Shown piece by piece: positions 1-64,000 of a stretch of DNA of 64,000 nucleotides (its first letter is position 1; each line of letters starts with the position of its first letter). Origin of the DNA: a virus; IMG/VR virus record IMGVR_UViG_3300037391_000017, positions 1 through 64,000 of that record. One strand, 5' to 3'. Below the pieces are notes generated by a model that saw only the letters and a list, made by a program, of their open reading frames with translations, had not been told where the DNA came from and ran no database searches. Both the position numbers and the translations under genes were made by a program.

Positions 1-99
1 CTTCTGTTGGTTGATCTGATCGCGACCGCTCTGAAGGGCGGTCACCCGGGCTTTAAGCTGCTTCAGTTGTTCCTGTGTCTGTTCAAGCTCCACAATCAT
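1..99 (-). CDS. Partial coiled-coil protein, off left edge
   Basis: An ATG at 97-99 opens a minus-strand frame that stays open for all 33 codons to the window edge. The visible residues are rich in Leu, Glu, Gln and Lys in a heptad-like pattern, so a coiled coil is likely. It overlaps the last 17 bases of the preceding ATPase gene in another frame, which suggests translational coupling. It may be the second half of a split Rad50/SbcC-like ATPase, but the diagnostic part lies outside the window. Confidence 0.6.
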   Translation of the reverse strand, partial: MIVELEQTQEQLKQLKARVTALQSGRDQINQQK

Positions 100-1240
100 G
101 CTCCATGCCTTTGCCGCACTTTGGGCAAAGACTCTTCTTCAATTCTTCCTGCGCTTCAGTCAATTTTGAGTCAGTTTCAGTCAACTCGGCTGTCTTGGCC
201 TTCAGGCTGCGACGAAGCTCAATCACCTGCCCTATGGTCTTAATACTGGAATAGAGTCGCACCGAAGAGGCGTACTGTGGCTCTACGGCGTCGATGTCGG
301 GGAACACGCGGCGGTTGGCTTTCAGGACACGTAAGGTCTCGACAGCGACCAACTTCCGCCAGATCGGTAGGACGGGCACCCATGCCTCGGAGCCGCCGTC
401 TATAACCGTGGTGACCTTACCAAGCCACTTCGACAGGATGCGGGATTCCGCCGCCTGATTGAGGTAGGCGATTTGTTGCGTCAATCGCTCAACTGGGGTC
501 GTATTTGGCACCGCCAGAGCGTTCTGGAGCCGTTCTAGGGGCTTCAGACGGCTAAGGCGTGTCAGAGCCTCCCCAAGCCATACGGACTTGAAATCCAGCG
601 CCCTAATGCGAAGCTCCAGTTCGTGGAGGGTGCTCAGGAGGCAGCCGCCATTGGCGCTCAGGGGCATGAGCTTGGACTTCCGTTCCTCAGCCTCACGAAT
701 CTCCGCAGCTAGGGTTTTGGCTTCACCGTTTTTGTCACTTATCCGTGACCCGGCCTCCTTCTTGCCAGCTTCCAATTTCTCCGTGCCGCCAAAGGCACCG
801 AGGATGGCATTCAGGTCGGCAGGCTTGTAGGCTTTCTTGTCGAGCAGGAATTGGGGGTCATTCTGTACCCCGAAGATGGGGTCAAAGTCGAAGTCCCCGA
901 CAGTGATCTCTCCGCAGAGCAGGTCTTTGACGGGCGGCGGGATGTGGCCGTCCAAGCTGGTGTAGGCGTTCTTCTCGTCGCCATTGAGGACGTACTTAAC
1001 CTTCCCCGCCTTGTTGCGGGTTGCCTTGATCGTGATCCCGTTGATACTGAGGGTGAGTTCGAGGGGTTCCTTCTTAGGGTCACGGATAAAAGCGGCGTCG
1101 AGTTCGTTGCGAAGGATACCCCTGAGGGCACGGGACAGGCTGGACTTCCCCTTGTTGGAAGGGCCTGTCAGGACGGTAAGCCCGCCGATTTCTAGCTCGA
1201 AGTCCGCCCACGGTTGGAAGTTTTTGCCTGAGAGCTTCAC
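83..1240 (-). CDS. Rad50/SMC-like ATPase, N-terminal half with CxxC end
   Basis: 385 residues with a GTG start. A P-loop (GPSNKGKSS, residues 26-34) follows an N-terminal strand typical of RecF/Rad50/SMC ATPases. A long charged region follows, and the protein ends with CPKC (372-375) plus HDC (381-383), like a zinc hook. No Walker B or ABC signature is visible, so it resembles only the first half of a Rad50/SbcC/T4 gp46-type subunit. In the family the ATPase works with a nuclease to process DNA ends for recombination, which fits the nearby recombinase and resolvase genes. The start is supported by a TATTA box six bases upstream (leaderless type). ATPase class is fairly certain; the Rad50 assignment is inference. 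Confidence 0.7.
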   Translation of the reverse strand: MKLSGKNFQPWADFELEIGGLTVLTGPSNKGKSSLSRALRGILRNELDAAFIRDPKKEPLELTLSINGITIKATRNKAGKVKYVLNGDEKNAYTSLDGHIPPPVKDLLCGEITVGDFDFDPIFGVQNDPQFLLDKKAYKPADLNAILGAFGGTEKLEAGKKEAGSRISDKNGEAKTLAAEIREAEERKSKLMPLSANGGCLLSTLHELELRIRALDFKSVWLGEALTRLSRLKPLERLQNALAVPNTTPVERLTQQIAYLNQAAESRILSKWLGKVTTVIDGGSEAWVPVLPIWRKLVAVETLRVLKANRRVFPDIDAVEPQYASSVRLYSSIKTIGQVIELRRSLKAKTAELTETDSKLTEAQEELKKSLCPKCGKGMEHDCGA

Positions 1241-1245
1241 TCTAT

Positions 1246-1251
1246 CTAATA
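1246..1251 (-). promoter_or_regulatory. -10 box of leaderless type (TATTAG)
   Basis: Minus-strand GCGGTATTAG ends five bases before the GTG at 1240. The same GCGGTATTA string precedes the starts at 7215 and 21031. No TTGACA-like -35 is visible. Confidence 0.5.
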
Positions 1252-1409
1252 CCGCACCACAGCAATTTCGGCAGTTGGGGACTCTAATTTAAGCGAGACG
1301 TACTTTTAAGGGACGGTGCCGTTCTAGAAAATGTGCGGCGGTCTAAAGGTGATTTTGTAGCTTCTGATTTCCTAATCAAGGTACGTTTTTACGGAGGATA
1401 CAAAGAGAA

Positions 1410-1437
1410 ATCCCCGACGTGGGAAAACGTCGGGGAT
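1410..1437. other. 11-bp perfect inverted repeat
   Basis: ATCCCCGACGT at 1410-1420 pairs with 1427-1437 across a six-base loop. On the minus strand it is followed by a T-rich tract and could terminate transcription. On the plus strand it lies 30 bases upstream of the tRNA-like element and could be part of the same RNA. Confidence 0.55.
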
Positions 1438-1466
1438 CAGATAAAACGGCGTGCAAATCAATTCAC

Positions 1467-1537
1467 GGGCGTAGCAGGGTGCGGGAAAGGGCCTGATAAT
1501 CCAGTTCCCAGCGGTTCAAGTCCGCTTACGTCCACCA
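1467..1537 (+). ncRNA. tRNA-like RNA with encoded CCA, no normal D or anticodon arm
   Basis: A canonical T arm (AGCGG, TTCAAGT, CCGCT at 1510-1526) is followed by TACGTCC, A and CCA. TACGTCC pairs over seven positions (one G-U) with GGGCGTA at 1467-1473. Only 36 bases lie between acceptor and T arm, about five fewer than any normal tRNA. They can form a GGGAA/TTCCC stem but no standard cloverleaf. A CTGATAA string like a tRNA-Ile(GAT) loop is present but not closed by a stem. It may be a decayed tRNA or a tRNA mimic. A plus-strand terminator follows at 1619-1655, so it looks like an independent transcript. Confidence 0.5.
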
Positions 1538-1618
1538 CCAAAACAGTGCCTCGGCGTTGCCGTCGAAGTGTGTCCTATCTATGTGTCTGGTAGTAATATT
1601 TTCACTGGCTGGCGGCTG

Positions 1619-1655
1619 GTGGGTTGGAATAGGAAACTTCCAACCCCCACTTTTT
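1619..1655 (+). terminator. Rho-independent terminator
   Basis: GGGTTGGAA (1621-1629) pairs with 1638-1646 across an eight-base loop. A short C-rich stretch and five T follow on the plus strand. The only plus-strand candidate upstream is the tRNA-like RNA. I see no gene in the rest of 1241-1751. Confidence 0.6.
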
Positions 1656-1751
1656 GCCTTCTGTGATGTAGTGGTTTCAAGCGGATACGGGGCGAGTGGT
1701 TGGGAATGGAAACTTTGAAGCCAGCGTATGGTCCCCTAGCCCATTATACCA

Positions 1752-2057
1752 TCAACCGAACGTAATGTCATTCGGGTTGGGTTTTGGTTTTGAGACCCGA
1801 GGCTTTCGTGGTCTATAAGATCGAGATCGACGCCTCTTGGTGTAAGTCGGCGTCGGCGTGTATGGTTCTCTCCACTTCGGCGCTTGAGACGGCGTAGAGA
1901 CGGTCGGAGTCGGCGTTGTTGATTTGTTAGCAAGCCAGATCAACCCAATGATTACTAGCACGGGTAGAGTGATGTACCAGTACATCACCAGTCCATATAT
2001 GGCAATCACTATCAGACCAAGAATGCCGCCAGCCGCGTTGCCGCCTCTCCGTGCCAT
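1752..2057 (-). CDS. Small membrane protein, function unknown
   Basis: 101 residues. After a short basic N-terminus there are two adjacent hydrophobic segments (about residues 12-43), then a Thr/Pro/Ser stretch and a strongly basic Arg/Lys/Ser/Pro tail. This is the layout of a small inner-membrane protein with a basic cytoplasmic tail. It is joined by a one-base overlap to the upstream DUF4041 gene and has an AGGAG ribosome site, so the two form one operon. I do not recognise a family. Confidence 0.6.
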   Translation of the reverse strand: MARRGGNAAGGILGLIVIAIYGLVMYWYITLPVLVIIGLIWLANKSTTPTPTVSTPSQAPKWREPYTPTPTYTKRRRSRSYRPRKPRVSKPKPNPNDITFG

Positions 2058-3466
2058 TAAAATAACTCCTGTGCAAACTGCGGCTCAGCTTTTTGTTCCT
2101 GTTGACGAGCCGCACGTTGTGCCAATGTTTCTCGGTACTCCCGTGCTTCTGGATACTCAACAAACTGAGCACTCAGGCCCTTTTCCCGTACAACCGTTTC
2201 GATCTCCGACAGATCGACATTGTGGAAGAACTCTTTGCGGTTGTTCACAAGGTTCAACTTACGTTCCTCAAAATGTTTGTGGAGGGCGGATTCCAATTCG
2301 GGGGCGTTCATCGAAAACATCATAGCGTGCAGGTCGAACGGGAACGGCACGGATGCCCCACTCAGTTCGGCGATGCGTTCCAGCGGCTCGATGCGGCGGG
2401 TCAAACCAATTTTGTAGACCCCCTCGCCGAAAGCGCCAATGTTTGAAATCACGTACACGAAGCCAGACTTGGTGAGTTGTGCGCGGGAGATCGCCTTCTC
2501 TTTCTTTTTGCGTGCTTCGTCCAATTTGGCTTCAAACGTGGCGACTTGGTTAGTCAACTCTTGCAACTGTGCGCCTGTCGCCGCAGCCGCTTCCTGCCGA
2601 GCCTGTTCCAGAAGCCGTTGGTAAAGAGCCTCTGCGGATTCCGCTTCTTCTTTCGCGACTTCAATTTCTTCCTGTGCCTTGGATTCCTCTCGTGCCTTTT
2701 CCCGAGCAGCACGCATCTCCTCCTGCTCTTGATGCTTCTTCTGCTCATACTCATACGCCAAACGAACCTCGTTCAGCTTGAGTTCTAGGTAATCGGGAAG
2801 GATTGAAATCCTCAGGGTCTCGCCGAGCGCGTTGACCTGAATGAACGCCTTACGGACACGCTCTTCGATCTTGGTGATGTTGTTCCAAGCCACGTCTGCC
2901 AAGAAACCTTCGCATTCACCGTTAAAGCTACGCAGCAGGGTTTTGGTCATGAGTTTGGAGAGCCGTTCCCCCTCACGACGATTGCCGCCTACCATCATTT
3001 CACGTGGGGCTGTCGTAGCTTGACCAGCCTTGACGAGTGCCCCGGTTTGGCTCCGCAAATTTTCCAAAGCCAAGCGGTACTCGGTGGACGCTTGGAATTG
3101 GAAGTGTGGTTCGTAAAGTCCAAACGAAATGTCATCCAGTTTCTCTTCGTAGAGAGCGACTTCATCGCGGAGAGCGTTGTACTTGGTTAGACCACCTTGA
3201 TACTCGGTTTCGAGTTGGGTTTTCTTCCGCATGAATTCAGTGCAGTCGATCTCTAGTTGTTGTTTCGCTGTCACCCCGGCTGCGGCGGCTTGGGCTATCG
3301 CTTCCTCTAAATTAGCAATCCCCAAGTACCGAGATCGGCACGCGGTGAGGTCTGAGGATAGTCCGAGGTTGGCCGTTTTGAGAGCCGTCCGCTGTTTGTT
3401 GAGAAAGTAAACGGCGACCGCCAAAACTACGATAACGACGGGGACGATGATGTAGATGAGGTTCAT
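2057..3466 (-). CDS. Membrane-anchored DUF4041 / T5orf172 (GIY-YIG-like) protein
   Basis: 469 residues. An N-terminal transmembrane helix (about 4-22) is followed by a long helical region with the DUF4041 pattern and a Glu/Ala/Lys-rich coiled coil (about 210-340). The C-terminus (about 345-435) has the YVISN..G..YKIGLTRR and ALHKHFE..N..KEFF pattern of the T5orf172/Mug113 branch of the GIY-YIG fold. The DUF4041 plus T5orf172 pairing is known from phages and bacteria without a settled role; DNA binding or cleavage at the membrane is only inference. The mRNA is probably leaderless (TATAAT six bases before ATG) from the shared-motif promoter at 3473-3500. Confidence 0.75.
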   Translation of the reverse strand: MNLIYIIVPVVIVVLAVAVYFLNKQRTALKTANLGLSSDLTACRSRYLGIANLEEAIAQAAAAGVTAKQQLEIDCTEFMRKKTQLETEYQGGLTKYNALRDEVALYEEKLDDISFGLYEPHFQFQASTEYRLALENLRSQTGALVKAGQATTAPREMMVGGNRREGERLSKLMTKTLLRSFNGECEGFLADVAWNNITKIEERVRKAFIQVNALGETLRISILPDYLELKLNEVRLAYEYEQKKHQEQEEMRAAREKAREESKAQEEIEVAKEEAESAEALYQRLLEQARQEAAAATGAQLQELTNQVATFEAKLDEARKKKEKAISRAQLTKSGFVYVISNIGAFGEGVYKIGLTRRIEPLERIAELSGASVPFPFDLHAMMFSMNAPELESALHKHFEERKLNLVNNRKEFFHNVDLSEIETVVREKGLSAQFVEYPEAREYRETLAQRAARQQEQKAEPQFAQELF

Positions 3467-3472
3467 ACCCCT

Positions 3473-3500
3473 ATTATACCCAAAAGGGATGAGGAATCGC
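3473..3500 (-). promoter_or_regulatory. Shared-motif phage promoter
   Basis: TATAAT at 3473-3478 followed by AGGGGT and the ATG at 3466; GCGATT at 3495-3500 lies exactly 16 bases upstream of the -10. One of five promoters in the window with this arrangement. Confidence 0.7.
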
Positions 3501-3609
3501 TAATTTTTGGCTTAATCTTTAGTAACCGTGACGGAGAATTCCCTGTTCTCCTGCGGCGTTGAGGACAGAGGCTTTACGAGGACGGCGGTATCACTAAAAC
3601 GGTATCAGG

Positions 3610-4053
3610 TTACTGAGTAGGCAACCCGAGTTCGGTGCGAGTCTTTCCGCAGGTCTTACATTTATGCCAGTTGGCACGGCAGTCAGCGTCACACTGCTGT
3701 TCATCATCGTGCGGAGGCGGGACGAATTCGTGAAGATGGAGACTAGCGGCATGGGCTGGACGAACGCAGGCCCAACTGCCTTCCTCTTCATAGCATAAGG
3801 CGCAATCGGGTTCTTGTTTTCCGAGAACCTTACGAATGGCGTTCAGCCGTTTCTCTTCGAGATCGCCTTGACCGTAGTTTCCGTCAGGTCCGGGACCGAG
3901 CGGCATATCGCGCCATTCAGTCTGCTGGAGCCGACCTTCAAGCTCCGCAAGCTTGGCGAGAACATGCACTTGGAACTGCTCGGGAAAATAACCAGTGTTC
4001 CCGTTCGCATTCAGATCACCGCAGAATGGACAGGTTGTCGGATCATGCGCCAT
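3610..4053 (-). CDS. Cys-rich probable zinc-binding protein, unknown
   Basis: 147 residues with several Cys/His pairs: CPFCG near residue 8, CALC..C..H in the middle, and CDADC plus CKTCG near the C-terminus. These suggest two or three zinc ribbons. The start has a TATTAA box six bases upstream (leaderless type). Its first 43 bases overlap the end of the upstream homing-endonuclease gene, which could reflect insertion of that gene. No family recognised. Confidence 0.6.
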   Translation of the reverse strand: MAHDPTTCPFCGDLNANGNTGYFPEQFQVHVLAKLAELEGRLQQTEWRDMPLGPGPDGNYGQGDLEEKRLNAIRKVLGKQEPDCALCYEEEGSWACVRPAHAASLHLHEFVPPPHDDEQQCDADCRANWHKCKTCGKTRTELGLPTQ

Positions 4054-4721
4054 ATTGATTTAATACTCGACTCGTCTGGTGTCAGGGTGACAAATCTTTT
4101 ATTCATAAACTTCGCTGGTCGAGTACGACCACGAACCCAGCCTTGTTGGAGGTGCTGATTCAATTCCGCCATTTTGATTTTCTTCTCAACTCCGTTGAGT
4201 TGAATCCAACAAGTCCCGAATTGTGAATTTTGTGGTCTGTCTTTAAGCTTTTCACGTGTCCCATCGGTCATGAACCGCAGTCCGTTCCGATTGAGGTTAG
4301 CCAGTTGTTTTTCAGTTCTTGGGGTTGCTTTCATTCTGGCTATGGCGTCAGGGGTATGCTTTCGCCCTAATAAGGTCGTCTGTATTTTCTTTCGTGTTTT
4401 AGAGGAATGATGTCCAGTAAACCCCTCACCGCCTCTGCAAACGTTGTAGCCGTACTCGGGGTCTTGGGAACGAAGGAAAGCGATGAAGTCCCGCTCGTAC
4501 TGATTTAACTCGGCATGGGTTTGAACGTCAGACAGAAGGGCGTGAATAGACCAATCGCAAGGGAGCGGATGCTTACGCATGGAGTTGAACAGATGGGAAG
4601 ACCCATGGACATGCCGCGCCTTAGAAAACTTCTTCTGGAAATACAGCTTCAAGTTGTCGCCTTTGTGCTGGCCGACATAATACTTCCCCGTGATGTGGTT
4701 GACGATCAGGTAAATGAACAT
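4011..4721 (-). CDS. GIY-YIG homing endonuclease with NUMOD3-type motifs
   Basis: 236 residues. The N-terminus (IYLIVNHITGKYYVGQ) is a GIY-YIG catalytic module, with the Arg/Glu region around ERDFIAFL and the GYNVCRGGEG block typical of SegA-like phage enzymes. The C-terminal half has NUMOD3-like DNA-binding repeats (K..ART..R). Such genes are free-standing mobile elements that cut related phage DNA and spread by gene conversion. It sits between the recombinase operon and a small zinc protein. Its ATG immediately follows the U-run of the recombinase terminator and has no Shine-Dalgarno site, so expression probably needs read-through or an unusual start mode. Confidence 0.85.
   Translation of the reverse strand: MFIYLIVNHITGKYYVGQHKGDNLKLYFQKKFSKARHVHGSSHLFNSMRKHPLPCDWSIHALLSDVQTHAELNQYERDFIAFLRSQDPEYGYNVCRGGEGFTGHHSSKTRKKIQTTLLGRKHTPDAIARMKATPRTEKQLANLNRNGLRFMTDGTREKLKDRPQNSQFGTCWIQLNGVEKKIKMAELNQHLQQGWVRGRTRPAKFMNKRFVTLTPDESSIKSIWRMIRQPVHSAVI
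4060..4065 (-). promoter_or_regulatory. -10 box of leaderless type (TATTAA)
   Basis: TATTAA followed by six bases and the ATG at 4053. It lies inside the 3' part of the endonuclease gene. Confidence 0.45.
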
Positions 4722-4722
4722 G

Positions 4723-4747
4723 AAAAGACCCCCTTATTAAGAGGGTC
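4723..4747 (-). terminator. Terminator after the recombinase operon
   Basis: On the minus strand GACCCTCTTAATAAGGGGGTC forms a hairpin followed by TTTTC, and the next three bases are the endonuclease ATG (4721). Confidence 0.65.
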
Positions 4748-4781
4748 TGAAAGTCGTTTAATTTCAACTACCTTTCTCGAT

Positions 4782-6083
4782 TCAATCTTCCTCAACCTCA
4801 AACGCCGCACGTGCGGGCAGTTCCACACTGTCGTCGTCCAAGCCCGTCATGTAACGCTCAGTATCCGCATCAACTTCCATGATGTGGCGTCCCGTTTCGT
4901 CGTTGCGGACGGCTTCCTTGACCAGCACCCGCAGTTTGGCAAGCACTTCAGGATTCTGCTTGATGACGAGATCGTCGATGGCCGCTTCCTGATCGGGGTA
5001 GCCTGCAATGGCTTCCTCAGCCGATTTGCCGACGAACCACTTCTTGCCCACGTTGCTGATGAAGCCGTAGTCACGAGCAAGATCACGGACGGTAACGTTG
5101 TCGTCGAATCCGATGCCTTTACGTAGGTACATCGAGCCTTCACGGTAACCGCCGCCGTTGGTCTTGTTCTTCAGGATGCGAACCTTGATACGAGTCGCGG
5201 CGAAGTCCTGTAAATCACCCTTGACGCCAGTGCCGGGTTCGAGCAGGAATGCATCTTCCTGTTCGCTGCCTGCACGGATGGCTTTGTGCGTCATCGTCTC
5301 GATCATCACGCTGGGCGTGAAGCGGCAGGTCTTGCCGCCCGGAAGGATGTAAGGTAGGTTGGTGAAAGATGGGTACTTGATGGCGTACTGAGCGTCCTTC
5401 GTGGATTCAATACGTGCGCGGGGCTGGTTGACCATGAGGAATACGCAATCATAGCGGGCCGCTGGGGTCAACATGTTCTTGAAGAAACATTCCATCGCAC
5501 GGGCGTGTTCACCCGGCGTAGTCTTGTGGGATTTCTTAACATCCATGACGATCTTGCGCTCAACCTCTTCGCGCATACGGACGATGGAGTCGAATACGAA
5601 CAGGCGGACACCACCTTCCATGAATTCGAGGGTGCGCTTTTCGGCGTCCTGAATGCTATCCGGCATTATGAGTTCGCAACTGCCATCATCAACGCCGATC
5701 TTGTGGAGGTAGTTCCAATCGCCTGTACGCTCAAAGTCGAAAATGACCGCAGGCTCACCAGTGAACTTCTGATATGCGCTGACGATGCCGTAGGTCAGGG
5801 TGGACTTGCCACTGTGCTCGTTTCCGTGGATTTCAATGACACGTCCACGGCGGGGCATACCGTCCAAACCGCAAACGTCGTCAAGGGTGACGAATCCATA
5901 CGGAATACGCTCTTCCGCCACGTTGGGGTCAACGACTCGATAGTCTTTCTTGTTGCCCGCACGAGCCTTGGCGAACAGGGCGCACCGCTCCTTCGCGCTG
6001 AGTGCCCGAACCGCCTGAAAATCTACTCCCTTTACTTCTGCTTTTGCTTTCTTTGGCACGTTTTCCTCCGAACTAAACGACAA
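4782..6083 (-). CDS. RecA/UvsX-family recombinase
   Basis: 433 residues with a RecA-fold core. Walker A is GNEHSGKST (about 87-95); FDFERT and LFVFDS strands follow, then VNQPRA at the position of the RecA L1 region. The family forms ATP-dependent filaments on single-stranded DNA and drives strand exchange in repair and replication-dependent recombination. It is followed by the endonuclease and overlaps the upstream RuvC-like gene by 11 bases, so it belongs to a resolvase-recombinase operon started at 7215. The N-terminal 60 residues are basic and not obviously conserved. Confidence 0.85.
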   Translation of the reverse strand: MSFSSEENVPKKAKAEVKGVDFQAVRALSAKERCALFAKARAGNKKDYRVVDPNVAEERIPYGFVTLDDVCGLDGMPRRGRVIEIHGNEHSGKSTLTYGIVSAYQKFTGEPAVIFDFERTGDWNYLHKIGVDDGSCELIMPDSIQDAEKRTLEFMEGGVRLFVFDSIVRMREEVERKIVMDVKKSHKTTPGEHARAMECFFKNMLTPAARYDCVFLMVNQPRARIESTKDAQYAIKYPSFTNLPYILPGGKTCRFTPSVMIETMTHKAIRAGSEQEDAFLLEPGTGVKGDLQDFAATRIKVRILKNKTNGGGYREGSMYLRKGIGFDDNVTVRDLARDYGFISNVGKKWFVGKSAEEAIAGYPDQEAAIDDLVIKQNPEVLAKLRVLVKEAVRNDETGRHIMEVDADTERYMTGLDDDSVELPARAAFEVEED

Positions 6084-6912
6084 ACTCGACTCGGCTCAAC
6101 GTCTTCTTGGGGATGGTTGCATCCTTGACGGCAACGTCGTAGCTCTGGCGCTGATACATATACCAATACTCATTTCGATGAAAAATCCCCTTGGTTACGA
6201 TGCGGGTTCTGACCCCTTTACCTTTTGTTTCCTGTGTCGCATTGCAAAGAGAATTCAGGAAGTTTTGAGGAACCTCATCAGGGAATCCCATCACGACGGA
6301 TGTCACGTGTCTGGCGACCATAGCCACGAGGACGGCATCACAAGAATCAGGGTCTAACTCGGGGTAGGTTTCCTTGCTAATGAAATCGTAGGCACGGGCT
6401 ATATTCTCTGCCTTGTTCTTCGGCCCGCGCTGGGTCAACTTCATGAGCGACCGCAGCGTGCTTGCATTGATGTACAGGATGCGGATTTGCCCAAAGTTGT
6501 CCGAAAGGAAGCTGTTCTGAAATAGAACCATGTGAATCGCTCGATGGATGGACGCCAGATAGTCGTTCTGAGGCGGTGGAGCTTCGAGGGCGATAATCAA
6601 CCCAACCTTCTTGGTGTCCACCCCCTCGTCCTGCCACTTGGTGATCTGTGTCTCAAATATCTTCCGCAGGTACAGGGCGATGAGCTTACACCGTATCCAA
6701 ATCGTAGCCTGAGGGCTTAATCCACTCTCAATGGGATCGGGCTTGATCGACCCCGCACCCACCCATGAGGCTGTGGTGCCTTTGACTTCGGCGGGCTGTA
6801 CCCGCATCAGCGAATACCCAGTTCTACTGAGTGATGGATCGAGCCCGAGAATAACCCATTCCTTAATCTCTTGAATTGGCCCGGGAATCTGAAGAGGAAT
6901 CTCTTTCGGCAT
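6073..6912 (-). CDS. RuvC-like Holliday junction resolvase
   Basis: 279 residues with an RNase H-fold nuclease core. GLDPSLSRTGYS (D25) is the first strand, LIIALEAPPP gives the second acidic residue (E110), and LDPDSCDAVLVA (D187-D192) is the C-terminal acidic block of RuvC. An insertion relative to bacterial RuvC lies between the first two motifs. RuvC enzymes cut four-way junctions, consistent with the adjacent recombinase. The gene begins directly at the stop of the upstream small Cys-rich gene (TAA then ATG). Confidence 0.75.
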   Translation of the reverse strand: MPKEIPLQIPGPIQEIKEWVILGLDPSLSRTGYSLMRVQPAEVKGTTASWVGAGSIKPDPIESGLSPQATIWIRCKLIALYLRKIFETQITKWQDEGVDTKKVGLIIALEAPPPQNDYLASIHRAIHMVLFQNSFLSDNFGQIRILYINASTLRSLMKLTQRGPKNKAENIARAYDFISKETYPELDPDSCDAVLVAMVARHVTSVVMGFPDEVPQNFLNSLCNATQETKGKGVRTRIVTKGIFHRNEYWYMYQRQSYDVAVKDATIPKKTLSRVEFVV

Positions 6913-7215
6913 TTAGGCTCCAAATCCAGTGCACATGGGTTTGAAGATGGGCACGAACTTCTTGCAGTCGCAGGGCTTGGTGATGGTGATCTTGGTCTCG
7001 CCGCGTTCCTTGGCCTCTGCGACAAGCTTCTGAACCTCTTCGACGCTCAGAGGGAGCGGTACGTCCCCGAGGCACTTTCCACGGCGGGTTGCGAACGGAA
7101 GGTACTCATCTGCCTTGGGATGCATTATGACCGTTAAACAGTCATACTCCTCTTCGTGGACAATCTCAGGGCAACCGCACTCACACAGGTTGAAATGTTC
7201 GCGGGAAATACACAT
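6913..7215 (-). CDS. Small Cys-rich protein, unknown
   Basis: 100 residues with CECGCPEIVHEE near the N-terminus and CDCKKF plus a late Cys near the C-terminus, an arrangement that could hold one zinc ion. It is the first gene of the resolvase-recombinase operon. A GCGGTATTAA box ends five bases upstream of its ATG, so translation is probably leaderless. Function not recognised. Confidence 0.6.
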   Translation of the reverse strand: MCISREHFNLCECGCPEIVHEEEYDCLTVIMHPKADEYLPFATRRGKCLGDVPLPLSVEEVQKLVAEAKERGETKITITKPCDCKKFVPIFKPMCTGFGA

Positions 7216-7220
7216 ACTAC

Positions 7221-7226
7221 TTAATA
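7221..7226 (-). promoter_or_regulatory. -10 box of leaderless type (TATTAA)
   Basis: Directly after the U-run of the upstream terminator; GCGGTATTAA then five bases and the ATG at 7215. Confidence 0.55.
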
Positions 7227-7230
7227 CCGC

Positions 7231-7266
7231 AAAAAGAAACCCTCGGGGGTTAGCCGAGGGCGTTTT
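7231..7266. terminator. Bidirectional terminator
   Basis: CCCTCGG (7240-7246) pairs with CCGAGGG (7254-7260). T-rich tracts follow on both strands. On the minus strand it ends the lipoprotein operon. Confidence 0.75.
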
Positions 7267-7291
7267 TATGTGTACGCTTGCTTTGGAAGGT

Positions 7292-8962
7292 CTACTGTTT
7301 GCTATCGGGAGGAGCTTGCTGTGTTTCCCGTTGAATCTTAACCACGGGCGGGTCTTTCCTCATCCCGTACCCGCTGTTATCTTTGTCACGACCCGCGTTG
7401 GCCTCTTCGTCATCAGACCAGTCGTCGTAAGAACCCGTGCTTTCCTTGGGCGGGCTGACTTTCTTCCGCTTGTCGTACTTGCCGTTGGACGCCGAGGATT
7501 CAATCCACCACCGCTGTGAGCCCTCAGTGTAGGACTTGGCGTATGGCTTATCCTCGATGAATTTGTTCTCACCCGGGGTCACGAGACCGCTGACTTCCGA
7601 GCCATCTTCGAATTCGAAGATCAGCTTGCGGGTGTTGCTGTACTCATCGACCTTCGCCTGAACCTTCTTGGCGAAGTCACCCTTCGGACGATAATACTCG
7701 ATCACCTGACCAGCCGAGGCATCGTAACGCTTACCCGCTTTGGTGTATTCCTTGGCGATGTACTCGATCTCGCGGTACTGGCTATGTTCGTGATCTATAT
7801 CGGTGCCATCCGTTGGCATCTGCATCTTCTTGAACTTGATGCGGACGTTGAAATTGTCCCCCATCGCGGTCACGTACTTGTAGGGGACGATCCAGCCGTC
7901 TGCCTCAGCCGACTTCTCCCACGGATCAATTGGCTTATCCGTGCGGGAGATTTCGATCTTGAACAGATTGTGTGGGGGCAGGGTGCGGTTGTCCTTCTTC
8001 TTGTCGGCGAAGAGGGTAGCCAGCAGGCTGCCATCGCGGATTACATCCTGCACATTCTCGATGTTGGAGACCGACTCAAGGATGTCTGGCAGGCCAAATC
8101 CGGCATCGCGACCTTCACGGTCGGTGTCAATCAAGACCACTGCGCCATAGCCGCCAGTCGGGAAGAAAATCTTGAGAGCGGGCTTCGACTCTTGCTTGCC
8201 GTCAATCACACGGTAGCCTTCGATGTAGTTGCCCTTGTTGTTCTGCGGTTGATCTTCAGTGATGATCTTGTAGTTCGTCAGCCGAATGCTCATCTTCCGA
8301 GCCTTCCAGAGGAAAGCTTCGCTATCGTCTGGGTGAGCGGGATCGGCGACTTTGTGGTCGAAGGGGCTGGAGAAGTCCAATTCAAGCGACTCAATCTCTT
8401 TCAGGGAGCCGTCCTTCTTGGCACCCTCAACCTCGTCAGACTTGAATGGAAACGCCTCGGACAAATCCTTGGACGTGAAAATCTTGCGGATGTTATACCC
8501 GCCGCTCATTTCAGCGTCACGCCCGTACTCTTCCTTATCGCCCATCTTCTGTTGGAACTCGTTGTACAGGTAGGCGGTGTGCACGCGGGCCTTCTGAGCC
8601 TCGGTGACCTCTTCTTCATGCTCCAAGTCCTTGCGGAGATTGAAGGTTTCGAGGTACTGGCGCATCTCCTGATTATTGGGGTCGAGAGAAGAGTTCAGGT
8701 CATTCAGCACAACGTCAATCTGGCTGTCAACCTTGGCGGTCGGCACCTTGCCGTAGATCACGACGTACTGGCCCGTGCCTTCCTTCACTTCACGAGCCCA
8801 GCCGATACGGTCATAGTAAGCGAACGCGGCAAGGACTTGCTTCTTCGTCCAGTGCTTCTCTTTGCCAGCGTCCTCAAACGCTTGACGGTAGGGCGGCACG
8901 CAGCTAGCTAGGAACATCGTGGCGATTATTGCGAGGGTTGCTAGTACGGTACGGAACTTCAT
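7292..8962 (-). CDS. Large predicted lipoprotein, unknown
   Basis: 556 residues. A signal peptide with lipobox LASC (Cys at 21) predicts a lipid-anchored periplasmic or outer-membrane protein. The rest is hydrophilic without a recognised domain and ends in an Asp/Lys/Pro-rich tail. It overlaps the exported HExxH protein gene by four bases (ATGA), so the two are co-translated and probably act together in the envelope. Phage lipoproteins often exclude superinfecting phages or modify the envelope, but nothing here shows which. Confidence 0.65.
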   Translation of the reverse strand: MKFRTVLATLAIIATMFLASCVPPYRQAFEDAGKEKHWTKKQVLAAFAYYDRIGWAREVKEGTGQYVVIYGKVPTAKVDSQIDVVLNDLNSSLDPNNQEMRQYLETFNLRKDLEHEEEVTEAQKARVHTAYLYNEFQQKMGDKEEYGRDAEMSGGYNIRKIFTSKDLSEAFPFKSDEVEGAKKDGSLKEIESLELDFSSPFDHKVADPAHPDDSEAFLWKARKMSIRLTNYKIITEDQPQNNKGNYIEGYRVIDGKQESKPALKIFFPTGGYGAVVLIDTDREGRDAGFGLPDILESVSNIENVQDVIRDGSLLATLFADKKKDNRTLPPHNLFKIEISRTDKPIDPWEKSAEADGWIVPYKYVTAMGDNFNVRIKFKKMQMPTDGTDIDHEHSQYREIEYIAKEYTKAGKRYDASAGQVIEYYRPKGDFAKKVQAKVDEYSNTRKLIFEFEDGSEVSGLVTPGENKFIEDKPYAKSYTEGSQRWWIESSASNGKYDKRKKVSPPKESTGSYDDWSDDEEANAGRDKDNSGYGMRKDPPVVKIQRETQQAPPDSKQ

Positions 8963-10437
8963 TTCACCACCGCCTTTGAATTGGGCTTGAACGTGCCGAG
9001 AAACTGTAATGCTTCCACTGGCGTCATCTTCTGGAGTTCACTCAACTTCTCCGGGTGTTCGCGGAAAAATGTCTCGATGTTTTCCTGCTCACGAGCCGTG
9101 AACATGCGGTTGTACTGATCGAGAAGAGACGGGGGGACACGAGTAATCATATCCATGCTGGAGCCGCCCTTGTCGCCGCCAAGACCCTTCTTGAACGCCG
9201 AGTCGCCGATCTCTTTGATCTCCTCACTGTGCGAATTCAGCCAGTCCATCGTCTTAGCTGCCCCGCCGAGGAGGGTCGGATTGTAGTGTAGGGCCATCGT
9301 CATGCGGAACACGCTGTTGTTGTCGCCGCGAATATCGTTGACCGCAGACCACCAAACAGGATCGGAGTAGAACTCGGGGATGGTCTCGTCCATGAAGAAC
9401 TTGAGCATCTCTGCTTTGATCGTGTCGATCTGCTTGTAGTAGTAGAGGTAGTTCGCATCGTCGTAGACGATGTTGCCCTCAAAGTCGAACTTCTCCGTGT
9501 CATCATGGAACTGATCCCAATCGAACCCGTAGTAAATCGCGGACAATTCGCGGATGTCCTTTGCGTAGCCGTGAGTCGGGAAGTCCGTCGTATTCTCGGA
9601 GTACAGAACGATGGGCATGTCAGCCATCAACTCCACGTCGAACGCTTCGCTCATGGGGAACTTCTCGAAGTTGATGTTGCCGTGTACCATCTCGTGCTGC
9701 ATGATCTTGGGGACAGTGTTAACGTAGTCGGTCATCCAAGCATTCGGGTTGTAGTAGATGACGCCAGTGTTGAGCCACGTGACGCCGAGGATGCCGCCGA
9801 GGGGCGGGTTGTAACCAAGGTGCAGTTCGCGAGGGACGAAATCAGATGCCTTGGACGGCTTCGGCAGACGGTGCAATTCGCGGAAGGTGATATTGTACCC
9901 GGGAACCTTTTCGTCAAGCTGAGCCAGCAGTTCTTCGCGCTTGATGCCGAGCTTCGCGGCACGGGCCGTAACTGCTTTGTCAGCGACTACCGCATAGAAA
10001 TCGTTGTCACGCTTAGCGGCGATGACCACGATCTGGGTCAGAGTGTCTTCGACCAGCTTCAACTGATCTTCGGTAATGAAAAACTGATCGCACATCGACG
10101 TGTAGCGGATGCGGCCATCGGGCAGTCTGTAAGCGTGGTCGATGACGATCTTCAACTTCGTGGGGTTCTCGGTGACGCTGGATGTGCTCACAACGTCGGT
10201 GACTACCGAGATGCTATCGCTACCCGGGATGGTCTCACCGAGCGCACCGCCCTGATTGCAGTTCCATGTGGCTTGGAAGATGTGCATGTACTCTTCGCGC
10301 TGGCGAAGAAGGTCGGTTGATTGCTGGATACCCTTTGGGAAGAAAAACGGCTGGGCGGTGGGCATGTTCTGGCTAAACGCAGCGGCAGCCAGTAGGAGCA
10401 GAGATGCGATGGTCGTGCAAATCTTGCGAAACTTCAT
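8959..10437 (-). CDS. Exported HExxH zinc-peptidase-like protein
   Basis: 492 residues from the ATG at 10437. This start is preferred over upstream frame codons because it has a GGGGGA ribosome site and begins a clean signal peptide (about residues 1-22). QHEMVHGN (HEMVH at 248-252) is a canonical zinc-peptidase motif, followed by Glu residues (264, 269) that could be the third ligand. The remainder matches no family I recognise. It should act in the periplasm or outside the cell. Translation is coupled to the downstream lipoprotein gene. A near-perfect CRP-type palindrome lies 15-30 bases upstream of the start. Confidence 0.65.
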   Translation of the reverse strand: MKFRKICTTIASLLLLAAAAFSQNMPTAQPFFFPKGIQQSTDLLRQREEYMHIFQATWNCNQGGALGETIPGSDSISVVTDVVSTSSVTENPTKLKIVIDHAYRLPDGRIRYTSMCDQFFITEDQLKLVEDTLTQIVVIAAKRDNDFYAVVADKAVTARAAKLGIKREELLAQLDEKVPGYNITFRELHRLPKPSKASDFVPRELHLGYNPPLGGILGVTWLNTGVIYYNPNAWMTDYVNTVPKIMQHEMVHGNINFEKFPMSEAFDVELMADMPIVLYSENTTDFPTHGYAKDIRELSAIYYGFDWDQFHDDTEKFDFEGNIVYDDANYLYYYKQIDTIKAEMLKFFMDETIPEFYSDPVWWSAVNDIRGDNNSVFRMTMALHYNPTLLGGAAKTMDWLNSHSEEIKEIGDSAFKKGLGGDKGGSSMDMITRVPPSLLDQYNRMFTAREQENIETFFREHPEKLSELQKMTPVEALQFLGTFKPNSKAVVK

Positions 10438-10451
10438 TGATCCCCCGAAAC

Positions 10452-10467
10452 TGTGACCTAGATCACA
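10452..10467. promoter_or_regulatory. CRP/FNR-type operator-like palindrome
   Basis: TGTGACCTAGATCACA differs by one base from the E. coli CRP core TGTGATCTAGATCACA. It sits between AT-rich -10-like sequence (around 10468-10485) and the start of the exported HExxH gene, where a bound regulator would probably block transcription. Confidence 0.5.
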
Positions 10468-10531
10468 TATTACTACAATACTCATGTTAGCGGAAGTTGG
10501 CAAACAAAATCGTTAGCGATTTTGCCACTAT

Positions 10532-11257
10532 TTATTTGATTACTTCAATCGAAAAACCCGCAGCCGTGCATTCTTCCCGCTCTTGCTCAACGAAAAGCTC
10601 CTTCATTTCCCTGAACCACATCACGAATTTGCCGTCTTTGTACTCAGCATGATAACCACGTTTCTTGGCAAGCTCGTTGTTATGGAAGGTCACCAGCGCC
10701 TTCACGACCACCATTGGGCTCCGAGCCAGTTCCAGCACCTTATCCAGCGGGTATTGGTCAAGAAGCATCAACATACTGACTGTATCGAACGCCGCTCGGT
10801 GGGGAAATGGGTTCGGATAAAGTTTGTGATCGATGGGCATGTAGGGTAGCTTCCGAGAGAACCCCTTGGGGAGAGGCAGGTCGGTCATCGTGTCGATCCA
10901 AAGCTTGTTGGGATCGGATTCGAAATTATGACGGTCAGCCCACGCCTGCGTGAAGCCCTTATCGAACTTGATCCCATTGTGGGCACAGACGATTTCAGCC
11001 GCTTGATACCAGAGGAAGAACTGCTTAGCGCCTCTGAGATCATCCACACCATACTTGACCGATAACTCGGGTGCTTGGGGAAATTTTTCGAGAACTTCGA
11101 CCTCCCATATAGCGTCTGGGCCCGGATTAACTGGGTATCCCATGATCTTTATGGGTTGGCGCAGGTCGGTGTCCCACGTCGCCATTCCGACTTCGGTGAT
11201 GCGGTGGATTTTAGGATCGCCGCCCGTGGTTTCGAAATCGAGCCCTAGAATTAGCAT
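10532..11257 (-). CDS. DnaQ-like DEDDh 3'-5' exonuclease
   Basis: 241 residues. DFETTG (D7, E9) is exonuclease motif I, AHNGIKFD (D99) motif II, and HRAAFD (H153, D158) motif III, the complete DEDDh set. Members trim DNA or RNA 3' ends, as polymerase proofreaders or free exonucleases. The gene shares one base with the upstream MazG gene. A free-standing proofreading or repair exonuclease fits the DNA-metabolism context. Confidence 0.85.
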   Translation of the reverse strand: MLILGLDFETTGGDPKIHRITEVGMATWDTDLRQPIKIMGYPVNPGPDAIWEVEVLEKFPQAPELSVKYGVDDLRGAKQFFLWYQAAEIVCAHNGIKFDKGFTQAWADRHNFESDPNKLWIDTMTDLPLPKGFSRKLPYMPIDHKLYPNPFPHRAAFDTVSMLMLLDQYPLDKVLELARSPMVVVKALVTFHNNELAKKRGYHAEYKDGKFVMWFREMKELFVEQEREECTAAGFSIEVIK

Positions 11258-11649
11258 CAGTCCTTCACGACGGAGGCGGCTAGTCCGAGGCTCTTCTTCA
11301 ACTTGGTTTTTGCGTGGTAGGCGGAATCAGGCTTAGAACGATTGTACGCCATTTTCTCGTCCAGAGCAGCTTGGGGGTCAATGTCCCGCTCGTGGGCGTA
11401 AGCATAAAGATTCAGTAGCACGTCGGCGACTTCAGTTTTATCACCATCAGGAGGGATGCCAGCGTCTCTGCGGCGACGGTCTTGTCCAATGGAGAGATCG
11501 ACAGCGGATTGAATTTCTGCGGGAGAGAGACCAGCGGCGAGACCGAGTTCAACAGCTTCTTCAACGAGAGCCAGAGCACGTCCTAGCGGACCTGCCCATT
11601 CGGGAAAAACCCGCCTTACCCACGTTCCAACTGTCTCTGGAGTTTCCAT
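11257..11649 (-). CDS. MazG-like nucleotide pyrophosphohydrolase
   Basis: 130 residues, all alpha. LVEEAVELGLA (E30, E31, E34) and EVADVLLNLYAYA (E73, D76) form the EExxE/ExxD metal-binding pattern of MazG-type NTP pyrophosphatases. Phage MazG proteins hydrolyse nucleotides and are thought to alter host nucleotide pools or alarmone signalling. The start has a TGATACAAT extended -10 box six bases upstream, predicting a leaderless mRNA covering this gene and the exonuclease. Confidence 0.8.
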   Translation of the reverse strand: METPETVGTWVRRVFPEWAGPLGRALALVEEAVELGLAAGLSPAEIQSAVDLSIGQDRRRRDAGIPPDGDKTEVADVLLNLYAYAHERDIDPQAALDEKMAYNRSKPDSAYHAKTKLKKSLGLAASVVKD

Positions 11650-11655
11650 GGTCTC

Positions 11656-11661
11656 ATTGTA
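11656..11661 (-). promoter_or_regulatory. Extended -10 box (TACAAT)
   Basis: TG-A-TACAAT followed by GAGACC and the ATG at 11649. Confidence 0.55.
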
Positions 11662-11675
11662 TCACAAACCTCTAA

Positions 11676-11697
11676 TGGGGGCGGTTGCCCGCCCCCA
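11676..11697. terminator. GC-rich hairpin, probable terminator of the SSB-like gene
   Basis: TGGGGGCGG pairs with CCGCCCCCA (9 bp) across a four-base loop, 17 bases after the upstream gene. The following T-tract on the minus strand is weak. Confidence 0.45.
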
Positions 11698-11713
11698 AAT
11701 CTTGGAGGGAGGT

Positions 11714-12697
11714 TTAGAGGTCTTCTACGTCGTCGAGGCGAGCTTCTTCGGCACCAGCCGCCACACCCGACAGTAGGGCTTTCCACTCTTGGAGAGTCAG
11801 CTTCTTGCCGAGACGCCCCTTGAGAATCTTGCCGTCTTCTTTGGTGAACTTCTCAGCGGCCTGTTTGACTTCTTCGACCAACTGAGGGTTCTGCTTCCAG
11901 CGGGCCTTTTGAGAGATGCGTTGGAACTGGTAACCGAATGCACGATCTGGATCGTGCTTCATCACGATGTCGATGTCGTACACGCTGACGTTCGGGTTAT
12001 CTTCAACCATCTCGTCAATCAAGTGCGAGACCGCACGGTAGTTGGAGCGGGTCAGGTCAACGTACTGAACTTCCCACTCGATGACTGCGCCCTTGTCGTA
12101 GCCGCCAGTCTTGGTGTCCGCGTTGGTGTAGCGGATAACGAGGGCTGCCACGTGCAACTCGCCGTCTTCGCCCAGCTTGGCGCAGCAATAGCCCGCGTCA
12201 GGGGAGTTGGCGGGAGTCAAACAACGTGCAGTCAGTTTCTTGCCCGGGAGTTCGACGAAGTGATTCTTCGCGCTCTTCGGCTTGATGAATGGGAGCAATG
12301 CGAAACGCACAGCCTTGCCCTTTTCGGAAGGGCGGCAGCGGTTGAGCATGTTCGGACGTGTGGCGAGCTTGTCGTCGCCGAACTCTACGTCGAGATCGTC
12401 CTCGTCTGCGGCTGCGGCTGGGGCATTACCCTTGGTGCCCTTGTGCCCACCTGCGGCGGCAGCTTTTGGAGTTGGTTCGTCGAGTTCATCTTCGGCAACC
12501 TTTGTCTTCGCTGGAGCAGTTGCGGCAGCGGCTTGTGGTTGTGCTGCTGGTGTGGCTTGCGCTACGGGTGCGGATACAGCGGCTTCGGCGTCCGCGAGTG
12601 CTTTCGCGGCGGCTGCGGCAGCGGCACGGGCCTTTGCAACAGCGTCGGATACAACGGGCTTTACATCTGCTAGTTCGTCTTCTGGAAATTGATTCAC
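11714..12697 (-). CDS. Probable single-stranded DNA-binding protein
   Basis: 327 residues with a GTG start and AGAGGA ribosome site. The first 110 residues are Ala/Pro/Lys/Asp-rich and probably disordered. The core (about 112-275) is beta-rich with Cys pairs, and the protein ends in an acidic tail (ARLDDVEDL) like SSB and gp32 proteins. There is no hard motif, so the call rests on architecture and on neighbours: HU upstream, MazG and exonuclease downstream. An alternative is a structural or nucleoid protein. Confidence 0.45.
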   Translation of the reverse strand: MNQFPEDELADVKPVVSDAVAKARAAAAAAAKALADAEAAVSAPVAQATPAAQPQAAAATAPAKTKVAEDELDEPTPKAAAAGGHKGTKGNAPAAAADEDDLDVEFGDDKLATRPNMLNRCRPSEKGKAVRFALLPFIKPKSAKNHFVELPGKKLTARCLTPANSPDAGYCCAKLGEDGELHVAALVIRYTNADTKTGGYDKGAVIEWEVQYVDLTRSNYRAVSHLIDEMVEDNPNVSVYDIDIVMKHDPDRAFGYQFQRISQKARWKQNPQLVEEVKQAAEKFTKEDGKILKGRLGKKLTLQEWKALLSGVAAGAEEARLDDVEDL

Positions 12698-12739
12698 GGT
12701 GTTTGTTCCTCTCAGGTCGATTTTTATTTGTTTGGTTTG

Positions 12740-13057
12740 TTACTTTACAACTTCCTGCTTACGCAGGTCCCCGAGCGTGATGAACTTGACTTTGCGCTTG
12801 GCATTCGTCATTTTGATCTCGCCCGTAAAGGGTATCTTTCGTCTAATACCCGATTTGTGGCGAATGGAGAACTTGCCAAAAGAATTTAGTTTCAATTGGA
12901 ATCCATTCACTGCTAGGTTGTTCAACAGGGTGTGCTCAAGTTCCGAGATCACCACGGTGATGATGTTTTCGGCTTCTTTTTTGGTCGAGAGATTCAACGC
13001 CTGTTGAACCCGTACCGTTAACTCGTCGCGGCCAGCTTTTGATTTGCCTGTAGACAT
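12740..13057 (-). CDS. HU/IHF-family DNA-binding protein
   Basis: 105 residues. The N-terminal helices and the GFQLKLNSFGKFSIRHKSG beta-arm region match HU/IHF, ending in a short basic tail. These dimers bend and compact DNA. An AAGAGGAA ribosome site precedes ATG at 13057, and a CCAGTATTAA box lies about 20 bases upstream, so this gene has a short leader rather than none. Confidence 0.85.
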   Translation of the reverse strand: MSTGKSKAGRDELTVRVQQALNLSTKKEAENIITVVISELEHTLLNNLAVNGFQLKLNSFGKFSIRHKSGIRRKIPFTGEIKMTNAKRKVKFITLGDLRKQEVVK

Positions 13058-13108
13058 GCGGGAAATTCCTCTTCATGTCTTAATACTGGATTTCAGGGTT
13101 TTATTGGG

Positions 13109-13138
13109 AAAAAAGAAAAGCCGCCCAGAACGGGCGGC
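13109..13138 (-). terminator. Rho-independent terminator
   Basis: GCCGCCC (13120-13126) pairs with GGGCGGC (13132-13138); TTTTCTTTTTT follows on the minus strand. Ends the barrel-protein gene just before the HU promoter. Confidence 0.8.
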
Positions 13139-13165
13139 TCTCTGACTTACAGGATCAGGCGATCC

Positions 13166-13825
13166 TTAGAACACCAGCTTGAGGCCCACACCAGCGGAAC
13201 CGCCGCTGATGCGCTGCGTGATGTTGGTGGTCGGAACGTTCTGTACGGCAGTGTTAAGCGAAATATCCTGAGTCAAGCGAAGATGACCCTTCTTTGTCAG
13301 GAAGACTTCGTTGTGGAAATCCACGGTACGCTGGTTGGTAGCTGAACGACCCGGCAGTTCGTACAACGCCGTGATGCGATCACGGGAGAACTGGAAGCCG
13401 CCGCCGATAAGCGGAACAAAGGTCTGTCCTGCGTTGGGGAACAGGCCGCGAATCGTCTTGGCAGTTACGGTGTCCTGATAAAAGGTGCCGCCGCCGAGCA
13501 ACAGCTTGCCGACCTTCAAGAAGCCCGTACCCTGAACCGTGGCAGCGTAGGAATCGCCGCTACCAATTGCGGAGATGCCGAAGGTGCGATAGTTCTGGGA
13601 ATTGAAATTGGCATGAACGTCGAGCAACAGGTACTTGGTGCTGGATTCGATACCAGCGCCGACCGTGTAGTTGGGGTTGATGGCGGTAACGCTGGAACTA
13701 GCGGTAAGAGTGGACGACCCGCTGATGCCTGCGTCAACGTATGGAGCAAATGCTCCGCTTTGGGCGAATGCGGAACCGACCATGAGGACGAGAGCCGCAA
13801 GGACTAACAGAAATGACTTCTTCAT
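13166..13825 (-). CDS. Small outer-membrane beta-barrel-like protein
   Basis: 219 residues. A signal peptide (about 1-22, ending FAQ) is followed by alternating polar and hydrophobic strands rich in Gly, Ser and aromatics, and the last residue is Phe (LKLVF). That is the C-terminal signature of outer-membrane barrels inserted by the BAM machinery. There is an AGGAG site upstream and a leader hairpin (GGGGA pairing with TCCCC). Barrel proteins made by phages can mask receptors or change adsorption, but the role here is inference. Confidence 0.6.
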   Translation of the reverse strand: MKKSFLLVLAALVLMVGSAFAQSGAFAPYVDAGISGSSTLTASSSVTAINPNYTVGAGIESSTKYLLLDVHANFNSQNYRTFGISAIGSGDSYAATVQGTGFLKVGKLLLGGGTFYQDTVTAKTIRGLFPNAGQTFVPLIGGGFQFSRDRITALYELPGRSATNQRTVDFHNEVFLTKKGHLRLTQDISLNTAVQNVPTTNITQRISGGSAGVGLKLVF

Positions 13826-13864
13826 TACTTTATTCTCCTCGGGGATGATGTCCCCATTTACATA

Positions 13865-14722
13865 CTACTGCGTTTCCCAGATTTTGGCAAGCTTGAGGGC
13901 ACAAATGTATGGGTCACCCTTGTGCAACCGCCATCTGGAAAGCTCAACAATACTGTCAAAAACGCACCCTATGGGGAGCCGTAATTTTTTCAACATATTG
14001 AATTCTCTGGGCTTAAACTTGCCGATTTTACGGGCCGCGTACTCATCCCCTTCCCGAGCGAAGACGTAAACCACCAGTTCTTTGTACAGGGAGTTGAGGC
14101 GAAGACTGGGGTTCGTTCCACGGGGGAACCACGTCAAATGGTTGTTCCATGGATGAGGCCAGAACTTAAACGGCGGGGGTTCAGGACCTGTCAATAACCA
14201 CGCGGCTGCCCAGATCGCCGCATAAACGTCGTCCACTTCTTTGTGGACACTCAGGTCGCTCATCATCTTGACCATCGCATCGCCGAACTTCTCCACCGAG
14301 GCACGTGCGGGTCGTTCCAATTCGAGTAACTCGGCGGCGTATCGAACGATGGCGTTGGCTCCATCGCTCCCCTTGGTGATTGGGGCGAGAGCCCATATTC
14401 CCACGTTCGCTTTTACTTTGGAGGACAGATCGATTTGGCGGGAACGATCAACTCGAAGCAGGGAAGGTTCGTCTTTACCCAACACCATCTCGTCTTGGAC
14501 GGACTCAACTTCAACGCATTTGAGTTTGAAATGGTTCACTCCCTCACAGCCATCTATGCAGAAATGTGCGTGAGATAGGTAGTGCTCCGCGAAGCGGATT
14601 TGTGCCAGATCGTCCCCGACAAGAACGTTGTGCTGTTTGGGGGTCGGCTTTTCGAGGAGCAGGGGTGTCGAGGGATCACCTGATACCCTAACACCCGTCC
14701 TCAGTTTTCCTTGTGTTGGCAC
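13865..14722 (-). CDS. Hypothetical protein
   Basis: 285 residues with a GTG start. It is soluble with mixed helix and strand, and has a Trp/Pro-rich patch near residue 195. The GTG is placed by a TATTAT box six bases upstream. I recognise no domain. It is a single-gene unit between the barrel protein and small membrane genes. Confidence 0.55.
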   Translation of the reverse strand: MPTQGKLRTGVRVSGDPSTPLLLEKPTPKQHNVLVGDDLAQIRFAEHYLSHAHFCIDGCEGVNHFKLKCVEVESVQDEMVLGKDEPSLLRVDRSRQIDLSSKVKANVGIWALAPITKGSDGANAIVRYAAELLELERPARASVEKFGDAMVKMMSDLSVHKEVDDVYAAIWAAAWLLTGPEPPPFKFWPHPWNNHLTWFPRGTNPSLRLNSLYKELVVYVFAREGDEYAARKIGKFKPREFNMLKKLRLPIGCVFDSIVELSRWRLHKGDPYICALKLAKIWETQ

Positions 14723-14728
14723 AAGGAG

Positions 14729-14734
14729 ATAATA
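14729..14734 (-). promoter_or_regulatory. -10 box of leaderless type (TATTAT)
   Basis: GTGGTATTAT followed by six bases and the GTG at 14722. Confidence 0.45.
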
Positions 14735-14740
14735 CCACGA

Positions 14741-14908
14741 TTACAGCTTCTTGGCTTCGGCTTTGGCGTCGGCTTCAACTGTTGCCAGCTTTGCCTTGGC
14801 CCAAATGTAAGCCTTGTGCAAGAATGCACCTGCGGCTGCGGTGAAAGCGTGCGACCAAGATGCGAGGCTTGCTGCGAATTTTGCGAGTTCTGCGGCGTTG
14901 ATGGACAT
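14741..14908 (-). CDS. Small Ala/Lys-rich helical protein
   Basis: 55 residues with an AGGAGG site about ten bases before ATG at 14908. The sequence is almost all Ala, Lys, Glu and aromatics in an amphipathic helix pattern. It could be a small membrane-associated or DNA-associated peptide. No family recognised. Confidence 0.55.
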   Translation of the reverse strand: MSINAAELAKFAASLASWSHAFTAAAGAFLHKAYIWAKAKLATVEADAKAEAKKL

Positions 14909-14934
14909 TGGGTTAAGTCCCTCCTAAGATAGGG

Positions 14935-15249
14935 TCAGGAAGTCCGTTTTGTGAAGGGGTCGGGGTAGTCCCAGTATCTGTGGACGAGCCACAAAACCCC
15001 TGCGGTTGCTATGGTTTGAGTCACATACCAGCCGATGAGGAAGGGGGCGTGTTCCGCGTAGGCGAGAGCCCCATTGTTGATCTGGATGAGGAAGTTAAGC
15101 CAGCAGGTGGTTTTGCAGAAGTCCCGCGTGTGCTTGCGGCGAATCATGCGGCGGTACAGGACGACATACATCCAGATCGCCATGAACATCGAGATCGAAA
15201 TGCAGATCGTCTTATCCGAGAATCCCGAAGGTAGAATCCCTATCAACAT
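14935..15249 (-). CDS. Small membrane protein with about three TM segments
   Basis: 104 residues from the ATG at 15249, chosen because GGGGAGAAT directly precedes it. Hydrophobic segments lie near residues 13-32, 50-65 and 68-90, separated by basic loops. Size and topology are compatible with a holin or other small inner-membrane protein, but it is not beside the lysis-like genes at the right end. Its start overlaps the end of the deoxyribosyltransferase-like gene. Confidence 0.5.
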   Translation of the reverse strand: MLIGILPSGFSDKTICISISMFMAIWMYVVLYRRMIRRKHTRDFCKTTCWLNFLIQINNGALAYAEHAPFLIGWYVTQTIATAGVLWLVHRYWDYPDPFTKRTS

Positions 15250-15730
15250 ATTCTCCCCGTGCGACCATTGTGCCAATGAACTCGTCCCACGTATTGTAGT
15301 GCTGCACGGGCTTTATTCCTTCTTGCCGCAGGTCTGGAGGCAGGTCTCGGAGAAACACAAAGATCGTGTCGATGTTCGCCCGCAATGCGGGGTCTTCGGG
15401 ACCGATCACGATGCACTGGCGACCAGAGAGCAACGCCCCGCCGAATTCGGCCAAGCGAGTATTGCGAATGATTGCGGTGCCCGCACTGAACAGGACGAGA
15501 GTGTCGGCAGCTAGGATGTCTCGAATGTCGCGGATGGCGCAGCCGAATGCAAATAACTCGCGACTCAGATCGGTGGAGCCGTCTTTGTTGGTGAGGTTTG
15601 TAGCGCCCGTAGTGGACTGCTCGTCATGCCAGCGGGACGTGATGGTGAAGCCGATAGCACGCAGTTCTTTGGCGTGAGCCCGAATCTTTTCGAGCCAATC
15701 GAACGTCGCGGCTAGGTAAATTTTCTGCAA
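15212..15730 (-). CDS. Nucleoside 2-deoxyribosyltransferase-like protein
   Basis: 172 residues. It begins KIYLAATFDWLEK, continues with a DIRDI..AD..V segment and has a GGAL..G..C.VIG loop, the layout of the nucleoside 2-deoxyribosyltransferase superfamily. These enzymes cleave or transfer nucleosides in salvage or in making modified nucleotides. The first conserved strand begins at residue 2, which forces a TTG start at 15730. That start lies inside the U-run of a terminator hairpin and has no Shine-Dalgarno site. Confidence 0.6.
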   Translation of the reverse strand: MQKIYLAATFDWLEKIRAHAKELRAIGFTITSRWHDEQSTTGATNLTNKDGSTDLSRELFAFGCAIRDIRDILAADTLVLFSAGTAIIRNTRLAEFGGALLSGRQCIVIGPEDPALRANIDTIFVFLRDLPPDLRQEGIKPVQHYNTWDEFIGTMVARGEYVDRDSTFGILG

Positions 15731-15762
15731 AAGAAAACCCCACGGGGAAAATCCCCATGGGG
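15729..15762 (-). terminator. Hairpin and U-run abutting the 15730 start
   Basis: CCCCATGGGG pairs with CCCCGTGGGG (10 bp, ATTTT loop), then TTTTCTTTT on the minus strand. It can terminate the upstream membrane gene. A CCAGTATCAT box lies just upstream at about 15765-15772. Confidence 0.65.
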
Positions 15763-15786
15763 TATGATACTGGATTTCTCGGGTTT

Positions 15787-16155
15787 TTAGTGGTTATTTG
15801 CAACCCACGCCGTAAACAACCCGCTGAAAATCGTCAGGCCCAACCACCAGTGAACCAGCGAAGCGATTTGAGCATCGCTCCCCGTCCATACGAAACCGAA
15901 GAACATCGGAGCCACGAGCAGAGCCACGAACATTACCACGAGAGGCACCACAAAAATTCCGCCGCACACAACGCCCAGAATAAAGCCCTTGAATAAATCC
16001 CACGGGTTCATGGGGGTGGGATCGTACTCTACGCGAGTGTTGGCTTCAACCGATACGACCTGCGACCCCGGTACTCCAGCGCCGTCAGCGTAAGTCCTAA
16101 CCCTGAGCGTTCCGCCTTGGGCGAGTAGCGTTTGCAGTTCGGTTATGTTTTCCAT
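15787..16155 (-). CDS. Membrane protein with two TM segments
   Basis: 122 residues: a soluble N-terminus of about 50 residues, then two strongly hydrophobic helices (about 55-85 and 100-117). Expressed from the shared-motif promoter at 16162-16189 with TATAAT six bases before ATG, so leaderless. No family recognised. Confidence 0.55.
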   Translation of the reverse strand: MENITELQTLLAQGGTLRVRTYADGAGVPGSQVVSVEANTRVEYDPTPMNPWDLFKGFILGVVCGGIFVVPLVVMFVALLVAPMFFGFVWTGSDAQIASLVHWWLGLTIFSGLFTAWVANNH

Positions 16156-16161
16156 ACCCCT

Positions 16162-16189
16162 ATTATACCCGAAATAAGACCGAAAACGG
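16162..16189 (-). promoter_or_regulatory. Shared-motif phage promoter
   Basis: TATAATAGGGGTATG downstream part identical to the promoters of the 3466 and 38300 genes. The upstream element is the variant CCGTTT 16 bases before the -10, preceded by GAATTCCTA. Confidence 0.65.
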
Positions 16190-16227
16190 TAGGAATTCTG
16201 GACTATATTTGGTTTGTTTTCAACAAC

Positions 16228-16905
16228 TTAGCTCATACTCAACTTCGGCTTGGCGGTTTGGAACCGAGTATGGGCCTTGCCCATCTCCTGAACGAACCGC
16301 TGCGCGTCTACCATGTGCAGGAAAACCCGCTTGCCGAGCGGCGTCAGGGCGGTGCCGCCTTTCTTTGCGCTCACGATGCCGTATTGCTGACCCACGGCAA
16401 TGATGGCGTTAGCCAGATCGGTACAGACTTGCCGCTTGATGGCTTGTTCTTTTCCGGGCACAGCCTTGGACGTTATCGTCAAACTTTTTTCCATCGACTC
16501 CACGAGATATCTGTGGCGCGGGTGATTGAGTTCATCGAGCAGAAGCAGAAGCATGTGCCGCAGCACGGGCTCAAGGTGTGGTTGCATTCGTTTGAGTTCT
16601 TCGACGATGAGTCCGCCGACAAGAATCGCAACGCCGAATGTCGCTCCCCACTTCGTGCCGTTCATCAGTGCGTCTGGCTCCGCACTCATCTCGCTCATGG
16701 TTGGGTAGTTGGCGTACTTCGTAAGAAGCTTGCGCTCCTCGGCGATGAATATGGGTGCGGCTTTTGGATTGCCCGCACCGTCCGAGGCGATTGAAAGCAT
16801 TTCATTCTTCGCTTGCTCGGTCACGGTTTTTTGGATGAAAAGAATTTTCTTCAACTCATCCACGCTGTTGATGGGGACTAATGGTCGATCAAATTGTGTT
16901 TTCAT
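16228..16905 (-). CDS. Hypothetical protein
   Basis: 225 residues with a good GAGGG ribosome site. One hydrophobic stretch (about 86-101) sits inside an otherwise helical, charged protein. A C-terminal segment has a winged-helix-like TPLGKRVFLH pattern. No family recognised. Confidence 0.5.
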   Translation of the reverse strand: MKTQFDRPLVPINSVDELKKILFIQKTVTEQAKNEMLSIASDGAGNPKAAPIFIAEERKLLTKYANYPTMSEMSAEPDALMNGTKWGATFGVAILVGGLIVEELKRMQPHLEPVLRHMLLLLLDELNHPRHRYLVESMEKSLTITSKAVPGKEQAIKRQVCTDLANAIIAVGQQYGIVSAKKGGTALTPLGKRVFLHMVDAQRFVQEMGKAHTRFQTAKPKLSMS

Positions 16906-16998
16906 GTTGCCCTCTAACTACGGAATACGATAACTAGCGAAACTTTTGTCTTTACACGATCCTCTTAATGAATGACAATCTAAAACCGAGGTATCGCC

Positions 16999-17118
16999 AT
17001 GACAGACTTGAAGATGCAGTTTTGGATCACTTTGTACCGTCTGTTCGGCAAGGCAGAAAGTTTCTGCTTGAAAATGGTAATTCGCGCCAAGCTAGGCTCT
17101 AAGCAGCATACGCCGTAA
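16999..17118 (+). CDS. Possible small plus-strand protein
   Basis: 39 residues with a GAGG site about nine bases before ATG. Aromatic and basic, a possible amphipathic peptide. Its tail overlaps the opposite-strand gene at 17092 by 27 bases. The evidence is the ribosome site and absence of another gene in the gap. Confidence 0.3.
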   Translation: MTDLKMQFWITLYRLFGKAESFCLKMVIRAKLGSKQHTP

Positions 17119-17379
17119 ATAGTTCACAGTCGATGGGATGGTCTTGCAAATTTCAGACGAGCGATCCCCGACTGTGATGACGTAGTGCGATCCCGCGTAC
17201 ACATCCACAAACCACGTGAGCCCCTGAGTCTGGCTCTGCAACCGGTAATTCGGCACGTTGTTCACCGAGTATCGCCAGCCCTCTTGAATTTCTGTATCCA
17301 TGGCAATCGTGTTAACCAACACGGTCTTGACTACGCCGATGTCTCGCGGGTGGGGGAAGCGCGGGCGTCCTTTTCTCAT
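17092..17379 (-). CDS. Hypothetical protein
   Basis: 95 residues, start two bases after the stop of the upstream papain-like gene, so co-transcribed. Basic N-terminus, beta-rich middle. No family recognised. Confidence 0.45.
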   Translation of the reverse strand: MRKGRPRFPHPRDIGVVKTVLVNTIAMDTEIQEGWRYSVNNVPNYRLQSQTQGLTWFVDVYAGSHYVITVGDRSSEICKTIPSTVNYLRRMLLRA

Positions 17380-17381
17380 AC

Positions 17382-17771
17382 CTAATACCTGACGTAGTTG
17401 ACCAACGCGGGGTCAAGTTCGTCGATGCCTGTCTGTGCCGCCTGTTTTGGCGGGGTGTAGATCAACGGGAACGGGGCGTCACCGTTGTACTGGCGTACCG
17501 TCCAATCGATGACTACGCTTTCCACGTAGACCACGGTGTGCCCCTCGAAAATGATGTTGGGATACCACTCGGGGCAGTAGTGCCGATCATGCTCGTCGTC
17601 CAGCACGATCTCCCATGTGGTGCACTTGATGCCGTCCTCAATCGCCAGCCTGCGGAAGGCGTAACTGGCTTCGGTACAGCGACCGTGGGCCGACTGGTGG
17701 TCTGCCAGCGAAGGGTTGCCCGTCTTGAAGTTCTCGATGAGTTGCTGGAGCCGCTTGCTGAGTTTCCTCAT
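17382..17771 (-). CDS. Papain/transglutaminase-like fold protein (Cys-His-Asp)
   Basis: 129 residues from the second ATG (17771); an ATG at 17786 is possible but lies upstream of the -10 box. Motifs in order are GRCTEASYAFRRLA, EGHTVVYVE and VIDWTVRQY. A Cys at a helix start, a His on a strand and an Asp in a D-x-T-x-x-Q context are typical of papain-fold peptidases, amidases and toxins. The fold is an inference from three short motifs. A TATTAT box ends five bases upstream (leaderless type). Confidence 0.45.
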   Translation of the reverse strand: MRKLSKRLQQLIENFKTGNPSLADHQSAHGRCTEASYAFRRLAIEDGIKCTTWEIVLDDEHDRHYCPEWYPNIIFEGHTVVYVESVVIDWTVRQYNGDAPFPLIYTPPKQAAQTGIDELDPALVNYVRY

Positions 17772-17776
17772 ACCAG

Positions 17777-17782
17777 ATAATA
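17777..17782 (-). promoter_or_regulatory. -10 box of leaderless type (TATTAT)
   Basis: GGTATTATCTGGTATG is identical to the promoter-start block of the plus-strand gene at 38358. Confidence 0.5.
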
Positions 17783-17817
17783 CCATGATTACCAGTTTCT
17801 AGGTAGGAGGGTTCCCC

Positions 17818-18360
17818 ATGTTTTCATACTGTCCCGGCTATCAAAATCTCTTCGTCCGTTTCCTGTACAATTTCTTCATTCAGACACCCGAACAGGTTTG
17901 GATGCGGTGGATTTGCCGCATCATTCCGAGCAGCAAGACGCTCACCAATTACACCAGTGTCTCGGATGCAGTCCTGCTGAACGCATGGACACAGGCACAG
18001 CAGGGGTTGGCGACCGCCCCATTCCCTCTCAACGACGCGGGCGGCGATATACACGCAGCCGATCCACGGGCACTGACAATCCAGCCCGAGAACCTGACAG
18101 TGGTTGGTGTTCCAGACGTGTCGATTGCTACGCTCGTGAAGTACATCGATTCGGCGTGGTCGAAGGATAAAGACCCTTCGGGGACGATCCTTCTCATTGG
18201 GAGTAGCGGGCTTTTGGATTACGAGACCTGTCACGGCTTTACTTGTCCGTGGGCTCGGCCTCGCGTCTACGGGGCAAACAGCGTACTGGCTGCCGTGTGC
18301 GTGTACGAGTTCCAGAACGTGATCCTGAATAAACTCGGCTACGACGTTTCCGCCCGTTAA
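17818..18360 (+). CDS. Hypothetical protein
   Basis: 180 residues on the plus strand, chosen over minus-strand frames because of the strong TAGGTAGGAGG ribosome site. The N-terminus is aromatic and hydrophobic, and the rest looks soluble. Its stop overlaps the stop of the convergent 52-residue gene. No family recognised. Confidence 0.5.
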   Translation: MFSYCPGYQNLFVRFLYNFFIQTPEQVWMRWICRIIPSSKTLTNYTSVSDAVLLNAWTQAQQGLATAPFPLNDAGGDIHAADPRALTIQPENLTVVGVPDVSIATLVKYIDSAWSKDKDPSGTILLIGSSGLLDYETCHGFTCPWARPRVYGANSVLAAVCVYEFQNVILNKLGYDVSAR

Positions 18361-18515
18361 GCGGCGGCAGCCATCGCCTTTGGCTTCTCTTCTTCATGGC
18401 GAGGCAAGCCCATCGTTTCGGGCGAGTGCTTCCGCAAGGCGTTGTACGTGATCGTCATGCATTGGTCGATAAACCCGAAACGCTCTCTTGATCGGCGATC
18501 CCCTGTTGTCGGCAT
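18357..18515 (-). CDS. Small hypothetical protein
   Basis: 52 residues with an AGGAG site seven bases before ATG. Charged with an Ala-rich end. The leader TTTTAGACACAGGAGA resembles the leaders of the genes starting at 27433 and 36454. Confidence 0.5.
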   Translation of the reverse strand: MPTTGDRRSRERFGFIDQCMTITYNALRKHSPETMGLPRHEEEKPKAMAAAA

Positions 18516-18565
18516 AATATTCTCCTGTGTCTAAAATGTGGGGAGGGCGGGGGAGGAATCCCTTG

Positions 18566-20284
18566 TTAAAAGCTGGATGCGAAATCTGGTGCTTCCAGCC
18601 CGATGATTGAGTCTGTCCACCACTTCGACAACTGGATGCTATTCGAAGTCGTGCACTGGTTCTTGTTATAGAAATCGCGGAACCCTTCGTCCAGAATGTA
18701 GGTGTGAGCCTTGTCCGTCATGCTGCGGACTACGCGGCCTGTCGCCTGCTCCAGAACCAGAGCCGTCAGCCATTGATACCACGCGGGGTCGCGATCCATG
18801 CGAGCCTTAACGTATGGGTCCATGAACGGGTACGGCACCTTCGTGACGACGCAGAACCGAGCCAAGTCTTCCTTCAAATCCAAGCCTTCGGTCATCGACG
18901 GGGAGAACAGAACGGTCGGCTCGGGGCTGGCAATGTGCTCCATCACCGCACGATCACGCGAACCCTTCGAGTTGTCGTGGGTGATGATACGGAACCCAAA
19001 CTCAGCTTTTAGGTACTCCACAAAATAGCGGTTGTTCTCGTAGCTGTGCGTGTGGATGATGCCCTTCTTGGTCGCGTACTTGCGGAGAATCTGCGCCATA
19101 AAAGCAGCCATCTTCGGCATCGTGTTCTTCTTGAAACGGAAGCCCATGTTGCCGCAGGGCTTGAAGAAAATCGGGCGATTCTCAAGCGGGAATTCGGAGT
19201 CAACCGCGAGGCAAGTCGCGTCCTTGGGGTTGATACCCAGATTACGCATGAATGTCGGGAAGTCCAGAATCGTAGCCGACATCAACAGAACCTTGTCAGC
19301 CTTGCTGAACAGGATATCGTCGGCGAACAGGGTAGCAGTCAGTGGCTTGATGGCGAGATCGGTCGTGCCCTTGCGCTTCTCCGCGTCCCAATCGCTCCAC
19401 GCCAGCCAGTCGCGGCGATCTTCGGCGTTCAGGAAGAAATTGATCTTGCCCATGAAACGTTCCATCGACTGGACTTTCTTGAGCAACTTGACGGCGAGTT
19501 CTTTGTCCTGCGTCTCTTTGGCAACGCTGATCTGCGATTTGAGGTTACGCTTGTGGCTCTCGTAGGCGGGAACGAATTCAGCGTGCAGCCAGTTCGCCAC
19601 GTCTTCATTGTAGCCAGCAGAGAAAATCGGCAAGCCGCCGACCACACCATACTCCTCGCAGCGGCGTTTGTCGATGACGGTATCCGTGAAGCCCAGAATC
19701 TTGCCTTCGCAATTGTGCGCTTCGTCGCACACGATCAGGTTGCGGTTCTTCAACTGCCCTGCGTGCATCGTCTCGTTCAAGTAGTAGTCGAAATTGGTGA
19801 CGCCCATCGGGGTCGATTGGAAGATGCGCTTAGCGGGCTTGTAGCCAGTGCAGGTCTCGACGTTGTGCTCTTCTTCGTACAGCATCGCTGCGGTCTCGCA
19901 ATCGATCTCCATGCCAGCCTGCTCAGTGAAGCCGTGGCAGGTGTAGTTGGACTGACCCTTGAGTTCCACGAGGCCGTTCGTGGCGAAGTCATCGACGTAC
20001 TGCTTGGTGAGAACTTTCTGCGGGGAGAGGATGTAGCCGCCCTTCTCGTAAACTTCACCGACTGCGGAATTCAAGGTCTTAGCCCAAGAGCAAGCGGCAA
20101 TGCCGACGCCGGATTTACCGAAGCCAGTCGGGCCTTCAAGCACATAGAACTTTTTGTCGCCACGGAATGCGTCCTGCACGCCGTTCATGGCTTGGGTCTG
20201 GGTCGCACGCTGGGTTGGGAATGGAAAGTGAGCGGTGATGTCGTTCGAAAACTCGCCGTTCAGATTTTTATCTATGGTTGGCAT
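18566..20284 (-). CDS. DinG/XPD-like superfamily 2 DNA helicase
   Basis: 572 residues. Walker A is GPTGFGKSG (51-59), motif II is DEAH (187-190), a SAT motif occurs in LLMSATILD, and the late QATGRVVRS is motif VI. Cys residues at 116, 129, 145 and perhaps 192 lie between motifs I and II, where XPD/DinG helicases hold an iron-sulfur cluster. The family unwinds 5'-3' during repair and resolves replication obstacles. Expressed from the shared-motif promoter at 20300-20327 with a short leader containing GGAGAG. Confidence 0.85.
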   Translation of the reverse strand: MPTIDKNLNGEFSNDITAHFPFPTQRATQTQAMNGVQDAFRGDKKFYVLEGPTGFGKSGVGIAACSWAKTLNSAVGEVYEKGGYILSPQKVLTKQYVDDFATNGLVELKGQSNYTCHGFTEQAGMEIDCETAAMLYEEEHNVETCTGYKPAKRIFQSTPMGVTNFDYYLNETMHAGQLKNRNLIVCDEAHNCEGKILGFTDTVIDKRRCEEYGVVGGLPIFSAGYNEDVANWLHAEFVPAYESHKRNLKSQISVAKETQDKELAVKLLKKVQSMERFMGKINFFLNAEDRRDWLAWSDWDAEKRKGTTDLAIKPLTATLFADDILFSKADKVLLMSATILDFPTFMRNLGINPKDATCLAVDSEFPLENRPIFFKPCGNMGFRFKKNTMPKMAAFMAQILRKYATKKGIIHTHSYENNRYFVEYLKAEFGFRIITHDNSKGSRDRAVMEHIASPEPTVLFSPSMTEGLDLKEDLARFCVVTKVPYPFMDPYVKARMDRDPAWYQWLTALVLEQATGRVVRSMTDKAHTYILDEGFRDFYNKNQCTTSNSIQLSKWWTDSIIGLEAPDFASSF

Positions 20285-20299
20285 CTTCTCTCCACCCCT

Positions 20300-20327
20300 A
20301 TTATACCCAAAACATGACCTGAATCGA
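20300..20327 (-). promoter_or_regulatory. Shared-motif phage promoter
   Basis: TATAATAGGGGT at the -10, TCGATT 16 bases upstream, preceded by AATTCTA. Here about 15 bases with a GGAGAG site separate the -10 from ATG. Confidence 0.65.
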
Positions 20328-20365
20328 TAGAATTTTTGAACTTTATTACCCTTATTATCAACAAT

Positions 20366-21031
20366 TTACGGTATGAATATGCGGAAGCAATCCTGCGTAC
20401 ACTGAAAATCAGCAATCTGCTCCTTGTCACAGACGCCTCGCTCGATGTCGGGCAGGAAATTGCGGATGTTGTCGCGGATGTCCTCGATCTGTGCTCGGAA
20501 AAACGCATCCGTGACTTTACCCGGGTAGGTCGCCATTAGCCCGCGCATTTTCTGCATGTAATGCTGGCATACGTCCGTTGGCAGATAGCTGGTGGTCGAG
20601 CATTTACGCAGGAGCAACAACGCTTCGCCCATCCGTTGCTGCGGGTCGTCCAGATGATTATACAGGCAATTGAGCTTTGCCCACAACTTCAGGGGGTCGG
20701 GCAATTCCTCCCACCGTGGTGCGAGTTTTGAACCGATCACCAGAATCACATCATCGTACATTTCCTCGGCTCGTAAGTATCGCTCACAGGCTTTCAGTTC
20801 TGCTTCATCCATGGCGAGGAATCGTTCACGGCGGCGGGCTTTTTCCTGCTGAACAAAGGTAACTTGACAGGCGGCATCGCCTGCGTTACCCATTGCCGCG
20901 AGGTGGAGTTGGTGATAGGGGAGGAGACGGAGGGATGTTTCGTCGAACTTCTTGTCTTGCTCGATCAGGTCGCTGCGGAGATCGTAGAAATCCCGCCGCG
21001 CACTCCCGTATGATTCGACATCGACTTTCAT
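20366..21031 (-). CDS. Hypothetical helical protein
   Basis: 221 residues, predicted mostly helical, Glu/Arg/Leu-rich, with several Cys near the C-terminus. A GCGGTATTAA box ends six bases before ATG. It occupies its own transcription unit between the fibre genes and the helicase. No family recognised. Confidence 0.5.
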   Translation of the reverse strand: MKVDVESYGSARRDFYDLRSDLIEQDKKFDETSLRLLPYHQLHLAAMGNAGDAACQVTFVQQEKARRRERFLAMDEAELKACERYLRAEEMYDDVILVIGSKLAPRWEELPDPLKLWAKLNCLYNHLDDPQQRMGEALLLLRKCSTTSYLPTDVCQHYMQKMRGLMATYPGKVTDAFFRAQIEDIRDNIRNFLPDIERGVCDKEQIADFQCTQDCFRIFIP

Positions 21032-21037
21032 ACAGGT

Positions 21038-21043
21038 TTAATA
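21038..21043 (-). promoter_or_regulatory. -10 box of leaderless type (TATTAA)
   Basis: GCGGTATTAA followed by six bases and the ATG at 21031. Confidence 0.5.
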
Positions 21044-21056
21044 CCGCAATTGTTCC

Positions 21057-21203
21057 TTATGTGCCCAGACTTGTGATCGGAACAATAATAGACTTAACTG
21101 CTCCCGCAAGCCATACGACGGCAACGCCCGTTGTAGCATTCACAGCCACAATTTTTGCACTCTGTCCGTTCACCGTCGTTGTTTGTCCCATTTGGTTTGC
21201 CAT
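21057..21203 (-). CDS. Small protein at end of fibre operon
   Basis: 48 residues with a GGGAGAA site before ATG, 12 bases after the stop of the 556-residue fibre gene. Gly/Thr/Val-rich and mildly hydrophobic. Probably a fibre-associated or assembly peptide. Confidence 0.5.
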   Translation of the reverse strand: MANQMGQTTTVNGQSAKIVAVNATTGVAVVWLAGAVKSIIVPITSLGT

Positions 21204-21215
21204 AGATTCTCCCGA

Positions 21216-22886
21216 TTACGCTGTTCCAACAGCCAGCCAGAACACGTTCGCGGTATCGCCCGCACTGGATGATGTAATGACGAACGTGGTGCCCGAGGTG
21301 ACGGTTGCACATAGCGCGTTCGCTGGGGTCGTCGCCTCGTTGTAAAGAACCGTGACGATGTAGTTTGTGTCGGCAAATGCCGCAGCACCGGATAACGTGA
21401 CTATAACCGTCCCCGCCGCCAAAGTCGCTTTACCGCTCACAATGTGATTGTCGCCAGCGACAGGGCTGGTGCCCGTCTGTCCGTAGATGGGTGGGCTGGC
21501 CGCGATCCACTTAGTTCCAGTCACCGTGCTGCTCAGCACTTGACCGCTAGTTCCAACTGACGAGGTGCCGTCAGTCACCGTGCCAGTGAGTATGACGGAT
21601 GGGCTGGTGATGCTGGTGCCGCAGATGACAATACCGAGTTGATTCTTCTCCGTGGATGAAGCCTGATAAATGCCCCACGCATTAGTGTTCGACCCGCCCG
21701 AGTTCTGGTTCTGCGGCTGCATCAGGATGCCGTAGCGAGCGGTGAGCGTGCAGCCTGCTGGGACACGCGGGCCTTCCATGAAAATACCAGCGGAGCTTCC
21801 AATGGTTCCCGTTGCGTGCCCAACATAACCCATACCCGCGCAGTGGTAATTCCAGTGGTCGTCGAGGTTGTACACGCCATCGGGGTTGGAGAAGTTTCCG
21901 ATCAGCGACTCTGTATACAAGCCCACAACTTGATGGATTTGAACCGTGCTCGTATCACCACCCGGTAGTTGAACTGAGTTTTCAGTCACGATAGCCGTGA
22001 TGCCCACGCCGCTGCTGGAGCCGCTGATCGTCGTCTGCGTGGCGGTGGTCATGTTCACCGACAAGCCTGAGATGTACGCGCTGTCATCTAGGTCGGGATT
22101 TCCAACGGGAGCTATCACTACATTGATGGTCTCTCCGCTGAACGACATGTTTCCGTTCAAGGTTACTGTCGCCGCATGAGACTCCGCTACGCCTGCGGAA
22201 TTCAGGACAGTGATGGTGGTGCCCGTAGAGGACAAGACCAAGAATGTTCCGTTGTTCCCGCCGTTACTGAATCCGGCTACCGTAACGTAGCCGCCTGCGT
22301 AACCTGTGCCTTGGATCGTGCCCGTGTAAGTCGTCGTGCCTGACGCGGCGGTTGCAGCGGCAGATTCAGCTACGGCTGCACCATTCCACACAGTCAGCGT
22401 CGTCGCGGTGGATGCGATGCAGTAGAACGTACCGTTGTTCCCCGCGTTGACAAATCCGCTGATCGTGAACGAATATCCTGCGAATGCGTTCGACGCCCCA
22501 CCCGTGATGGTTCCAGTATAGATGGCGTATCCGTTGTATACGTTACCAACGGTCGCTGCGACTGATGTCAAGCTGAGACTGTACGTCGTAGCTGTTGCTG
22601 CGGCGGTCAATGTCATGGCAGCGAGAGGTTGAGATGGTGTCCATGTGCGATTGATGACCAGACCGTTTGACTCTGAGTTGTAGAATCCGCCGAAGGTTGG
22701 AATCAACGGGCCGAATGATGGGGCGTAGTCATCCGTAAGCACGATGAGCCCAGTGTTGAACGCTCCAACAGCGTAGCCGCCCGCTGAAATTTGAACTGCG
22801 GGAACGGCCTCTGTGCCAAACACACTTGTGCTTTGCAGGCTGCCTGAAGCCCCCACACCGCTAAAAATTGGATTTTCGTAGCTCAT
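21216..22886 (-). CDS. Tail-fibre/adhesin-like protein with internal repeat
   Basis: 556 residues of Gly/Thr/Ser/Ala-rich beta sequence. Two related modules of about 55 residues (YTGTI..G...FSNGGNNGTF pattern, about residues 118-245) look like tandem domains of a fibre. The gene follows the 1292-residue fibre gene by three bases, and both have the low-complexity composition of phage receptor-binding or neck-whisker proteins. The call rests on composition and context. Confidence 0.6.
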   Translation of the reverse strand: MSYENPIFSGVGASGSLQSTSVFGTEAVPAVQISAGGYAVGAFNTGLIVLTDDYAPSFGPLIPTFGGFYNSESNGLVINRTWTPSQPLAAMTLTAAATATTYSLSLTSVAATVGNVYNGYAIYTGTITGGASNAFAGYSFTISGFVNAGNNGTFYCIASTATTLTVWNGAAVAESAAATAASGTTTYTGTIQGTGYAGGYVTVAGFSNGGNNGTFLVLSSTGTTITVLNSAGVAESHAATVTLNGNMSFSGETINVVIAPVGNPDLDDSAYISGLSVNMTTATQTTISGSSSGVGITAIVTENSVQLPGGDTSTVQIHQVVGLYTESLIGNFSNPDGVYNLDDHWNYHCAGMGYVGHATGTIGSSAGIFMEGPRVPAGCTLTARYGILMQPQNQNSGGSNTNAWGIYQASSTEKNQLGIVICGTSITSPSVILTGTVTDGTSSVGTSGQVLSSTVTGTKWIAASPPIYGQTGTSPVAGDNHIVSGKATLAAGTVIVTLSGAAAFADTNYIVTVLYNEATTPANALCATVTSGTTFVITSSSAGDTANVFWLAVGTA

Positions 22887-22889
22887 ATA

Positions 22890-25800
22890 TTAGTAAATCC
22901 AGTATTGCGTTCCGTCCCACTGTACAGTGACGCTTTGTCCTTGTGTAGAGAGGGTGACGGTTGGACCGAAATCAATGTTCACAGTTGATGCCACGGTGAT
23001 TATGCCGATGCCGATGTTCTTGATGTAGTATTCCTGTCCAATCACGATCCCAGTTGTCGGCAGCGTCACGGTGAATGTGCCGTTGCAGTTGATCGTGTGA
23101 TCGAACTCCGTGGCGGTATACGTCGTGGTCTGCGTCTGAATGCTGGTAGCAAAGCCGCCCGTAGCAACCGTGCCTGTCTGGGAACCAACGGTTTGACCAA
23201 CAGCGAACACACCAGCCGATACACGAGACAGGAAGATGTCAGTTGCCGCCGCACCGAAGCCTAAGTAGCTCGTGTACAAATCCATCACGGATGGGGTTGT
23301 ATCGCTTAGATGGAAGTGAGGAACCCCCGAGAGACTAACCTGAGCCTGCCCTGTTGCGCTAAGAATCTCGATTGTGGTGTCGTACAACTGAATGGTGTGC
23401 GCTGGGAGACCGCTGTTTACCAACCAGAGGGAGCCGCTAGTGTCCAGATACATGTTCGGCGTCCCGCTGCCGTTGATGTACCAGTCTTGGATGTCAGAAC
23501 TATTTGGATCGCCCGTCACTGACAAAGCTACAGCGGGGTTTATCGCGTTTGTTTCATCAATCGTTACAGGCGTGCTGCTAATTGTGACTTGATCGCCGCC
23601 ACCCGTGCCCGGGATGATAAAGACATGACCTTCAGTCTCACCGAAAATCTTAAACACACCGGGCTGCAATTGCACTGTCGCGCCTGCGGTGTCTTCCATG
23701 AACAACTGAACGCCGCGAGTATCACCGTAGGCAGTAACCGTCATGCCGGGGTTTGCCGTGCCTTGTATGTACCAGTTCTGGATCGGGTCGGCGAAAGTAT
23801 CACTGTACAGAGACAACGCTACGACTGGAGCCAGTGCTGGGTCTGGGGTGATCGACATCTGACCGATCCCATCAATACTCGCGATTGGAGTTCCGTTACC
23901 GTTTACGTACCAATCCTGAATGTCACTATCCGCCGCATCACCTGTCGTGGACAATGCCACGCCTGTGCCTGTAGGTGCAAGAGCGACGGCACCAGCCGTC
24001 GTAACGGAGCTTCCCGCGATACCTGCAAAGGCACCCGCGAGGTTGTACTGAATCTCAGTCGGCGACCCGCCCGGTGTTCCTGTTGCTGGAATCCATGCAA
24101 CGCCCGTTACCGTGGAACTCAGAACGTAACCGCTTGCGCCGGGGGAAGCCGATCCGTCCAGCAATGTCGAGTTGATCTGCGCGGGACCGCCGAAGAAACT
24201 CGTGCCCTCGGTCGCGTAAAACGCCCAGTAAGTTGAAGGCGCTGTTCCAGCGTGAGCACCGATGAACACGCCGTAGTAAGTACCGAATGTCCCAGTGTTG
24301 AAGATGCCATCAACCTTAACGCCATATCCAGTAGTGACTATGCCGGGGGCAGAATTGACCACGGTAACTTCTACGCCAACAAGCGTCGTGATTGTGCCTT
24401 GTGCTCCTTCAGCGGCGAATACACCACCTTGAACTAGAGTGGTGGAAGCGCCCGCAGATGCACCAGCGGAAATACCTACAATCGAATTCGCAGCGCCAGT
24501 TCCGGGGTTCGCACTAACTGATGTGCTGATACCAGTGATGTTATCAATGGTTCCACTGCTCTCGTGCGTGTAGCTGGTCGAGATTGTTGAAACGCTTCCA
24601 AAGTTCGCTGTCCCATCCGTGGACATCGTTGCTTCGTAGCCAATGTAGTCGGTGCCTGTGAAGTCGCCTGAGCCGTTGACCGTCAGGTTCATCTGATAGC
24701 CAGAATAAATGGATGGCGTCGTCGTGGTGAACAAATCCAGCACATCGATGCGGCTGTTCGGAATGTCCCCACCTGCCGAGATGTTGTTTCCGACAGCTAA
24801 GGCCGCGTCGAAAGCTGACACTGTGTTTGTTGTGTCCCAGACAAATTCAGCAGAACCGCCGAATGCTCCCGAGTTGTTGTACTGAACATTCGTGTTTGCA
24901 CCACCCGGGGATGTAACAGTCGGTGTTGCCCACGCTGCTGCCGTACCACTTGTCGCTGTGAGTACCTGTCCCGTAGTCGGTGCCGTCTGACTGACCAGCA
25001 CTAACCAAAGCTGAGTCGCTTCCACCACGCCCGATCCGCTGACCATGAGCGTTGCACCTGAATCTACGACCATTGCGGCGGAAGTATTTGTGCCTGACAA
25101 GATGTCGGTGAATGAGGTTGTCGCTGCGCTGGATGGAGTCCATGCGGAACCGTCCCACACGATTGCTTCGCCAGTTGTTGCACCTGACTGCGGGATGTCG
25201 GCGAGGGTGAACGTCACCACCCCAGTGCGAGTGTTGAACGAGTTTACAACGGGCTGCCACGAAGGAATACCACCCACCACCGTCAGTGCTTGACCAGTTG
25301 TACCGATGGGCAGACGCAATGGTCCTGCCGCGCCCTCGTAAATCATATCCCCCGTTGTGGTCATGGGATTGATTATCACGTTCGCTAAAGAAACACCTGA
25401 ATCCTGCGTATTGCCGAACACGTCAAAGGTGACGATATCGCCAGCGGTGATACCGCCCGCTCCCGAAGGAACGGTGATGGTCTCGGCGGCTCCAAAGGTG
25501 ACGCTCGCGCCTGTGGAGATCGCCCTACCATTCAGAGCACCTCCGACAAACGAAATTCCAGCTTGAGCGATGATGGTTCCTACAAAACTACCCGTGGCTT
25601 GGTTAGCATCGAAGGTAGCCGCACTGCCGACCACAAAAATCACATCCGCCGCTGACGCACCGTTGGTAAGAACAAACGTTGTCGGAGCCGTGGTGACATT
25701 CAACGCAGAACCAACTTGGAAGATGTAAACCCCAGCACCGTTCAGGGTTACGGTTCCACCCGAGAAAAGCAACGTGCTTGATGCGGTGTACGTTCCCGGA

Positions 25801-26768
25801 GTGAAGGTTTGCGAGGCGACAGACGATATGATCGTACCTGCGGGCAACGTGGAGTAGTAGTTATACGCGGCGACCGCAGCCGTTTGAGCCGCACCTGCGT
25901 CGGCATTATCTACGGTAGCTGGGGGCGGGTTGAAGCCTGTGATGCTCGGGGTTGGCGATGATCCAATGACGCCGCCAGTGATTGAGGTCGAGCCCGTATT
26001 AGTGATTCCAGCCGAAGCAAGAACAGCATAGTTCGCCGCCGAGCCCAATTCCGTAGTAACGGGGGACGCGGGTGGGGCGGGATTTGTCAGTTGAACAAGA
26101 GTGCCATTACCCTGAGCACTGCAAATTTGAGACGTTGAGAGGCAGCCAGACAAGCGGCTGAAATCGTTAAAGCCCGCGAGGAATATGGCGGTCACAACAT
26201 TGGGAGCAGTGAAAGCTACGACGTATCCGACAGTTTGATCGAGGCTTGGAGCGCCCGGTCGAGTGAGGGTGATGCCGCCCGGTGTGACAGCCGACAAGTA
26301 AACTTCCGCACCAACACTGCTGAGAGAAAATTCGTGGTTCTGATCGATGTACTCGAAAAGGCCGCTGAATGCAACGGTTCCGGGCTGTCCTGCGTCGATA
26401 GGTGACGTTAGAAAACCTTGAGCAGACAAGGCTAGGGTCGGGGGTGAACCGCTGCCAGCTTCGGCAAGTTCTGCCGTCAAAACACCGCCAACACTGTAAA
26501 GATGAACGAGGGGGGCACCGAGTTGAAGGTTTGTAGCCGCCACAGCGGTGACGCCAGTGTTTAGCAGCGAGGGATCAAGAACACCATTCGGGTTGAGAAC
26601 TACGGGCACACCATACGACGCTGGTCCGAGCGATTGCACAATAACACCATCGACACCCGTAACGATGTCAATCAAGTTCGATCCCGTTTGCTGCGGCACA
26701 ATCGGTGCTGCCACAACCTGATTCGGGTTGATGTTAAAGACGCAGACTCTTGTCGGTGATTGTGCCAT
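22890..26768 (-). CDS. Giant tail fibre with ice-binding-like DUF3494 domain
   Basis: 1292 residues. Residues about 238-436 match the DUF3494 ice-binding/adhesin fold: LGSAANYAVLASAGITNTG, then PGTYTASSTL, GAGVYIFQVGSAL, VIFVVGSAATF and FVGTIIAQAGISF..GALNGRA. The rest is Gly/Thr-rich fibre sequence. The last 90 residues (YTATEFDH..F.VTLPTTGI..G..Y.IKN) resemble the closing domain of many phage fibres. DUF3494 domains bind ice or serve as adhesins on cell surfaces; here it may bind host surface glycans or other surfaces. The gene overlaps its upstream neighbour by one base (TAATG). Confidence 0.75.
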   Translation of the reverse strand: MAQSPTRVCVFNINPNQVVAAPIVPQQTGSNLIDIVTGVDGVIVQSLGPASYGVPVVLNPNGVLDPSLLNTGVTAVAATNLQLGAPLVHLYSVGGVLTAELAEAGSGSPPTLALSAQGFLTSPIDAGQPGTVAFSGLFEYIDQNHEFSLSSVGAEVYLSAVTPGGITLTRPGAPSLDQTVGYVVAFTAPNVVTAIFLAGFNDFSRLSGCLSTSQICSAQGNGTLVQLTNPAPPASPVTTELGSAANYAVLASAGITNTGSTSITGGVIGSSPTPSITGFNPPPATVDNADAGAAQTAAVAAYNYYSTLPAGTIISSVASQTFTPGTYTASSTLLFSGGTVTLNGAGVYIFQVGSALNVTTAPTTFVLTNGASAADVIFVVGSAATFDANQATGSFVGTIIAQAGISFVGGALNGRAISTGASVTFGAAETITVPSGAGGITAGDIVTFDVFGNTQDSGVSLANVIINPMTTTGDMIYEGAAGPLRLPIGTTGQALTVVGGIPSWQPVVNSFNTRTGVVTFTLADIPQSGATTGEAIVWDGSAWTPSSAATTSFTDILSGTNTSAAMVVDSGATLMVSGSGVVEATQLWLVLVSQTAPTTGQVLTATSGTAAAWATPTVTSPGGANTNVQYNNSGAFGGSAEFVWDTTNTVSAFDAALAVGNNISAGGDIPNSRIDVLDLFTTTTPSIYSGYQMNLTVNGSGDFTGTDYIGYEATMSTDGTANFGSVSTISTSYTHESSGTIDNITGISTSVSANPGTGAANSIVGISAGASAGASTTLVQGGVFAAEGAQGTITTLVGVEVTVVNSAPGIVTTGYGVKVDGIFNTGTFGTYYGVFIGAHAGTAPSTYWAFYATEGTSFFGGPAQINSTLLDGSASPGASGYVLSSTVTGVAWIPATGTPGGSPTEIQYNLAGAFAGIAGSSVTTAGAVALAPTGTGVALSTTGDAADSDIQDWYVNGNGTPIASIDGIGQMSITPDPALAPVVALSLYSDTFADPIQNWYIQGTANPGMTVTAYGDTRGVQLFMEDTAGATVQLQPGVFKIFGETEGHVFIIPGTGGGDQVTISSTPVTIDETNAINPAVALSVTGDPNSSDIQDWYINGSGTPNMYLDTSGSLWLVNSGLPAHTIQLYDTTIEILSATGQAQVSLSGVPHFHLSDTTPSVMDLYTSYLGFGAAATDIFLSRVSAGVFAVGQTVGSQTGTVATGGFATSIQTQTTTYTATEFDHTINCNGTFTVTLPTTGIVIGQEYYIKNIGIGIITVASTVNIDFGPTVTLSTQGQSVTVQWDGTQYWIY

Positions 26769-27433
26769 TATCTAGTCCTCTGAGGCCACTCGACCCTCTT
26801 ATGCTTCATCTCCGCTAACTCAGGAAAATCTTCTTCAGCCTCGAAGTCCTGTGCCACAGCAACAGGATTTGGTGGGGTCTTATCGAACTTGGGGGAATTG
26901 CCGAGATCATCCAACTCTGGGGACTTCCCGTCCGTGCCGCCGCGCTCGAAAACTTCCCCGCTAACATCGTATCCGTAGGCTAGTTTTTGTTGAGACCCAC
27001 GTTTCTTGTTGGCGTCCAGAGTCAAGGCGTCCAGCACTCGATGGAGCTTCATCATGGCGTAGGACTGATAGACGGTCGCCATGCCGTAGTCCCCCGCCTT
27101 GCCGTAGGAGCTTGCGATGTCAAAATCGTGGTGGGAGTTCGTTACGTCGCGGGCGATGTCCCTGCGGGTGCTAAGTTCTTTGGAAACGTCTTCCAGCCCC
27201 AGCACAAGCTCCCGAAGATGAGTTTCGGTCTGGGTGTAAAGCTCTTGATCCTGTTCGGGAGCCTTCAGGCGATCCCAAACGGCGTAGATTTCCATGTAGG
27301 TGTCGCGGAGATAGTTCACGTCCTGCGGCCAAGAGGCCCCAGATTGCAGCAAAGCACTGGGAAATTGCGGGGTTGTCTGAAGAGGGGCAACCGCCGAGGC
27401 AGCTAATTTGATGATGGGAAGACGGACAGGCAT
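26768..27433 (-). CDS. Hypothetical, possibly structural
   Basis: 221 residues, first gene of the fibre operon with an AGGAG site. The middle is helical and the C-terminal third is acidic and Pro-rich. Because it is coupled to the giant fibre gene it may be a fibre attachment or assembly protein, but no domain is recognised. Confidence 0.5.
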   Translation of the reverse strand: MPVRLPIIKLAASAVAPLQTTPQFPSALLQSGASWPQDVNYLRDTYMEIYAVWDRLKAPEQDQELYTQTETHLRELVLGLEDVSKELSTRRDIARDVTNSHHDFDIASSYGKAGDYGMATVYQSYAMMKLHRVLDALTLDANKKRGSQQKLAYGYDVSGEVFERGGTDGKSPELDDLGNSPKFDKTPPNPVAVAQDFEAEEDFPELAEMKHKRVEWPQRTR

Positions 27434-27460
27434 CTGGGCTCCTGTCTAAGAGCCAGAAAG

Positions 27461-28045
27461 TCAGATTCGATAGGACTGCCAAACCTCGGTGTCGAGTTCG
27501 CGGACGGTCTTGCCCCGCTTTTTGGCTTCGGCGATAAAGGCTTGCTCTAGTTCAAGATACCGCCTGCCCGCCTGAGGGGTGCTTTTGGGGGCGTTGTACC
27601 CCTGAAGCTTCAACCATTTGAGGATGTGGGTATCCAGCGGGACGCAGTTGGCCTCGGGCTCGTAGTACAGGATGGTCATGCGAGCGGTTTTGGGGCCAAT
27701 ACCCGGAATTTTCTCCAGCGATTCGATACTGACATGAGCGAGGTCGATGTTGACGGCGGCGGGGAACGCCTTGCGGTAGAGCTTGTACTTGCCGAGTTTG
27801 TGTTTGCGAAGGTAATAGTTAAGAGTGTTGTAATAGATGGCGTGCTTGACGATCTCGAACGGCGAGACACCCTCATAACCCGGCATGGTGCTGCGGATGT
27901 CATCCAGAAAGGCGCGGAGCTTTTTCTCCGTACCCTTCGCACTCTTGCCCGCCACGCAGATGCCGAAGAGAATCCACCACTCAAGCTGGAGTTTGGTCAT
28001 CCGTTTTGGCAAGTTGGTTGGGTCCACCGCTGCTGTCACTACCAT
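27461..28045 (-). CDS. HhH-GPD DNA glycosylase/endonuclease III-like protein
   Basis: 194 residues from ATG at 28045, chosen for the AAGGAAG site. LEKIPGIGPKTAR (110-122) is a helix-hairpin-helix and CVPLDTH supplies the catalytic Asp (138) of the HhH-GPD superfamily. No iron-sulfur Cys cluster is seen. These enzymes remove damaged or modified bases from DNA. In a phage it could repair oxidised bases or attack modified DNA of competitors. It overlaps the preceding small gene by 65 bases. Confidence 0.75.
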   Translation of the reverse strand: MVVTAAVDPTNLPKRMTKLQLEWWILFGICVAGKSAKGTEKKLRAFLDDIRSTMPGYEGVSPFEIVKHAIYYNTLNYYLRKHKLGKYKLYRKAFPAAVNIDLAHVSIESLEKIPGIGPKTARMTILYYEPEANCVPLDTHILKWLKLQGYNAPKSTPQAGRRYLELEQAFIAEAKKRGKTVRELDTEVWQSYRI

Positions 28046-28262
28046 CTTCCTTAACCTCACTCCACGTTCCGTCAACGATCTGGTTGACAAAAACTTTGAA
28101 CTTGAAACCCTTGCGTTGCCAATCAGGTTCCACTTGAATCTGGGCGTTCGGACCCAATTCCTGAATCACGCCCTCAGGAATGAAGACTTCCCAGCCGCCA
28201 TCGATCCTATAACCGAACTTGCGGATGAGCAGCCCTAACGCAGCTAGGGGGTCTTGTTTAAT
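27981..28262 (-). CDS. Hypothetical protein with possible ATT start
   Basis: About 93 residues. The open frame continues upstream to a TTG at 28298, but that region codes the 53-residue membrane protein. The only GAGGAG site points at an ATT codon at 28262 that overlaps the membrane gene stop. The protein has a beta-rich middle and an acidic tail. Start uncertain, no family. Confidence 0.4.
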   Translation of the reverse strand: MKQDPLAALGLLIRKFGYRIDGGWEVFIPEGVIQELGPNAQIQVEPDWQRKGFKFKVFVNQIVDGTWSEVKEDGSDSSGGPNQLAKTDDQTPA

Positions 28263-28419
28263 AGCCGATCTCCTCGATGATACCGATGACCTCAGCAAGG
28301 ATCAGGAACACGGCGCAGGCATAAATAGCGGGGTGGTGATCCACGAAGAACAGGCAGCCGTATCCGAGGATTCGGACACCGCTCTTGACGTAACTAATTT
28401 TCGCGTGTGCGCTCGCCAT
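28258..28419 (-). CDS. Small membrane protein
   Basis: 53 residues with one long hydrophobic segment (about 17-45). Its ATG overlaps the stop of the upstream 101-residue gene (TAATG), so translation is coupled. No family recognised. Confidence 0.55.
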   Translation of the reverse strand: MASAHAKISYVKSGVRILGYGCLFFVDHHPAIYACAVFLILAEVIGIIEEIGY

Positions 28420-28724
28420 TACTGATACGGCCTTTCACGTTTATGCAATTCCTTGACCAGTTCTTTGTAGGGAAGGTTCTGGATCGCTTCTTTGTCGTGC
28501 TGTTCCTTTTGATTGGAGACGCAGGATTCATTGTCTTTATCAAGAGGCTTTATCGATTTGTCACTCGTGTACGAATATGGCTCGTACACCTTGTACTGAC
28601 ACCCGTCAAAGATCACGATCTCAGGCCCCATTGCTTTTTCGATGGCCTTGACGCCCAGCATGACTGGATAGGCCGCGACTAGGCAGCCCAGCAGAACGTA
28701 TGCTCTGATCTCGTCGCCGTTCAT
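28419..28724 (-). CDS. Small membrane-anchored protein
   Basis: 101 residues: an N-terminal hydrophobic helix (about 8-27) then a charged, Lys/Glu-rich soluble part with two Cys. It overlaps both neighbours by ATGA/TAATG junctions. The topology is like phage spanin or anchor proteins, but nothing specific supports that. Confidence 0.5.
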   Translation of the reverse strand: MNGDEIRAYVLLGCLVAAYPVMLGVKAIEKAMGPEIVIFDGCQYKVYEPYSYTSDKSIKPLDKDNESCVSNQKEQHDKEAIQNLPYKELVKELHKRERPYQ

Positions 28725-28987
28725 CGCACCAAGCCCCTACCGTGGGCATTGGGAGCCGCACCTTCGCTCAGCATGATGTCCACCGCCACGCGAGCGTGGA
28801 AGCGAGCCCCAGCGGGACTCAGGTTGTACTTAGGGTCGCGGAATTGTTTGATTTTCTCGTTCAGCAGTTTGTGGCGAAACTTCCGACGTGCGGCCTTGCG
28901 TGCTCCTTGGCCGCGATGTTCCCTGACTGGTGCCGCTTCGACTACGGGCTCAGCCGCTTTCTTCTTTTTGAACGGGTTCAGATTCAT
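28721..28987 (-). CDS. Small basic protein
   Basis: 88 residues, very rich in Arg/Lys (KKKK near the N-terminus, RKAARRKFRHK in the middle), so a nucleic-acid-binding role is plausible. Starts with ATGA overlap with the phosphoesterase stop. Confidence 0.5.
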   Translation of the reverse strand: MNLNPFKKKKAAEPVVEAAPVREHRGQGARKAARRKFRHKLLNEKIKQFRDPKYNLSPAGARFHARVAVDIMLSEGAAPNAHGRGLVR

Positions 28988-29730
28988 ATTTCGAAAACCT
29001 CCGCTTTGTACTCTTGTTGCCTCGGCCCCATGTTTACTCTTTCATGAGGGTAACCAAAAGGATAACACACCACATGCGTTTCTCCAAGGAAGTATTCCGC
29101 CATGCCATGCGTGTGCCCATGAAACCAGTATCTCGGCTGTTTGGCTTGGATCAGTTCCGTCTCATCCGATACGAAAAACCGATTGGTCGGTTGATTGAAA
29201 AACTGTGGCGGCGTGCTCCGAGGGTGCGGCAGATGATGACTCAACACCACGGTCTGAGGCGTCACCAGCCGCATCGCAGCCTCGCGGAACGCAAAGTTGT
29301 CATCGTACACCCACTGACGAAGGTCCTTAATCACGTGGAAATCCGACATGAGGTTCTCGTACAACTGGTTCAACGGTTGATGGGGAAACCACATCGTGCC
29401 GCCGAAGAAGTGGATGCCGTCGAGAGTCACATCGCTGTTTTGCAGCCAGACGAAGTTCTTCGGCATGTAAGACCTGAGAACAAATTCCGTTCGCTCGCGG
29501 GTGCCGCCGTAGTATTCGTGGTTGCCCGTGGTGTAGAGGACGTGGCGGGCTTTCTTGCTCAGGAAGTCGAGCACGTCCTTGACATTCTTCGGATGCTGGC
29601 GGCAGGGAACGACGATATCTCCGGGTAGGGCGAGGAAATCCAGATCGGGGGCGAAGTCTATCCGCTTGAGAACGGACAGCGGCATGTCATAGAACTCGGT
29701 GTGCAGGTCGCTGACGATCTGGAGCTTCAT
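28984..29730 (-). CDS. Calcineurin-like metallophosphoesterase
   Basis: 248 residues with the full metallophosphoesterase motif series: SDLHTEF (DxH), LPGDIV (GD), TTGNHEYY (GNHE), SHHLPH and GHTHG (GHxH). The family hydrolyses phosphoesters of nucleotides, nucleic acids or proteins with two metal ions. Phage members include DNA-end repair phosphatases and PNKP-like enzymes; the substrate here is unknown. It is the first gene of a five- or six-gene minus operon. A GAGTATTAC box ends five bases upstream. Confidence 0.8.
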   Translation of the reverse strand: MKLQIVSDLHTEFYDMPLSVLKRIDFAPDLDFLALPGDIVVPCRQHPKNVKDVLDFLSKKARHVLYTTGNHEYYGGTRERTEFVLRSYMPKNFVWLQNSDVTLDGIHFFGGTMWFPHQPLNQLYENLMSDFHVIKDLRQWVYDDNFAFREAAMRLVTPQTVVLSHHLPHPRSTPPQFFNQPTNRFFVSDETELIQAKQPRYWFHGHTHGMAEYFLGETHVVCYPFGYPHERVNMGPRQQEYKAEVFEI

Positions 29731-29735
29731 AGGGA

Positions 29736-29741
29736 GTAATA
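29736..29741 (-). promoter_or_regulatory. -10 box of leaderless type (TATTAC)
   Basis: GAGTATTAC followed by TCCCT and the ATG at 29730. Confidence 0.45.
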
Positions 29742-29946
29742 CTCAAAAATATCGTGCAAGGATTTGTCCCGCTCAAACGTTTATATCAACGACAGGAAAA
29801 TAAAGTCGCTGACGGTCGGGAGAAACAGGCCCCTCGAACGTTTTTATCTTTGACGGGCTGTAACGCTTTGACCCCTCCCGTGCGATTTACAAATATACGG
29901 TGCGTTTTTCACCGTCTCAGCGTCTTTGTCTAATAGGAGAACACAC

Positions 29947-30189
29947 GTGAACTTTGATTCGTTGTGCGCCGTTGGCCGTATGTATATTATAGCACGGAGG
30001 ATCGTGCTCGGGATAGTCTTCTTGGCTGCCGCAGGGCTGGGCGTGACTATCTACAAACTGCAACATCAACCCGTCCAGTACGACACGGACGGCTACCAGA
30101 ACCATAGGTATGACGCAAGGTACGAACCAGTTGTGCTGGATGGGCTGCGGTCGGGAAGCCAAGTTCGGGGGTGGGAGCGAGCAGCTTAG
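29947..30189 (+). CDS. Possible small membrane protein
   Basis: 80 residues with a GTG start eight bases after TAGGAG. One TM helix (about 18-40). Its last 80 bases overlap the zinc-ribbon gene in another frame, so one of the two ends may be non-coding. Upstream (29760-29850) two similar AACGTTT(A/T)TAT blocks occur and may be promoter elements. Confidence 0.4.
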   Translation: MNFDSLCAVGRMYIIARRIVLGIVFLAAAGLGVTIYKLQHQPVQYDTDGYQNHRYDARYEPVVLDGLRSGSQVRGWERAA

Positions 30190-30352
30190 GTGCTCGAAGA
30201 AGACCATTGACTGTCCCCAGTTCAAAGCACGGACGATGACGGGTAACCGTGGCGTCCGCAACTGGGGCTCGTTCGCAAATAACGCCTCGCAGAACACGCG
30301 AAACATGATCGGCAACGCCAAGTCGTTCAACATTCGAAGACGCGGCAAGTAA
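30110..30352 (+). CDS. Zinc-ribbon protein like the N-terminus of HNH homing endonucleases
   Basis: 80 residues. CWMGCGREAKF followed by CSKKTIDCPQF is the four-Cys ribbon at the N-terminus of many phage HNH-type endonucleases, and the basic NTRNMIGNAKS tail is like their DNA-binding motif. No HNH catalytic part is present, so it may be a remnant or a stand-alone DNA binder. It ends four bases before the tRNA block on the opposite strand. Confidence 0.45.
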   Translation: MTQGTNQLCWMGCGREAKFGGGSEQLRCSKKTIDCPQFKARTMTGNRGVRNWGSFANNASQNTRNMIGNAKSFNIRRRGK

Positions 30353-30355
30353 AAT

Positions 30356-30431
30356 TGGGGGCGTTTACGGGAGTCGAACCCGCCATCATGTGATTGAAAG
30401 TCACAGGTCCAAGCCGATAGACGGAAACGCC
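30356..30431 (-). tRNA. tRNA-Glu(TTC)
   Basis: Complete cloverleaf: acceptor GGCGTTT/AAACGCC, anticodon arm TGTGA CTTTCAA TCACA, T arm with TTCGACT, CCA encoded. Reads GAA. Last gene of the block. Confidence 0.9.
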
Positions 30432-30608
30432 ATGTTTCTAAACTCTGCGGTTGTTGTCCACAACCCCTGCAAGGGCAGCGACCTTCAACCGCTTTGGGAC
30501 TTGGCTGTACCAAAATCCGTACACTTCACGTTTGCAGACGTTGCTGCACGAACATCGCGGGTATTCGCCGTATTCCCCGCCAGCCTAGAGGAAACTACCC
30601 CCTAATCT

Positions 30609-30684
30609 TGGTACGCCGTGTTGGACTCGAACCAACGGTCTCTACCTTGTCATGGTAGCGATTTAGCCGCTAATCTAACAGCGC
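30609..30684 (-). tRNA. tRNA-Val(GAC)
   Basis: Acceptor GCGCTGT/ACGGCGT (terminal G-U), D arm GATT/AATC, anticodon loop ATGACAA, T loop TTCGAGT, CCA encoded. Reads GUC/GUU. I see no gene in 30432-30608. Confidence 0.88.
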
Positions 30685-30686
30685 AC

Positions 30687-30775
30687 TGGTGTACCCGAGA
30701 GGGATCGAACCTCCGACCTGCTTCCAGCAACCCGAAGGCTGATGGAAACCGCTCTGCCAGTTGAGCTACAGGCAC
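30687..30775 (-). tRNA. Aberrant tRNA with UUCG-capped extended anticodon arm
   Basis: Normal acceptor (GTGCCTG/CGGGTAC), D arm (GCTC/GAGC), T arm and encoded CCA. In place of a 5-bp stem and 7-base loop it has a hairpin of 12 pairs with one U-C mismatch, closed by C(UUCG)G. If the tip opened, TTCGGGT would read as a Pro(CGG) loop, but the stem would be far too long for the decoding site. It is either a non-decoding tRNA or contains an insertion. Confidence 0.7.
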
Positions 30776-30846
30776 AAACAAACTGGTGGAAAGGAAACCC
30801 CGGCAAGGATTTTACATTGCTACATGTCTGCAACAACCCACCCGTA

Positions 30847-31056
30847 CTATTTCTGAGCTTCTCGGATTGCTCGTAGAAGCGCATTCTGCGAAGCATCCTC
30901 GGGCAAACCATACTCCAAGTTCGCCTTCTTCAAATGTGCATCCCTACGCAACCCCGTATCGATACCGAACTCGTCTTCGAAGGTTCCGACGTGCTTGTCG
31001 TTACGTGTCTTGCGAATCTGACCATCTTCATCTGTAGAACGATCATCTAGTCCCAT
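30847..31056 (-). CDS. Small charged protein
   Basis: 69 residues with a strong AGGAGG site before ATG at 31056. Rich in Asp, Lys, Arg and Glu; no hydrophobic core and no family recognised. Inserted between tRNA genes. Confidence 0.55.
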   Translation of the reverse strand: MGLDDRSTDEDGQIRKTRNDKHVGTFEDEFGIDTGLRRDAHLKKANLEYGLPEDASQNALLRAIREAQK

Positions 31057-31071
31057 ACAGCCTCCTAAACT

Positions 31072-31147
31072 TGGTGGACCCGAGGGGATTCGAACCCCTG
31101 ACCTCCGCAGTGCGAGTGCGGCGTTCTCCCAACTGAACTACGAGCCC
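31072..31147 (-). tRNA. tRNA-Ala(CGC)
   Basis: Acceptor GGGCTCG/CGGGTCC with the G3-U70 alanine identity pair, anticodon arm CCGCA CTCGCAC TGCGG, CCA encoded. Reads GCG. Its first ten bases are also the end of the nuclease gene upstream. Confidence 0.92.
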
Positions 31148-31539
31148 AACTCAAAATCTTTCGCCCAACGGATACCGTCACGCTGGTTGTTCTTCGACGG
31201 TGCCAAACGCAACTGGCATCCAGCGATAGGCGCATCTATCACGGGAATTACGTACACCTTATCGAGTTCCACGCAATACACCGCAAACAAATCCGCATCC
31301 CCACGATAGTCCCGACGTGGACAATTTCGAGATTGGCTACAGGTGTCAAATCTTAAAACAGTACGACCCCTGCACAGACGCCCTTTCTTCACTTGAATCC
31401 GCACGGCGTTCGCACCATCCAGAGTCACCAAATCGTACCGCTGGGCGTCCCCAAATGGGACCAGAACCTCTTTACCGTTTCTTACCAGTGCCGCCAGTAC
31501 AGCGGCCACAGCCATGTTTCCCGCTTGAGAGCTATTCAT
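31138..31539 (-). CDS. PD-(D/E)XK homing-endonuclease-like protein (I-Ssp6803I type)
   Basis: 133 residues. GKEVLVPFGDAQRYDLVTL followed by VRIQVKKG (D36, Q49-V50-K51) is the compact PD-(D/E)XK core of group I intron-type endonucleases such as I-Ssp6803I. Such enzymes cut short conserved targets, often in tRNA genes. Its stop codon TAG is formed by tRNA-Ala(CGC) bases 8-10. A TGATAGAAT extended -10 box ends six bases before ATG. Confidence 0.65.
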   Translation of the reverse strand: MNSSQAGNMAVAAVLAALVRNGKEVLVPFGDAQRYDLVTLDGANAVRIQVKKGRLCRGRTVLRFDTCSQSRNCPRRDYRGDADLFAVYCVELDKVYVIPVIDAPIAGCQLRLAPSKNNQRDGIRWAKDFELGS

Positions 31540-31545
31540 CTCTCC

Positions 31546-31551
31546 ATTCTA
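31546..31551 (-). promoter_or_regulatory. Extended -10 box (TAGAAT)
   Basis: TG-A-TAGAAT, then GGAGAG and the ATG at 31539. Confidence 0.45.
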
Positions 31552-31557
31552 TCACAC

Positions 31558-32625
31558 CTACTCGCCCGCGATAACCGAGTGTAGGGGAGAGGACGGCTCC
31601 CACACGAGCTTCCCATCCGTTGCCCCTCCATCTTTCGCATGTTTTTCAGCAGTTGCCTTGAGCAGCGCGGCCACACTATCCAGATTCGCAAGGTGCGGTG
31701 TAATCGGGCCATGTTCTAGGCAATCCACCGTGAAGAAACGAAATCCAAAATCCGTGCCTTCTGATGCTTCACATCGCCGCCCACACTGCGGACAAACGAT
31801 GAAAGTCTCACTATGCCCGTCCTCCTCCACCTTTACCATGATCTTGAAATCCATTATCACTGGCTCGGCTGGCGTTTCCTCGCGATTATACGCAGGTGCG
31901 GTATGCCGGGATGAATCCTTCTGCCAATCAATATCCCACCGACGAAACACAGAACCCGAAGCTACCAACTTCGCCGCCATGTAATTGAAATAGTAATCGC
32001 GCAATTGATCCACCACGGGAGACACTTTCTTATCTTTGAGTAGCGGTGCCCAAGGGTACGCCCAGCGCCCGTTGTCCATCTTAATTTTCATGTTCGCCGA
32101 CATCACCACGATAGCCTGCACGTGCGGAAGAGACTCCTTTCCAGTATCTTTCTTGTACTTGAGCATAATCCGTTCGCACAGAATCAAGAAATCTGTTGGG
32201 TGATGTAGACGATTATTCTCGTTCGCAATCAAAACGAGTCCGAAAGCATCTGGCTTATTCAGACGGCGCTTGGACGCCTTGATCTGGAAGTTGGCTTTGA
32301 GGATGTGGTTCTTAATGGATGGTTCCAGCAGAGCACACCACTCGTCTTGTAGGTCAAGGGACAAGTCTTTCAACCTGAGCATCGTCTGCCCAATCGGAGC
32401 AACGCGGCCCGACGCCTGCCAACGTGCAAACATATCCGTTAATGCCGCGTAGTATTCGTCTGACGGGTCTTCCAGCAGCGTCTTTTGCTCCACGATCAAG
32501 TTGAGGTCGGGATACCAGTAATCTGCGCTCGGCTCACCCTCTTCGGTGGAGAACGGGATTAGGGTTCCTCCGACAGCGACCGTGATGTCACGCCACAACT
32601 GCTCCGACTTTGCAAACTGAAACAT
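31558..32625 (-). CDS. PD-(D/E)XK nuclease-like protein with C-terminal zinc site
   Basis: 355 residues from ATG at 32625, chosen for the GGAGG site; the frame runs further upstream only through tRNA sequence. YWYPDLNLIVEQKTL contains a canonical PD-x5-E-x-K (D40, E46, K48). CPQCGRRC near residue 275 and a later CLEHG suggest zinc binding. Such architecture is found in phage homing or restriction-like nucleases. It lies between tRNA-Val(CAC) and the smaller nuclease gene. Confidence 0.5.
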   Translation of the reverse strand: MFQFAKSEQLWRDITVAVGGTLIPFSTEEGEPSADYWYPDLNLIVEQKTLLEDPSDEYYAALTDMFARWQASGRVAPIGQTMLRLKDLSLDLQDEWCALLEPSIKNHILKANFQIKASKRRLNKPDAFGLVLIANENNRLHHPTDFLILCERIMLKYKKDTGKESLPHVQAIVVMSANMKIKMDNGRWAYPWAPLLKDKKVSPVVDQLRDYYFNYMAAKLVASGSVFRRWDIDWQKDSSRHTAPAYNREETPAEPVIMDFKIMVKVEEDGHSETFIVCPQCGRRCEASEGTDFGFRFFTVDCLEHGPITPHLANLDSVAALLKATAEKHAKDGGATDGKLVWEPSSPLHSVIAGE

Positions 32626-32641
32626 ACGTCCTCCGTGAACT

Positions 32642-32717
32642 TGGTGCACCTTGCAGGATTTGAACCTGCGACTCCCACCGTGTGAAAGTGGTACTCTGGC
32701 CGCTGAGTTAAAAGTGC
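32642..32717 (-). tRNA. tRNA-Val(CAC)
   Basis: Acceptor GCACTTT/AAGGTGC, D arm ACTC/GAGT, anticodon arm CCACT TTCACAC GGTGG, T loop TTCAAAT, CCA encoded. Reads GUG. Confidence 0.9.
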
Positions 32718-32723
32718 AAAACT

Positions 32724-32799
32724 TGGTAGCGTTGATGGGAGTCGAACCCACCGTCATTGCATTGAGAGTGCAAGGTCCAAACCGATAGACGGCAACGCC
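32724..32799 (-). tRNA. tRNA-Glu(CTC)
   Basis: Acceptor GGCGTTG/CAACGCT (terminal G-U), anticodon arm TTGCA CTCTCAA TGCAA, T loop TTCGACT, CCA encoded. Similar to tRNA-Glu(TTC) at 30356, suggesting duplication. Reads GAG. Confidence 0.9.
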
Positions 32800-32869
32800 A
32801 CAATCATATAATTGGCCCTTTTAGTGAAATTCTTCACGGTTTTGGCCGTTTTATACGACGTAATAAACT

Positions 32870-32945
32870 TGGTGGACCTAAGGGGGGTCGAACCCCTGAC
32901 CTCATCCATGCCATGGATGCGCTCTCCCAACTGAGCTACAGGCCC
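32870..32945 (-). tRNA. tRNA-Ala(GGC)
   Basis: Acceptor GGGCCTG/TAGGTCC with G3-U70, anticodon arm CATCC ATGGCAT GGATG, T loop TTCGACC, CCA encoded. Reads GCC/GCU. Confidence 0.92.
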
Positions 32946-32948
32946 AAA

Positions 32949-33356
32949 TTACCACTCCCAAAGTTTCGCGTCGATGTACTCCGCGATGTTGTTCTTTGGA
33001 CGTTCGTACCGCAACGTTAAAACCGATTGTCCATCCCACAAAACCGCTGGGAGCATGTAAACTTTATTCGTTTGCGGCGAGTACGCTGCGATGAAATCAA
33101 CCTCAGCCGCCGTATACTTTTTCCGCTTCTTGTTGTGACCGATGGACGACACTTTCACTTGGAAGCTGCCACTCGTTGCTTTGGACGATGCTCCCGCGTA
33201 CTTAACCTGCACACGAGACAGCTTCCCGTCCACATCCATCACTAAATCGTAGCGGCAATTCTCCGTTACGGGGCGACTCATCATGACGCCCTTTTCAATT
33301 GCGCGGAGCAGAACCCTAAGAATGGCCTGCTCACCCTTGGTCGTGGTTATATCCAT
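32949..33356 (-). CDS. PD-(D/E)XK homing-endonuclease-like protein
   Basis: 135 residues from ATG at 33356. CRYDLVMDVDGKLSRVQVKYA (D37, Q50-V51-K52) matches the 133-residue nuclease at 31138 in order and spacing, so the two are paralogues of the I-Ssp6803I-like group. The start is set by TGTGGTATCAT ending six bases upstream. It ends three bases before tRNA-Ala(GGC). Confidence 0.65.
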   Translation of the reverse strand: MDITTTKGEQAILRVLLRAIEKGVMMSRPVTENCRYDLVMDVDGKLSRVQVKYAGASSKATSGSFQVKVSSIGHNKKRKKYTAAEVDFIAAYSPQTNKVYMLPAVLWDGQSVLTLRYERPKNNIAEYIDAKLWEW

Positions 33357-33362
33357 CTTACG

Positions 33363-33368
33363 ATGATA
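33363..33368 (-). promoter_or_regulatory. Extended -10 box (TATCAT)
   Basis: TG-G-TATCAT followed by six bases and the ATG at 33356. Confidence 0.5.
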
Positions 33369-33378
33369 CCACAAAATC

Positions 33379-33453
33379 TGGAGCGAGTGGTGGGATTCGA
33401 ACCCACGACCTGATGGTTGGGAACCACCTATTCTACCACTGAACTACACCCGC
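33379..33453 (-). tRNA. tRNA-Gly(CCC)
   Basis: Acceptor GCGGGTG/CACTCGC, D arm GTTC/GAAT, anticodon arm GGTGG TTCCCAA CCATC, T loop TTCGAAT, U73, CCA encoded. Reads GGG. Confidence 0.92.
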
Positions 33454-33511
33454 AGCGGGTGCGAGAAGGGGCTCGCGTCGTCTCGGCTCCGTTTAGCCGA
33501 ACCCGTAATCT

Positions 33512-33586
33512 TGGAGCGGACAGCGGGGCTCGAACCCGCGACCTCATCCTTGGCAAGGATGCGTTCTACCACTGAACTATGTCCGC
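33512..33586 (-). tRNA. tRNA-Gly(GCC)
   Basis: Acceptor GCGGACA/TGTCCGC, anticodon arm CATCC TTGCCAA GGATG, T loop TTCGAGC, U73, CCA encoded. Reads GGC/GGU. Confidence 0.93.
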
Positions 33587-33717
33587 ACTACGTGTGTCCC
33601 AGTCGGTCGGCTTTCACCACAATTGGTTCGGATTTCTCGGAACCAACGCCCCTGTTGGGGATCGAGTCTCGCAGCCGCAGCTACGGCGTTTTTCACTTTC
33701 GTGTCCACGCGGATCAC
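33577..33717 (-). CDS. Doubtful small ORF ending inside tRNA-Gly(GCC)
   Basis: 46 codons from a GTG at 33717, basic, no clear ribosome site. It is listed because its TAG stop is bases 8-10 of the tRNA, as in two better supported genes of this block. Confidence 0.2.
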   Translation of the reverse strand: MIRVDTKVKNAVAAAARLDPQQGRWFREIRTNCGESRPTGTHVVRT

Positions 33718-33793
33718 ACGGGTTACTTATTTGGGGAGGATGGGCGTTACTCCAGTTTTGACCTCCGTCCAACAACGGAGCCTCCCCTAATCT

Positions 33794-33868
33794 TGGAGCG
33801 AGCAACGGGAATCGAACCCGTCTCTGTGGCTTGGAGGGCCACGGCACCGCCAGTTATACCTTACTCGC
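33794..33868 (-). tRNA. tRNA-Gly(TCC) with C33
   Basis: Acceptor GCGAGTA/TGCTCGC, anticodon arm GTGGC CCTCCAA GCCAC, T loop TTCGATT, U73, CCA encoded. The nearly universal U33 is C and position 8 is A instead of U. Reads GGA if functional. Confidence 0.8.
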
Positions 33869-33881
33869 TTAAAGTATTCGT

Positions 33882-34252
33882 GTTGAACCTATAGCCGGGA
33901 TTCTGTCGCGGACGACCATTCCTCTAGGCGTTGCATCACTACAACGCTCAAGCACCCTACCCGCTGATTACCCGCCTCTTGCGAAGCGAACGGATCGAAC
34001 ACAATCCTGCTCAGCCTATTTGGGCTTCTGCACGTGGAGATTGCTCGTTTCACCCGAACTGAATCGGCTCGTCTCTGTAGCTCTAATCGTCAACACCCTT
34101 GCGGGTGCCGCCCAGCCGTTAGCTGGCACGCTGTTCTTTGCAGTCCCGAACTTCCTCCCCTGCGCTCAACGCCGGACTTGGTTGGGAAGGCTTTCGCCAA
34201 CGCTTCCAAGCACAGGACGTATATCTACGCAGCGGCGGTCGTCCAGTTCAAC
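33882..34252 (-). ncRNA. rnpB: RNase P RNA, bacterial type
   Basis: On the minus strand the conserved blocks occur in order: GGGGAGGAAGTTCGGGA (CR I), GTGCCAGCTAACGGCTGGG (P7-like hairpin region), GCCCAAATAGGC (CR III), GTGCTTGAGC, CCTAGAGGAATGGTCGTC (CR IV) and GACAGAATCCCGGCTATAG (CR V). The ends pair as P1 (GTTGAACT with GGTTCAAC). CR I lacks one A compared with the usual GAGGAAAGTCC, and P4 keeps pairing with a changed base pair. RNase P RNA is the catalytic subunit that cuts 5' leaders from pre-tRNAs. It lies inside the phage tRNA block on the same strand. I did not find a protein-subunit gene in this window. Confidence 0.93.
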
Positions 34253-34331
34253 ACAAATTTTCAAAGAGCCTACTATACTAGGCGAAAGCTGACCTTCTGC
34301 CTCTAAAGCCCAATATGCTAGGCTTTAATCT

Positions 34332-34407
34332 TGGAGCACCCGGTCGGTGTCGAGCCGACTCAGTAGTGGTTTTGCAGACCACCGCGTTCCCGTTTCGCCA
34401 CGGATGC
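34332..34407 (-). tRNA. tRNA-Cys(GCA), copy 1
   Basis: Acceptor GCATCCG/CGGGTGC, short D stem, anticodon arm GTGGT CTGCAAA ACCAC, U73, CCA encoded. The T loop is CTCGACA, with C instead of T at position 54. Confidence 0.85.
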
Positions 34408-34433
34408 AAACTTTTTGAAAGCACTCGACTCGG

Positions 34434-34452
34434 TAGGGTTCGATTCCTACAT
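34434..34452 (+). other. Orphan T-arm-like sequence on plus strand
   Basis: GTAGGGTTCGATTCCTAC resembles a tRNA T arm on the strand opposite the block, but no matching acceptor or anticodon arm exists upstream. Perhaps a tRNA remnant. Confidence 0.3.
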
Positions 34453-34529
34453 AAGCGCACAACCACCACGCTATTTATTGGAACAGGCGATTTAGCCTGC
34501 CTTAACTTACGTCTGGCGCTCTCAAAGCT

Positions 34530-34606
34530 TGGCGGTGACGGGGGGATTTGAACCCCTATATTCTCCCGTGACAGGGGAGCCCATTAGCCAGTTATGGTAC
34601 GTCACC
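34530..34606 (-). tRNA. tRNA-Asp(GTC), copy 1
   Basis: Perfect acceptor GGTGACG/CGTCACC, D stem CCAT/ATGG, anticodon arm CTCCC CTGTCAC GGGAG, G73, CCA encoded. Reads GAC/GAU. Confidence 0.9.
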
Positions 34607-34612
34607 AAAATT

Positions 34613-34691
34613 TGGCGGGGACGACGGGATTTGAACCCGCGATCTCTTCCGTGACAGGGAAGCATGTTAGACCGGGCTACACCACGGCCCC
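34613..34691 (-). tRNA. tRNA-Asp(GTC), copy 2, archaeal-like D arm
   Basis: Anticodon arm CTTCC CTGTCAC GGAAG, G73, CCA encoded, acceptor GGGGCCG/CGTCCCC with a C5-U68 mismatch. The D arm GTGTAGCCCGGTCTAACAT is unlike the other phage tRNAs and close to what I recall of euryarchaeal tRNA-Asp. Confidence 0.85.
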
Positions 34692-34705
34692 GCATTACAA
34701 AAACT

Positions 34706-34780
34706 TGGAAGCGGCGGCGAGAATCGAACTCGCGAATAAAGACGTTGCAGGTCTCGACCTTACCACTTGGCTACGCCGCT
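34706..34780 (-). tRNA. tRNA-Cys(GCA), copy 2
   Basis: Acceptor AGCGGCG/CGCCGCT, anticodon arm GAGAC CTGCAAC GTCTT, T loop TTCGATT, U73, CCA encoded. Confidence 0.9.
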
Positions 34781-34793
34781 GTGAATCTAAAAT

Positions 34794-34868
34794 TGGTGGA
34801 CACGGGGGGATTTGAACCCCTTCTTTCACTTTGCAAGAGTGACGCATTCCCAGTTATGCTACCGGCCC
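34794..34868 (-). tRNA. tRNA-Ala(TGC), copy 1
   Basis: Anticodon arm TCACT CTTGCAA AGTGA, G3-U70 present, CCA encoded. Acceptor pairs 5-68 (C-U) and 6-67 (G-G) do not match. Its first ten bases end the coding gene upstream. Confidence 0.85.
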
Positions 34869-35086
34869 ATTTTTGCTGGCTTCGCGACACTCTTCAACGT
34901 GCCGTGAGTCAGATCAAACTCTAATTGCCGAACCACCATCTTGTCCATCTTGTCGAGGACTTCATCCTCGGTGTCGGCAGTCGCAACTAATCCCAACGTC
35001 GGGTGCCACGCTTGGAAGCCCCAATCCTGTCTCTCGACCTCTACAGTCGTGACCAGCTTTACGATACGTGATCTGTTGCGTTTCAT
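34859..35086 (-). CDS. Small HicB-like protein
   Basis: 75 residues. The WGFQAWHPTLGLVATADTEDEVLDKM segment resembles the HicB/DUF1902 fold (strand, strand, helix) used by antitoxins and small regulators. No partner toxin is adjacent. The stop TAG is formed by bases 8-10 of tRNA-Ala(TGC). Confidence 0.45.
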   Translation of the reverse strand: MKRNRSRIVKLVTTVEVERQDWGFQAWHPTLGLVATADTEDEVLDKMDKMVVRQLEFDLTHGTLKSVAKPAKMGR

Positions 35087-35101
35087 CTTTCAATCCAATC
35101 T

Positions 35102-35177
35102 TGGTGCGCCGGGTGGGACTCGAACCCACGGTAGTCGTCTTGTAAGGGCGATGCTTTAGCCGCTAAGCTACCCGCGC
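35102..35177 (-). tRNA. tRNA-Val(TAC)
   Basis: Acceptor GCGCGGG/CCGGCGC with a G5-G68 mismatch, D arm GCTT/AAGC, anticodon loop CTTACAA in a stem with one C-A mismatch, T loop TTCGAGT, CCA encoded. Reads GUA. Confidence 0.88.
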
Positions 35178-35193
35178 AAATTTTACCGCAAAA

Positions 35194-35222
35194 ACAAAAA
35201 GGACGCTCTGTTTGAGCGTCCT
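35194..35222 (-). terminator. Rho-independent terminator
   Basis: AGGACGCTC (35200-35208) pairs with GAGCGTCCT (35214-35222); TTTTTGTTTTT follows on the minus strand. It ends the 43-residue ORF unit before tRNA-Val(TAC). Confidence 0.8.
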
Positions 35223-35246
35223 CGGAAACCGTTGATTTGGAAGTTG

Positions 35247-35378
35247 TTACTCTCCAAACCCTCCCGAGGACACCATATCTCCTACCGCCGCCGCGTCAGC
35301 GGCGACAGTACCGCGTTCGGCTGCGCTACACGCTGCGACCGTCACGATAACACCTGCGTTTTGGAGATTGGAGTTCAT
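35247..35378 (-). CDS. Small Ala/Val-rich peptide
   Basis: 43 residues from ATG at 35378, between a GGGTATTATAG promoter-like box (about 35392-35400) and a strong terminator, so it sits in its own transcription unit. Function unknown; the unit could instead be a non-coding RNA. Confidence 0.4.
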   Translation of the reverse strand: MNSNLQNAGVIVTVAACSAAERGTVAADAAAVGDMVSSGGFGE

Positions 35379-35443
35379 AAGCGTCTCTGTACTATAATAC
35401 CCGAATTTCAAAAACTTGCAACAACTATTTTTCAGAAAAGAGC

Positions 35444-35560
35444 GAGAGCCTATGTCCTGCACCCGCGTTGCGGGAAAACTAAGCGGACAAACGCCGTCTC
35501 CGACCGACCTAACGCGAGGGCATGATCCCCGTTCGCTTATCGGCTCTCTTGCTGGTGCAG
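35444..35560. ncRNA. Candidate structured RNA with pseudoknot potential
   Basis: GAGAGCC (35444-35450) pairs with 35542-35548, and CTGCACC (35457-35463) pairs with 35554-35560, two 7-bp helices that cross. TAAGCG (35480-35485) pairs with CGCTTA (35534-35539), and CCCGC/GCGGG forms a local hairpin. No ORF or known family recognised; strand unknown. Confidence 0.4.
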
Positions 35561-35600
35561 CTTCATCAGGCGGATGAGCGCCAACTGCATCAGCGAAACT

Positions 35601-35676
35601 TGGTGGACCTGAACGGGCTCGAACCGATGACCTCTTCCTTGCAAAGGAAGCGTTCTCCCAACTGAACTACAGGCCC
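35601..35676 (-). tRNA. tRNA-Ala(TGC), copy 2
   Basis: Acceptor GGGCCTG/CAGGTCC with G3-U70, D arm GTTC/GAAC, anticodon arm CTTCC TTTGCAA GGAAG, T loop TTCGAGC, CCA encoded. First gene of the tRNA block. Confidence 0.92.
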
Positions 35677-35697
35677 AGACGTTGCAGGTCTTTCAAC

Positions 35698-35820
35698 ATG
35701 CAACAAATCCCCCAATTCATTCGCATCCCTCAGGACGGTGACACGTACCTGTGGTCGGGGGTCTGCGGGACATACTCTAAGGCTGTCACGCCCTATCGCC
35801 TTTCGGCTGAGCAGCGGTAA
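35698..35820 (+). CDS. Possible 40-residue plus-strand protein
   Basis: The translation (IPQFIRIPQDGDTYLWSGV, then YSKAVTPYRLSAEQR) looks protein-like, but there is only a weak AGGT ribosome site and no promoter. Nothing else is seen between 35677 and 35862. Confidence 0.3.
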   Translation: MQQIPQFIRIPQDGDTYLWSGVCGTYSKAVTPYRLSAEQR

Positions 35821-35862
35821 ACCGCAGGCATACACTAATACAATACCGTAGTCTGGGCATTT

Positions 35863-36108
35863 TTACAAGCGAGTCGTGACTTCTTTGTAGATGCCGTCTA
35901 TTCGCTCAACGAATCCGCTGATGCCTGTGTGCTGCTCCAGCCAGCGAGTCGTCTGGTTGCCCTTGCGGGCGTCCATCAACTTGTGCAGCCGAAGCGCCAG
36001 CGTGCGGGCCTTCTTCTCGTCACCGCATGTGTGTCGCACGTACTCATGGCGCGGCGAAGCGTCGTAGTTGTAGACCAACAGGTTGATGTAAATTTTGTCG
36101 CTCTTCAT
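35863..36108 (-). CDS. Hypothetical protein
   Basis: 81 residues from ATG at 36108 (GGAGG site nine bases upstream); translation coupled to the upstream membrane peptide by ATGA. Mixed alpha/beta, basic. No family recognised. Confidence 0.55.
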   Translation of the reverse strand: MKSDKIYINLLVYNYDASPRHEYVRHTCGDEKKARTLALRLHKLMDARKGNQTTRWLEQHTGISGFVERIDGIYKEVTTRL

Positions 36109-36281
36109 TGCGCCTCCGTCCATGAGTCGCGAACCAATTCGTCCAGTAACCATTCATCGTCCTCGCGGGCGGGCGTCCAACCGAATAGGCGTTCCAGCCC
36201 CGTATCGAACATGCCGCCCTGCCAGCACCGAAACGTCAGGTACACGGCGAGCACTACGAACCATGCGACGAGAAACTTCAT
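36105..36281 (-). CDS. Small single-TM protein
   Basis: 58 residues: N-terminal hydrophobic helix (about 3-18), then an acidic Trp-containing soluble part. ATGA overlaps link it to both neighbours. No family recognised. Confidence 0.55.
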   Translation of the reverse strand: MKFLVAWFVVLAVYLTFRCWQGGMFDTGLERLFGWTPAREDDEWLLDELVRDSWTEAQ

Positions 36282-36454
36282 CCGACCTTACCCCCTGCGC
36301 CAACTTCGTAATTGATGATCGCCTGAACCAAGTCCACCCGCTTGCGACGGTCTGCCCAATCAACGTTGTACTGCCGCTCAACCCGCCGAAACAGTCTGCG
36401 GAGTTTGCGGAAGGTCATCGCTGTCAGTTCCTCTCGTCGCTCGCCGATAGTCAT
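36278..36454 (-). CDS. Small basic protein
   Basis: 58 residues from ATG at 36454 with an AGGAG site in the leader TTTAGACAGGAGAACC. Helical and Arg-rich (FRKLRRLFRRVERQY), possibly nucleic-acid binding. First gene of a three-gene coupled operon. Confidence 0.5.
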   Translation of the reverse strand: MTIGERREELTAMTFRKLRRLFRRVERQYNVDWADRRKRVDLVQAIINYEVGAGGKVG

Positions 36455-36522
36455 GGTTCTCCTGTCTAAACTTTGGGGCACGCTGGTTTCATCCAAGACG
36501 TGTCTAGAATCCCCGCCGACCG

Positions 36523-36804
36523 TTAGGGAATATTTGCGAGGAGAACGACATCAGCCCAATTGTTTTCTCCGGGCTCGTCTGTGTCGTTCCAATCCTCACG
36601 TTCCCAATGTGTGTCGTCTTCACGACCGTTCCACAGCTTGTTATCGCGGACTTTGGTCACGCGAATATCTCGTACTGGACGCGGCCCCCACTCGGCATCG
36701 CCGCGAAGGACTGGCGTCTCCGGTGAAAGTTCCCCACGCTCGACGCGAGCCTTGAGTGCTTCCACCTGTTCGATCAACTGCCCGAGATTGATTCCAGTGT
36801 CCAT
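36523..36804 (-). CDS. Hypothetical acidic protein
   Basis: 93 residues. It starts with a Leu/Glu helix and continues with Trp/Asp/Glu-rich sequence. The LSPETPVL..DAEWGPRPV segment resembles small phage proteins with a beta core. No clear ribosome site. It lies at the end of the ORF-less region and could be translated from that transcript. Confidence 0.45.
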   Translation of the reverse strand: MDTGINLGQLIEQVEALKARVERGELSPETPVLRGDAEWGPRPVRDIRVTKVRDNKLWNGREDDTHWEREDWNDTDEPGENNWADVVLLANIP

Positions 36805-37300
36805 TTGATTGACTGGCGGCGATCACAGGGACTTCACGCTCCCACCTTGTCCGCGAGTAATGGAGGCTGGCCTAGCCTACTCACGTGACGCCTTTGTCCT
36901 GTAGACCGCTGCTAGTAAATCAAAAAGCTTGTGTGACCTCAGCCTAGCACTAGGGGGTTTCAGGGGCAAACCAGCAGCCGAACTGTCTGGCGGCATTCCT
37001 ACACCTGTGCATTGCTCACCGAAGCCACAGCAAGATCAAAAGTGGGGAGGGCGGGGTGCAGGATGACCGCAACTTCTTCGACCAGTAAACCACGTCTGGC
37101 TGTTAACGGCGTCCTGCACCCCAAATGTTGTGGGTCGGTTGATTGCCGACCAGTTGAGCGTTGTTTCCGAGGCCGTAGCCTATAGAGGTCGAGTCGTTCA
37201 GTTCGTACCCATTGTGTCCACCCCTCAGATGGTTACGCTGTCGCCTATTATCGGAAATTCACAAGCCGTGCGACACCGCGCCTGTTACTGTGTATCAACG
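36805..37300 (-). ncRNA. Candidate large structured RNA driven by a phage promoter
   Basis: About 500 bases with no credible ORF on the minus strand, immediately downstream of a shared-motif promoter (37306-37333). Long-range pairings are visible: GGGGTGCAGGA (37053-37063) with 37112-37122, GGTCGG (37133-37138) with 37146-37151, and TGTCGC (37239-37244) with 37270-37275. Size, phage origin and position near a tRNA block are what is known for GOLLD and ROOL RNAs, but I cannot confirm a match. It may alternatively be a long leader of the 93-residue gene. Confidence 0.45.
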
Positions 37301-37305
37301 ATACA

Positions 37306-37333
37306 ATTATACCAAACCCAAAGGGGGAATCGC
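37306..37333 (-). promoter_or_regulatory. Shared-motif phage promoter of the RNA candidate
   Basis: TATAAT at 37306-37311, GCGATT at 37328-37333 with 16 bases between, preceded by ATTCCTA. No start codon follows within 90 bases, unlike the other four. Confidence 0.65.
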
Positions 37334-37346
37334 TAGGAATCTGAAA

Positions 37347-38300
37347 CTATTTTTTCGTGGTGCCATCCGCCAGCGGAACCAGCTTCCAGTTGGCGACCAG
37401 CGCGTCGTGGAACTGGATGTCACCCTTGAGGCTGCTGATCTTGAACTCGGTGCGGTCGATCTCGGACTCGCGGATTTCGTTGTACTCGCGGGTGCCCTTG
37501 TCGAACGTCTCGACGGTGACCAACGGCTTCTTGCCGTAGCCCTGATAGGTTTCCTTCGTGCGTTCCAGCGTCGGCATGGTGCTGTTCTTCAACGATTTCA
37601 GGTATTGCTGTGCGGACTTGAGCGCGGGGCGAAGGTACTGCGCCAACCACTGCTTGTTGCCTTCGCACGAGAACTCGTAAGGCAGGAACGCGCAACCGAA
37701 GCAGCTACCGATGCGGTAACCAGCGTGGTTGTATTCCGACATCTGGTAGCCGTGATGAACCATCTTCTGCTCGGCGGTGAGTTTCTGGCGGTTCTGGCAG
37801 ATGGTGCAGATGCCAGTGTTGGCGATCTCTTCCGCGATCTGAGCGGCGGTCTTGTTGGTCACGTTCGGCTTGCGGCCCTTCTTGATGATCGGCTTGAACG
37901 ACTTCAAGAACTGGAATAATTCGTTGATCTGATCGAGGGTCTCGATGTAGGTCACGAGGCCCGCAGTCTTCTGGTCGGTGGGCAGTTTCTTCAAACGGCG
38001 GCTCAGCTTGGCGGCTTGGTTCATACCGAAAGCGTAGCCGATGTCGTGGCGGGGGTCGGACGAAGGCAGTTCGCGGCGAATGTCGCGGGAGATCGCACCG
38101 TCAGCGGCGATATGCTGCGCGTGTTCGCAACCAGACGAGACATACGACTTCGCGTTCAGGAATTCTTGGTTGTAGATTTCGCCAGCGGCGAGTCCAGCTT
38201 CAAGAGTCTGGATGGCAGCGAGGAAGCGGTCACCCTGCGTGAAGGCGGAACGGATGTACGGGGTGCTGAAGGTCACCGTGATTTTGTCTGTGTTGTTCAT
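37347..38300 (-). CDS. Hypothetical Cys-containing protein
   Basis: 317 residues. CTICQ (about residue 165) and a later CFGCAF with intervening His residues suggest a zinc site in the middle. N- and C-terminal parts are helical and basic. Leaderless-type mRNA from the shared-motif promoter. No family recognised. Confidence 0.55.
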   Translation of the reverse strand: MNNTDKITVTFSTPYIRSAFTQGDRFLAAIQTLEAGLAAGEIYNQEFLNAKSYVSSGCEHAQHIAADGAISRDIRRELPSSDPRHDIGYAFGMNQAAKLSRRLKKLPTDQKTAGLVTYIETLDQINELFQFLKSFKPIIKKGRKPNVTNKTAAQIAEEIANTGICTICQNRQKLTAEQKMVHHGYQMSEYNHAGYRIGSCFGCAFLPYEFSCEGNKQWLAQYLRPALKSAQQYLKSLKNSTMPTLERTKETYQGYGKKPLVTVETFDKGTREYNEIRESEIDRTEFKISSLKGDIQFHDALVANWKLVPLADGTTKK

Positions 38301-38306
38301 ACCCCT

Positions 38307-38334
38307 ATTATACCCCGAAACTCGTTGAAATCGC
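38307..38334 (-). promoter_or_regulatory. Shared-motif phage promoter
   Basis: AATTCCTAGCGATT with 16 bases to TATAATAGGGGTATG (ATG at 38300). It overlaps the region of a divergent plus-strand promoter. Confidence 0.7.
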
Positions 38335-38346
38335 TAGGAATTTGGG

Positions 38347-38352
38347 TATTAT
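38347..38352 (+). promoter_or_regulatory. -10 box of leaderless type (TATTAT)
   Basis: GGGTATTATCTGGTATG; five bases separate the box from ATG at 38358. Divergent to the 38300 promoter. Confidence 0.5.
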
Positions 38353-38357
38353 CTGGT

Positions 38358-38801
38358 ATGACAGACAAACGCAAGGAACACGCCCTACGACTGGAAGCCC
38401 TTGAAAACAAGGTGTTTGCGGTCGTCAAGGGGGTAACCGACAAAACCGACCCCGAGATGTTACTAAAGGTCGGTGCTCCAAGTGACGAATATGACCCGAT
38501 TTCACGGCGGATTGCCGAGGGTTGGGTGCACAATGGACAGGGGCGGGTGGGTGAGACGGGGTTGGCACACATCATCGCCCTGCAATGGCACTATTCCTTC
38601 GGCGATTGGACGAAGCCCGTACCGTTTTTCTCCGTGTATTTCGAGATGGCTAAGGAAATGCTCCCGCTAATGTCGTGGGACGCCCCGAAAGAGTCGGGCG
38701 AAGTCGAGCACAAGGACGGCGCAAAGTTCTGTCGCGGTTGCTGCTACGGCAGCCATTGTCTGGGTGCCGAGTCCGGCTGTGAATGTTGTAGACCCGCTTA
38801 G
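38358..38801 (+). CDS. Hypothetical Cys-rich-tail protein
   Basis: 147 residues from the ATG at 38358, placed by the -10 box. The N-terminus is a charged helix, and the last 25 residues hold seven Cys (CRGCCYGSHC, then CECC), probably metal binding. Convergent with the next minus gene. No family recognised. Confidence 0.55.
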   Translation: MTDKRKEHALRLEALENKVFAVVKGVTDKTDPEMLLKVGAPSDEYDPISRRIAEGWVHNGQGRVGETGLAHIIALQWHYSFGDWTKPVPFFSVYFEMAKEMLPLMSWDAPKESGEVEHKDGAKFCRGCCYGSHCLGAESGCECCRPA

Positions 38802-39100
38802 TCGCCACTCACCAAGCCGCCGCGAGGCGCGGGCGGCACATCCAAAGCGTTCGCGATCAGGACGGACGGCAGTTCACACTCCACGAACATGATCTGGCTC
38901 GGGCAGAGCAGAATGAACTTACCCTTATCCGGTTGACGAAGCATACCCACCTGTGCATACTGGTTGAGCATACGCTGCATCACCATCATTTGCTGTTGTT
39001 CGAGCGTGATATTGGGGTCGGGGACGTAAGGAGCAGTGATCTCTTGGGTTTCTGTCTCACCATCAACTCTGGTGATGAGGAACGTCAGTTTGATTTCCAT
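38798..39100 (-). CDS. Hypothetical protein
   Basis: 100 residues, seven bases after the reductase gene stop, so probably in the same operon. A Gln/Met-rich helix in the middle. No family recognised. Confidence 0.5.
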   Translation of the reverse strand: MEIKLTFLITRVDGETETQEITAPYVPDPNITLEQQQMMVMQRMLNQYAQVGMLRQPDKGKFILLCPSQIMFVECELPSVLIANALDVPPAPRGGLVSGD

Positions 39101-39107
39101 AAAACCT

Positions 39108-41021
39108 CTAGTTCATGCTAAGCTCGCAAGCCCCTCCAGCGCAGGCGGGTTCGTGCGTGCCCGTAGTCATGTCTTCTGTTTCGTAGCTAGGAAGCAGCGC
39201 CCAGTCAAGAACGGGCATCGTTGTCCTACGTTTCTGGTACTCGATTTCAGTGATTTCCGTGTTTGGGGCCTGCTTGTAAATATGATCGGAATGGGGCTGG
39301 AAGCTCACACCGCCCATCACATCGAAATGCTGGTAGACCCAAGCGCACACGTCTATCCACTCGTGCTGCCTCACATAAATTGTACATGAGGGGTTGTGCT
39401 CTGTCCAGTGTTGTTTGTAAGTGAGGTACAGTTCGAGTTGTTGAATTGCATTGAGATCATTTCGGCAGAGGGTCGAGGCTGGAGCTTCCAACGGGAAGTA
39501 GAAAATATCCACGTCGTTCGGCTTGTCTTTTTCTGGCTCGTTGACCACTCCCATCGCCTTCAAGAATGTGCCCACGGGGTTCTTTCTGTCCTCACGCACG
39601 CCCCGCCAAATGTAACGCGAGTAGCGAGTGTGAATTCCGGGTGAGCAATCAACAAGCTGGCTCACGGTGCCACTAGGCTTGACGCAGGTGATTGCCGCTG
39701 GCACAGGAATGCCGAGCTTGCCCGCCCATTCCGTAGCGACTTCGATGGAATACAGACGAAGCTCATCGAGCAACGCGACCAACTCAGGCCCGTTCGTGGA
39801 CATCATCCGATTGTCCATGATGCCAGTCAAACTGACGCCAAGGAGCCGCTCCTCCTCAGCGTTCTTTTGCCATTCCTTGCGTAAGTAGCGGAACTCAGTC
39901 AGCGTGGACTGGAGGCAGCCAAGAATGACAGCGCGGCGAATCTTTTGCTTGATGGTTTCTTTGGTGTCGTATGGGCGGCAGACCACTTCGGTCAGGTTGC
40001 AGAAGCCTTTGGGACGCAGGAGGATTTCAGCGCACGGGTTCAATCCGAAGTCGTAGTAATTCCCCTTCTCGTCTTTGACCGCACGGCGACCGTTTTTCGC
40101 CACATGCTTGCGGGCACCCTCGCGGTTGAACAGGCCGCGCTCACCCGACTTCGACTCGATCAGTGTGAGAAATTCCTTCATGAAAATCTCAACGTCGGGC
40201 TTCTCCGTGTAGGCAACGGAATTATTTGCCAGCCGCCGCCACGGGGTTGCGTCGTCCTCGTACCACTTACCATTCTTTGCATTCCGCATACGGTCGTCGC
40301 TCAGGTTTGAGAGCGAGATCATGGCCGAACGGCGCACGCCGCCACAGACTACCACATCGGCGATCATGCACATTAAGTCATGGCACTCCAACGAGTTAAG
40401 CTTGCGGCCAGCGGCGTTCTGAAAGAGCTTTACGGTGAACTCGAAGAGCCTGTTGAGGGGCTCCGGGCCGCTCGCCCGTCCACCAAAGGTCTTCAGGATG
40501 CTACCTGCGGGTCGCACGGCGGATAAATCCCATGTAGGGATCAGTCCGCCGTACAGCAAGCTGATGAGTTGGCGAAACGATGACGCCCACCCGATCTTGG
40601 AATCCCGAACATGGATAACGGTTTCAGTTGAGTAAAAAATCTCGGCGATCTCTGGCAATTTGTTGACGTGCTGGCGCTCCACACTGAAGCCGACGCCTGT
40701 GCCGCACATGCTGATGTACATCGCTTCGTCGAAAGCTCTAGGATCATCGACGTTGATATAGGAGCAATTGTAACCAGCGCAGTTGTCTTTCTTCAGGGCC
40801 TCGCCTGCGGTCATGAGGGCACGCATGGACGGCATGACTTCCATGTCGTAGATGGCCTGCTCTAGTTCTGCGGCGGTTGCCTCTCGATCAGTTTCAGGTA
40901 AGCGGGGCGCGAAGAAATTGATGTAGCGGTGAACTGTTTCGTCCCAGTTTTCTCTTCGGTTTAGTTCAGGTATCCAGCGGGCATAGCGAGACTTATGAAT
41001 ATACTGTTGGTACGGCGTCAT
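39108..41021 (-). CDS. nrdJ: Adenosylcobalamin-dependent ribonucleotide reductase (class II)
   Basis: 637 residues. NPCAEILLRPKGFC gives the radical Cys (330), Glu (332) and Cys (341) with the 11-residue spacing of monomeric class II enzymes. An early Cys (86) supplies the redox partner. The C-terminal ACAGGAC pair (627, 632) matches the swinging-arm cysteines of the Lactobacillus-type RTPR. It reduces ribonucleotides using vitamin B12 without oxygen, feeding phage DNA synthesis. The start has an AAGGA site. No separate small subunit is needed. Confidence 0.88.
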   Translation of the reverse strand: MTPYQQYIHKSRYARWIPELNRRENWDETVHRYINFFAPRLPETDREATAAELEQAIYDMEVMPSMRALMTAGEALKKDNCAGYNCSYINVDDPRAFDEAMYISMCGTGVGFSVERQHVNKLPEIAEIFYSTETVIHVRDSKIGWASSFRQLISLLYGGLIPTWDLSAVRPAGSILKTFGGRASGPEPLNRLFEFTVKLFQNAAGRKLNSLECHDLMCMIADVVVCGGVRRSAMISLSNLSDDRMRNAKNGKWYEDDATPWRRLANNSVAYTEKPDVEIFMKEFLTLIESKSGERGLFNREGARKHVAKNGRRAVKDEKGNYYDFGLNPCAEILLRPKGFCNLTEVVCRPYDTKETIKQKIRRAVILGCLQSTLTEFRYLRKEWQKNAEEERLLGVSLTGIMDNRMMSTNGPELVALLDELRLYSIEVATEWAGKLGIPVPAAITCVKPSGTVSQLVDCSPGIHTRYSRYIWRGVREDRKNPVGTFLKAMGVVNEPEKDKPNDVDIFYFPLEAPASTLCRNDLNAIQQLELYLTYKQHWTEHNPSCTIYVRQHEWIDVCAWVYQHFDVMGGVSFQPHSDHIYKQAPNTEITEIEYQKRRTTMPVLDWALLPSYETEDMTTGTHEPACAGGACELSMN

Positions 41022-41099
41022 TATGATTCCTTACGAGGTCAGCGGCGGCTTAAAATTGTTTGCTCGATGTATTAGCTTTCGAGATTGGGTGAACGGGTT

Positions 41100-41125
41100 C
41101 ACAGGCGTTTTTCATTTCGCCTGTG
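41100..41125. other. Hairpin in the reductase leader
   Basis: CACAGGCG (41100-41107) pairs with CGCCTGTG (41118-41125). It lies in the 157-base gap between the helicase loader and reductase genes; no gene seen there. No cobalamin-riboswitch core was recognised. Confidence 0.5.
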
Positions 41126-41178
41126 TTGATGGGTTTTTCGTTAGAGCAATTTTTCGTTTTTGCAGTGTTGTTGGGAAA

Positions 41179-41952
41179 TTATTCTTTGGGCTGTCCGAAC
41201 TCCCAGAAGTGCGGGGAGGTTAAGTCTTCAATACGGCGGAAAGTCCCTTCGAGATACTGGCTCTTGTCGTCCAAGTCTCCCTTGGTCATGTTGCCAGCGA
41301 TGACGAGTTGCCCGCCGTGCTTGTACATCGCGTTGATGAGGTTGTACATCTCGCCCATACGGAACACGGACTTCTTGACCTTCTCAAATTCATCCAAGAA
41401 CAGGTGAGTGGCGAAGCCATACCGCTGCTTGAGAATTTCGATCTTCTCTGCGGTTATCAATGGGCTCTCGATCTTACCGAGTTTCCAGTCTTGAATCATG
41501 TCCATCAGGGTGATGGCATCCAACATAACCACTGGGTGATAATTGCCAATCCAAGCGCCTGTGTTCAGTACGATCTCTGGGCCGCAGGCGTAGAGAGCCT
41601 CACGGTAGAGGGCGCACATAAAAGTGGATTTAGACCAACCGCTGGGAGCGCAAAAAGCGTAGCCGCTCAATGGGGCGGCACGGAGCTTCTTAATGACCGC
41701 TCGTTGCTTCTCCAAAGGCATGTGAGACACGTCACTCGGCTCCAAAGTGCTAAGGTCTACATTTCGGTAACGCTCGGGAACCGTGCGCTGCCAAATTCTC
41801 TGAATCCCCTCACTGATCTTCTGGGACTTCTCGTCTCGATTCCGCTTCTCCCTCAGGGCACGAGCTTGAACTTTCTCCTCGGGAGAAAGAATCTTCGGTG
41901 GGTACTGTTTCAACAAACGGTCAATTGTCTTCTCGTTGAATTGTTCTATCAT
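41179..41952 (-). CDS. DnaC/IstB-like helicase-loader ATPase
   Basis: 257 residues. An AAA+ core with Walker B LFLDEFE (D187, E188) and sensor-type AGNMT. The P-loop is degenerate, APSGWSKST (102-110) in place of GxxxxGKS/T. Position between a DnaB-type helicase and a DUF1376-like gene is the usual arrangement for a replicative helicase loader. It overlaps the upstream gene by four bases. Confidence 0.7.
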   Translation of the reverse strand: MIEQFNEKTIDRLLKQYPPKILSPEEKVQARALREKRNRDEKSQKISEGIQRIWQRTVPERYRNVDLSTLEPSDVSHMPLEKQRAVIKKLRAAPLSGYAFCAPSGWSKSTFMCALYREALYACGPEIVLNTGAWIGNYHPVVMLDAITLMDMIQDWKLGKIESPLITAEKIEILKQRYGFATHLFLDEFEKVKKSVFRMGEMYNLINAMYKHGGQLVIAGNMTKGDLDDKSQYLEGTFRRIEDLTSPHFWEFGQPKE

Positions 41953-42839
41953 ATTTCCTCTTGTTGGAACTTTGGTGTGGTGTGAACCGCAGGCTTCTTA
42001 CTCTCCGCAGGAACCTGACCGCTCATAGTCTCAAAGTGCTTCTTAAAGAAAGCCTCATCCCTGACTCGACCCCTCCAGAAAGGATCAGAATCGCTACCCC
42101 AATGCCAATCGACGACGAGCTTAATCTGAGCGGCGGTCCACCCATCAAAAGGCGCAACCGACCACGGGTCAAACCCCACCTTCCGACGCGACCCCGCCGT
42201 AGATGAGACAGCGGTAGCTTTGATTTTGGCCTTACACTTACAGCCAGTTTGGAGGGCATGACACTTCAAACAGTGAATCTTGCGTTCTCCATCCAGATAA
42301 CAGGGGCCGTTGCAGCGCATACAGGGTTCCGCGTGTGGGGTCTGGGTTGGAGCTTGACCATCCTGCGGAGCCGAAGCTTCTTCTACCTCTGCTTCTAATT
42401 CTTCTTCTCTTTCTTCTTCTACTTCTAAGTCTGTGCTGTTCTGTTCGAGCCCGTTCAACACCTGTTCAACACGTGTTGACGCCTGTTTAGCAGCCGCCGA
42501 CGCACGTCCAGCACGTGATTTGGCCTCAATCGCCGTCAAGGTTTTCCCATATTCTTCGGTAATTCTGTGGTGTTCATAGCCGTTATCCGTGAGGGTAAAC
42601 ATGCCCATCACGGCGTCTTTATTCTCTTTCCACACATCTTCGGGCACGTCCGCTAGAAGCATCAGTGTGGCGTCATCCGTGGGAAGGTAGGGTCGCGTGT
42701 TGCAGAATGGAGCCTCAAGACAGAGGGTTCGGTACATGTGCCGTTGGATGTAATTCTTGAGTCCCCGCTGAAACTTTGGGGAACTCAAGAACAATCCGTG
42801 ATGGTAGGCAACGTATTTGGGTAGGTAACGATCCGCCAT
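41949..42839 (-). CDS. DUF1376-like replication protein with zinc ribbon
   Basis: 296 residues from ATG at 42839 (just after the helicase stop). The N-terminus (RYLPKYVAYH...PTDDATLMLLADV...W) fits DUF1376, found in phage replication-initiation proteins. A Glu-rich linker and a Cys ribbon (CMRCNGPC, then CLKC...CKC) follow. It may act in origin recognition together with the loader and helicase. Function inferred from position. Confidence 0.6.
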   Translation of the reverse strand: MADRYLPKYVAYHHGLFLSSPKFQRGLKNYIQRHMYRTLCLEAPFCNTRPYLPTDDATLMLLADVPEDVWKENKDAVMGMFTLTDNGYEHHRITEEYGKTLTAIEAKSRAGRASAAAKQASTRVEQVLNGLEQNSTDLEVEEEREEELEAEVEEASAPQDGQAPTQTPHAEPCMRCNGPCYLDGERKIHCLKCHALQTGCKCKAKIKATAVSSTAGSRRKVGFDPWSVAPFDGWTAAQIKLVVDWHWGSDSDPFWRGRVRDEAFFKKHFETMSGQVPAESKKPAVHTTPKFQQEEI

Positions 42840-42840
42840 A

Positions 42841-44451
42841 TTATGCATCTTCCAGCCCCGGATCGACGAATTCGGTTCGGGTAGTTGGCGTGCTTGGAAC
42901 CGACACATCCTCGTCGGTCATGAACTTCTCTGTTGAAGATGTTCCGCCCACAGCGGCTCCGATTTTCTCAACCACTCGTCCAGACCCGAGCACGATCTCC
43001 ATGAGAGCCATCGGTGGGCGCTTGCCCTTACGCACCTTGAGCGTTTCCATGATGAGTTCGTTCTTGGCTTTGTTTTTCTCGTCCGAGTACACGGAAAAAA
43101 TGTAGTCCATGTCATGTTGATACTCAGAAAAGTTGGCGATGGCGTTAAGATCGTAGAACGTGCTCGTATCTCCGCTGGTGTTTTCTTCTTTTTCGGAGGC
43201 TTTCTTAGCCGCTTTGTTCGCTTCGCGGTTGACCTGCATGGGCGTCACAACCACGAGCCCGCGACCGTTGTGGTAGTTGCGGGTGAGGATTTGAGCCTTG
43301 TGGATGATGTTTTTGATTTCCAGATCGTGATAACGAGAATCCCCCGCCGTCTGTAGACGGGCGAGATAGTCGATGACTAAGAACTGGTAATTGGATTCGG
43401 AGAACGCTTCTAGGTAACCGACCACTCCCTCAAACGTGTTAATGTTCACGCTGGCCTGTACGTCGAGTCGCCCCGGAAGATTGACATGGGTTTTCATGTC
43501 CCGCAGGATGCGAGCCATGTGTGCCCTGATCTCGGGCGAGATCGTGATACCAGACTCGTCGTCTCGCGCCAAATCCCAGTCTGACAACGAGGGCAATTCG
43601 ATGCCGCTATCCTCGTAGTCTTCATGTGAAGAATGCAGGAACGCCATGAACTCCCAAATCTCCAGTGGAGTGTGTTCGAAACTGATGTAAAGCCCATTGT
43701 ACCCTTGCTTTAGCCAGTTGTAGACGATGGTGTTCTCAATCGTTGTCTTGCCGTCGCCGCTCATGCCCGCTATGCCGATGAAGCTCAGGTTTTGCGGCCC
43801 GATGATGCACGCTTTGTCGATGTGAGGCATCAGTGTCTTCATGCGGGTTACGGAGGATTCTTCAACTAGGCGGTTGTCGAGAGATTCGGCAACGCTGTCG
43901 ATGTGTTCGTCAAGCCAACCCGACTCGATTTCTGTCTCAGTGTACACGTCATCCATGAGCCCTTTGAGCATCATGGCTTTCGCGTCCTTCGTTCCGCTGG
44001 GGTCTTTGAACTTTCCAACCTGCTTCGTCGGCCCCGCGTTAACGATTCCCTCGAAATGCTGACCGAGGAAGCGGTAATGGTCTTTCTCAGCTTCCTTGAT
44101 GACGTTCTCAATCAGGACATTGATGTCGCTGATGGACTTCACGCGGGTCTCATCGATGTCGTTCAGGCTCTTGAGCGCGGCGACTAAGGTCTCTGACCAC
44201 CCCATGCGAAGCTCATGTTCCTCGGATGTCTTTACGAAATCGCGGAGAGCGTTTTTATTTGGTGGGAGTTGATGGAAGTGTTCCGAGTATTGGATGATGA
44301 TATCGAGAATTTTGTAGCACTCATCGTCGTCTTGCTTCGGCCAGTTGCAGATTTTCTTGAGGGGCTTTACATTCTTGCGGAGGGTATCGAGCAGCGATTG
44401 ATCCCCCGAGAGAAGGCGGTACACCAATACGTCAATTTTCACTTCGTTCAC
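42841..44451 (-). CDS. DnaB-like replicative helicase
   Basis: About 536 residues. RecA-type core with Walker A GMSGDGKTT, ISFEHTPLE, LVIDYLARL (Walker B) and TPMQVNREA, all typical of DnaB/gp4-type helicases. The N-terminal 200 residues are helical. The GTG at 44451 has AAAGGA at a proper seven-base spacing; GTG 44457 is the alternative. It unwinds DNA 5'-3' at the replication fork. It heads the loader and reductase operon behind the leader-peptide element. Confidence 0.82.
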   Translation of the reverse strand: MNEVKIDVLVYRLLSGDQSLLDTLRKNVKPLKKICNWPKQDDDECYKILDIIIQYSEHFHQLPPNKNALRDFVKTSEEHELRMGWSETLVAALKSLNDIDETRVKSISDINVLIENVIKEAEKDHYRFLGQHFEGIVNAGPTKQVGKFKDPSGTKDAKAMMLKGLMDDVYTETEIESGWLDEHIDSVAESLDNRLVEESSVTRMKTLMPHIDKACIIGPQNLSFIGIAGMSGDGKTTIENTIVYNWLKQGYNGLYISFEHTPLEIWEFMAFLHSSHEDYEDSGIELPSLSDWDLARDDESGITISPEIRAHMARILRDMKTHVNLPGRLDVQASVNINTFEGVVGYLEAFSESNYQFLVIDYLARLQTAGDSRYHDLEIKNIIHKAQILTRNYHNGRGLVVVTPMQVNREANKAAKKASEKEENTSGDTSTFYDLNAIANFSEYQHDMDYIFSVYSDEKNKAKNELIMETLKVRKGKRPPMALMEIVLGSGRVVEKIGAAVGGTSSTEKFMTDEDVSVPSTPTTRTEFVDPGLEDA

Positions 44452-44497
44452 AACCACGTCCTTTTACAACCGGAATTTAACAACATTTCGGGTTTCT

Positions 44498-44596
44498 TTA
44501 AGCGAGAACACCGCCCTTTTTCGGAAAAAGTGGGGGTGGAAAGGGACGGTAACCACCCCCATGAACTCGGTCATCAACAATCAGACCGAGACGCAT
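44498..44596 (-). CDS. Possible leader peptide spanning an intrinsic terminator
   Basis: 32 codons starting seven bases after a TATTAA box and ending 47 bases before the helicase start. The codons from about 12 to 24 are themselves a terminator hairpin (44531-44561) and U-run. A ribosome translating through would prevent the hairpin. Confidence 0.4.
   Translation of the reverse strand: MRLGLIVDDRVHGGGYRPFPPPLFPKKGGVLA
44524..44561 (-). terminator. Terminator-like hairpin inside the leader ORF
   Basis: TGGGGGTGG (44531-44539) pairs with CCACCCCCA (44553-44561); CTTTTT follows on the minus strand. Confidence 0.6.
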
Positions 44597-44603
44597 GTAC
44601 CTG

Positions 44604-44609
44604 TTAATA
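44604..44609 (-). promoter_or_regulatory. -10 box of leaderless type (TATTAA)
   Basis: CTGGTATTAACAGGTACATG on the minus strand, ATG at 44596. On the plus strand a divergent GGCGTATTAAACCT lies at about 44630-44642, probably serving the tail operon. Confidence 0.45.
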
Positions 44610-44687
44610 CCAGCTTTTCGGGGAAGTTCGGCGTATTAAACCTATGGCATCGATTTCACTCATTTGCGCTTTGCGTTTGAAAGGTAT

Positions 44688-45200
44688 ATGGACAACACTG
44701 TCGAGGTCAGGGTTCTCAAGTATCAGTTTCGGTTCAAGCCCATCTACTGGCGCGAAGAGTTAGGAATCAAACCAGACCCTACGCTCGACCGCAGGCGGCA
44801 AATTCTCGCTCACGCCTTGGTACAAATATCAGGATTGAAAATCAACAACATAACCGAAGCGACGAGGGTGTTCGTTGCCATTCCGCTTTCGATTATCGAC
44901 CGCATTTTTACTGTGTACAAGGGGAGCCTGCCCGCACCGCGTATTTTCAAAACCATGGGCTTGTACAAGGCCCCAGAGCCGCTCAAATATGCTCGCCGCG
45001 TCGAGCGGGAGATCAGGGATCAGGAAGAAGAGGCGTTCCATAGAGCCGAAGAGTTGCTTGAAAGCAAATACGGCAAAGAAGAGCTTCGAGAAACTCGCGA
45101 GCTTGAGATGGCGATCCTGAAGGGGTCGAAGCTGCGTGGAGCTACAAGAGCTACCCACGACCCGAGCGATGAGGAAATCAATGGCAAAAGAAAAAATTAA
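44688..45200 (+). CDS. Hypothetical, upstream of tail operon
   Basis: 170 residues from ATG at 44688 (GAAAGG site). Helical and basic, with Arg/Glu-rich C-terminus. It overlaps the next gene by 20 bases. The position before the tape measure suits an assembly chaperone or tail-completion protein, but nothing in the sequence proves it. Confidence 0.5.
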   Translation: MDNTVEVRVLKYQFRFKPIYWREELGIKPDPTLDRRRQILAHALVQISGLKINNITEATRVFVAIPLSIIDRIFTVYKGSLPAPRIFKTMGLYKAPEPLKYARRVEREIRDQEEEAFHRAEELLESKYGKEELRETRELEMAILKGSKLRGATRATHDPSDEEINGKRKN

Positions 45201-46335
45201 CCGAGCGGTATTCGGCGGTCAGTTTGAGGGCGCTCCCAAGCCCCGCCCACGGTCGGGAATCCGCCGCCCCCTGCCCACGGGTAAGGAGTTGCTGGAACGA
45301 ATTCAAGACGGGCAATACAAGCCCGCACCTACGGAGTACCTTGCCGCCGTTCGACAGAAGGTGTCGGAGAACATCGAAGAGATTCTTGAACTGGGAGCCC
45401 GCATCCGCCCTTTGATGGCGGGGGACAAACAGATCGGGTGGGTCAGGGGCGTCCATGGCTCCGAGAGTAAGCAGCTTAAACGCTGGGTGAAGGACCCCAA
45501 CGACTTCATCCACAACATGCTTTTGCTTGGAACCTCTTTTTCCACCAGTGAGATAGACGCCATGTCGTCCACGGAAGTTTACGAGTTGGTTGAGATCGTC
45601 CGTAAGATGACAGATTACGACATCTCCCTTTTCCCATACGTATCGGCATTTTCCACCACTCAAATGTCGGAGAACTTGTGGTTCAGTAAGGGGGTGGGGC
45701 TTACCAACTACGAGAATCGGGCGGTTACCATGCCCGATGGGAAGGTCGTAAGGATTTCCACACCGCCCGATCACACGCGGATGTGGTCGAGCCTGTGCAC
45801 TTACCGCGAGCAGGCCAAGCGTCGGCTGGAGGAAAATTGGAATGCTTTGCTGATCGTTCGACCAACAGCGGGTAAGAGTGCCGACCCCGTTGCGACCGAC
45901 CTGAAGGCTATCGCCCGATCATTAGAGACGGGCAGCATGGAGCCGTGGTCTCGAATCATCAAGAATGACGAGAAGAAACTGGATGACGGCTGGGCGCACG
46001 GCGGGGGTTCGTCTATGGAAGAGTTGATGCGGGAAATGAACGCCATGATTAAGGGCGACAAACACGAAAAGGTCATGGATGCGTGGGGGGAGCAAATGGA
46101 GGCTGAAGAGAAAGAGCGATTCAAGAAAATGGATGAGGCTCGCAAGGCCCGCAATACTACGGGGCAGGCAGGTGTGGTGGACGAGCGAGTGGAGTTTTTC
46201 ACCGAAGCGGAGATGCGCGAACGTCAAGCCGCCCTCAAAGCGGGCAAAGTTCCACCCGTCAAGGAGCGCGTTAAAGAGCGGGATCGTCGGGAAACCTATG
46301 AAACTAATGTCTCTAAGCTCCGAAGATACCGATAA
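45181..46335 (+). CDS. Hypothetical, tail region
   Basis: 384 residues from ATG at 45181 (GAGGAA site). Mostly helical, with long charged C-terminal helices (coiled-coil likely after about 290). No recognised domain; placed at the head of the tail gene cluster. Confidence 0.5.
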   Translation: MAKEKINRAVFGGQFEGAPKPRPRSGIRRPLPTGKELLERIQDGQYKPAPTEYLAAVRQKVSENIEEILELGARIRPLMAGDKQIGWVRGVHGSESKQLKRWVKDPNDFIHNMLLLGTSFSTSEIDAMSSTEVYELVEIVRKMTDYDISLFPYVSAFSTTQMSENLWFSKGVGLTNYENRAVTMPDGKVVRISTPPDHTRMWSSLCTYREQAKRRLEENWNALLIVRPTAGKSADPVATDLKAIARSLETGSMEPWSRIIKNDEKKLDDGWAHGGGSSMEELMREMNAMIKGDKHEKVMDAWGEQMEAEEKERFKKMDEARKARNTTGQAGVVDERVEFFTEAEMRERQAALKAGKVPPVKERVKERDRRETYETNVSKLRRYR

Positions 46336-46385
46336 ACAACGATTTTCAAATTCTAACCTGTAGGTTGGATTATCAGGAGGATGTC

Positions 46386-46565
46386 ATGCCAGAAGAGAAA
46401 GAATACGATGGGTGGGGTCACACACTCGAAAGCAAAACGATCAAGGACGACTTGAAGGAGCTTGTGGGTTATCTTGCAGGCACCGACAAGCACGAGCAGG
46501 TGATGCAGAAGCTCGAAGAGCAAGTCCAAGAGCAAAACTCGACTAACCAGTCGAATAAACAGTAG
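46386..46565 (+). CDS. Small acidic protein
   Basis: 59 residues from ATG at 46386 with a strong AGGAGG site. Ends in a Gln/Glu/Asn-rich helix. Possibly a tail assembly accessory. Confidence 0.5.
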   Translation: MPEEKEYDGWGHTLESKTIKDDLKELVGYLAGTDKHEQVMQKLEEQVQEQNSTNQSNKQ

Positions 46566-46579
46566 CATAGGAGCGTTTT

Positions 46580-47266
46580 GTGGAAGAGCAAATTAAGCAA
46601 TCGCCAGCCGAAATTGTCATACAGGCGCAAGGCGAGATCGTCTCTCATTCGGAAGAAAGTTCCCTGTCTCTCGATGACATCGTTTCCGACCTAAAAGGGT
46701 TCGGGATCGAAGACCTCGAAGAGATCATTACAATCAAAATGAAGAGTGGCAAAACCGCCAAGCTTCGTGTTTCGAATATTCCGTCAAACGACGAAATGGC
46801 ATCGTTATTGGCCGTGGAGGGGCAAAAGGGCTACCTCTGGGTCAAAGCGGTGAAGATCGAAATCCTGTCGCGAGCAATCTCGTGGGTCAACGGAAGAAGT
46901 CTCCGCACACTAACACAAGAGCAGCGACTCGTAGTAGACCCGACCGCCGTGGACGAAGAAACTGGTAAGCCCATAACGGTGACGCGGGACATTCAAGTGG
47001 TTCTTCGAAACCTCCTTAAAGGGTGGGGCGAAGAGCTTGTCGAAATTCTCTGGAAGATTCTCATGACGCACTCACAGACGATTGAGGATCGATTGAAAGC
47101 GAGCTTGCCGGAATCTGCTCTTATGACCGAAGTCGAATCCCGTCTGTTTGAACAGGCGCGGGCTCAGATCGACGCGGCGACAGATCAGATCATTCAAGAG
47201 TCAGTGGCGAAGCTGTATGACCCAGAGCTTGACGGGCCGCTTCCCGCTGTTGAGGAGAAGAAGTAA
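46580..47266 (+). CDS. Probable tail assembly protein
   Basis: 228 residues, GTG start with AGGAG site. Acidic, helical, beginning with a beta-rich domain (about 40-100), and directly upstream of the tape-measure gene, where tail assembly chaperones usually sit. No slippery frameshift site was identified. Confidence 0.5.
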   Translation: MEEQIKQSPAEIVIQAQGEIVSHSEESSLSLDDIVSDLKGFGIEDLEEIITIKMKSGKTAKLRVSNIPSNDEMASLLAVEGQKGYLWVKAVKIEILSRAISWVNGRSLRTLTQEQRLVVDPTAVDEETGKPITVTRDIQVVLRNLLKGWGEELVEILWKILMTHSQTIEDRLKASLPESALMTEVESRLFEQARAQIDAATDQIIQESVAKLYDPELDGPLPAVEEKK

Positions 47267-47270
47267 CTAA

Positions 47271-50200
47271 ATGGGCGGAATCGGTGGAGTACCTCCGGGC
47301 AGCGGCGGCACCCCTCCCCCCTCTAATCCGGGTGGAGGTGGTGGTGACCCCAACTTTGAGTTTTTTAAGGACGCCGCTGGTGCCGCCAAAATCTACGCCG
47401 ACTCTAACCTATTGGTCGCAAAAGCTCTAGAGGCGATGACGGGACAGGTAGAGACCGCCGATAAGAAGATCGCAAAATTCAGAGATAACCTACGCGGCAG
47501 CATCCTCATCGCCGACAACACCACCGAAGCTTTGAAACTCATGACCGACCAGACCAAGGGTCTGGCCCGTGCCTTCTTGGAGAAGAAGGGATTCGAGAAC
47601 GCCAAGAAAGCCTACGAGGGCATGATCCACAACTTAAGGGAGATGGTGAAAGACGGCAAGGCCAACGAAAGACAGATAGCGGCGATGAACGGTCAGATCG
47701 CCAAGTTGGTGCAAGCCGAACATAAACTCAACGCCGTAGGCAAGGATTTGTTCGAGGCATCCGAAGAAGGTTGGAAGGGGGTCGCAAAGGACATAAACGG
47801 GGTTGCCGTAAGCGTGGCTAAATTGAATACCGCTCTCAGTCAGGTAAAGATGGGAAAGATCGGTACGGCAGTCGCGGGCGTGCGGCAAGACCTCATCACG
47901 TCGGGGTTGATGAAGGCTGGCAAGATGGAAAAGTTCATGGACATTGGTATGGCGGGCACCAAGCTCAGAGAACTTGGGAGACAAAAGAAAGAAGCGAAAA
48001 CCGAGGATCGGGCGGGTATACGCGCACACGCTCAAGACACCCTGTTGGATTTGGAGAGGAAGGGCCACGTCAAGCTGAAGAAGACTGGTACAGGCGAAGT
48101 CGATTGGGCTGGCATGGCAGCGATGAAGAAGAAAGACTTAAAGGGAGTGGGGGGAGTCGGCGGTAATTTAGGAACAACGATGAATCTGTTAGCCGATGCG
48201 AATACCGCACCCAGAGCGGGGTTGATGTCGAAGCTTCAGGGCGGCGGGCTCGTGCAGGATGCGATAGGTAAGGGCGCAGAGTTGGCGGGTCAGTTTGCCC
48301 TCCCGTTGGCAATCGCCGAGACGATCAAGGATTTGATCGTGTCGCTTATCGATAAAAATGCCGCGATGAATAAGCAGGCCGAAGCTGGTGGTGGTGGGCT
48401 CGGAGCATTTCTAGGCCCGGGTTCTGGCTCGGGTGCGGACACCATGTTGGCAATTCGTAACAACCTCGCTGGGCTGAGACCCGGAGAGTTATTCAGTAAA
48501 TACGGCTTGGGGTACGACCGAAACATCAAGATGGCACAATCCATCCAGCAGTCGGGCTATCTGATGCCTGAAATCGGGGAAGGTGGAGCCGCAGGAGCCG
48601 CAAGAGATACTGATTTCGGCCCCGGAGCTTTTGGTGACGTTCAAAAGATTGCCGCTACGTCTGGACGTATGCTGGGTATGAGCGACGATCAGTCCATCCA
48701 AATGACCATGAAGCTGCTCATGCAGTACAGAGAGTCCATGGAGGGCACGCAAAGTTTTTTCACTAACTTGACGAAAGATTCTCGGGCCGCTGGGATATCC
48801 GCCACGAAGTACGTGTCGATCATTGATGAGATTCTCAGTGGCTTCGATATGATGAACAAAAGCTTGGATCAAGTGACGGGCACTATGCGTGTGCTGAGCC
48901 GCACGGGGAGAGGGACTAGCGAAGACTTACAAGCCATGATGCAGTCGCTCACTGGTGCAGGCCGCGCACCGCTGGATACGGCTAGTATGACGTTTGCGGC
49001 TATTCAAATGAAGAAGGGCGGCGGACAAGCGGGAACCGTCTTAGAGTCGGCTCAAGAAGAGAGTCTCACTACCGCAGCAAATCAGATAACGAAATCGCTA
49101 GGGAAAATCGGCATCAATTACGATGCGGGTTCCGTCAGAACCATGATGACCACCGCCGCTGGTCGTGACCAACTTCGTGCGGCTATCGACACCGCGAAAG
49201 GTGCGGGTGCAAGCGGTACGATGGTCACAAACGCTTATGCGACGGTAGACCAAGGACAGCAGAGAGCAATCGCCTTGGACGTAACCAAGAAATTCATGAA
49301 ACCGGGAGCGAGCCCTCTCGACTGGTCTACTGGAATCAGCGCCCTTAAAGACCCTCAAATCATGGAACAAGTCCGCGCCACGCTGGAAGATTTCATGATG
49401 CAAAAAGCGGGTTACACCCGAGAGGACATGATATCGGGGAGAGCCCTACCTCCGAAGTTGAAATTGATGTTAGAAGGAACGTTCCAAGGATTCCAAGAAA
49501 CTGATATCGCGAAGCGGGCGATGGCGGCACAAAATGCCGCATCAGGGCGTTTCGGTGCTGCGGCTGGAAGAGACCAATTCATTGCAACTGGCAAGCCAAC
49601 AGATGAGGTGGACAGAAAGAAATTCGAGGAAGCCCAAGAAGCGCAAGCGGAAAAGTTGGCCGATGAGCTTGGGAAGTTGATGCCCGACGATAAAGAGATG
49701 CAAGATCAACTCAAGGCTATGAGGGCTCTCAATCCTAAAGATCGAAACTGGGTCAGTCTCTTTAGGAAGATCGATAAAGACACAACCCAAAGCGGGTTCA
49801 AGGGGAAGATCATACACGCCCTTTCGAAGTCCGATGGCACGTGGAAAGAGATTCTAGACGGTCAGGATACGGCTTTGAGTTCCCAGCAAGAAGCAGCTAA
49901 GCAAGCCGAGATTGATGAGAAGGCTCAGTCCGTTGCGTCTGCCACACAGGACACGGCGGAAATATTTGCAAACGTGTTCTCCACCTACTTCAACAAGATC
50001 ATCGGCATCTTGGAACAAGTCAGGACGTGGATGGCTCACTCCAAATTCTTTGGCGGTCTATCCGAGGCCGATGAAAAGAAGGCGGCGGATTTGATAAAGA
50101 ACCAAGAACAGAACCTCAAGGACGCCAAGGCCGCTAACCTCATTCAGATCGATTGGTTGAAGTCACAGAAGAACGTAGAAACAGACCCGATAAAGAAGGC

Positions 50201-50714
50201 TCAGCTTCAGGCGAGAATAGACAGCGAGCAGAAAAAGCGGGATTACTCACTCAACAAGGGGGTGGGGGATTACGGCGTGAATTCAGGCCGCGATATTTAC
50301 CAAGCTCAAGCTGAGTTGGCTGATGCCGCTGGTGAGCTTGGGGCTCAGTATGGCCCGCTAACAGAGGCGATGGGAAAACTGAACAAGCAGGCGGATGCTG
50401 CGGGAGATTTTACGCTTTCACCCGAAGAGTACAAGCGGTATCAGGGAGTAATCGACGCCTACCCAGCCAGCATGTTAGATGTCAAAACACAGAAAGACGC
50501 TTCGGGCAACGTGACTAATATCACCATCCATGAGGTGCACAATTCCGTGGACATCCAGCATCAGAGCAACGCGGCGGATATTGCCAGTCGTGCTTCGTCC
50601 AACATCGCGGCGAATGCGACCAGCGGACAAACCCCGTACACAGGGTCATCGCCCGGTTCAAGAGAATCGATTAACGCAGCGAGGGCAGCGAGAGGAATGC
50701 CGCTCCTTAAGTAA
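47271..50714 (+). CDS. Tape measure protein
   Basis: 1147 residues. A Gly/Pro-rich N-terminus precedes long helical, Ala/Lys/Gln-rich sequence, with a hydrophobic segment (ALPLAIAETIKDLIVSLI, about 340-360) and further coiled-coil stretches near 840-900 and 940-1000. Length, composition and position match a tape-measure protein, which sets tail length and travels through the tube at injection. Upstream are assembly-type genes; downstream are baseplate genes. Confidence 0.75.
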   Translation: MGGIGGVPPGSGGTPPPSNPGGGGGDPNFEFFKDAAGAAKIYADSNLLVAKALEAMTGQVETADKKIAKFRDNLRGSILIADNTTEALKLMTDQTKGLARAFLEKKGFENAKKAYEGMIHNLREMVKDGKANERQIAAMNGQIAKLVQAEHKLNAVGKDLFEASEEGWKGVAKDINGVAVSVAKLNTALSQVKMGKIGTAVAGVRQDLITSGLMKAGKMEKFMDIGMAGTKLRELGRQKKEAKTEDRAGIRAHAQDTLLDLERKGHVKLKKTGTGEVDWAGMAAMKKKDLKGVGGVGGNLGTTMNLLADANTAPRAGLMSKLQGGGLVQDAIGKGAELAGQFALPLAIAETIKDLIVSLIDKNAAMNKQAEAGGGGLGAFLGPGSGSGADTMLAIRNNLAGLRPGELFSKYGLGYDRNIKMAQSIQQSGYLMPEIGEGGAAGAARDTDFGPGAFGDVQKIAATSGRMLGMSDDQSIQMTMKLLMQYRESMEGTQSFFTNLTKDSRAAGISATKYVSIIDEILSGFDMMNKSLDQVTGTMRVLSRTGRGTSEDLQAMMQSLTGAGRAPLDTASMTFAAIQMKKGGGQAGTVLESAQEESLTTAANQITKSLGKIGINYDAGSVRTMMTTAAGRDQLRAAIDTAKGAGASGTMVTNAYATVDQGQQRAIALDVTKKFMKPGASPLDWSTGISALKDPQIMEQVRATLEDFMMQKAGYTREDMISGRALPPKLKLMLEGTFQGFQETDIAKRAMAAQNAASGRFGAAAGRDQFIATGKPTDEVDRKKFEEAQEAQAEKLADELGKLMPDDKEMQDQLKAMRALNPKDRNWVSLFRKIDKDTTQSGFKGKIIHALSKSDGTWKEILDGQDTALSSQQEAAKQAEIDEKAQSVASATQDTAEIFANVFSTYFNKIIGILEQVRTWMAHSKFFGGLSEADEKKAADLIKNQEQNLKDAKAANLIQIDWLKSQKNVETDPIKKAQLQARIDSEQKKRDYSLNKGVGDYGVNSGRDIYQAQAELADAAGELGAQYGPLTEAMGKLNKQADAAGDFTLSPEEYKRYQGVIDAYPASMLDVKTQKDASGNVTNITIHEVHNSVDIQHQSNAADIASRASSNIAANATSGQTPYTGSSPGSRESINAARAARGMPLLK

Positions 50715-50719
50715 AACCT

Positions 50720-52255
50720 ATGCCTACACGTACCCCAATTTCGGTAAAGAGCCCCATCGTCACGTCGTTGGCTAATGCTATCGCGCTGGCGAATGGCTAC
50801 AACGTGGTGGGCTCCATCCCGAACAAGAACAACAATCCGGGCAATCTGAAAAATGGAGATGTAGGGAGTGGTGTGGACAGCATGGGGAATACCATTTACC
50901 CGATTCCCGAGATGGGCAATGGGGCGCTGCAAGCTCAGGCCGCTCACATCCTCAACGGGGACAACAGAACCTTTAGCTACGACCCCACTCAAACAACGCT
51001 GAGTGCAATAGGGGTGATCCTCGCGCCGAATGATGCGACTTGGATAAAGAATGTGGCGTCATCGCTGGGAGTTTACCCGTCTACCAAGCTATCGGCAATT
51101 GCCAACGGCTCTGCGCCCGTCACCCCCGCTCTCCAAATTCTGCCCATCAACAAGCTGACGCTGCAAGGAACGTTGCCGGGGCAGGTACAGCCATCAGATG
51201 CGGCATCGGCGGGCAATCAAGTGGGATTAGATTTCCCCGTCGTAGCCGCAGTGCCCGTCGCAGGAACACCCATCAGTGGTGCGGCCACATCCGCTGCGAC
51301 TGCCGCTACTTTGAACCTTCAAATCTCCGATGCCAGTATGAGCGCCATTCCGTGGTACAGCGATACTCACTTGATTACGGGAAATCAACGCATTCGCAAC
51401 AGTGCGGGCAACTTGGCAAACGGGACGCTCACGCTTCCAGTGTCGTTCCAAGCGTACTTGAGCAAGTCAAGTAACTCGCTGCTGATTAACCCAACCACGC
51501 AGAGGCCGATTACGGTGCAGTTGAATGCATCGATCAATCAGTTTAGTCTCTTGAGCAAGCACATTTTCACCCGTCAACCAACACGCACGGGAATGCTCAT
51601 CACGTTCTGGGGTATGGCCGCTGATGTCATTACAGGGTCGGGATCGACAGGCGTTTTCATGAACCAGTATGGAGTCACGGACTACTTCAGCACTGCCAAG
51701 ACCACCGATGACATCGCCACAAAAGTTGGCATGGCATTCAGCAACGATCCTGATGTGGAGCAGACCATAGCCACAAACCCAGAGGCGTACCGCGTGGCGG
51801 CTCAGGATGCTTTCGTGGAATTCCTGAAACTGTTCCAGATGAACGGCAACGTGTGGTATAGCTCATCGACGAACAACGATTCTACCCAATTGAATCAGAG
51901 TCAAGTCGCACCCGCTGTGTGGCAAGCAAACTCAGGTGCTACCAATTTCCAACAGAACTCCCGAAACAATGACGTGCGATCCAAAGGGTATGTCGTGATG
52001 ACCTACAGAAACAATAAGTATCTGGGGTACTTCAAGTCGCTTTCTTGGACGATGGATGCCGACAAACCGTTTCAATGGAACTTCAACTTCACGTTCCAAG
52101 TAGAGAAAACTCTGACCGCACTGTACGTTCCGATTCAGCCCGCTCCGACTCTTACGAATGTTCCGCTCAATACTCGTCAGACACCGCTGTTGACGCCTAA
52201 TGTATTGCCGCCGTCTACACAACCCGGGCCGTCAACAGGATCAACAGGAATATAA
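50720..52255 (+). CDS. Baseplate protein with N-terminal lysozyme-like domain
   Basis: 511 residues. Residues about 10-120 (NKNNNPGNLKNG, a later EMGNGALQAQ and ATWIKNVASSLGV) have the layout of phage virion-associated muralytic domains (P5-like, NNPGN). Residues about 230-460 contain SFQAYLS..NPTTQRPITVQLNASINQ, typical of beta-barrel baseplate domains. Together they suggest a tail-tip protein that degrades the cell wall during injection. It lies between the tape measure and hub genes. Confidence 0.6.
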   Translation: MPTRTPISVKSPIVTSLANAIALANGYNVVGSIPNKNNNPGNLKNGDVGSGVDSMGNTIYPIPEMGNGALQAQAAHILNGDNRTFSYDPTQTTLSAIGVILAPNDATWIKNVASSLGVYPSTKLSAIANGSAPVTPALQILPINKLTLQGTLPGQVQPSDAASAGNQVGLDFPVVAAVPVAGTPISGAATSAATAATLNLQISDASMSAIPWYSDTHLITGNQRIRNSAGNLANGTLTLPVSFQAYLSKSSNSLLINPTTQRPITVQLNASINQFSLLSKHIFTRQPTRTGMLITFWGMAADVITGSGSTGVFMNQYGVTDYFSTAKTTDDIATKVGMAFSNDPDVEQTIATNPEAYRVAAQDAFVEFLKLFQMNGNVWYSSSTNNDSTQLNQSQVAPAVWQANSGATNFQQNSRNNDVRSKGYVVMTYRNNKYLGYFKSLSWTMDADKPFQWNFNFTFQVEKTLTALYVPIQPAPTLTNVPLNTRQTPLLTPNVLPPSTQPGPSTGSTGI

Positions 52256-52256
52256 A

Positions 52257-53360
52257 ATGGCAAATTCAAACGACATTAGCGACGTAAAGGCTCCATCGGC
52301 AATAGGGTCGCCGAAGACACTGCCCATTCGCGGAGAGAAGCGCATTCTCCCAATCACCGTCAATCCCGACTCACTGAGCAATACTTTCGAGCAGGAATGG
52401 TCGAAGTCGGGGTTGAAGTCGCCGCAGGACAAGGGTTACGCGCCCACGGGTCGAACTCAGCTTGTGCAGTACGACGATTTCTACGTTGCCGCCGCGATGA
52501 AGCCTTACGTGGACTACGTGACTGTTCGTATCTTGAATCGTGGACAAGATGCCAACGGAAATCCTGATCCGACTACAAGTGCATCGTATCGGTTTCTCAT
52601 CAACCCTAGTCAGGTTCAGGTTAGCCGTTCGACGCTTGACGCACAAGCCTTCGCTCGCTCCGGTTGGCAGTTCGGCGTTTGGGGTGAGGATTCGGTTTCG
52701 ATCACGCTCGATGGGAAGACCGCAGGTCAATACTGGGCATTTGGGATCACCGATAAATACCAGCCGTTCAGTGAGTCCTACCGCAATCTGGAACAGCTTC
52801 AGGTCGTTTTCGAGAATAACGGGTATTGGTTTGAGGGGGAGCAGGCGGCGGGAGAAGGCCCACTCGCTACCGATTTCGCTCGCCGACGTATCAAAATGCA
52901 CCAAGATGTGGAACTTACGGTCGGGAATTTTATCTGGTACGGTATGTTTGAACAATTGGAAATTTCGCAAAACGCGGATGAGCCGTTTCTCATGAGCTTC
53001 AACTTGCAGTTCATTGCATGGAAAGAGCGGTTCCGTTCTAGCTCGCCGTATGGAAACCAGATTTTGAACAGCACCCAGCGGGGGAATGCATACGGCGCAT
53101 ATTCGGCTACGCAGACCACTCCATCCAACGTGTCCCCCACGACGGCCATCCCACCTCAACTCTCCGATGCAGTGGGCTTAGCCCCGCCAGCAAACCCCAA
53201 CGTGAATTCAAGCACGCCATCGGTGACGACGGCTAATAGTGCGCCGAGCTTGCCAACCGCACAAGCACCCGCTTACGACTACACCCCCATGACGGTGCCC
53301 GGTACGACGGGGAGTCCGTTGGCTCCCGGTGTTTCGCTTCTGACGGGGGTTCCAGTCTAA
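52257..53360 (+). CDS. Baseplate/tail protein
   Basis: 367 residues from ATG at 52257. YRFLINPSQVQVSRSTLDAQ then WGEDSVSITLDGKTAGQY is a pattern shared with the previous gene and with phage baseplate proteins linking tube and hub. The C-terminal 80 residues are Pro/Thr-rich. Function from context. Confidence 0.55.
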   Translation: MANSNDISDVKAPSAIGSPKTLPIRGEKRILPITVNPDSLSNTFEQEWSKSGLKSPQDKGYAPTGRTQLVQYDDFYVAAAMKPYVDYVTVRILNRGQDANGNPDPTTSASYRFLINPSQVQVSRSTLDAQAFARSGWQFGVWGEDSVSITLDGKTAGQYWAFGITDKYQPFSESYRNLEQLQVVFENNGYWFEGEQAAGEGPLATDFARRRIKMHQDVELTVGNFIWYGMFEQLEISQNADEPFLMSFNLQFIAWKERFRSSSPYGNQILNSTQRGNAYGAYSATQTTPSNVSPTTAIPPQLSDAVGLAPPANPNVNSSTPSVTTANSAPSLPTAQAPAYDYTPMTVPGTTGSPLAPGVSLLTGVPV

Positions 53361-56252
53361 ATGGCTACTCCTCTCACTCCAGCGCAGATAGCGGCAATCG
53401 TCAATACACCAGTGGAGACGACGACATCAACTCTCCCCGATGCAATTCCCGGCGGCGGAAGCGCGACCGCTGCTGCTTCTCAACCAGCAACTTCGATTCG
53501 CAACATCTCGCAGACGGCTCAAGAGCGGGAGATCATCAAGACCGCCCCTGACCTAATCGTGTATCTGGATGGGCTACCGTACATTGTGAATTACTTCATC
53601 AGTGACGCGGACACGAAGAACCCCTTCACTGTTGTAGGCATCAACGATTACGTTACGTCCTTCAACGCTGGTTACGACACAGAGAACTTGATTCCTTCCG
53701 CATCGATCCAGTTGCAGGTGCCGAACTACGTCAAACACTTGTTCCAGATGCCCGGTGGGAACAACCTCATCGCAACGATGATGCAAGTGCAGGTGTTTGC
53801 GAAGGGCTACTACTTTGGAAATGACGGCTCCACGCTGATGCGGCGGGTTTTCAAGGGAGTTGTAAGCCACATCTCTTACGCTGACGATGGGAAGATGCTT
53901 CAAATCCAATTGCAGTGTAACGGCATACTTCACTTGCTGGAAATGATGCAGTTGGAGTTAGCCCCCGGCGTGGTCTCGAACGCCCCTTTCGAGTCCGTGC
54001 CGTACAATACGAACTTGGCATCGTGCAATCCTTATTTCATGCTTCAGCAGATGTTCCTCCGCAGCATCACGACAGAAGGTTTCTACGTCAACAGTTTGGA
54101 GGGCGGCGGTATCGTATCCGATCCAGACAACACGAACAACCAGTATTATGACGCGGTGAAGAATGGATACGTGGCTAAGTGGCAGAACATTCTTAACGGC
54201 ATCAAAAATGACGTGCACTTCTATGGGCCGATATACAAAGACGGGGATGCAGGCAGAGCCCTCGGCACAACCTCGCCCGTCAAAGGTACGGAGGATTTGA
54301 GTTCTAAGGCGGACATCAACAATATTGTCCCCGCAAATAACGAAGCGGCACAGGTCGGTGATTTTGCATCCGTAACAAAGGATGGTGAAACGTTCCCGTC
54401 CATCCGACAGTACCTTCCCGACATGTCGGTGTCGTCGATCCAGTTGCTAAACGGCAAGATCGTAAACCGCATGGATCAGCTTCGTCAGATTATCCGCATG
54501 ATCCTGTATGAAGGGTATCAGGATGTCGATGGCAAGATCATTTTCAAACCACCGTTGTACAATTTGGACGTGACGATGATTGGGACGGAGACAGACACCA
54601 CATCTGGTCAAAATAGCACCACTGCGGGTACGACGCCCCCAACATCCGGTACGAGCACCGTCAATCCGTCCAACTCCGTAACCGAAATCAATTCCACGAA
54701 TAATCCGTTCATCATCTATCTCTCGGAGATCATCAGCGAACAGGAGACCGAAGACGAAGCCGCTATCCGAACCACTCGTATGACGGTGCGTGGTAACTGG
54801 TGCACCTCGTTTCAAGTTAACGGCGCGGTTTACCTGCTCGACACCGTGGACTACATCGACATTCCCAAGATGCAGAAGTTTGGTCTTCGCGAAGTCCCCA
54901 CCGTTCCCGTTGGGTGGTTCAGCGACGGTGATAAATACGGTCTATGGGCTTTCGCGGCATCGGAGACGGTTCGCAGCAACCGAGGCTACCGCATGTATAG
55001 TTGCACCATCCCGATGCGCCCCGAACTCAAGTTGGGGTTCCCCGTATTCCTACCGCACAAGGACATATACGGCTACATCAAATCGATTCAGCTTCAATAC
55101 AATCAGGGCGGACAGGCGACTATGTTCTTGACCCTCGATGCGATTCGCCGCCGCTTCCTGCTCCCAACCAATAGTACGGATTCTAACGGCAACCCAAAGC
55201 AGGTGTTCGTAAGCCAACCAGATTTGGTTTTACAGTGGACGACAGCGCCCAATCAACCATCCACGCCCACCTCACCAGCCACGCCCACCACGCCCACTAC
55301 CACCTCGGCTACGACGACGAATCAAACCACGCTGAGCCCATCGTCTGCGAATAGCGGCCCCGTACAGCAAAGCACAGATACGCCAGCAACCCTCGTAGGC
55401 CAGTCCGCCACGTTGCCGACAACCACGGATCAAGCCTTAACCCCCGAACAACTGGCAATAATCAATAATGCTCAGGTTACTATCTCAAATCGGTGGACAA
55501 CCGAGTCAGATAACCCCGGAGCCAGTTGGCGCTATCAGTTGGACACCTACGGAAAATACATCATGCCGCCAGCAGGTGCGGCTCCAGACGCACAGGGGAC
55601 GTATGGTGCCGCTGGTGGTGGGGGTGTTTTCAAGGGCGGCTACAACCCGATCACGGGGGTGTTCGCATCGCCGCGCCATGTGGACTCGGGATACTATCAC
55701 GACATTCGCCGCACGATGCCGTTCACGGATTACAAAGGGTACGAGGTGATCTCGCCGTTCCCATGGGGTCGGTACATCTCTTTGCGTCAGGCGTTCAAAG
55801 AATTTACGCAAGAGGGATACATTGTCCCCACGCCTAATCCAACGCCAGATTCTTACACCCCGCCCGATCAGGTGCAGGCACTTCTCGCGGCTGGGTTGGT
55901 TACCCCCACAGGTGCGGGCGCAAATGGAGTAACGGCCCTGCAAACGCAAATGAATACCCAAAGCCAAGTGGCTCCCGACTACACAATTATTGTCCTTAAG
56001 TATACGGGGATGAACACCGTGTCCGATTCTCAGTTGATGACCACCGCCCAGCCCGACGTAAATTCGGCGATTCAGCAACTTCAGAATACGGTTACCACTC
56101 AACAGCAGGCAATTGACGTATTAGTAAGTGGGAGCATTTCGCCGACGAAAGCCACGACAGAGGCACTGGCGATTACGCAGACACAGACTACCCCGGGGTC
56201 AACCGCCGCCACAGCAAGCCCACAAAAGGGATTGCCTCAGTTCGGAAACTAA
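53361..56252 (+). CDS. Baseplate hub-like protein
   Basis: 963 residues, starting right after the previous stop (TAA, ATG). Residues about 80-190 (INDYVTSFNAGYDTENLIPSA...VFKGVVSHISYADDGKML) resemble the first barrel of gp27/gpD-type hub proteins. A Thr/Pro-rich linker follows near 640-720, then an unassigned C-terminal region. Likely the central hub attached to the tube. Confidence 0.6.
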   Translation: MATPLTPAQIAAIVNTPVETTTSTLPDAIPGGGSATAAASQPATSIRNISQTAQEREIIKTAPDLIVYLDGLPYIVNYFISDADTKNPFTVVGINDYVTSFNAGYDTENLIPSASIQLQVPNYVKHLFQMPGGNNLIATMMQVQVFAKGYYFGNDGSTLMRRVFKGVVSHISYADDGKMLQIQLQCNGILHLLEMMQLELAPGVVSNAPFESVPYNTNLASCNPYFMLQQMFLRSITTEGFYVNSLEGGGIVSDPDNTNNQYYDAVKNGYVAKWQNILNGIKNDVHFYGPIYKDGDAGRALGTTSPVKGTEDLSSKADINNIVPANNEAAQVGDFASVTKDGETFPSIRQYLPDMSVSSIQLLNGKIVNRMDQLRQIIRMILYEGYQDVDGKIIFKPPLYNLDVTMIGTETDTTSGQNSTTAGTTPPTSGTSTVNPSNSVTEINSTNNPFIIYLSEIISEQETEDEAAIRTTRMTVRGNWCTSFQVNGAVYLLDTVDYIDIPKMQKFGLREVPTVPVGWFSDGDKYGLWAFAASETVRSNRGYRMYSCTIPMRPELKLGFPVFLPHKDIYGYIKSIQLQYNQGGQATMFLTLDAIRRRFLLPTNSTDSNGNPKQVFVSQPDLVLQWTTAPNQPSTPTSPATPTTPTTTSATTTNQTTLSPSSANSGPVQQSTDTPATLVGQSATLPTTTDQALTPEQLAIINNAQVTISNRWTTESDNPGASWRYQLDTYGKYIMPPAGAAPDAQGTYGAAGGGGVFKGGYNPITGVFASPRHVDSGYYHDIRRTMPFTDYKGYEVISPFPWGRYISLRQAFKEFTQEGYIVPTPNPTPDSYTPPDQVQALLAAGLVTPTGAGANGVTALQTQMNTQSQVAPDYTIIVLKYTGMNTVSDSQLMTTAQPDVNSAIQQLQNTVTTQQQAIDVLVSGSISPTKATTEALAITQTQTTPGSTAATASPQKGLPQFGN

Positions 56253-56255
56253 GCT

Positions 56256-58694
56256 ATGGTTCAAGACAATTCCATTTTCTATCCGCAAGCGCCCGTAACG
56301 CGGGGTCGTACTCAATTGCAGTACGAGATTTTCATTGGTCGCGTGCTCTCCGTTGACCAAGAGCGGATAGTGTTGACACTAGAGGACATACGCGATGGCG
56401 TGATTTACAAGGAAGTTAACATCTTCCCGAGTGAGCATTCGTCGGTTGAATCAACCACCATTCACATGCCCGAGCAGTTCTCGATGTGCGTGGCGTGCCA
56501 AACACTGTACAATCAGGGGTTCAGTCAGGTCACCATCATAAGCTGGATCACGTCGAGCGTGACGAAGGCTCTGGACGCAATTGCTCAACGTCCGATCTCT
56601 GGCACTGTGGTTCAGGGAATGTCGGATCGTTTACGCGGCACCTACCGAAAGGCGTACCCCGGACAGAAGACCTCATCCTACACGGGTGGTTACACGGAAA
56701 AGATTGACACGGGCTGGGATCGCGCTGGGTATGACTTCAGTCGAGACCGTCTCGATCCAGAACGTCGGCAGTGGACTCAGGTCACGGGTCGGCATGTTGG
56801 GTACTCGGACGCTGGTCTCTCCTTCCGTGGCACAGTGAATCGCCCTAATGCGACCAACATTAAGCCCGCCGTGCTTCCCGATGGGAGCTACCAGTACGTG
56901 TATTATCTCGCGCCGGGATCGCAGCCCACTGACCGCTACCTATCGGGCAAACCCGACGTGATTCCATTCGTGGAAAACACGGAACTCACGCAGGAGTTCG
57001 CTCTCGATTATCCGCTACCCGTGGAGCTTATCCAGACTGATCTGTTCGATCAAATTCTTGGCACTACTCAATCCCCGTGGACTCGCACATCCGTTGGCGC
57101 ATTACCCGTAACAGGTGCCGCTGTCGCCGAACCATTCTACGCAACAACGGGTAACCTCCCTCCAGCCGTCACTCCGAATGTTCTAGCGGATAATCAGACC
57201 TACCTCATTCAACAAGGCATTGACCACCCGTATGACACAACGGCAACTCCAGTCGGCCCAACTCTGAACGAGGGCCAAACCCCGCAACGTCGGGCATTCA
57301 TTATTGAGAAGGTCGCTGGTACGCTGGTCGGCTACAACCGTTTTGACAAGGGAACCTATGGTTACGTGCTCAAGCCCGTTCTGTTTCCTTACACATCACA
57401 GGGTCGTTTCGGGGCGGATGTAGATAGTAGTTACTTGGCGGTTAAGGACTCGCCCAACCACGCTGAAGCCCGACTCGCTGCCTCGGCTCTCGCAATTCGG
57501 TTCCCCCACGAGTACAACACGACTCGTCTCGATGTGACCAAAGAGGGATTCACAAGCATGGAAATTGGTTCTACGCTCCCGATGGAGAACAATCAGTTCG
57601 GAGGCGGGTATGAGCACCCGCACGGTGCTGGACGATCTTTGGAAGCCCACTTCGTCGGCAGCGTCAAGGCGGTCGTGGGTAAGAACCGCGATGAGGAAGA
57701 GGCCATCGATCTTCAGGCGTTAGGGCAAGTGGTTGTGCGTCTCGGGGCAGACGATCAGGGATTGCCCAATGCCCGTCGCAGCGTACAGACACAGACTCGT
57801 AGCAAGGCTGATGCCCCAGCAGCCCGCACATTGCAATATTGGGATGCTAACCATCTTGGGTTGAAAGTCGCGGGGGATTCAGGCGTCAACGCCATGGGCT
57901 ACAACAAGACTGGAGCCGAAAGCATTTCGCTTCAGGCGGCATTCGACGGTGCGGCTGTTGTCCGCCTCGGTGCTCGTAACCCAGCGGCACTACGCCGCCA
58001 TCTGATGAATGGCTACATTGATGGCCCGGGCGTTCAAGCATGGAGCGTGGGAGATTCAGGTCGTATGGATTCTCATTCTCCGGGTCGTCCGAATTACGGA
58101 GGAGGAGACAGCAAGTATTCCTTCCACGACATGACAACCGCAGGTGCACCGACCTTGAACATGCTGCCGTACAACACGGCAGCATACAATGCACTCGGTA
58201 CGCCAATCCCCATCAATCCGAATATAACGCCGCAGACGACGGCAATGGATCAGCACGGACTGTCGTTTGATTTTCACTCGGTACGAGACCTGTTGGTTCG
58301 CGTGGGGAAAAACCCAAGTTCTGGGCAGTCCATATTGATTGATTCGGCTGGCGGTTTGGTTGCAACTCTCGGGAAGGACAACCAAGGACGCTCGATCACG
58401 GCATCGTTTGACGGTGGGGTGCAGATCACCATTGCGGCAAACAACAGCGGCAAAGCCCTTCAGATCGAGCTTTTGGGTGATGTTGACATCGTACACGAAG
58501 GCAACTTGCAGTACCTATGCACGGGCGATTTCGTCACGGAATGCACCACGTGGAACCATGTCAGCAAGACCGACACGGTATTTACGCAACAGAAAATGGT
58601 TCAAGCGTCTAACGCACGCCATACAATAGAGGCTCCCGATATCGTGCATAACCAAGGAACTCAGGTTTCAGCACCCGGGGGAGAGAATAGCTAA
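56256..58694 (+). CDS. Baseplate spike-like protein
   Basis: 812 residues. An OB-fold-like start (about 20-110, IGRVLSVDQERIVLTLED) and a repetitive beta C-terminus with GGLVATLGKDNQGRSITASF and VQITIAANNSGKALQIE, typical of beta-helical central spikes (gpV/gp5). Such proteins pierce the outer membrane. Next to the hub gene as expected. Confidence 0.6.
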   Translation: MVQDNSIFYPQAPVTRGRTQLQYEIFIGRVLSVDQERIVLTLEDIRDGVIYKEVNIFPSEHSSVESTTIHMPEQFSMCVACQTLYNQGFSQVTIISWITSSVTKALDAIAQRPISGTVVQGMSDRLRGTYRKAYPGQKTSSYTGGYTEKIDTGWDRAGYDFSRDRLDPERRQWTQVTGRHVGYSDAGLSFRGTVNRPNATNIKPAVLPDGSYQYVYYLAPGSQPTDRYLSGKPDVIPFVENTELTQEFALDYPLPVELIQTDLFDQILGTTQSPWTRTSVGALPVTGAAVAEPFYATTGNLPPAVTPNVLADNQTYLIQQGIDHPYDTTATPVGPTLNEGQTPQRRAFIIEKVAGTLVGYNRFDKGTYGYVLKPVLFPYTSQGRFGADVDSSYLAVKDSPNHAEARLAASALAIRFPHEYNTTRLDVTKEGFTSMEIGSTLPMENNQFGGGYEHPHGAGRSLEAHFVGSVKAVVGKNRDEEEAIDLQALGQVVVRLGADDQGLPNARRSVQTQTRSKADAPAARTLQYWDANHLGLKVAGDSGVNAMGYNKTGAESISLQAAFDGAAVVRLGARNPAALRRHLMNGYIDGPGVQAWSVGDSGRMDSHSPGRPNYGGGDSKYSFHDMTTAGAPTLNMLPYNTAAYNALGTPIPINPNITPQTTAMDQHGLSFDFHSVRDLLVRVGKNPSSGQSILIDSAGGLVATLGKDNQGRSITASFDGGVQITIAANNSGKALQIELLGDVDIVHEGNLQYLCTGDFVTECTTWNHVSKTDTVFTQQKMVQASNARHTIEAPDIVHNQGTQVSAPGGENS

Positions 58695-61600
58695 TGGGAA
58701 GTGCACCTTCAGGCAGTCTTTTTCCGATCTTAACACCGGGGGCAATTGTCCGCCACACCCCTGCTGGCGATCCCACCATCGAGCAATACTACCACCAAGC
58801 GATGGAAGATGGGCGCTTGCTCGAAGCCTGCGTTGGGGATGCCAACAACTGGCTCCTCGAAATGAAGATGCGGATCACCAAGGATATCAACACTTGGTTG
58901 AGCATGAACCAACTCGCCGTGGATGGTCAGCTTGGTCACAGACCCCGAGTGCCGAAGTACATCGCGGATTCAATTCAGTTGTTGCATACCGTTAGCCAGT
59001 ACCAGAAGGAGTTGGCGGGCGTTGCTACGGCTCTCAACCAGAACATCACGCTGCTGCTGACGATGAAAAACACCTTGACGGGATACGTTCAATCGACCTT
59101 GAACGCTCTTGCAAATCTGTTGAATAACATCTGTAATTGGAATCTTCCGAAGATACCATCCCTTCCAGTTTTGCTTGCCAGTGGGCACTTCAATTGGAAC
59201 GGGTTTCAGTTTTCACCGTTGCAGGGGTTTGCTAAATCCATCGGCAACTTGCCAAATCTCAACTTCAATTTCTCGTTCAGCCAGTGCAACCTTTTGAGTT
59301 TGGGTGCCAACCCCACTACTCAGCCGTCCTCGATCACCACGTTGGGCGGACTGACCATCAACCCGTCAGGATTGTTCACCCCGCCGCTCGGCGGCACCAT
59401 AGCGACTGGAACCGAAACTCCAGCGCAAATGCAAGCGATCACCACGCCTCCAATCTACGGGCCTACATTCAATCCAAACTCCTCTATGTTGGGCGCGGTT
59501 CCCGATCCCCACACAATCATCGACAACTACCAGATGCCGCCCGCCACATATCAGAGCAACATCGTGAGTATCGTGCCCGCTCTCCGTGGCGACACCATAG
59601 AACCGACTGATCCCGACTACGCTAATCCGAATCTGACGGTTCGACAGGCGAAGCTTCGCCAAGACTTGGTGCATTACATCACGCTTGAACAGGTGGTCGC
59701 GTCGAACTATGACCCGTTCATCACATCCGCGTGGTTGTTCTACTTGCAAATCTGCCGCACTGGGCGCGGCGGTAACTGGATTACGAATTTCCAAGCGGCC
59801 TACAATCAGTACATCGTGCCGTCTCTCACTTCACTGGCAAACAATCCCGTTCCGTGGAACAATGTCCTCGGCAGTCTCGGTGATTTTTATGAGGGTGCGT
59901 GGCTCGTTGGAACAAACTATTTAGCTGGAGATGTGGTTGTCTATAACAGCACGTTCTACATCGCACTCGTCGCAAACACTGGGTTTGAACCCGATACCAA
60001 CCCCGCCACTTGGCAAACCCCCATTCCCACGGACATCGTGTACCAGAACACGCCCACGGACATACCGCTGATCGATGTGCTCACCGCCGCAGGCGCGGGT
60101 ACGCAAGCTCAACTGAACATTCTGTGGAAGCTGAGCTACGTTGAGGCGTCCTTGCTGGGTTACACTCGGACGACGCTCTGGGATGGCGGTGGGGATTCGA
60201 ACTACCTTTCGGGATTCACTGGAACTGATTTGGATTACGAGCCCACGGCTATCGTTACCACAAATACGACAAGCGAAATTCTGGGATCAGGTACGGCAGC
60301 GTACCCCGTGTCCGTCATCATTCCAACCGCAATCAAGGTGATCTTTGATGAAGTTGTGGCACAAGCGACTCTCAACATTGCGAATGACATAACGTATCAG
60401 TCGCCCTACCCGAAATTCAAGTACGTTTACGATCAGTTCGCCGAGGCTACACTCGTAGACAGATTCACGCAATTCTGGCGGACTTTCAACTACAATTTAT
60501 TGGTGCTGCTGGCTCAAGACCCATACCTCGTGTCGTTCGTGGTAACGTATGAAGGGGCGCTGGACTCCGCGATTGACCCGTTGGGTGACCCCACAGACTA
60601 CAACGCCGTATCAGCGGATGCCGCGAGTCGCAACCGTGGTTGGACGCCCGGAACCCCGCTGTTGAATATCCCGACCGCACCCATCGTTGCATACGTCAAT
60701 TCCACCCCGCCGACCAGTGCGAACAACGGCTGGCTTTCGCCGACCCAATTTGATGCTAACGCATTCTTGATGCGTCCCGACGTTCAGGCACTTCCGATTC
60801 CAACGCAGTTAGCCATGCTGCGGACGAACATTAGCTATGCGGGGCTGAGCCTCTTCCTACAACAGGCGATCACGGGGTTCAACACCGCGATTACCAACGC
60901 CCAAAACGCCATTGCATCGGCATCGCAGTTGGGGTTCTATGTGAGCGCCAATGGTCAAACAGTTACGTCCCCCGTGCCAGTAGTTTTTACAACCACAGGA
61001 GCCAACAATTTTGACATGAGTGGGTACGTCACAGGCCCGTCCACGTTTACCATTCAGAACGCAGGAAACTTCGCGGGATACGGTGAGATTGACTGGGATG
61101 TGACTACGGCGGGTTCTTTTACCATCACGGTGACTCAGAATGGCATTCCGATTTCTACCACAACGTCAGACCTCGTGGTTGGATCACCAGAAGCCATGCA
61201 GTTCTCGTTCACAGGAAATTTCGCGATAGGGGACGTTATACAGGTGATTGCTCAGAGTACGTCCAGTTCACAGATTCTAACGACTGGCTATTTCAGCATG
61301 ATTCAAACAAGCTCAACCCCCGCCCCCGCTCCTCCGTCAGTGGTTGTCATGGATGATTCAAGCCAGTTCACCGCTGACGCCACGATGATTGCGGGCACTG
61401 TAGTGCAGGTACAACCCGATGGCGGGATAGCCCCGCTCAACTTGTTCGTGTCATCGTTGGATTCAACATTAGGAACAAACGCTCAGATTATTGCCCCGAA
61501 TCAGATTCTCGTCACCGTCAATGGGCATTATTTTGTTCCGAGTGACATCATCACGTTTACGGGTACGAGCGGCATAACCCCCGCCGTCAACGGGCCGACT

Positions 61601-62281
61601 GTTGCAGCGATAGTCACCGCAGTGACACCTACGTCGATCACCGCCACACTTTATGGGGTGAACTCTCCCATGTCGTGGGCACCATCCTCAGCGGTAACAA
61701 GCCCCGGAACCATAAATCTCATGGATCAATCGGGAGTCGTCGTTCAATACCCCCTCTCGGATGGTGTTCTAACGGCGGCGGGAGCGATCACCAGTAGCGT
61801 AGCCGCAGGCGTTACCTATGGCGGGCAGTTCGGAGTGGTTGGAGCAAGTTTTGTGGTAGGTGGTTTGGTTTACGCGGGTATGGGCGGCGTCCTGACGCAG
61901 AACTATGCCGCGATCACCGCTTCGCCTCTCACTATCACCGCAACCGCAACCGCTGGCGGCGTGCTTACCGTCACAGCAACCAGTCCAGTTTCGCTTGTCG
62001 GGGCTTCCGTGCTCCTGTACGACACAGCCGAGACCAGCACTTTGAACGGTCAAACGTTCGTCGTCACATCTATGGTTTCCTCGGGTTCCCCGCCGACCTA
62101 CACTGGTTTCAAAACCAGCAGCACATCTACGTCGGGCGTCACCATCCCTGATGGATTGAACAACTCGTCGGACACGGGCACCGCCAATCCAGCCGTGGAT
62201 TATATCGTCTGCGTCGGTCGGGCGGTCTCAGGCACCGAACTCATCTACGAGCCCCACATCCCAACCCTCGTCGTCCCGTAA
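58694..62281 (+). CDS. Large baseplate or receptor-binding protein
   Basis: 1195 residues, starting with TAATG overlap and a GGGAGAG site. A helical first third, then at about 410-450 WLVGTNYLAGDVVVYNSTFY followed by a short spacer and W, matching the CBM5/12 (chitin-binding type 3) pattern. The last 400 residues are Ig-like beta-rich. This suggests a structural wedge with a carbohydrate-binding tip. Exact role unknown. Confidence 0.55.
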   Translation: MGSAPSGSLFPILTPGAIVRHTPAGDPTIEQYYHQAMEDGRLLEACVGDANNWLLEMKMRITKDINTWLSMNQLAVDGQLGHRPRVPKYIADSIQLLHTVSQYQKELAGVATALNQNITLLLTMKNTLTGYVQSTLNALANLLNNICNWNLPKIPSLPVLLASGHFNWNGFQFSPLQGFAKSIGNLPNLNFNFSFSQCNLLSLGANPTTQPSSITTLGGLTINPSGLFTPPLGGTIATGTETPAQMQAITTPPIYGPTFNPNSSMLGAVPDPHTIIDNYQMPPATYQSNIVSIVPALRGDTIEPTDPDYANPNLTVRQAKLRQDLVHYITLEQVVASNYDPFITSAWLFYLQICRTGRGGNWITNFQAAYNQYIVPSLTSLANNPVPWNNVLGSLGDFYEGAWLVGTNYLAGDVVVYNSTFYIALVANTGFEPDTNPATWQTPIPTDIVYQNTPTDIPLIDVLTAAGAGTQAQLNILWKLSYVEASLLGYTRTTLWDGGGDSNYLSGFTGTDLDYEPTAIVTTNTTSEILGSGTAAYPVSVIIPTAIKVIFDEVVAQATLNIANDITYQSPYPKFKYVYDQFAEATLVDRFTQFWRTFNYNLLVLLAQDPYLVSFVVTYEGALDSAIDPLGDPTDYNAVSADAASRNRGWTPGTPLLNIPTAPIVAYVNSTPPTSANNGWLSPTQFDANAFLMRPDVQALPIPTQLAMLRTNISYAGLSLFLQQAITGFNTAITNAQNAIASASQLGFYVSANGQTVTSPVPVVFTTTGANNFDMSGYVTGPSTFTIQNAGNFAGYGEIDWDVTTAGSFTITVTQNGIPISTTTSDLVVGSPEAMQFSFTGNFAIGDVIQVIAQSTSSSQILTTGYFSMIQTSSTPAPAPPSVVVMDDSSQFTADATMIAGTVVQVQPDGGIAPLNLFVSSLDSTLGTNAQIIAPNQILVTVNGHYFVPSDIITFTGTSGITPAVNGPTVAAIVTAVTPTSITATLYGVNSPMSWAPSSAVTSPGTINLMDQSGVVVQYPLSDGVLTAAGAITSSVAAGVTYGGQFGVVGASFVVGGLVYAGMGGVLTQNYAAITASPLTITATATAGGVLTVTATSPVSLVGASVLLYDTAETSTLNGQTFVVTSMVSSGSPPTYTGFKTSSTSTSGVTIPDGLNNSSDTGTANPAVDYIVCVGRAVSGTELIYEPHIPTLVVP

Positions 62282-62290
62282 CCAGTAACT

Positions 62291-62357
62291 CCATTGTTTT
62301 CAACGCAGGGATAACCCCTTTCTTTTCAACACATGATGTAAGTCCTTTGTTTTCAAC
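62291..62357. repeat. Three direct repeats upstream of the lysis promoter
   Basis: CCATTGTTTTCAAC (62291), CCTTTCTTTTCAAC (62317) and CCTTTGTTTTCAAC (62344) spaced 26 and 27 bases apart, ending 35 bases before a TATAAT box. Plausible activator or repressor sites. Confidence 0.6.
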
Positions 62358-62391
62358 GTATAATTCCTATCTTTTCCTGATTATGGGCTGG

Positions 62392-62397
62392 TATAAT
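62392..62397 (+). promoter_or_regulatory. Promoter -10 box (TATAAT)
   Basis: GGTATAATAGTGGG, similar to the -10 of the shared-motif promoters but without their upstream element. 43 bases separate it from ATG at 62441, which has an AAAGGGG site. Confidence 0.6.
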
Positions 62398-62440
62398 AGT
62401 GGGAGCGATAGTAAAATGGAACGAGAGAAAGGGGACGACT

Positions 62441-62977
62441 ATGAAAAACATACGAGCACTTCTGGTACTCGCTGTTCTGACGATCACCCCGATTTTCGCT
62501 CGGGCACAGGCGGTGGACACCGACAAGGTGCACTCTCTGGCGGTCGCTATCGCCAAGGCTGAGGGCTTCGGCGTCAAGGGCACCGTCCCTACTCGCTACC
62601 ACAACCCGGGCGACATCCGCAGCCGCCTGCCACACGCCTACAAGGGTCAGATCGGCCTCAACCATCAGGGGTACGTGATCTTCAAGAACGACAAAGCTGG
62701 CTTCGCGGCTCTCGAAACAAATCTGCTTCTGATGGCTTCGGGCGATTCCAAGTTCTATGGCCCTAGCATGACCATTACCAAGGTCGCCAAGGTGTACGCT
62801 ACTGGCTGGCGGCTCTGGTCGAAGAACGTTTGCAAGACCCTCGGCGTGCCGCCGACCACCACCCTGCGGGCGTACTTCACGCCTGAGGAGATCGTGGCTC
62901 CGACCGTCCCCATGACCTCCGTGATGATCGAACTCCCCAACATGGGAATTGTGCTTCCCATTCTTGCGGAAAATTAG
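62441..62977 (+). CDS. Exported lysozyme-like protein
   Basis: 178 residues from ATG at 62441. A signal peptide (about 1-24, ARAQA) precedes a muralytic-type domain: YHNPGDIRSRL matches the N-x-N-P-G-N/D motif, followed by GFAALETNLLLMASG and a WSKNVCKTLGV segment, related to the N-terminal domain of the 50720 protein. Likely a Sec-exported endolysin or an envelope-acting enzyme. First gene of the right-end operon. Confidence 0.65.
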   Translation: MKNIRALLVLAVLTITPIFARAQAVDTDKVHSLAVAIAKAEGFGVKGTVPTRYHNPGDIRSRLPHAYKGQIGLNHQGYVIFKNDKAGFAALETNLLLMASGDSKFYGPSMTITKVAKVYATGWRLWSKNVCKTLGVPPTTTLRAYFTPEEIVAPTVPMTSVMIELPNMGIVLPILAEN

Positions 62978-62983
62978 TATCAT
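62978..62983 (+). promoter_or_regulatory. -10 box of leaderless type (TATCAT)
   Basis: TTAGTATCAT followed by six bases and the ATG at 62990. Confidence 0.4.
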
Positions 62984-62989
62984 AGAAGT

Positions 62990-63238
62990 ATGAAAGTAAT
63001 CCGCGTTGATTTACCACCTGAATTGCATGAGTACCTAACGACCGTCATCAAGCGGTATTCGTCAGCGGGCATCGACCCCGAAGAGGGGATGATCCTGTTC
63101 CACCTGTGGGACTTCGTTGCTAAGCGAGCGCAGGTCATCGAACTCGACATGCCGAAAGCCACTACCGCCCCCACTCCGCAGCCGCCAGTTCAGGTTCCTA
63201 ACCCACCAGCCGACGAGGATGATCTAGGGGATCGGTAA
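62990..63238 (+). CDS. Small hypothetical protein
   Basis: 82 residues: a helical N-terminal domain and a Pro-rich acidic tail. Its stop overlaps the next start (TAATG). A function in the lysis group is only positional. Confidence 0.5.
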   Translation: MKVIRVDLPPELHEYLTTVIKRYSSAGIDPEEGMILFHLWDFVAKRAQVIELDMPKATTAPTPQPPVQVPNPPADEDDLGDR

Positions 63239-63510
63239 TGCTGCCCCTTCTTCGCCTCTTCGTGTTGCACCATCTGCATCTCGCAATCGCAGTGGACGCC
63301 GCGCTCCATGGCTTGACCATCGGCCTGTCCATTCTCGCGTTGATCTGGACTTTCAAATTCATCAAAGCGGTTAGAGCCCATCCCCGAGCAACCAAAAAAG
63401 CGAAGTTGATTTCCTACTGCATGGTTCCGATTGTTCTGTCCTTCATCGTCAATACGTTCCAGAGTTTTTATGCTTGTGCTACTCAGTATCACCAATGGTG
63501 GAATCGATAA
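63238..63510 (+). CDS. Holin candidate, two-TM membrane protein
   Basis: 90 residues with two hydrophobic helices (about 20-40 and 57-77) separated by a basic loop. Next to an exported lysozyme-like gene, it is the best holin candidate in the window, but small phage membrane proteins are hard to assign. Overlaps both neighbours by TAATG. Confidence 0.5.
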   Translation: MLPLLRLFVLHHLHLAIAVDAALHGLTIGLSILALIWTFKFIKAVRAHPRATKKAKLISYCMVPIVLSFIVNTFQSFYACATQYHQWWNR

Positions 63511-63911
63511 TGAAACGCATCCTCGCTGTCGTACTTTTCGCACTATCCGCAGTGGCTTTTGCTCAAACCCCAACTCTCACAGGCAAGTGGACAATCGAAT
63601 GGATGAAACCGGGAGGCAGCAAAACAAACAAGGTCACGCTGACGGAGACCAATTCCCTAATCACTGGAACCTACGCCTCTGACTACGGCGAAGTCTGCAA
63701 GGTCAGTGGTCGTTCCGCCGAGAGGATCACGCTTCGTGTCGAGTGCGCCTACTGGCACATGACGATGGACGGCAAATTCTCGGATGACGAGATTGACGGC
63801 ACTTACACTACCTCGGGCGAAACCCCTACGAATCGTCATTGGGAAGGCGCGGGCGAGTTTGACATGACGAGAGACGCCTGCTGGTTGCCTGAGGGCTGCG
63901 GCGGCAAATAA
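63510..63911 (+). CDS. Exported small beta-barrel-like protein
   Basis: 133 residues from ATG at 63510. Signal peptide (about 1-19, AFAQ) then a beta-rich domain with TGKWTIEWMK start and TLTETN..ITGTYAS repeats, lipocalin-like in pattern. Cys near the C-terminus. Periplasmic or envelope role inferred. Confidence 0.5.
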   Translation: MKRILAVVLFALSAVAFAQTPTLTGKWTIEWMKPGGSKTNKVTLTETNSLITGTYASDYGEVCKVSGRSAERITLRVECAYWHMTMDGKFSDDEIDGTYTTSGETPTNRHWEGAGEFDMTRDACWLPEGCGGK

Positions 63912-64000
63912 TGGCTGATCTAGACAACCCATATCGGATGCTCCCGACCGACGACGGCGGGCAAAGCTATCAGATGGAGTGCGTCTTCTGTAAAGAGTGG
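63911..64000 (+). CDS. Partial CDS off the right edge
   Basis: ATG at 63911 overlaps the previous stop (TAATG). The 30 visible codons include CVFC near the end, perhaps a zinc site. Continues beyond the window. Confidence 0.5.
   Translation, partial: MADLDNPYRMLPTDDGGQSYQMECVFCKEW

What the first reader, a model, noticed from the sequence alone, without database searches (positions are those of the whole stretch)
36805..37333. 500-base ORF-less transcript upstream of the tRNA block
A shared-motif promoter drives a stretch with no plausible protein and several long-range pairings (one 11-bp helix with a 48-base loop). Large phage RNAs of the GOLLD and ROOL classes are known near tRNA genes, but I recognise no signature, so this may be a new large RNA or an unusual leader.
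Basis: partly seen in the sequence, partly recalled or inferred. Interest (0 to 1): 0.7.

Follow-up and report, generated by a model that had tools for sequence, protein, structure and literature searches.

The report
Phage leader RNA before attenuated tRNA arrays
The stretch begins with a real, apparently undescribed structured RNA found in six giant phages, and following it led to something larger: these phages appear to switch on blocks of their own tRNA genes only when ribosomes run slow on the matching amino acids.

Summary
Observation largely confirmed. A TTCCTAGC..TATAAT promoter (37339-37306, minus) precedes an ORF-poor stretch whose proximal half (37299-37044) is conserved; the distal half (36805-37043) is not. 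The ~70-nt core (37188-37120) recurs once per genome in five other huge phages, always upstream of a tRNA array with RNase P RNA. Core identity is 76-97%, against 31-74% at third codon positions of the adjacent gene; half its base pairs covary (0/500 shuffles). No Rfam match at E<=5, so not GOLLD or ROOL.

The larger result lies 1.7 kb downstream. Five classes of tRNA array in these phages are preceded by a short leader peptide, an intrinsic terminator and a competing antiterminator: ribosome-mediated attenuation. Each peptide is rich in the amino acids of the tRNAs that follow: Ala/Val/Gly/Asp/Glu/Cys, Ile/Thr/Gln, Tyr/Leu, Ser, Gln/His/Arg/Asn/Lys. 18 of 18 leaders fit their own array best (0/20,000 shuffles). 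I found no report of this in one open-access library.

The function of the finding's own RNA is inferred only: best guess, a cis-acting leader of the island transcript, perhaps bypassing the attenuator.

The parts
37306..37339 (-). Promoter: TTCCTAGC box and TATAAT, A/T-rich stretch upstream; same motif class as the promoters of the tRNA-array leaders
   Evidence: 0.00 expected by chance; conserved in relatives; similar boxes before array leaders
37044..37299 (-). RNA-1, conserved leader RNA; transcript start about 37299 inferred from the promoter, 3' end unknown
   Evidence: Similarity to L002 and L003 stops at 37044
37198..37212 (-). Minigene ATGGGTACGAACTGA (MGTN*); MRN* at the same place in L119
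   Evidence: Start, stop and upstream AACCATCTGNGGGGTG kept in window, L002, L003 and L119
37184..37226 (-). Possible helix P1: Shine-Dalgarno of the minigene (37226-37218) with an anti-Shine-Dalgarno (37189-37184); the tRNA-like insert of L002 and L003 sits inside this loop
   Evidence: Read from the alignment; one-sided changes only, so weak; not predicted by RNAalifold
37120..37188 (-). RNA-1 core: hairpin A (37181-37170, UACG loop), linker CGGAAAC.., hairpin B (37151-37133), tail
   Evidence: R1 model hits in six phages; covariation 0/500 shuffles
37053..37122 (-).
   Evidence: z -2.8; shared with L002, rearranged in L003
36805..37043 (-).
   Evidence: No similarity in four relatives
35835..35853 (-). 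Conserved promoter-like motif GACTACGGTATTGTATTAG upstream of the first tRNA
   Evidence: conserved region with L002 and L003
35394..35421 (-). Promoter-like sequence of the attenuator (TTGCAA-16-TATTAT)
   Evidence: Read from sequence
35247..35378 (-). Leader peptide ORF, 43 aa, rich in Ala, Val, Gly, Asp, Glu, Cys
   Evidence: 27 of 42 residues, P 1.6e-4 against phage proteins; relatives in five phages
35218..35271 (-). Antiterminator: 35271-35264 with 35225-35218, inner helix 35260-35253 with 35241-35234
   Evidence: -46.1 kcal/mol, 0 of 200 shuffles as good; pairs kept with changes in relatives
35190..35221 (-). Intrinsic terminator: stem 35221-35214 with 35208-35201, then TTTTTGTTTTT
30356..35676 (-). 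tRNA array (Ala, Val, Gly, Glu, Asp, Cys only) with RNase P RNA at 34254-33876; 15 of the 16 called tRNAs lie after the attenuator

Best explanation
The finding is the promoter-proximal leader of the phage's RNA island: a new conserved structured RNA (RNA-1), about 255 nt here with a ~70-nt core. SHOWN by sequence: the core is an RNA-level element under strong selection, one copy per genome, upstream of the tRNA/RNase P array, with no intrinsic terminator detected in 37300-35500. That array, and four other classes of array in these phages, carry the anatomy of ribosome-mediated attenuation: a leader peptide rich in the amino acids of the array's own tRNAs, an intrinsic terminator just before the first controlled tRNA, and an antiterminator that can form only if the ribosome lags. 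So tRNA genes should be transcribed when the matching aminoacyl-tRNAs are scarce (logic inferred from anatomy). INFERRED for RNA-1: it acts in cis on transcripts from its own strong promoter. A ribosome may load on the minigene, whose Shine-Dalgarno can be masked downstream, and the hairpin A-linker-hairpin B core may act on the transcription complex as HK022 put RNA does, so that these polymerases pass the attenuator terminator and give a supply of tRNA and RNase P RNA that does not depend on starvation. My estimates: RNA-1 is a real RNA element 0.95; attenuation of the arrays 0.9; RNA-1 is a cis-acting leader 0.5; put-like bypass specifically 0.25. The score below is for the cis-acting-leader reading as a whole.
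For: Six phages keep 317-aa gene, RNA-1, tRNA array with RNase P RNA in this order. Core 76-97% identical against 31-74% at third codon positions next door; covariation 0/500, five of ten pairs changed on both sides. One copy per genome. No terminator-like site on the minus strand between 37300 and 35500, and no T-run directly after hairpin B in any member. Attenuator: 18 leaders in five array classes match their arrays (0/20,000; 1 of 120 in one phage); antiterminators at least as strong in only 0-3 of 200 shuffles in 11 of 11; scan without tRNA positions: 10 of 14 attenuator-like sites lie 28-46 nt before a tRNA array.
Against: No expression data. The other arrays have no RNA-1 copy although they have the same attenuator, which weakens a bypass role. 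L016 has no recognisable promoter, and its core sits 10 nt before a ribosome-binding site; L004 and L016 lack the minigene. The core resembles put RNA only in size, number of hairpins and position; sequence and linker differ. A separate promoter-like sequence precedes the attenuator, so RNA-1 transcripts need not feed it.
Confidence: 0.45

Rival explanations
1. RNA-1 is a stand-alone, trans-acting noncoding RNA (a small RNP or regulatory RNA) that lives in the phage's stable-RNA island, like the RNase P RNA and the tmRNA.
For: One copy per genome, own strong promoter, no ORF attached in L004 where promoter plus core is only about 90 nt; variable peripheral domains, including a tRNA-like domain in two members, as in GOLLD linkers (PMC12286853).
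Against: No terminator or conserved 3' end in any member; in L016 the core directly precedes a ribosome-binding site and ORF; no target pairing found with RNase P RNA.
Confidence: 0.3
2. RNA-1 is a cis-regulatory leader of the small-ORF operon right after it (a riboswitch-like or protein-binding translational control), with no role in tRNA expression.
For: In window, L002, L003 and L016 small ORFs follow; hairpin pair with an invariant linker is a common protein- or ligand-binding layout; the conserved upstream 317-aa protein could be the binder.
Against: Distance from core to first ORF varies from about 10 to over 300 nt, the following ORFs differ, and L004 has none.
Confidence: 0.2
3. The amino-acid match between leader peptides and tRNA arrays is coincidence or composition, and the terminators are ordinary ends of upstream transcripts.
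For: Ala, Val and Gly codons are G+C-rich; phages share ancestry, so leaders of one class are not independent; array classes were delimited by eye.
Against: Ile/Thr/Gln, Tyr/Leu, Ser and Gln/His/Arg/Asn/Lys leaders follow their own arrays within one phage (best of 120 assignments); antiterminators conserved with compensatory change; terminators end 2-15 nt before a tRNA, leaving no room for a promoter in between.
Confidence: 0.05

Closest known systems
Ribosome-mediated transcription attenuators of amino-acid operons (trp, his, leu, thr type)
   Same: Leader peptide rich in the regulated amino acids, terminator, antiterminator overlapping the terminator's 5' arm and masked by a ribosome at the stop codon
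   Different: Controls tRNA genes, not biosynthetic enzymes; in phages; one leader can sample five or six amino acids; several units per genome, each matched to its array
HK022 put RNA
   Same: About 70 nt, two hairpins, close downstream of a phage promoter, no conserved protein next to it in sequence terms (compared with PMC9378689)
   Different: Long single-stranded linker between the hairpins, other sequence, minigene upstream; activity untested
GOLLD and ROOL
   Same: Phage RNAs near tRNA genes; tRNA-like domains inside some members
   Different: No Rfam match, far smaller conserved part, no common structure found
Phage minigenes such as lambda bar (from memory)
   Same: A ribosome-binding site followed by an ORF of a few codons
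   Different: Other codons, embedded in a structured RNA, function unknown

Membership tests
GOLLD | Match to the Rfam covariance model | tested here: not met
   No match at E<=5 on 36500-37400 or on L002 RNA-1
GOLLD | Size of about 800 nt with a conserved 3' half | tested here: not met
   Conserved part about 255 nt here, about 90 nt in L004
ROOL | Match to the Rfam covariance model | tested here: not met
   No match at E<=5
Ribosome-mediated attenuator (array leaders) | Leader peptide enriched in codons for the product of the controlled genes | tested here: met
   18 of 18, 0/20,000 shuffles
Ribosome-mediated attenuator (array leaders) | Intrinsic terminator before the first controlled gene | tested here: met
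Ribosome-mediated attenuator (array leaders) | Mutually exclusive antiterminator whose 5' side lies at the end of the leader ORF | tested here: met
   0-3 of 200 shuffles as good in 11 of 11; compensatory change in L119
Ribosome-mediated attenuator (array leaders) | Readthrough depends on translation of the leader | not testable with these tools
   Needs an experiment
put RNA | Sequence and structure of known put elements | tested here: not met
   Linker of about 14 nt or more between the hairpins against adjoining stems in put (PMC9378689); no sequence-model test was made
put RNA | Antitermination without a protein factor | not testable with these tools
   Needs in vitro transcription
T-box leader | Match to the Rfam covariance model | tested here: not met
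   No match in the window at gathering threshold or at E<=5 in RNA-1
Theta (HDV-like) ribozymes of phage tRNAs | Cleavage site within 5 nt of a tRNA | tested here: not met
   RNA-1 core lies about 1.4 kb from the nearest called tRNA (criterion from PMC10879173)

The most novel reading that the evidence does not exclude
A clade of huge phages sorts its tRNA genes by amino acid into arrays and makes several of them sense their own product through matched leader-peptide attenuators, so tRNA supply follows translational demand or host tRNA loss; RNA-1 is a second, RNA-only cis element that lets polymerases from a strong promoter ignore the attenuator and supply tRNA and RNase P RNA unconditionally.
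Probability: 0.25. Interest if true: 0.95.

Novelty: new variant of a known kind. Interest (0 to 1): 0.85.

Why it matters
Why large phages carry tRNAs, and whether they regulate them, is an open question. Attenuators whose leader peptides spell out the array they control would mean that these phages measure aminoacyl-tRNA shortage during infection, amino acid by amino acid, and answer with the matching tRNAs. That gives a direct, testable link to codon usage, host shut-off and tRNA-cutting defences. RNA-1 adds a new conserved RNA of unknown function to the same island.

Tried and rejected
GOLLD, ROOL, T-box and other Rfam families: no match. Overlooked protein: no shared frame, a single-base indel, and the core's third positions do not vary freely. 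Pairing of RNA-1 with the phage's own RNase P RNA: an 11-nt match in the window, but no better than shuffles in any of five phages. RNA-1 as a terminator-ended small RNA: hairpin B has no adjacent T-run. Further viral pattern hits (L005, L008, L010-L012, L022, L024, L025, L117, L118, L120-L128) were judged chance, mostly inside coding sequence where inspected, although some score up to 21 bits with R1, as high as L016; L016 is accepted because of its position as well. Five genome-collection pattern hits (L129-L133) score 14-21 bits with R1; they were preselected by the pattern, their contexts were not inspected, and they are not claimed as members. Phages with a more distant relative of the 317-aa protein (Tunturi_5, two Brevundimonas phages, Myxococcus Mx1, LR745208) have no clear RNA-1 and no RNase P RNA. 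Five tmRNA-bearing contigs gave no RNA-1 hit, but all are likely fragments. A related contig (G006) has an Ile/Thr/Gln array without an attenuator, and no leader was detected before the Pro/Met/Phe or the Lys/amber tRNAs, so attenuation is not universal.

Full report
WHAT WAS CHECKED. The stretch 36805-37333 lies between a 317-aa gene (38300-37347, minus) and a run of small ORFs, upstream of a tRNA array on the minus strand. The record is a 103-kb virus fragment. The 11-bp helix with a 48-base loop is exactly there (37122-37112 with 37063-37053). The full stretch does not fold better than shuffles, and Rfam gives nothing at E<=5.

RELATIVES. The 317-aa protein led to L002, L003 and L004 and L016. 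A DNA pattern from the core led to L119 in a 456-kb contig. In all six phages the order is the same: 317-aa relative, RNA-1, tRNA array with a class A RNase P RNA. Five phage records with a more distant relative of the protein have no clear RNA-1 and no RNase P RNA. Similarity to the window's stretch stops at 37044; the distal 36805-37043 is private to this phage.

ANATOMY OF RNA-1. The core (37188-37120) is hairpin A with a UACG loop, an unpaired CGGAAAC-type linker, hairpin B, and a YAAC-UUU tail. Core identity is 76-97% between five phages; third codon positions of the adjacent gene are 31-74% identical in the same pairs. On the six-member alignment all cells are paired and five of ten pairs change on both sides; no shuffle of 500 reaches the covariation score, and slid structures do not either. 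The alignment was fitted to a model built from three of the six, which favours the structure, but the compensatory changes come from the other members. L016 is the weakest member (21 bits); unrelated pattern hits reach the same score, so its membership rests on its position as well. Upstream of the core is a Shine-Dalgarno with a minigene, MGTN* in three phages and MRN* in L119, and a possible anti-Shine-Dalgarno. L002 and L003 carry a degenerate tRNA-like domain at that point, with an 11-nt and an 8-nt loop in place of an anticodon loop, so it is unlikely to decode. L004 has only promoter, a small hairpin and the core, about 90 nt.

THE ATTENUATORS. Between the first tRNA and tRNA-Val of the window's array lies a 43-aa ORF (35378-35247), MNSNLQNAGVIVTVAACSAAERGTVAADAAAVGDMVSSGGFGE, with its own promoter-like sequence, then a strong terminator (stem 35221-35201, T-run to 35190) just before tRNA-Val (35177). 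The array's called tRNAs are only Ala, Val, Gly, Glu, Asp and Cys. A segment at the end of the ORF (35271-35264) pairs with 35225-35218, which overlaps the 5' arm of the terminator. A ribosome reaching the stop codon covers that segment and lets the terminator form; a ribosome slowed upstream leaves it free. That logic is inference from textbook attenuation; the anatomy is shown. The same unit is present in all six phages. Other arrays have their own: Ile/Thr/Gln (MKQTLQTRTTTTQRITTRVRVGVSEGMDPV in the window's own record), Tyr/Leu (for example MTHVTLSPSLRLYSLYLSYRRGGVFKG), Ser (MVRIHALSSSSSSSRSGSGGVGVCL) and Gln/His/Arg/Asn/Lys (MTAKSSRKHQRRNNRWFGTGLFSEGWGA).

TESTS OF THE ATTENUATORS. Antiterminator folds are matched by only 0-3 of 200 shuffles in all 11 leaders tested. 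In L119 the pairing segment changes on both sides, GUCCUCGG/CCGAGGAC to GCCCUCGG/CCGAGGGC. A scan of four records that did not use tRNA positions found 14 attenuator-like sites among 65 terminators; 10 lie 28-46 nt before a tRNA array, two are tmRNA 3' ends, two look like chance. All 18 leaders fit their own array best; no shuffle of labels in 20,000 does as well, and in the one phage with five such arrays the true assignment is the best of 120. The amino-acid sets came from the tRNA calls, but the limits of the arrays were drawn by eye after seeing the leaders, and related phages are not independent; the 1-in-120 figure is the most conservative.

HOW IT PROBABLY WORKS. For the arrays: demand-controlled tRNA synthesis by attenuation (0.9). 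For RNA-1 itself, a cis-acting leader is favoured over a free RNA because no member has a terminator or a conserved 3' end, and no terminator-like site was found between it and the array in the window. A put-like bypass of the attenuator is my preferred mechanism but only at about 0.25; the comparison with put rests on size, number of hairpins and position (PMC9378689). Against it, the other arrays have no RNA-1.

NOVELTY. I searched one open-access library and found no account of attenuated phage tRNA arrays. The huge-phage survey PMC7162821 reports tRNAs and tmRNA; its main text holds neither 'RNase P' nor 'leader'. Subscription papers and preprints were not searchable, so novelty is provisional. 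Attenuation is a known kind and its use for phage tRNA arrays is the new variant; RNA-1 is a new RNA of a known kind (orphan structured RNA).

LIMITS. Transcript ends are inferred. The shuffles keep base composition only.

Noticed in passing
window 33876-34254 (-); also L002, L003, L004, L016, L119: Class A RNase P RNA (RF00010, 139-189 bits) inside the tRNA array in all six phages, absent from five phages with a more distant relative of the 317-aa protein.
   Followed up: partly
G000 record 93612-94012 (+), L027:9612-10012; also G001 and G003: Permuted tmRNA gene, tag ATAPKAMAAHA in this phage.
   Followed up: no
G000 record 99326-103328; G001 129024-133551; G003 191550-197683; L137; L139; L140: tRNA genes are sorted by amino acid into separate arrays, up to 64 tRNAs in one phage; several have a CTA (amber) anticodon, and some show four-base anticodon calls.
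   Followed up: partly
window 35758-35868 (-); L002 6713-6900; L003 5885-6000: A second conserved noncoding region with its own promoter-like motif GACTACGGTATT just before the first tRNA.
   Followed up: no
L002 6997-7163; L003 6177-6338; L016 8343-8508: A 167-nt stretch 87-90% identical between very different phages, next to the first tRNA, absent from the window; function unknown.
   Followed up: no
window 37347-38300 (-): The 317-aa neighbour has conserved Cys/His positions resembling a zinc-binding motif; distant relatives occur in phages of Tunturiibacter, Brevundimonas, Serratia and Myxococcus.
   Followed up: partly
L119 about 4890-5020: A tRNA-like gene with an apparent insertion, not called by ARAGORN, between RNA-1 and the first called tRNA.
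   Followed up: no
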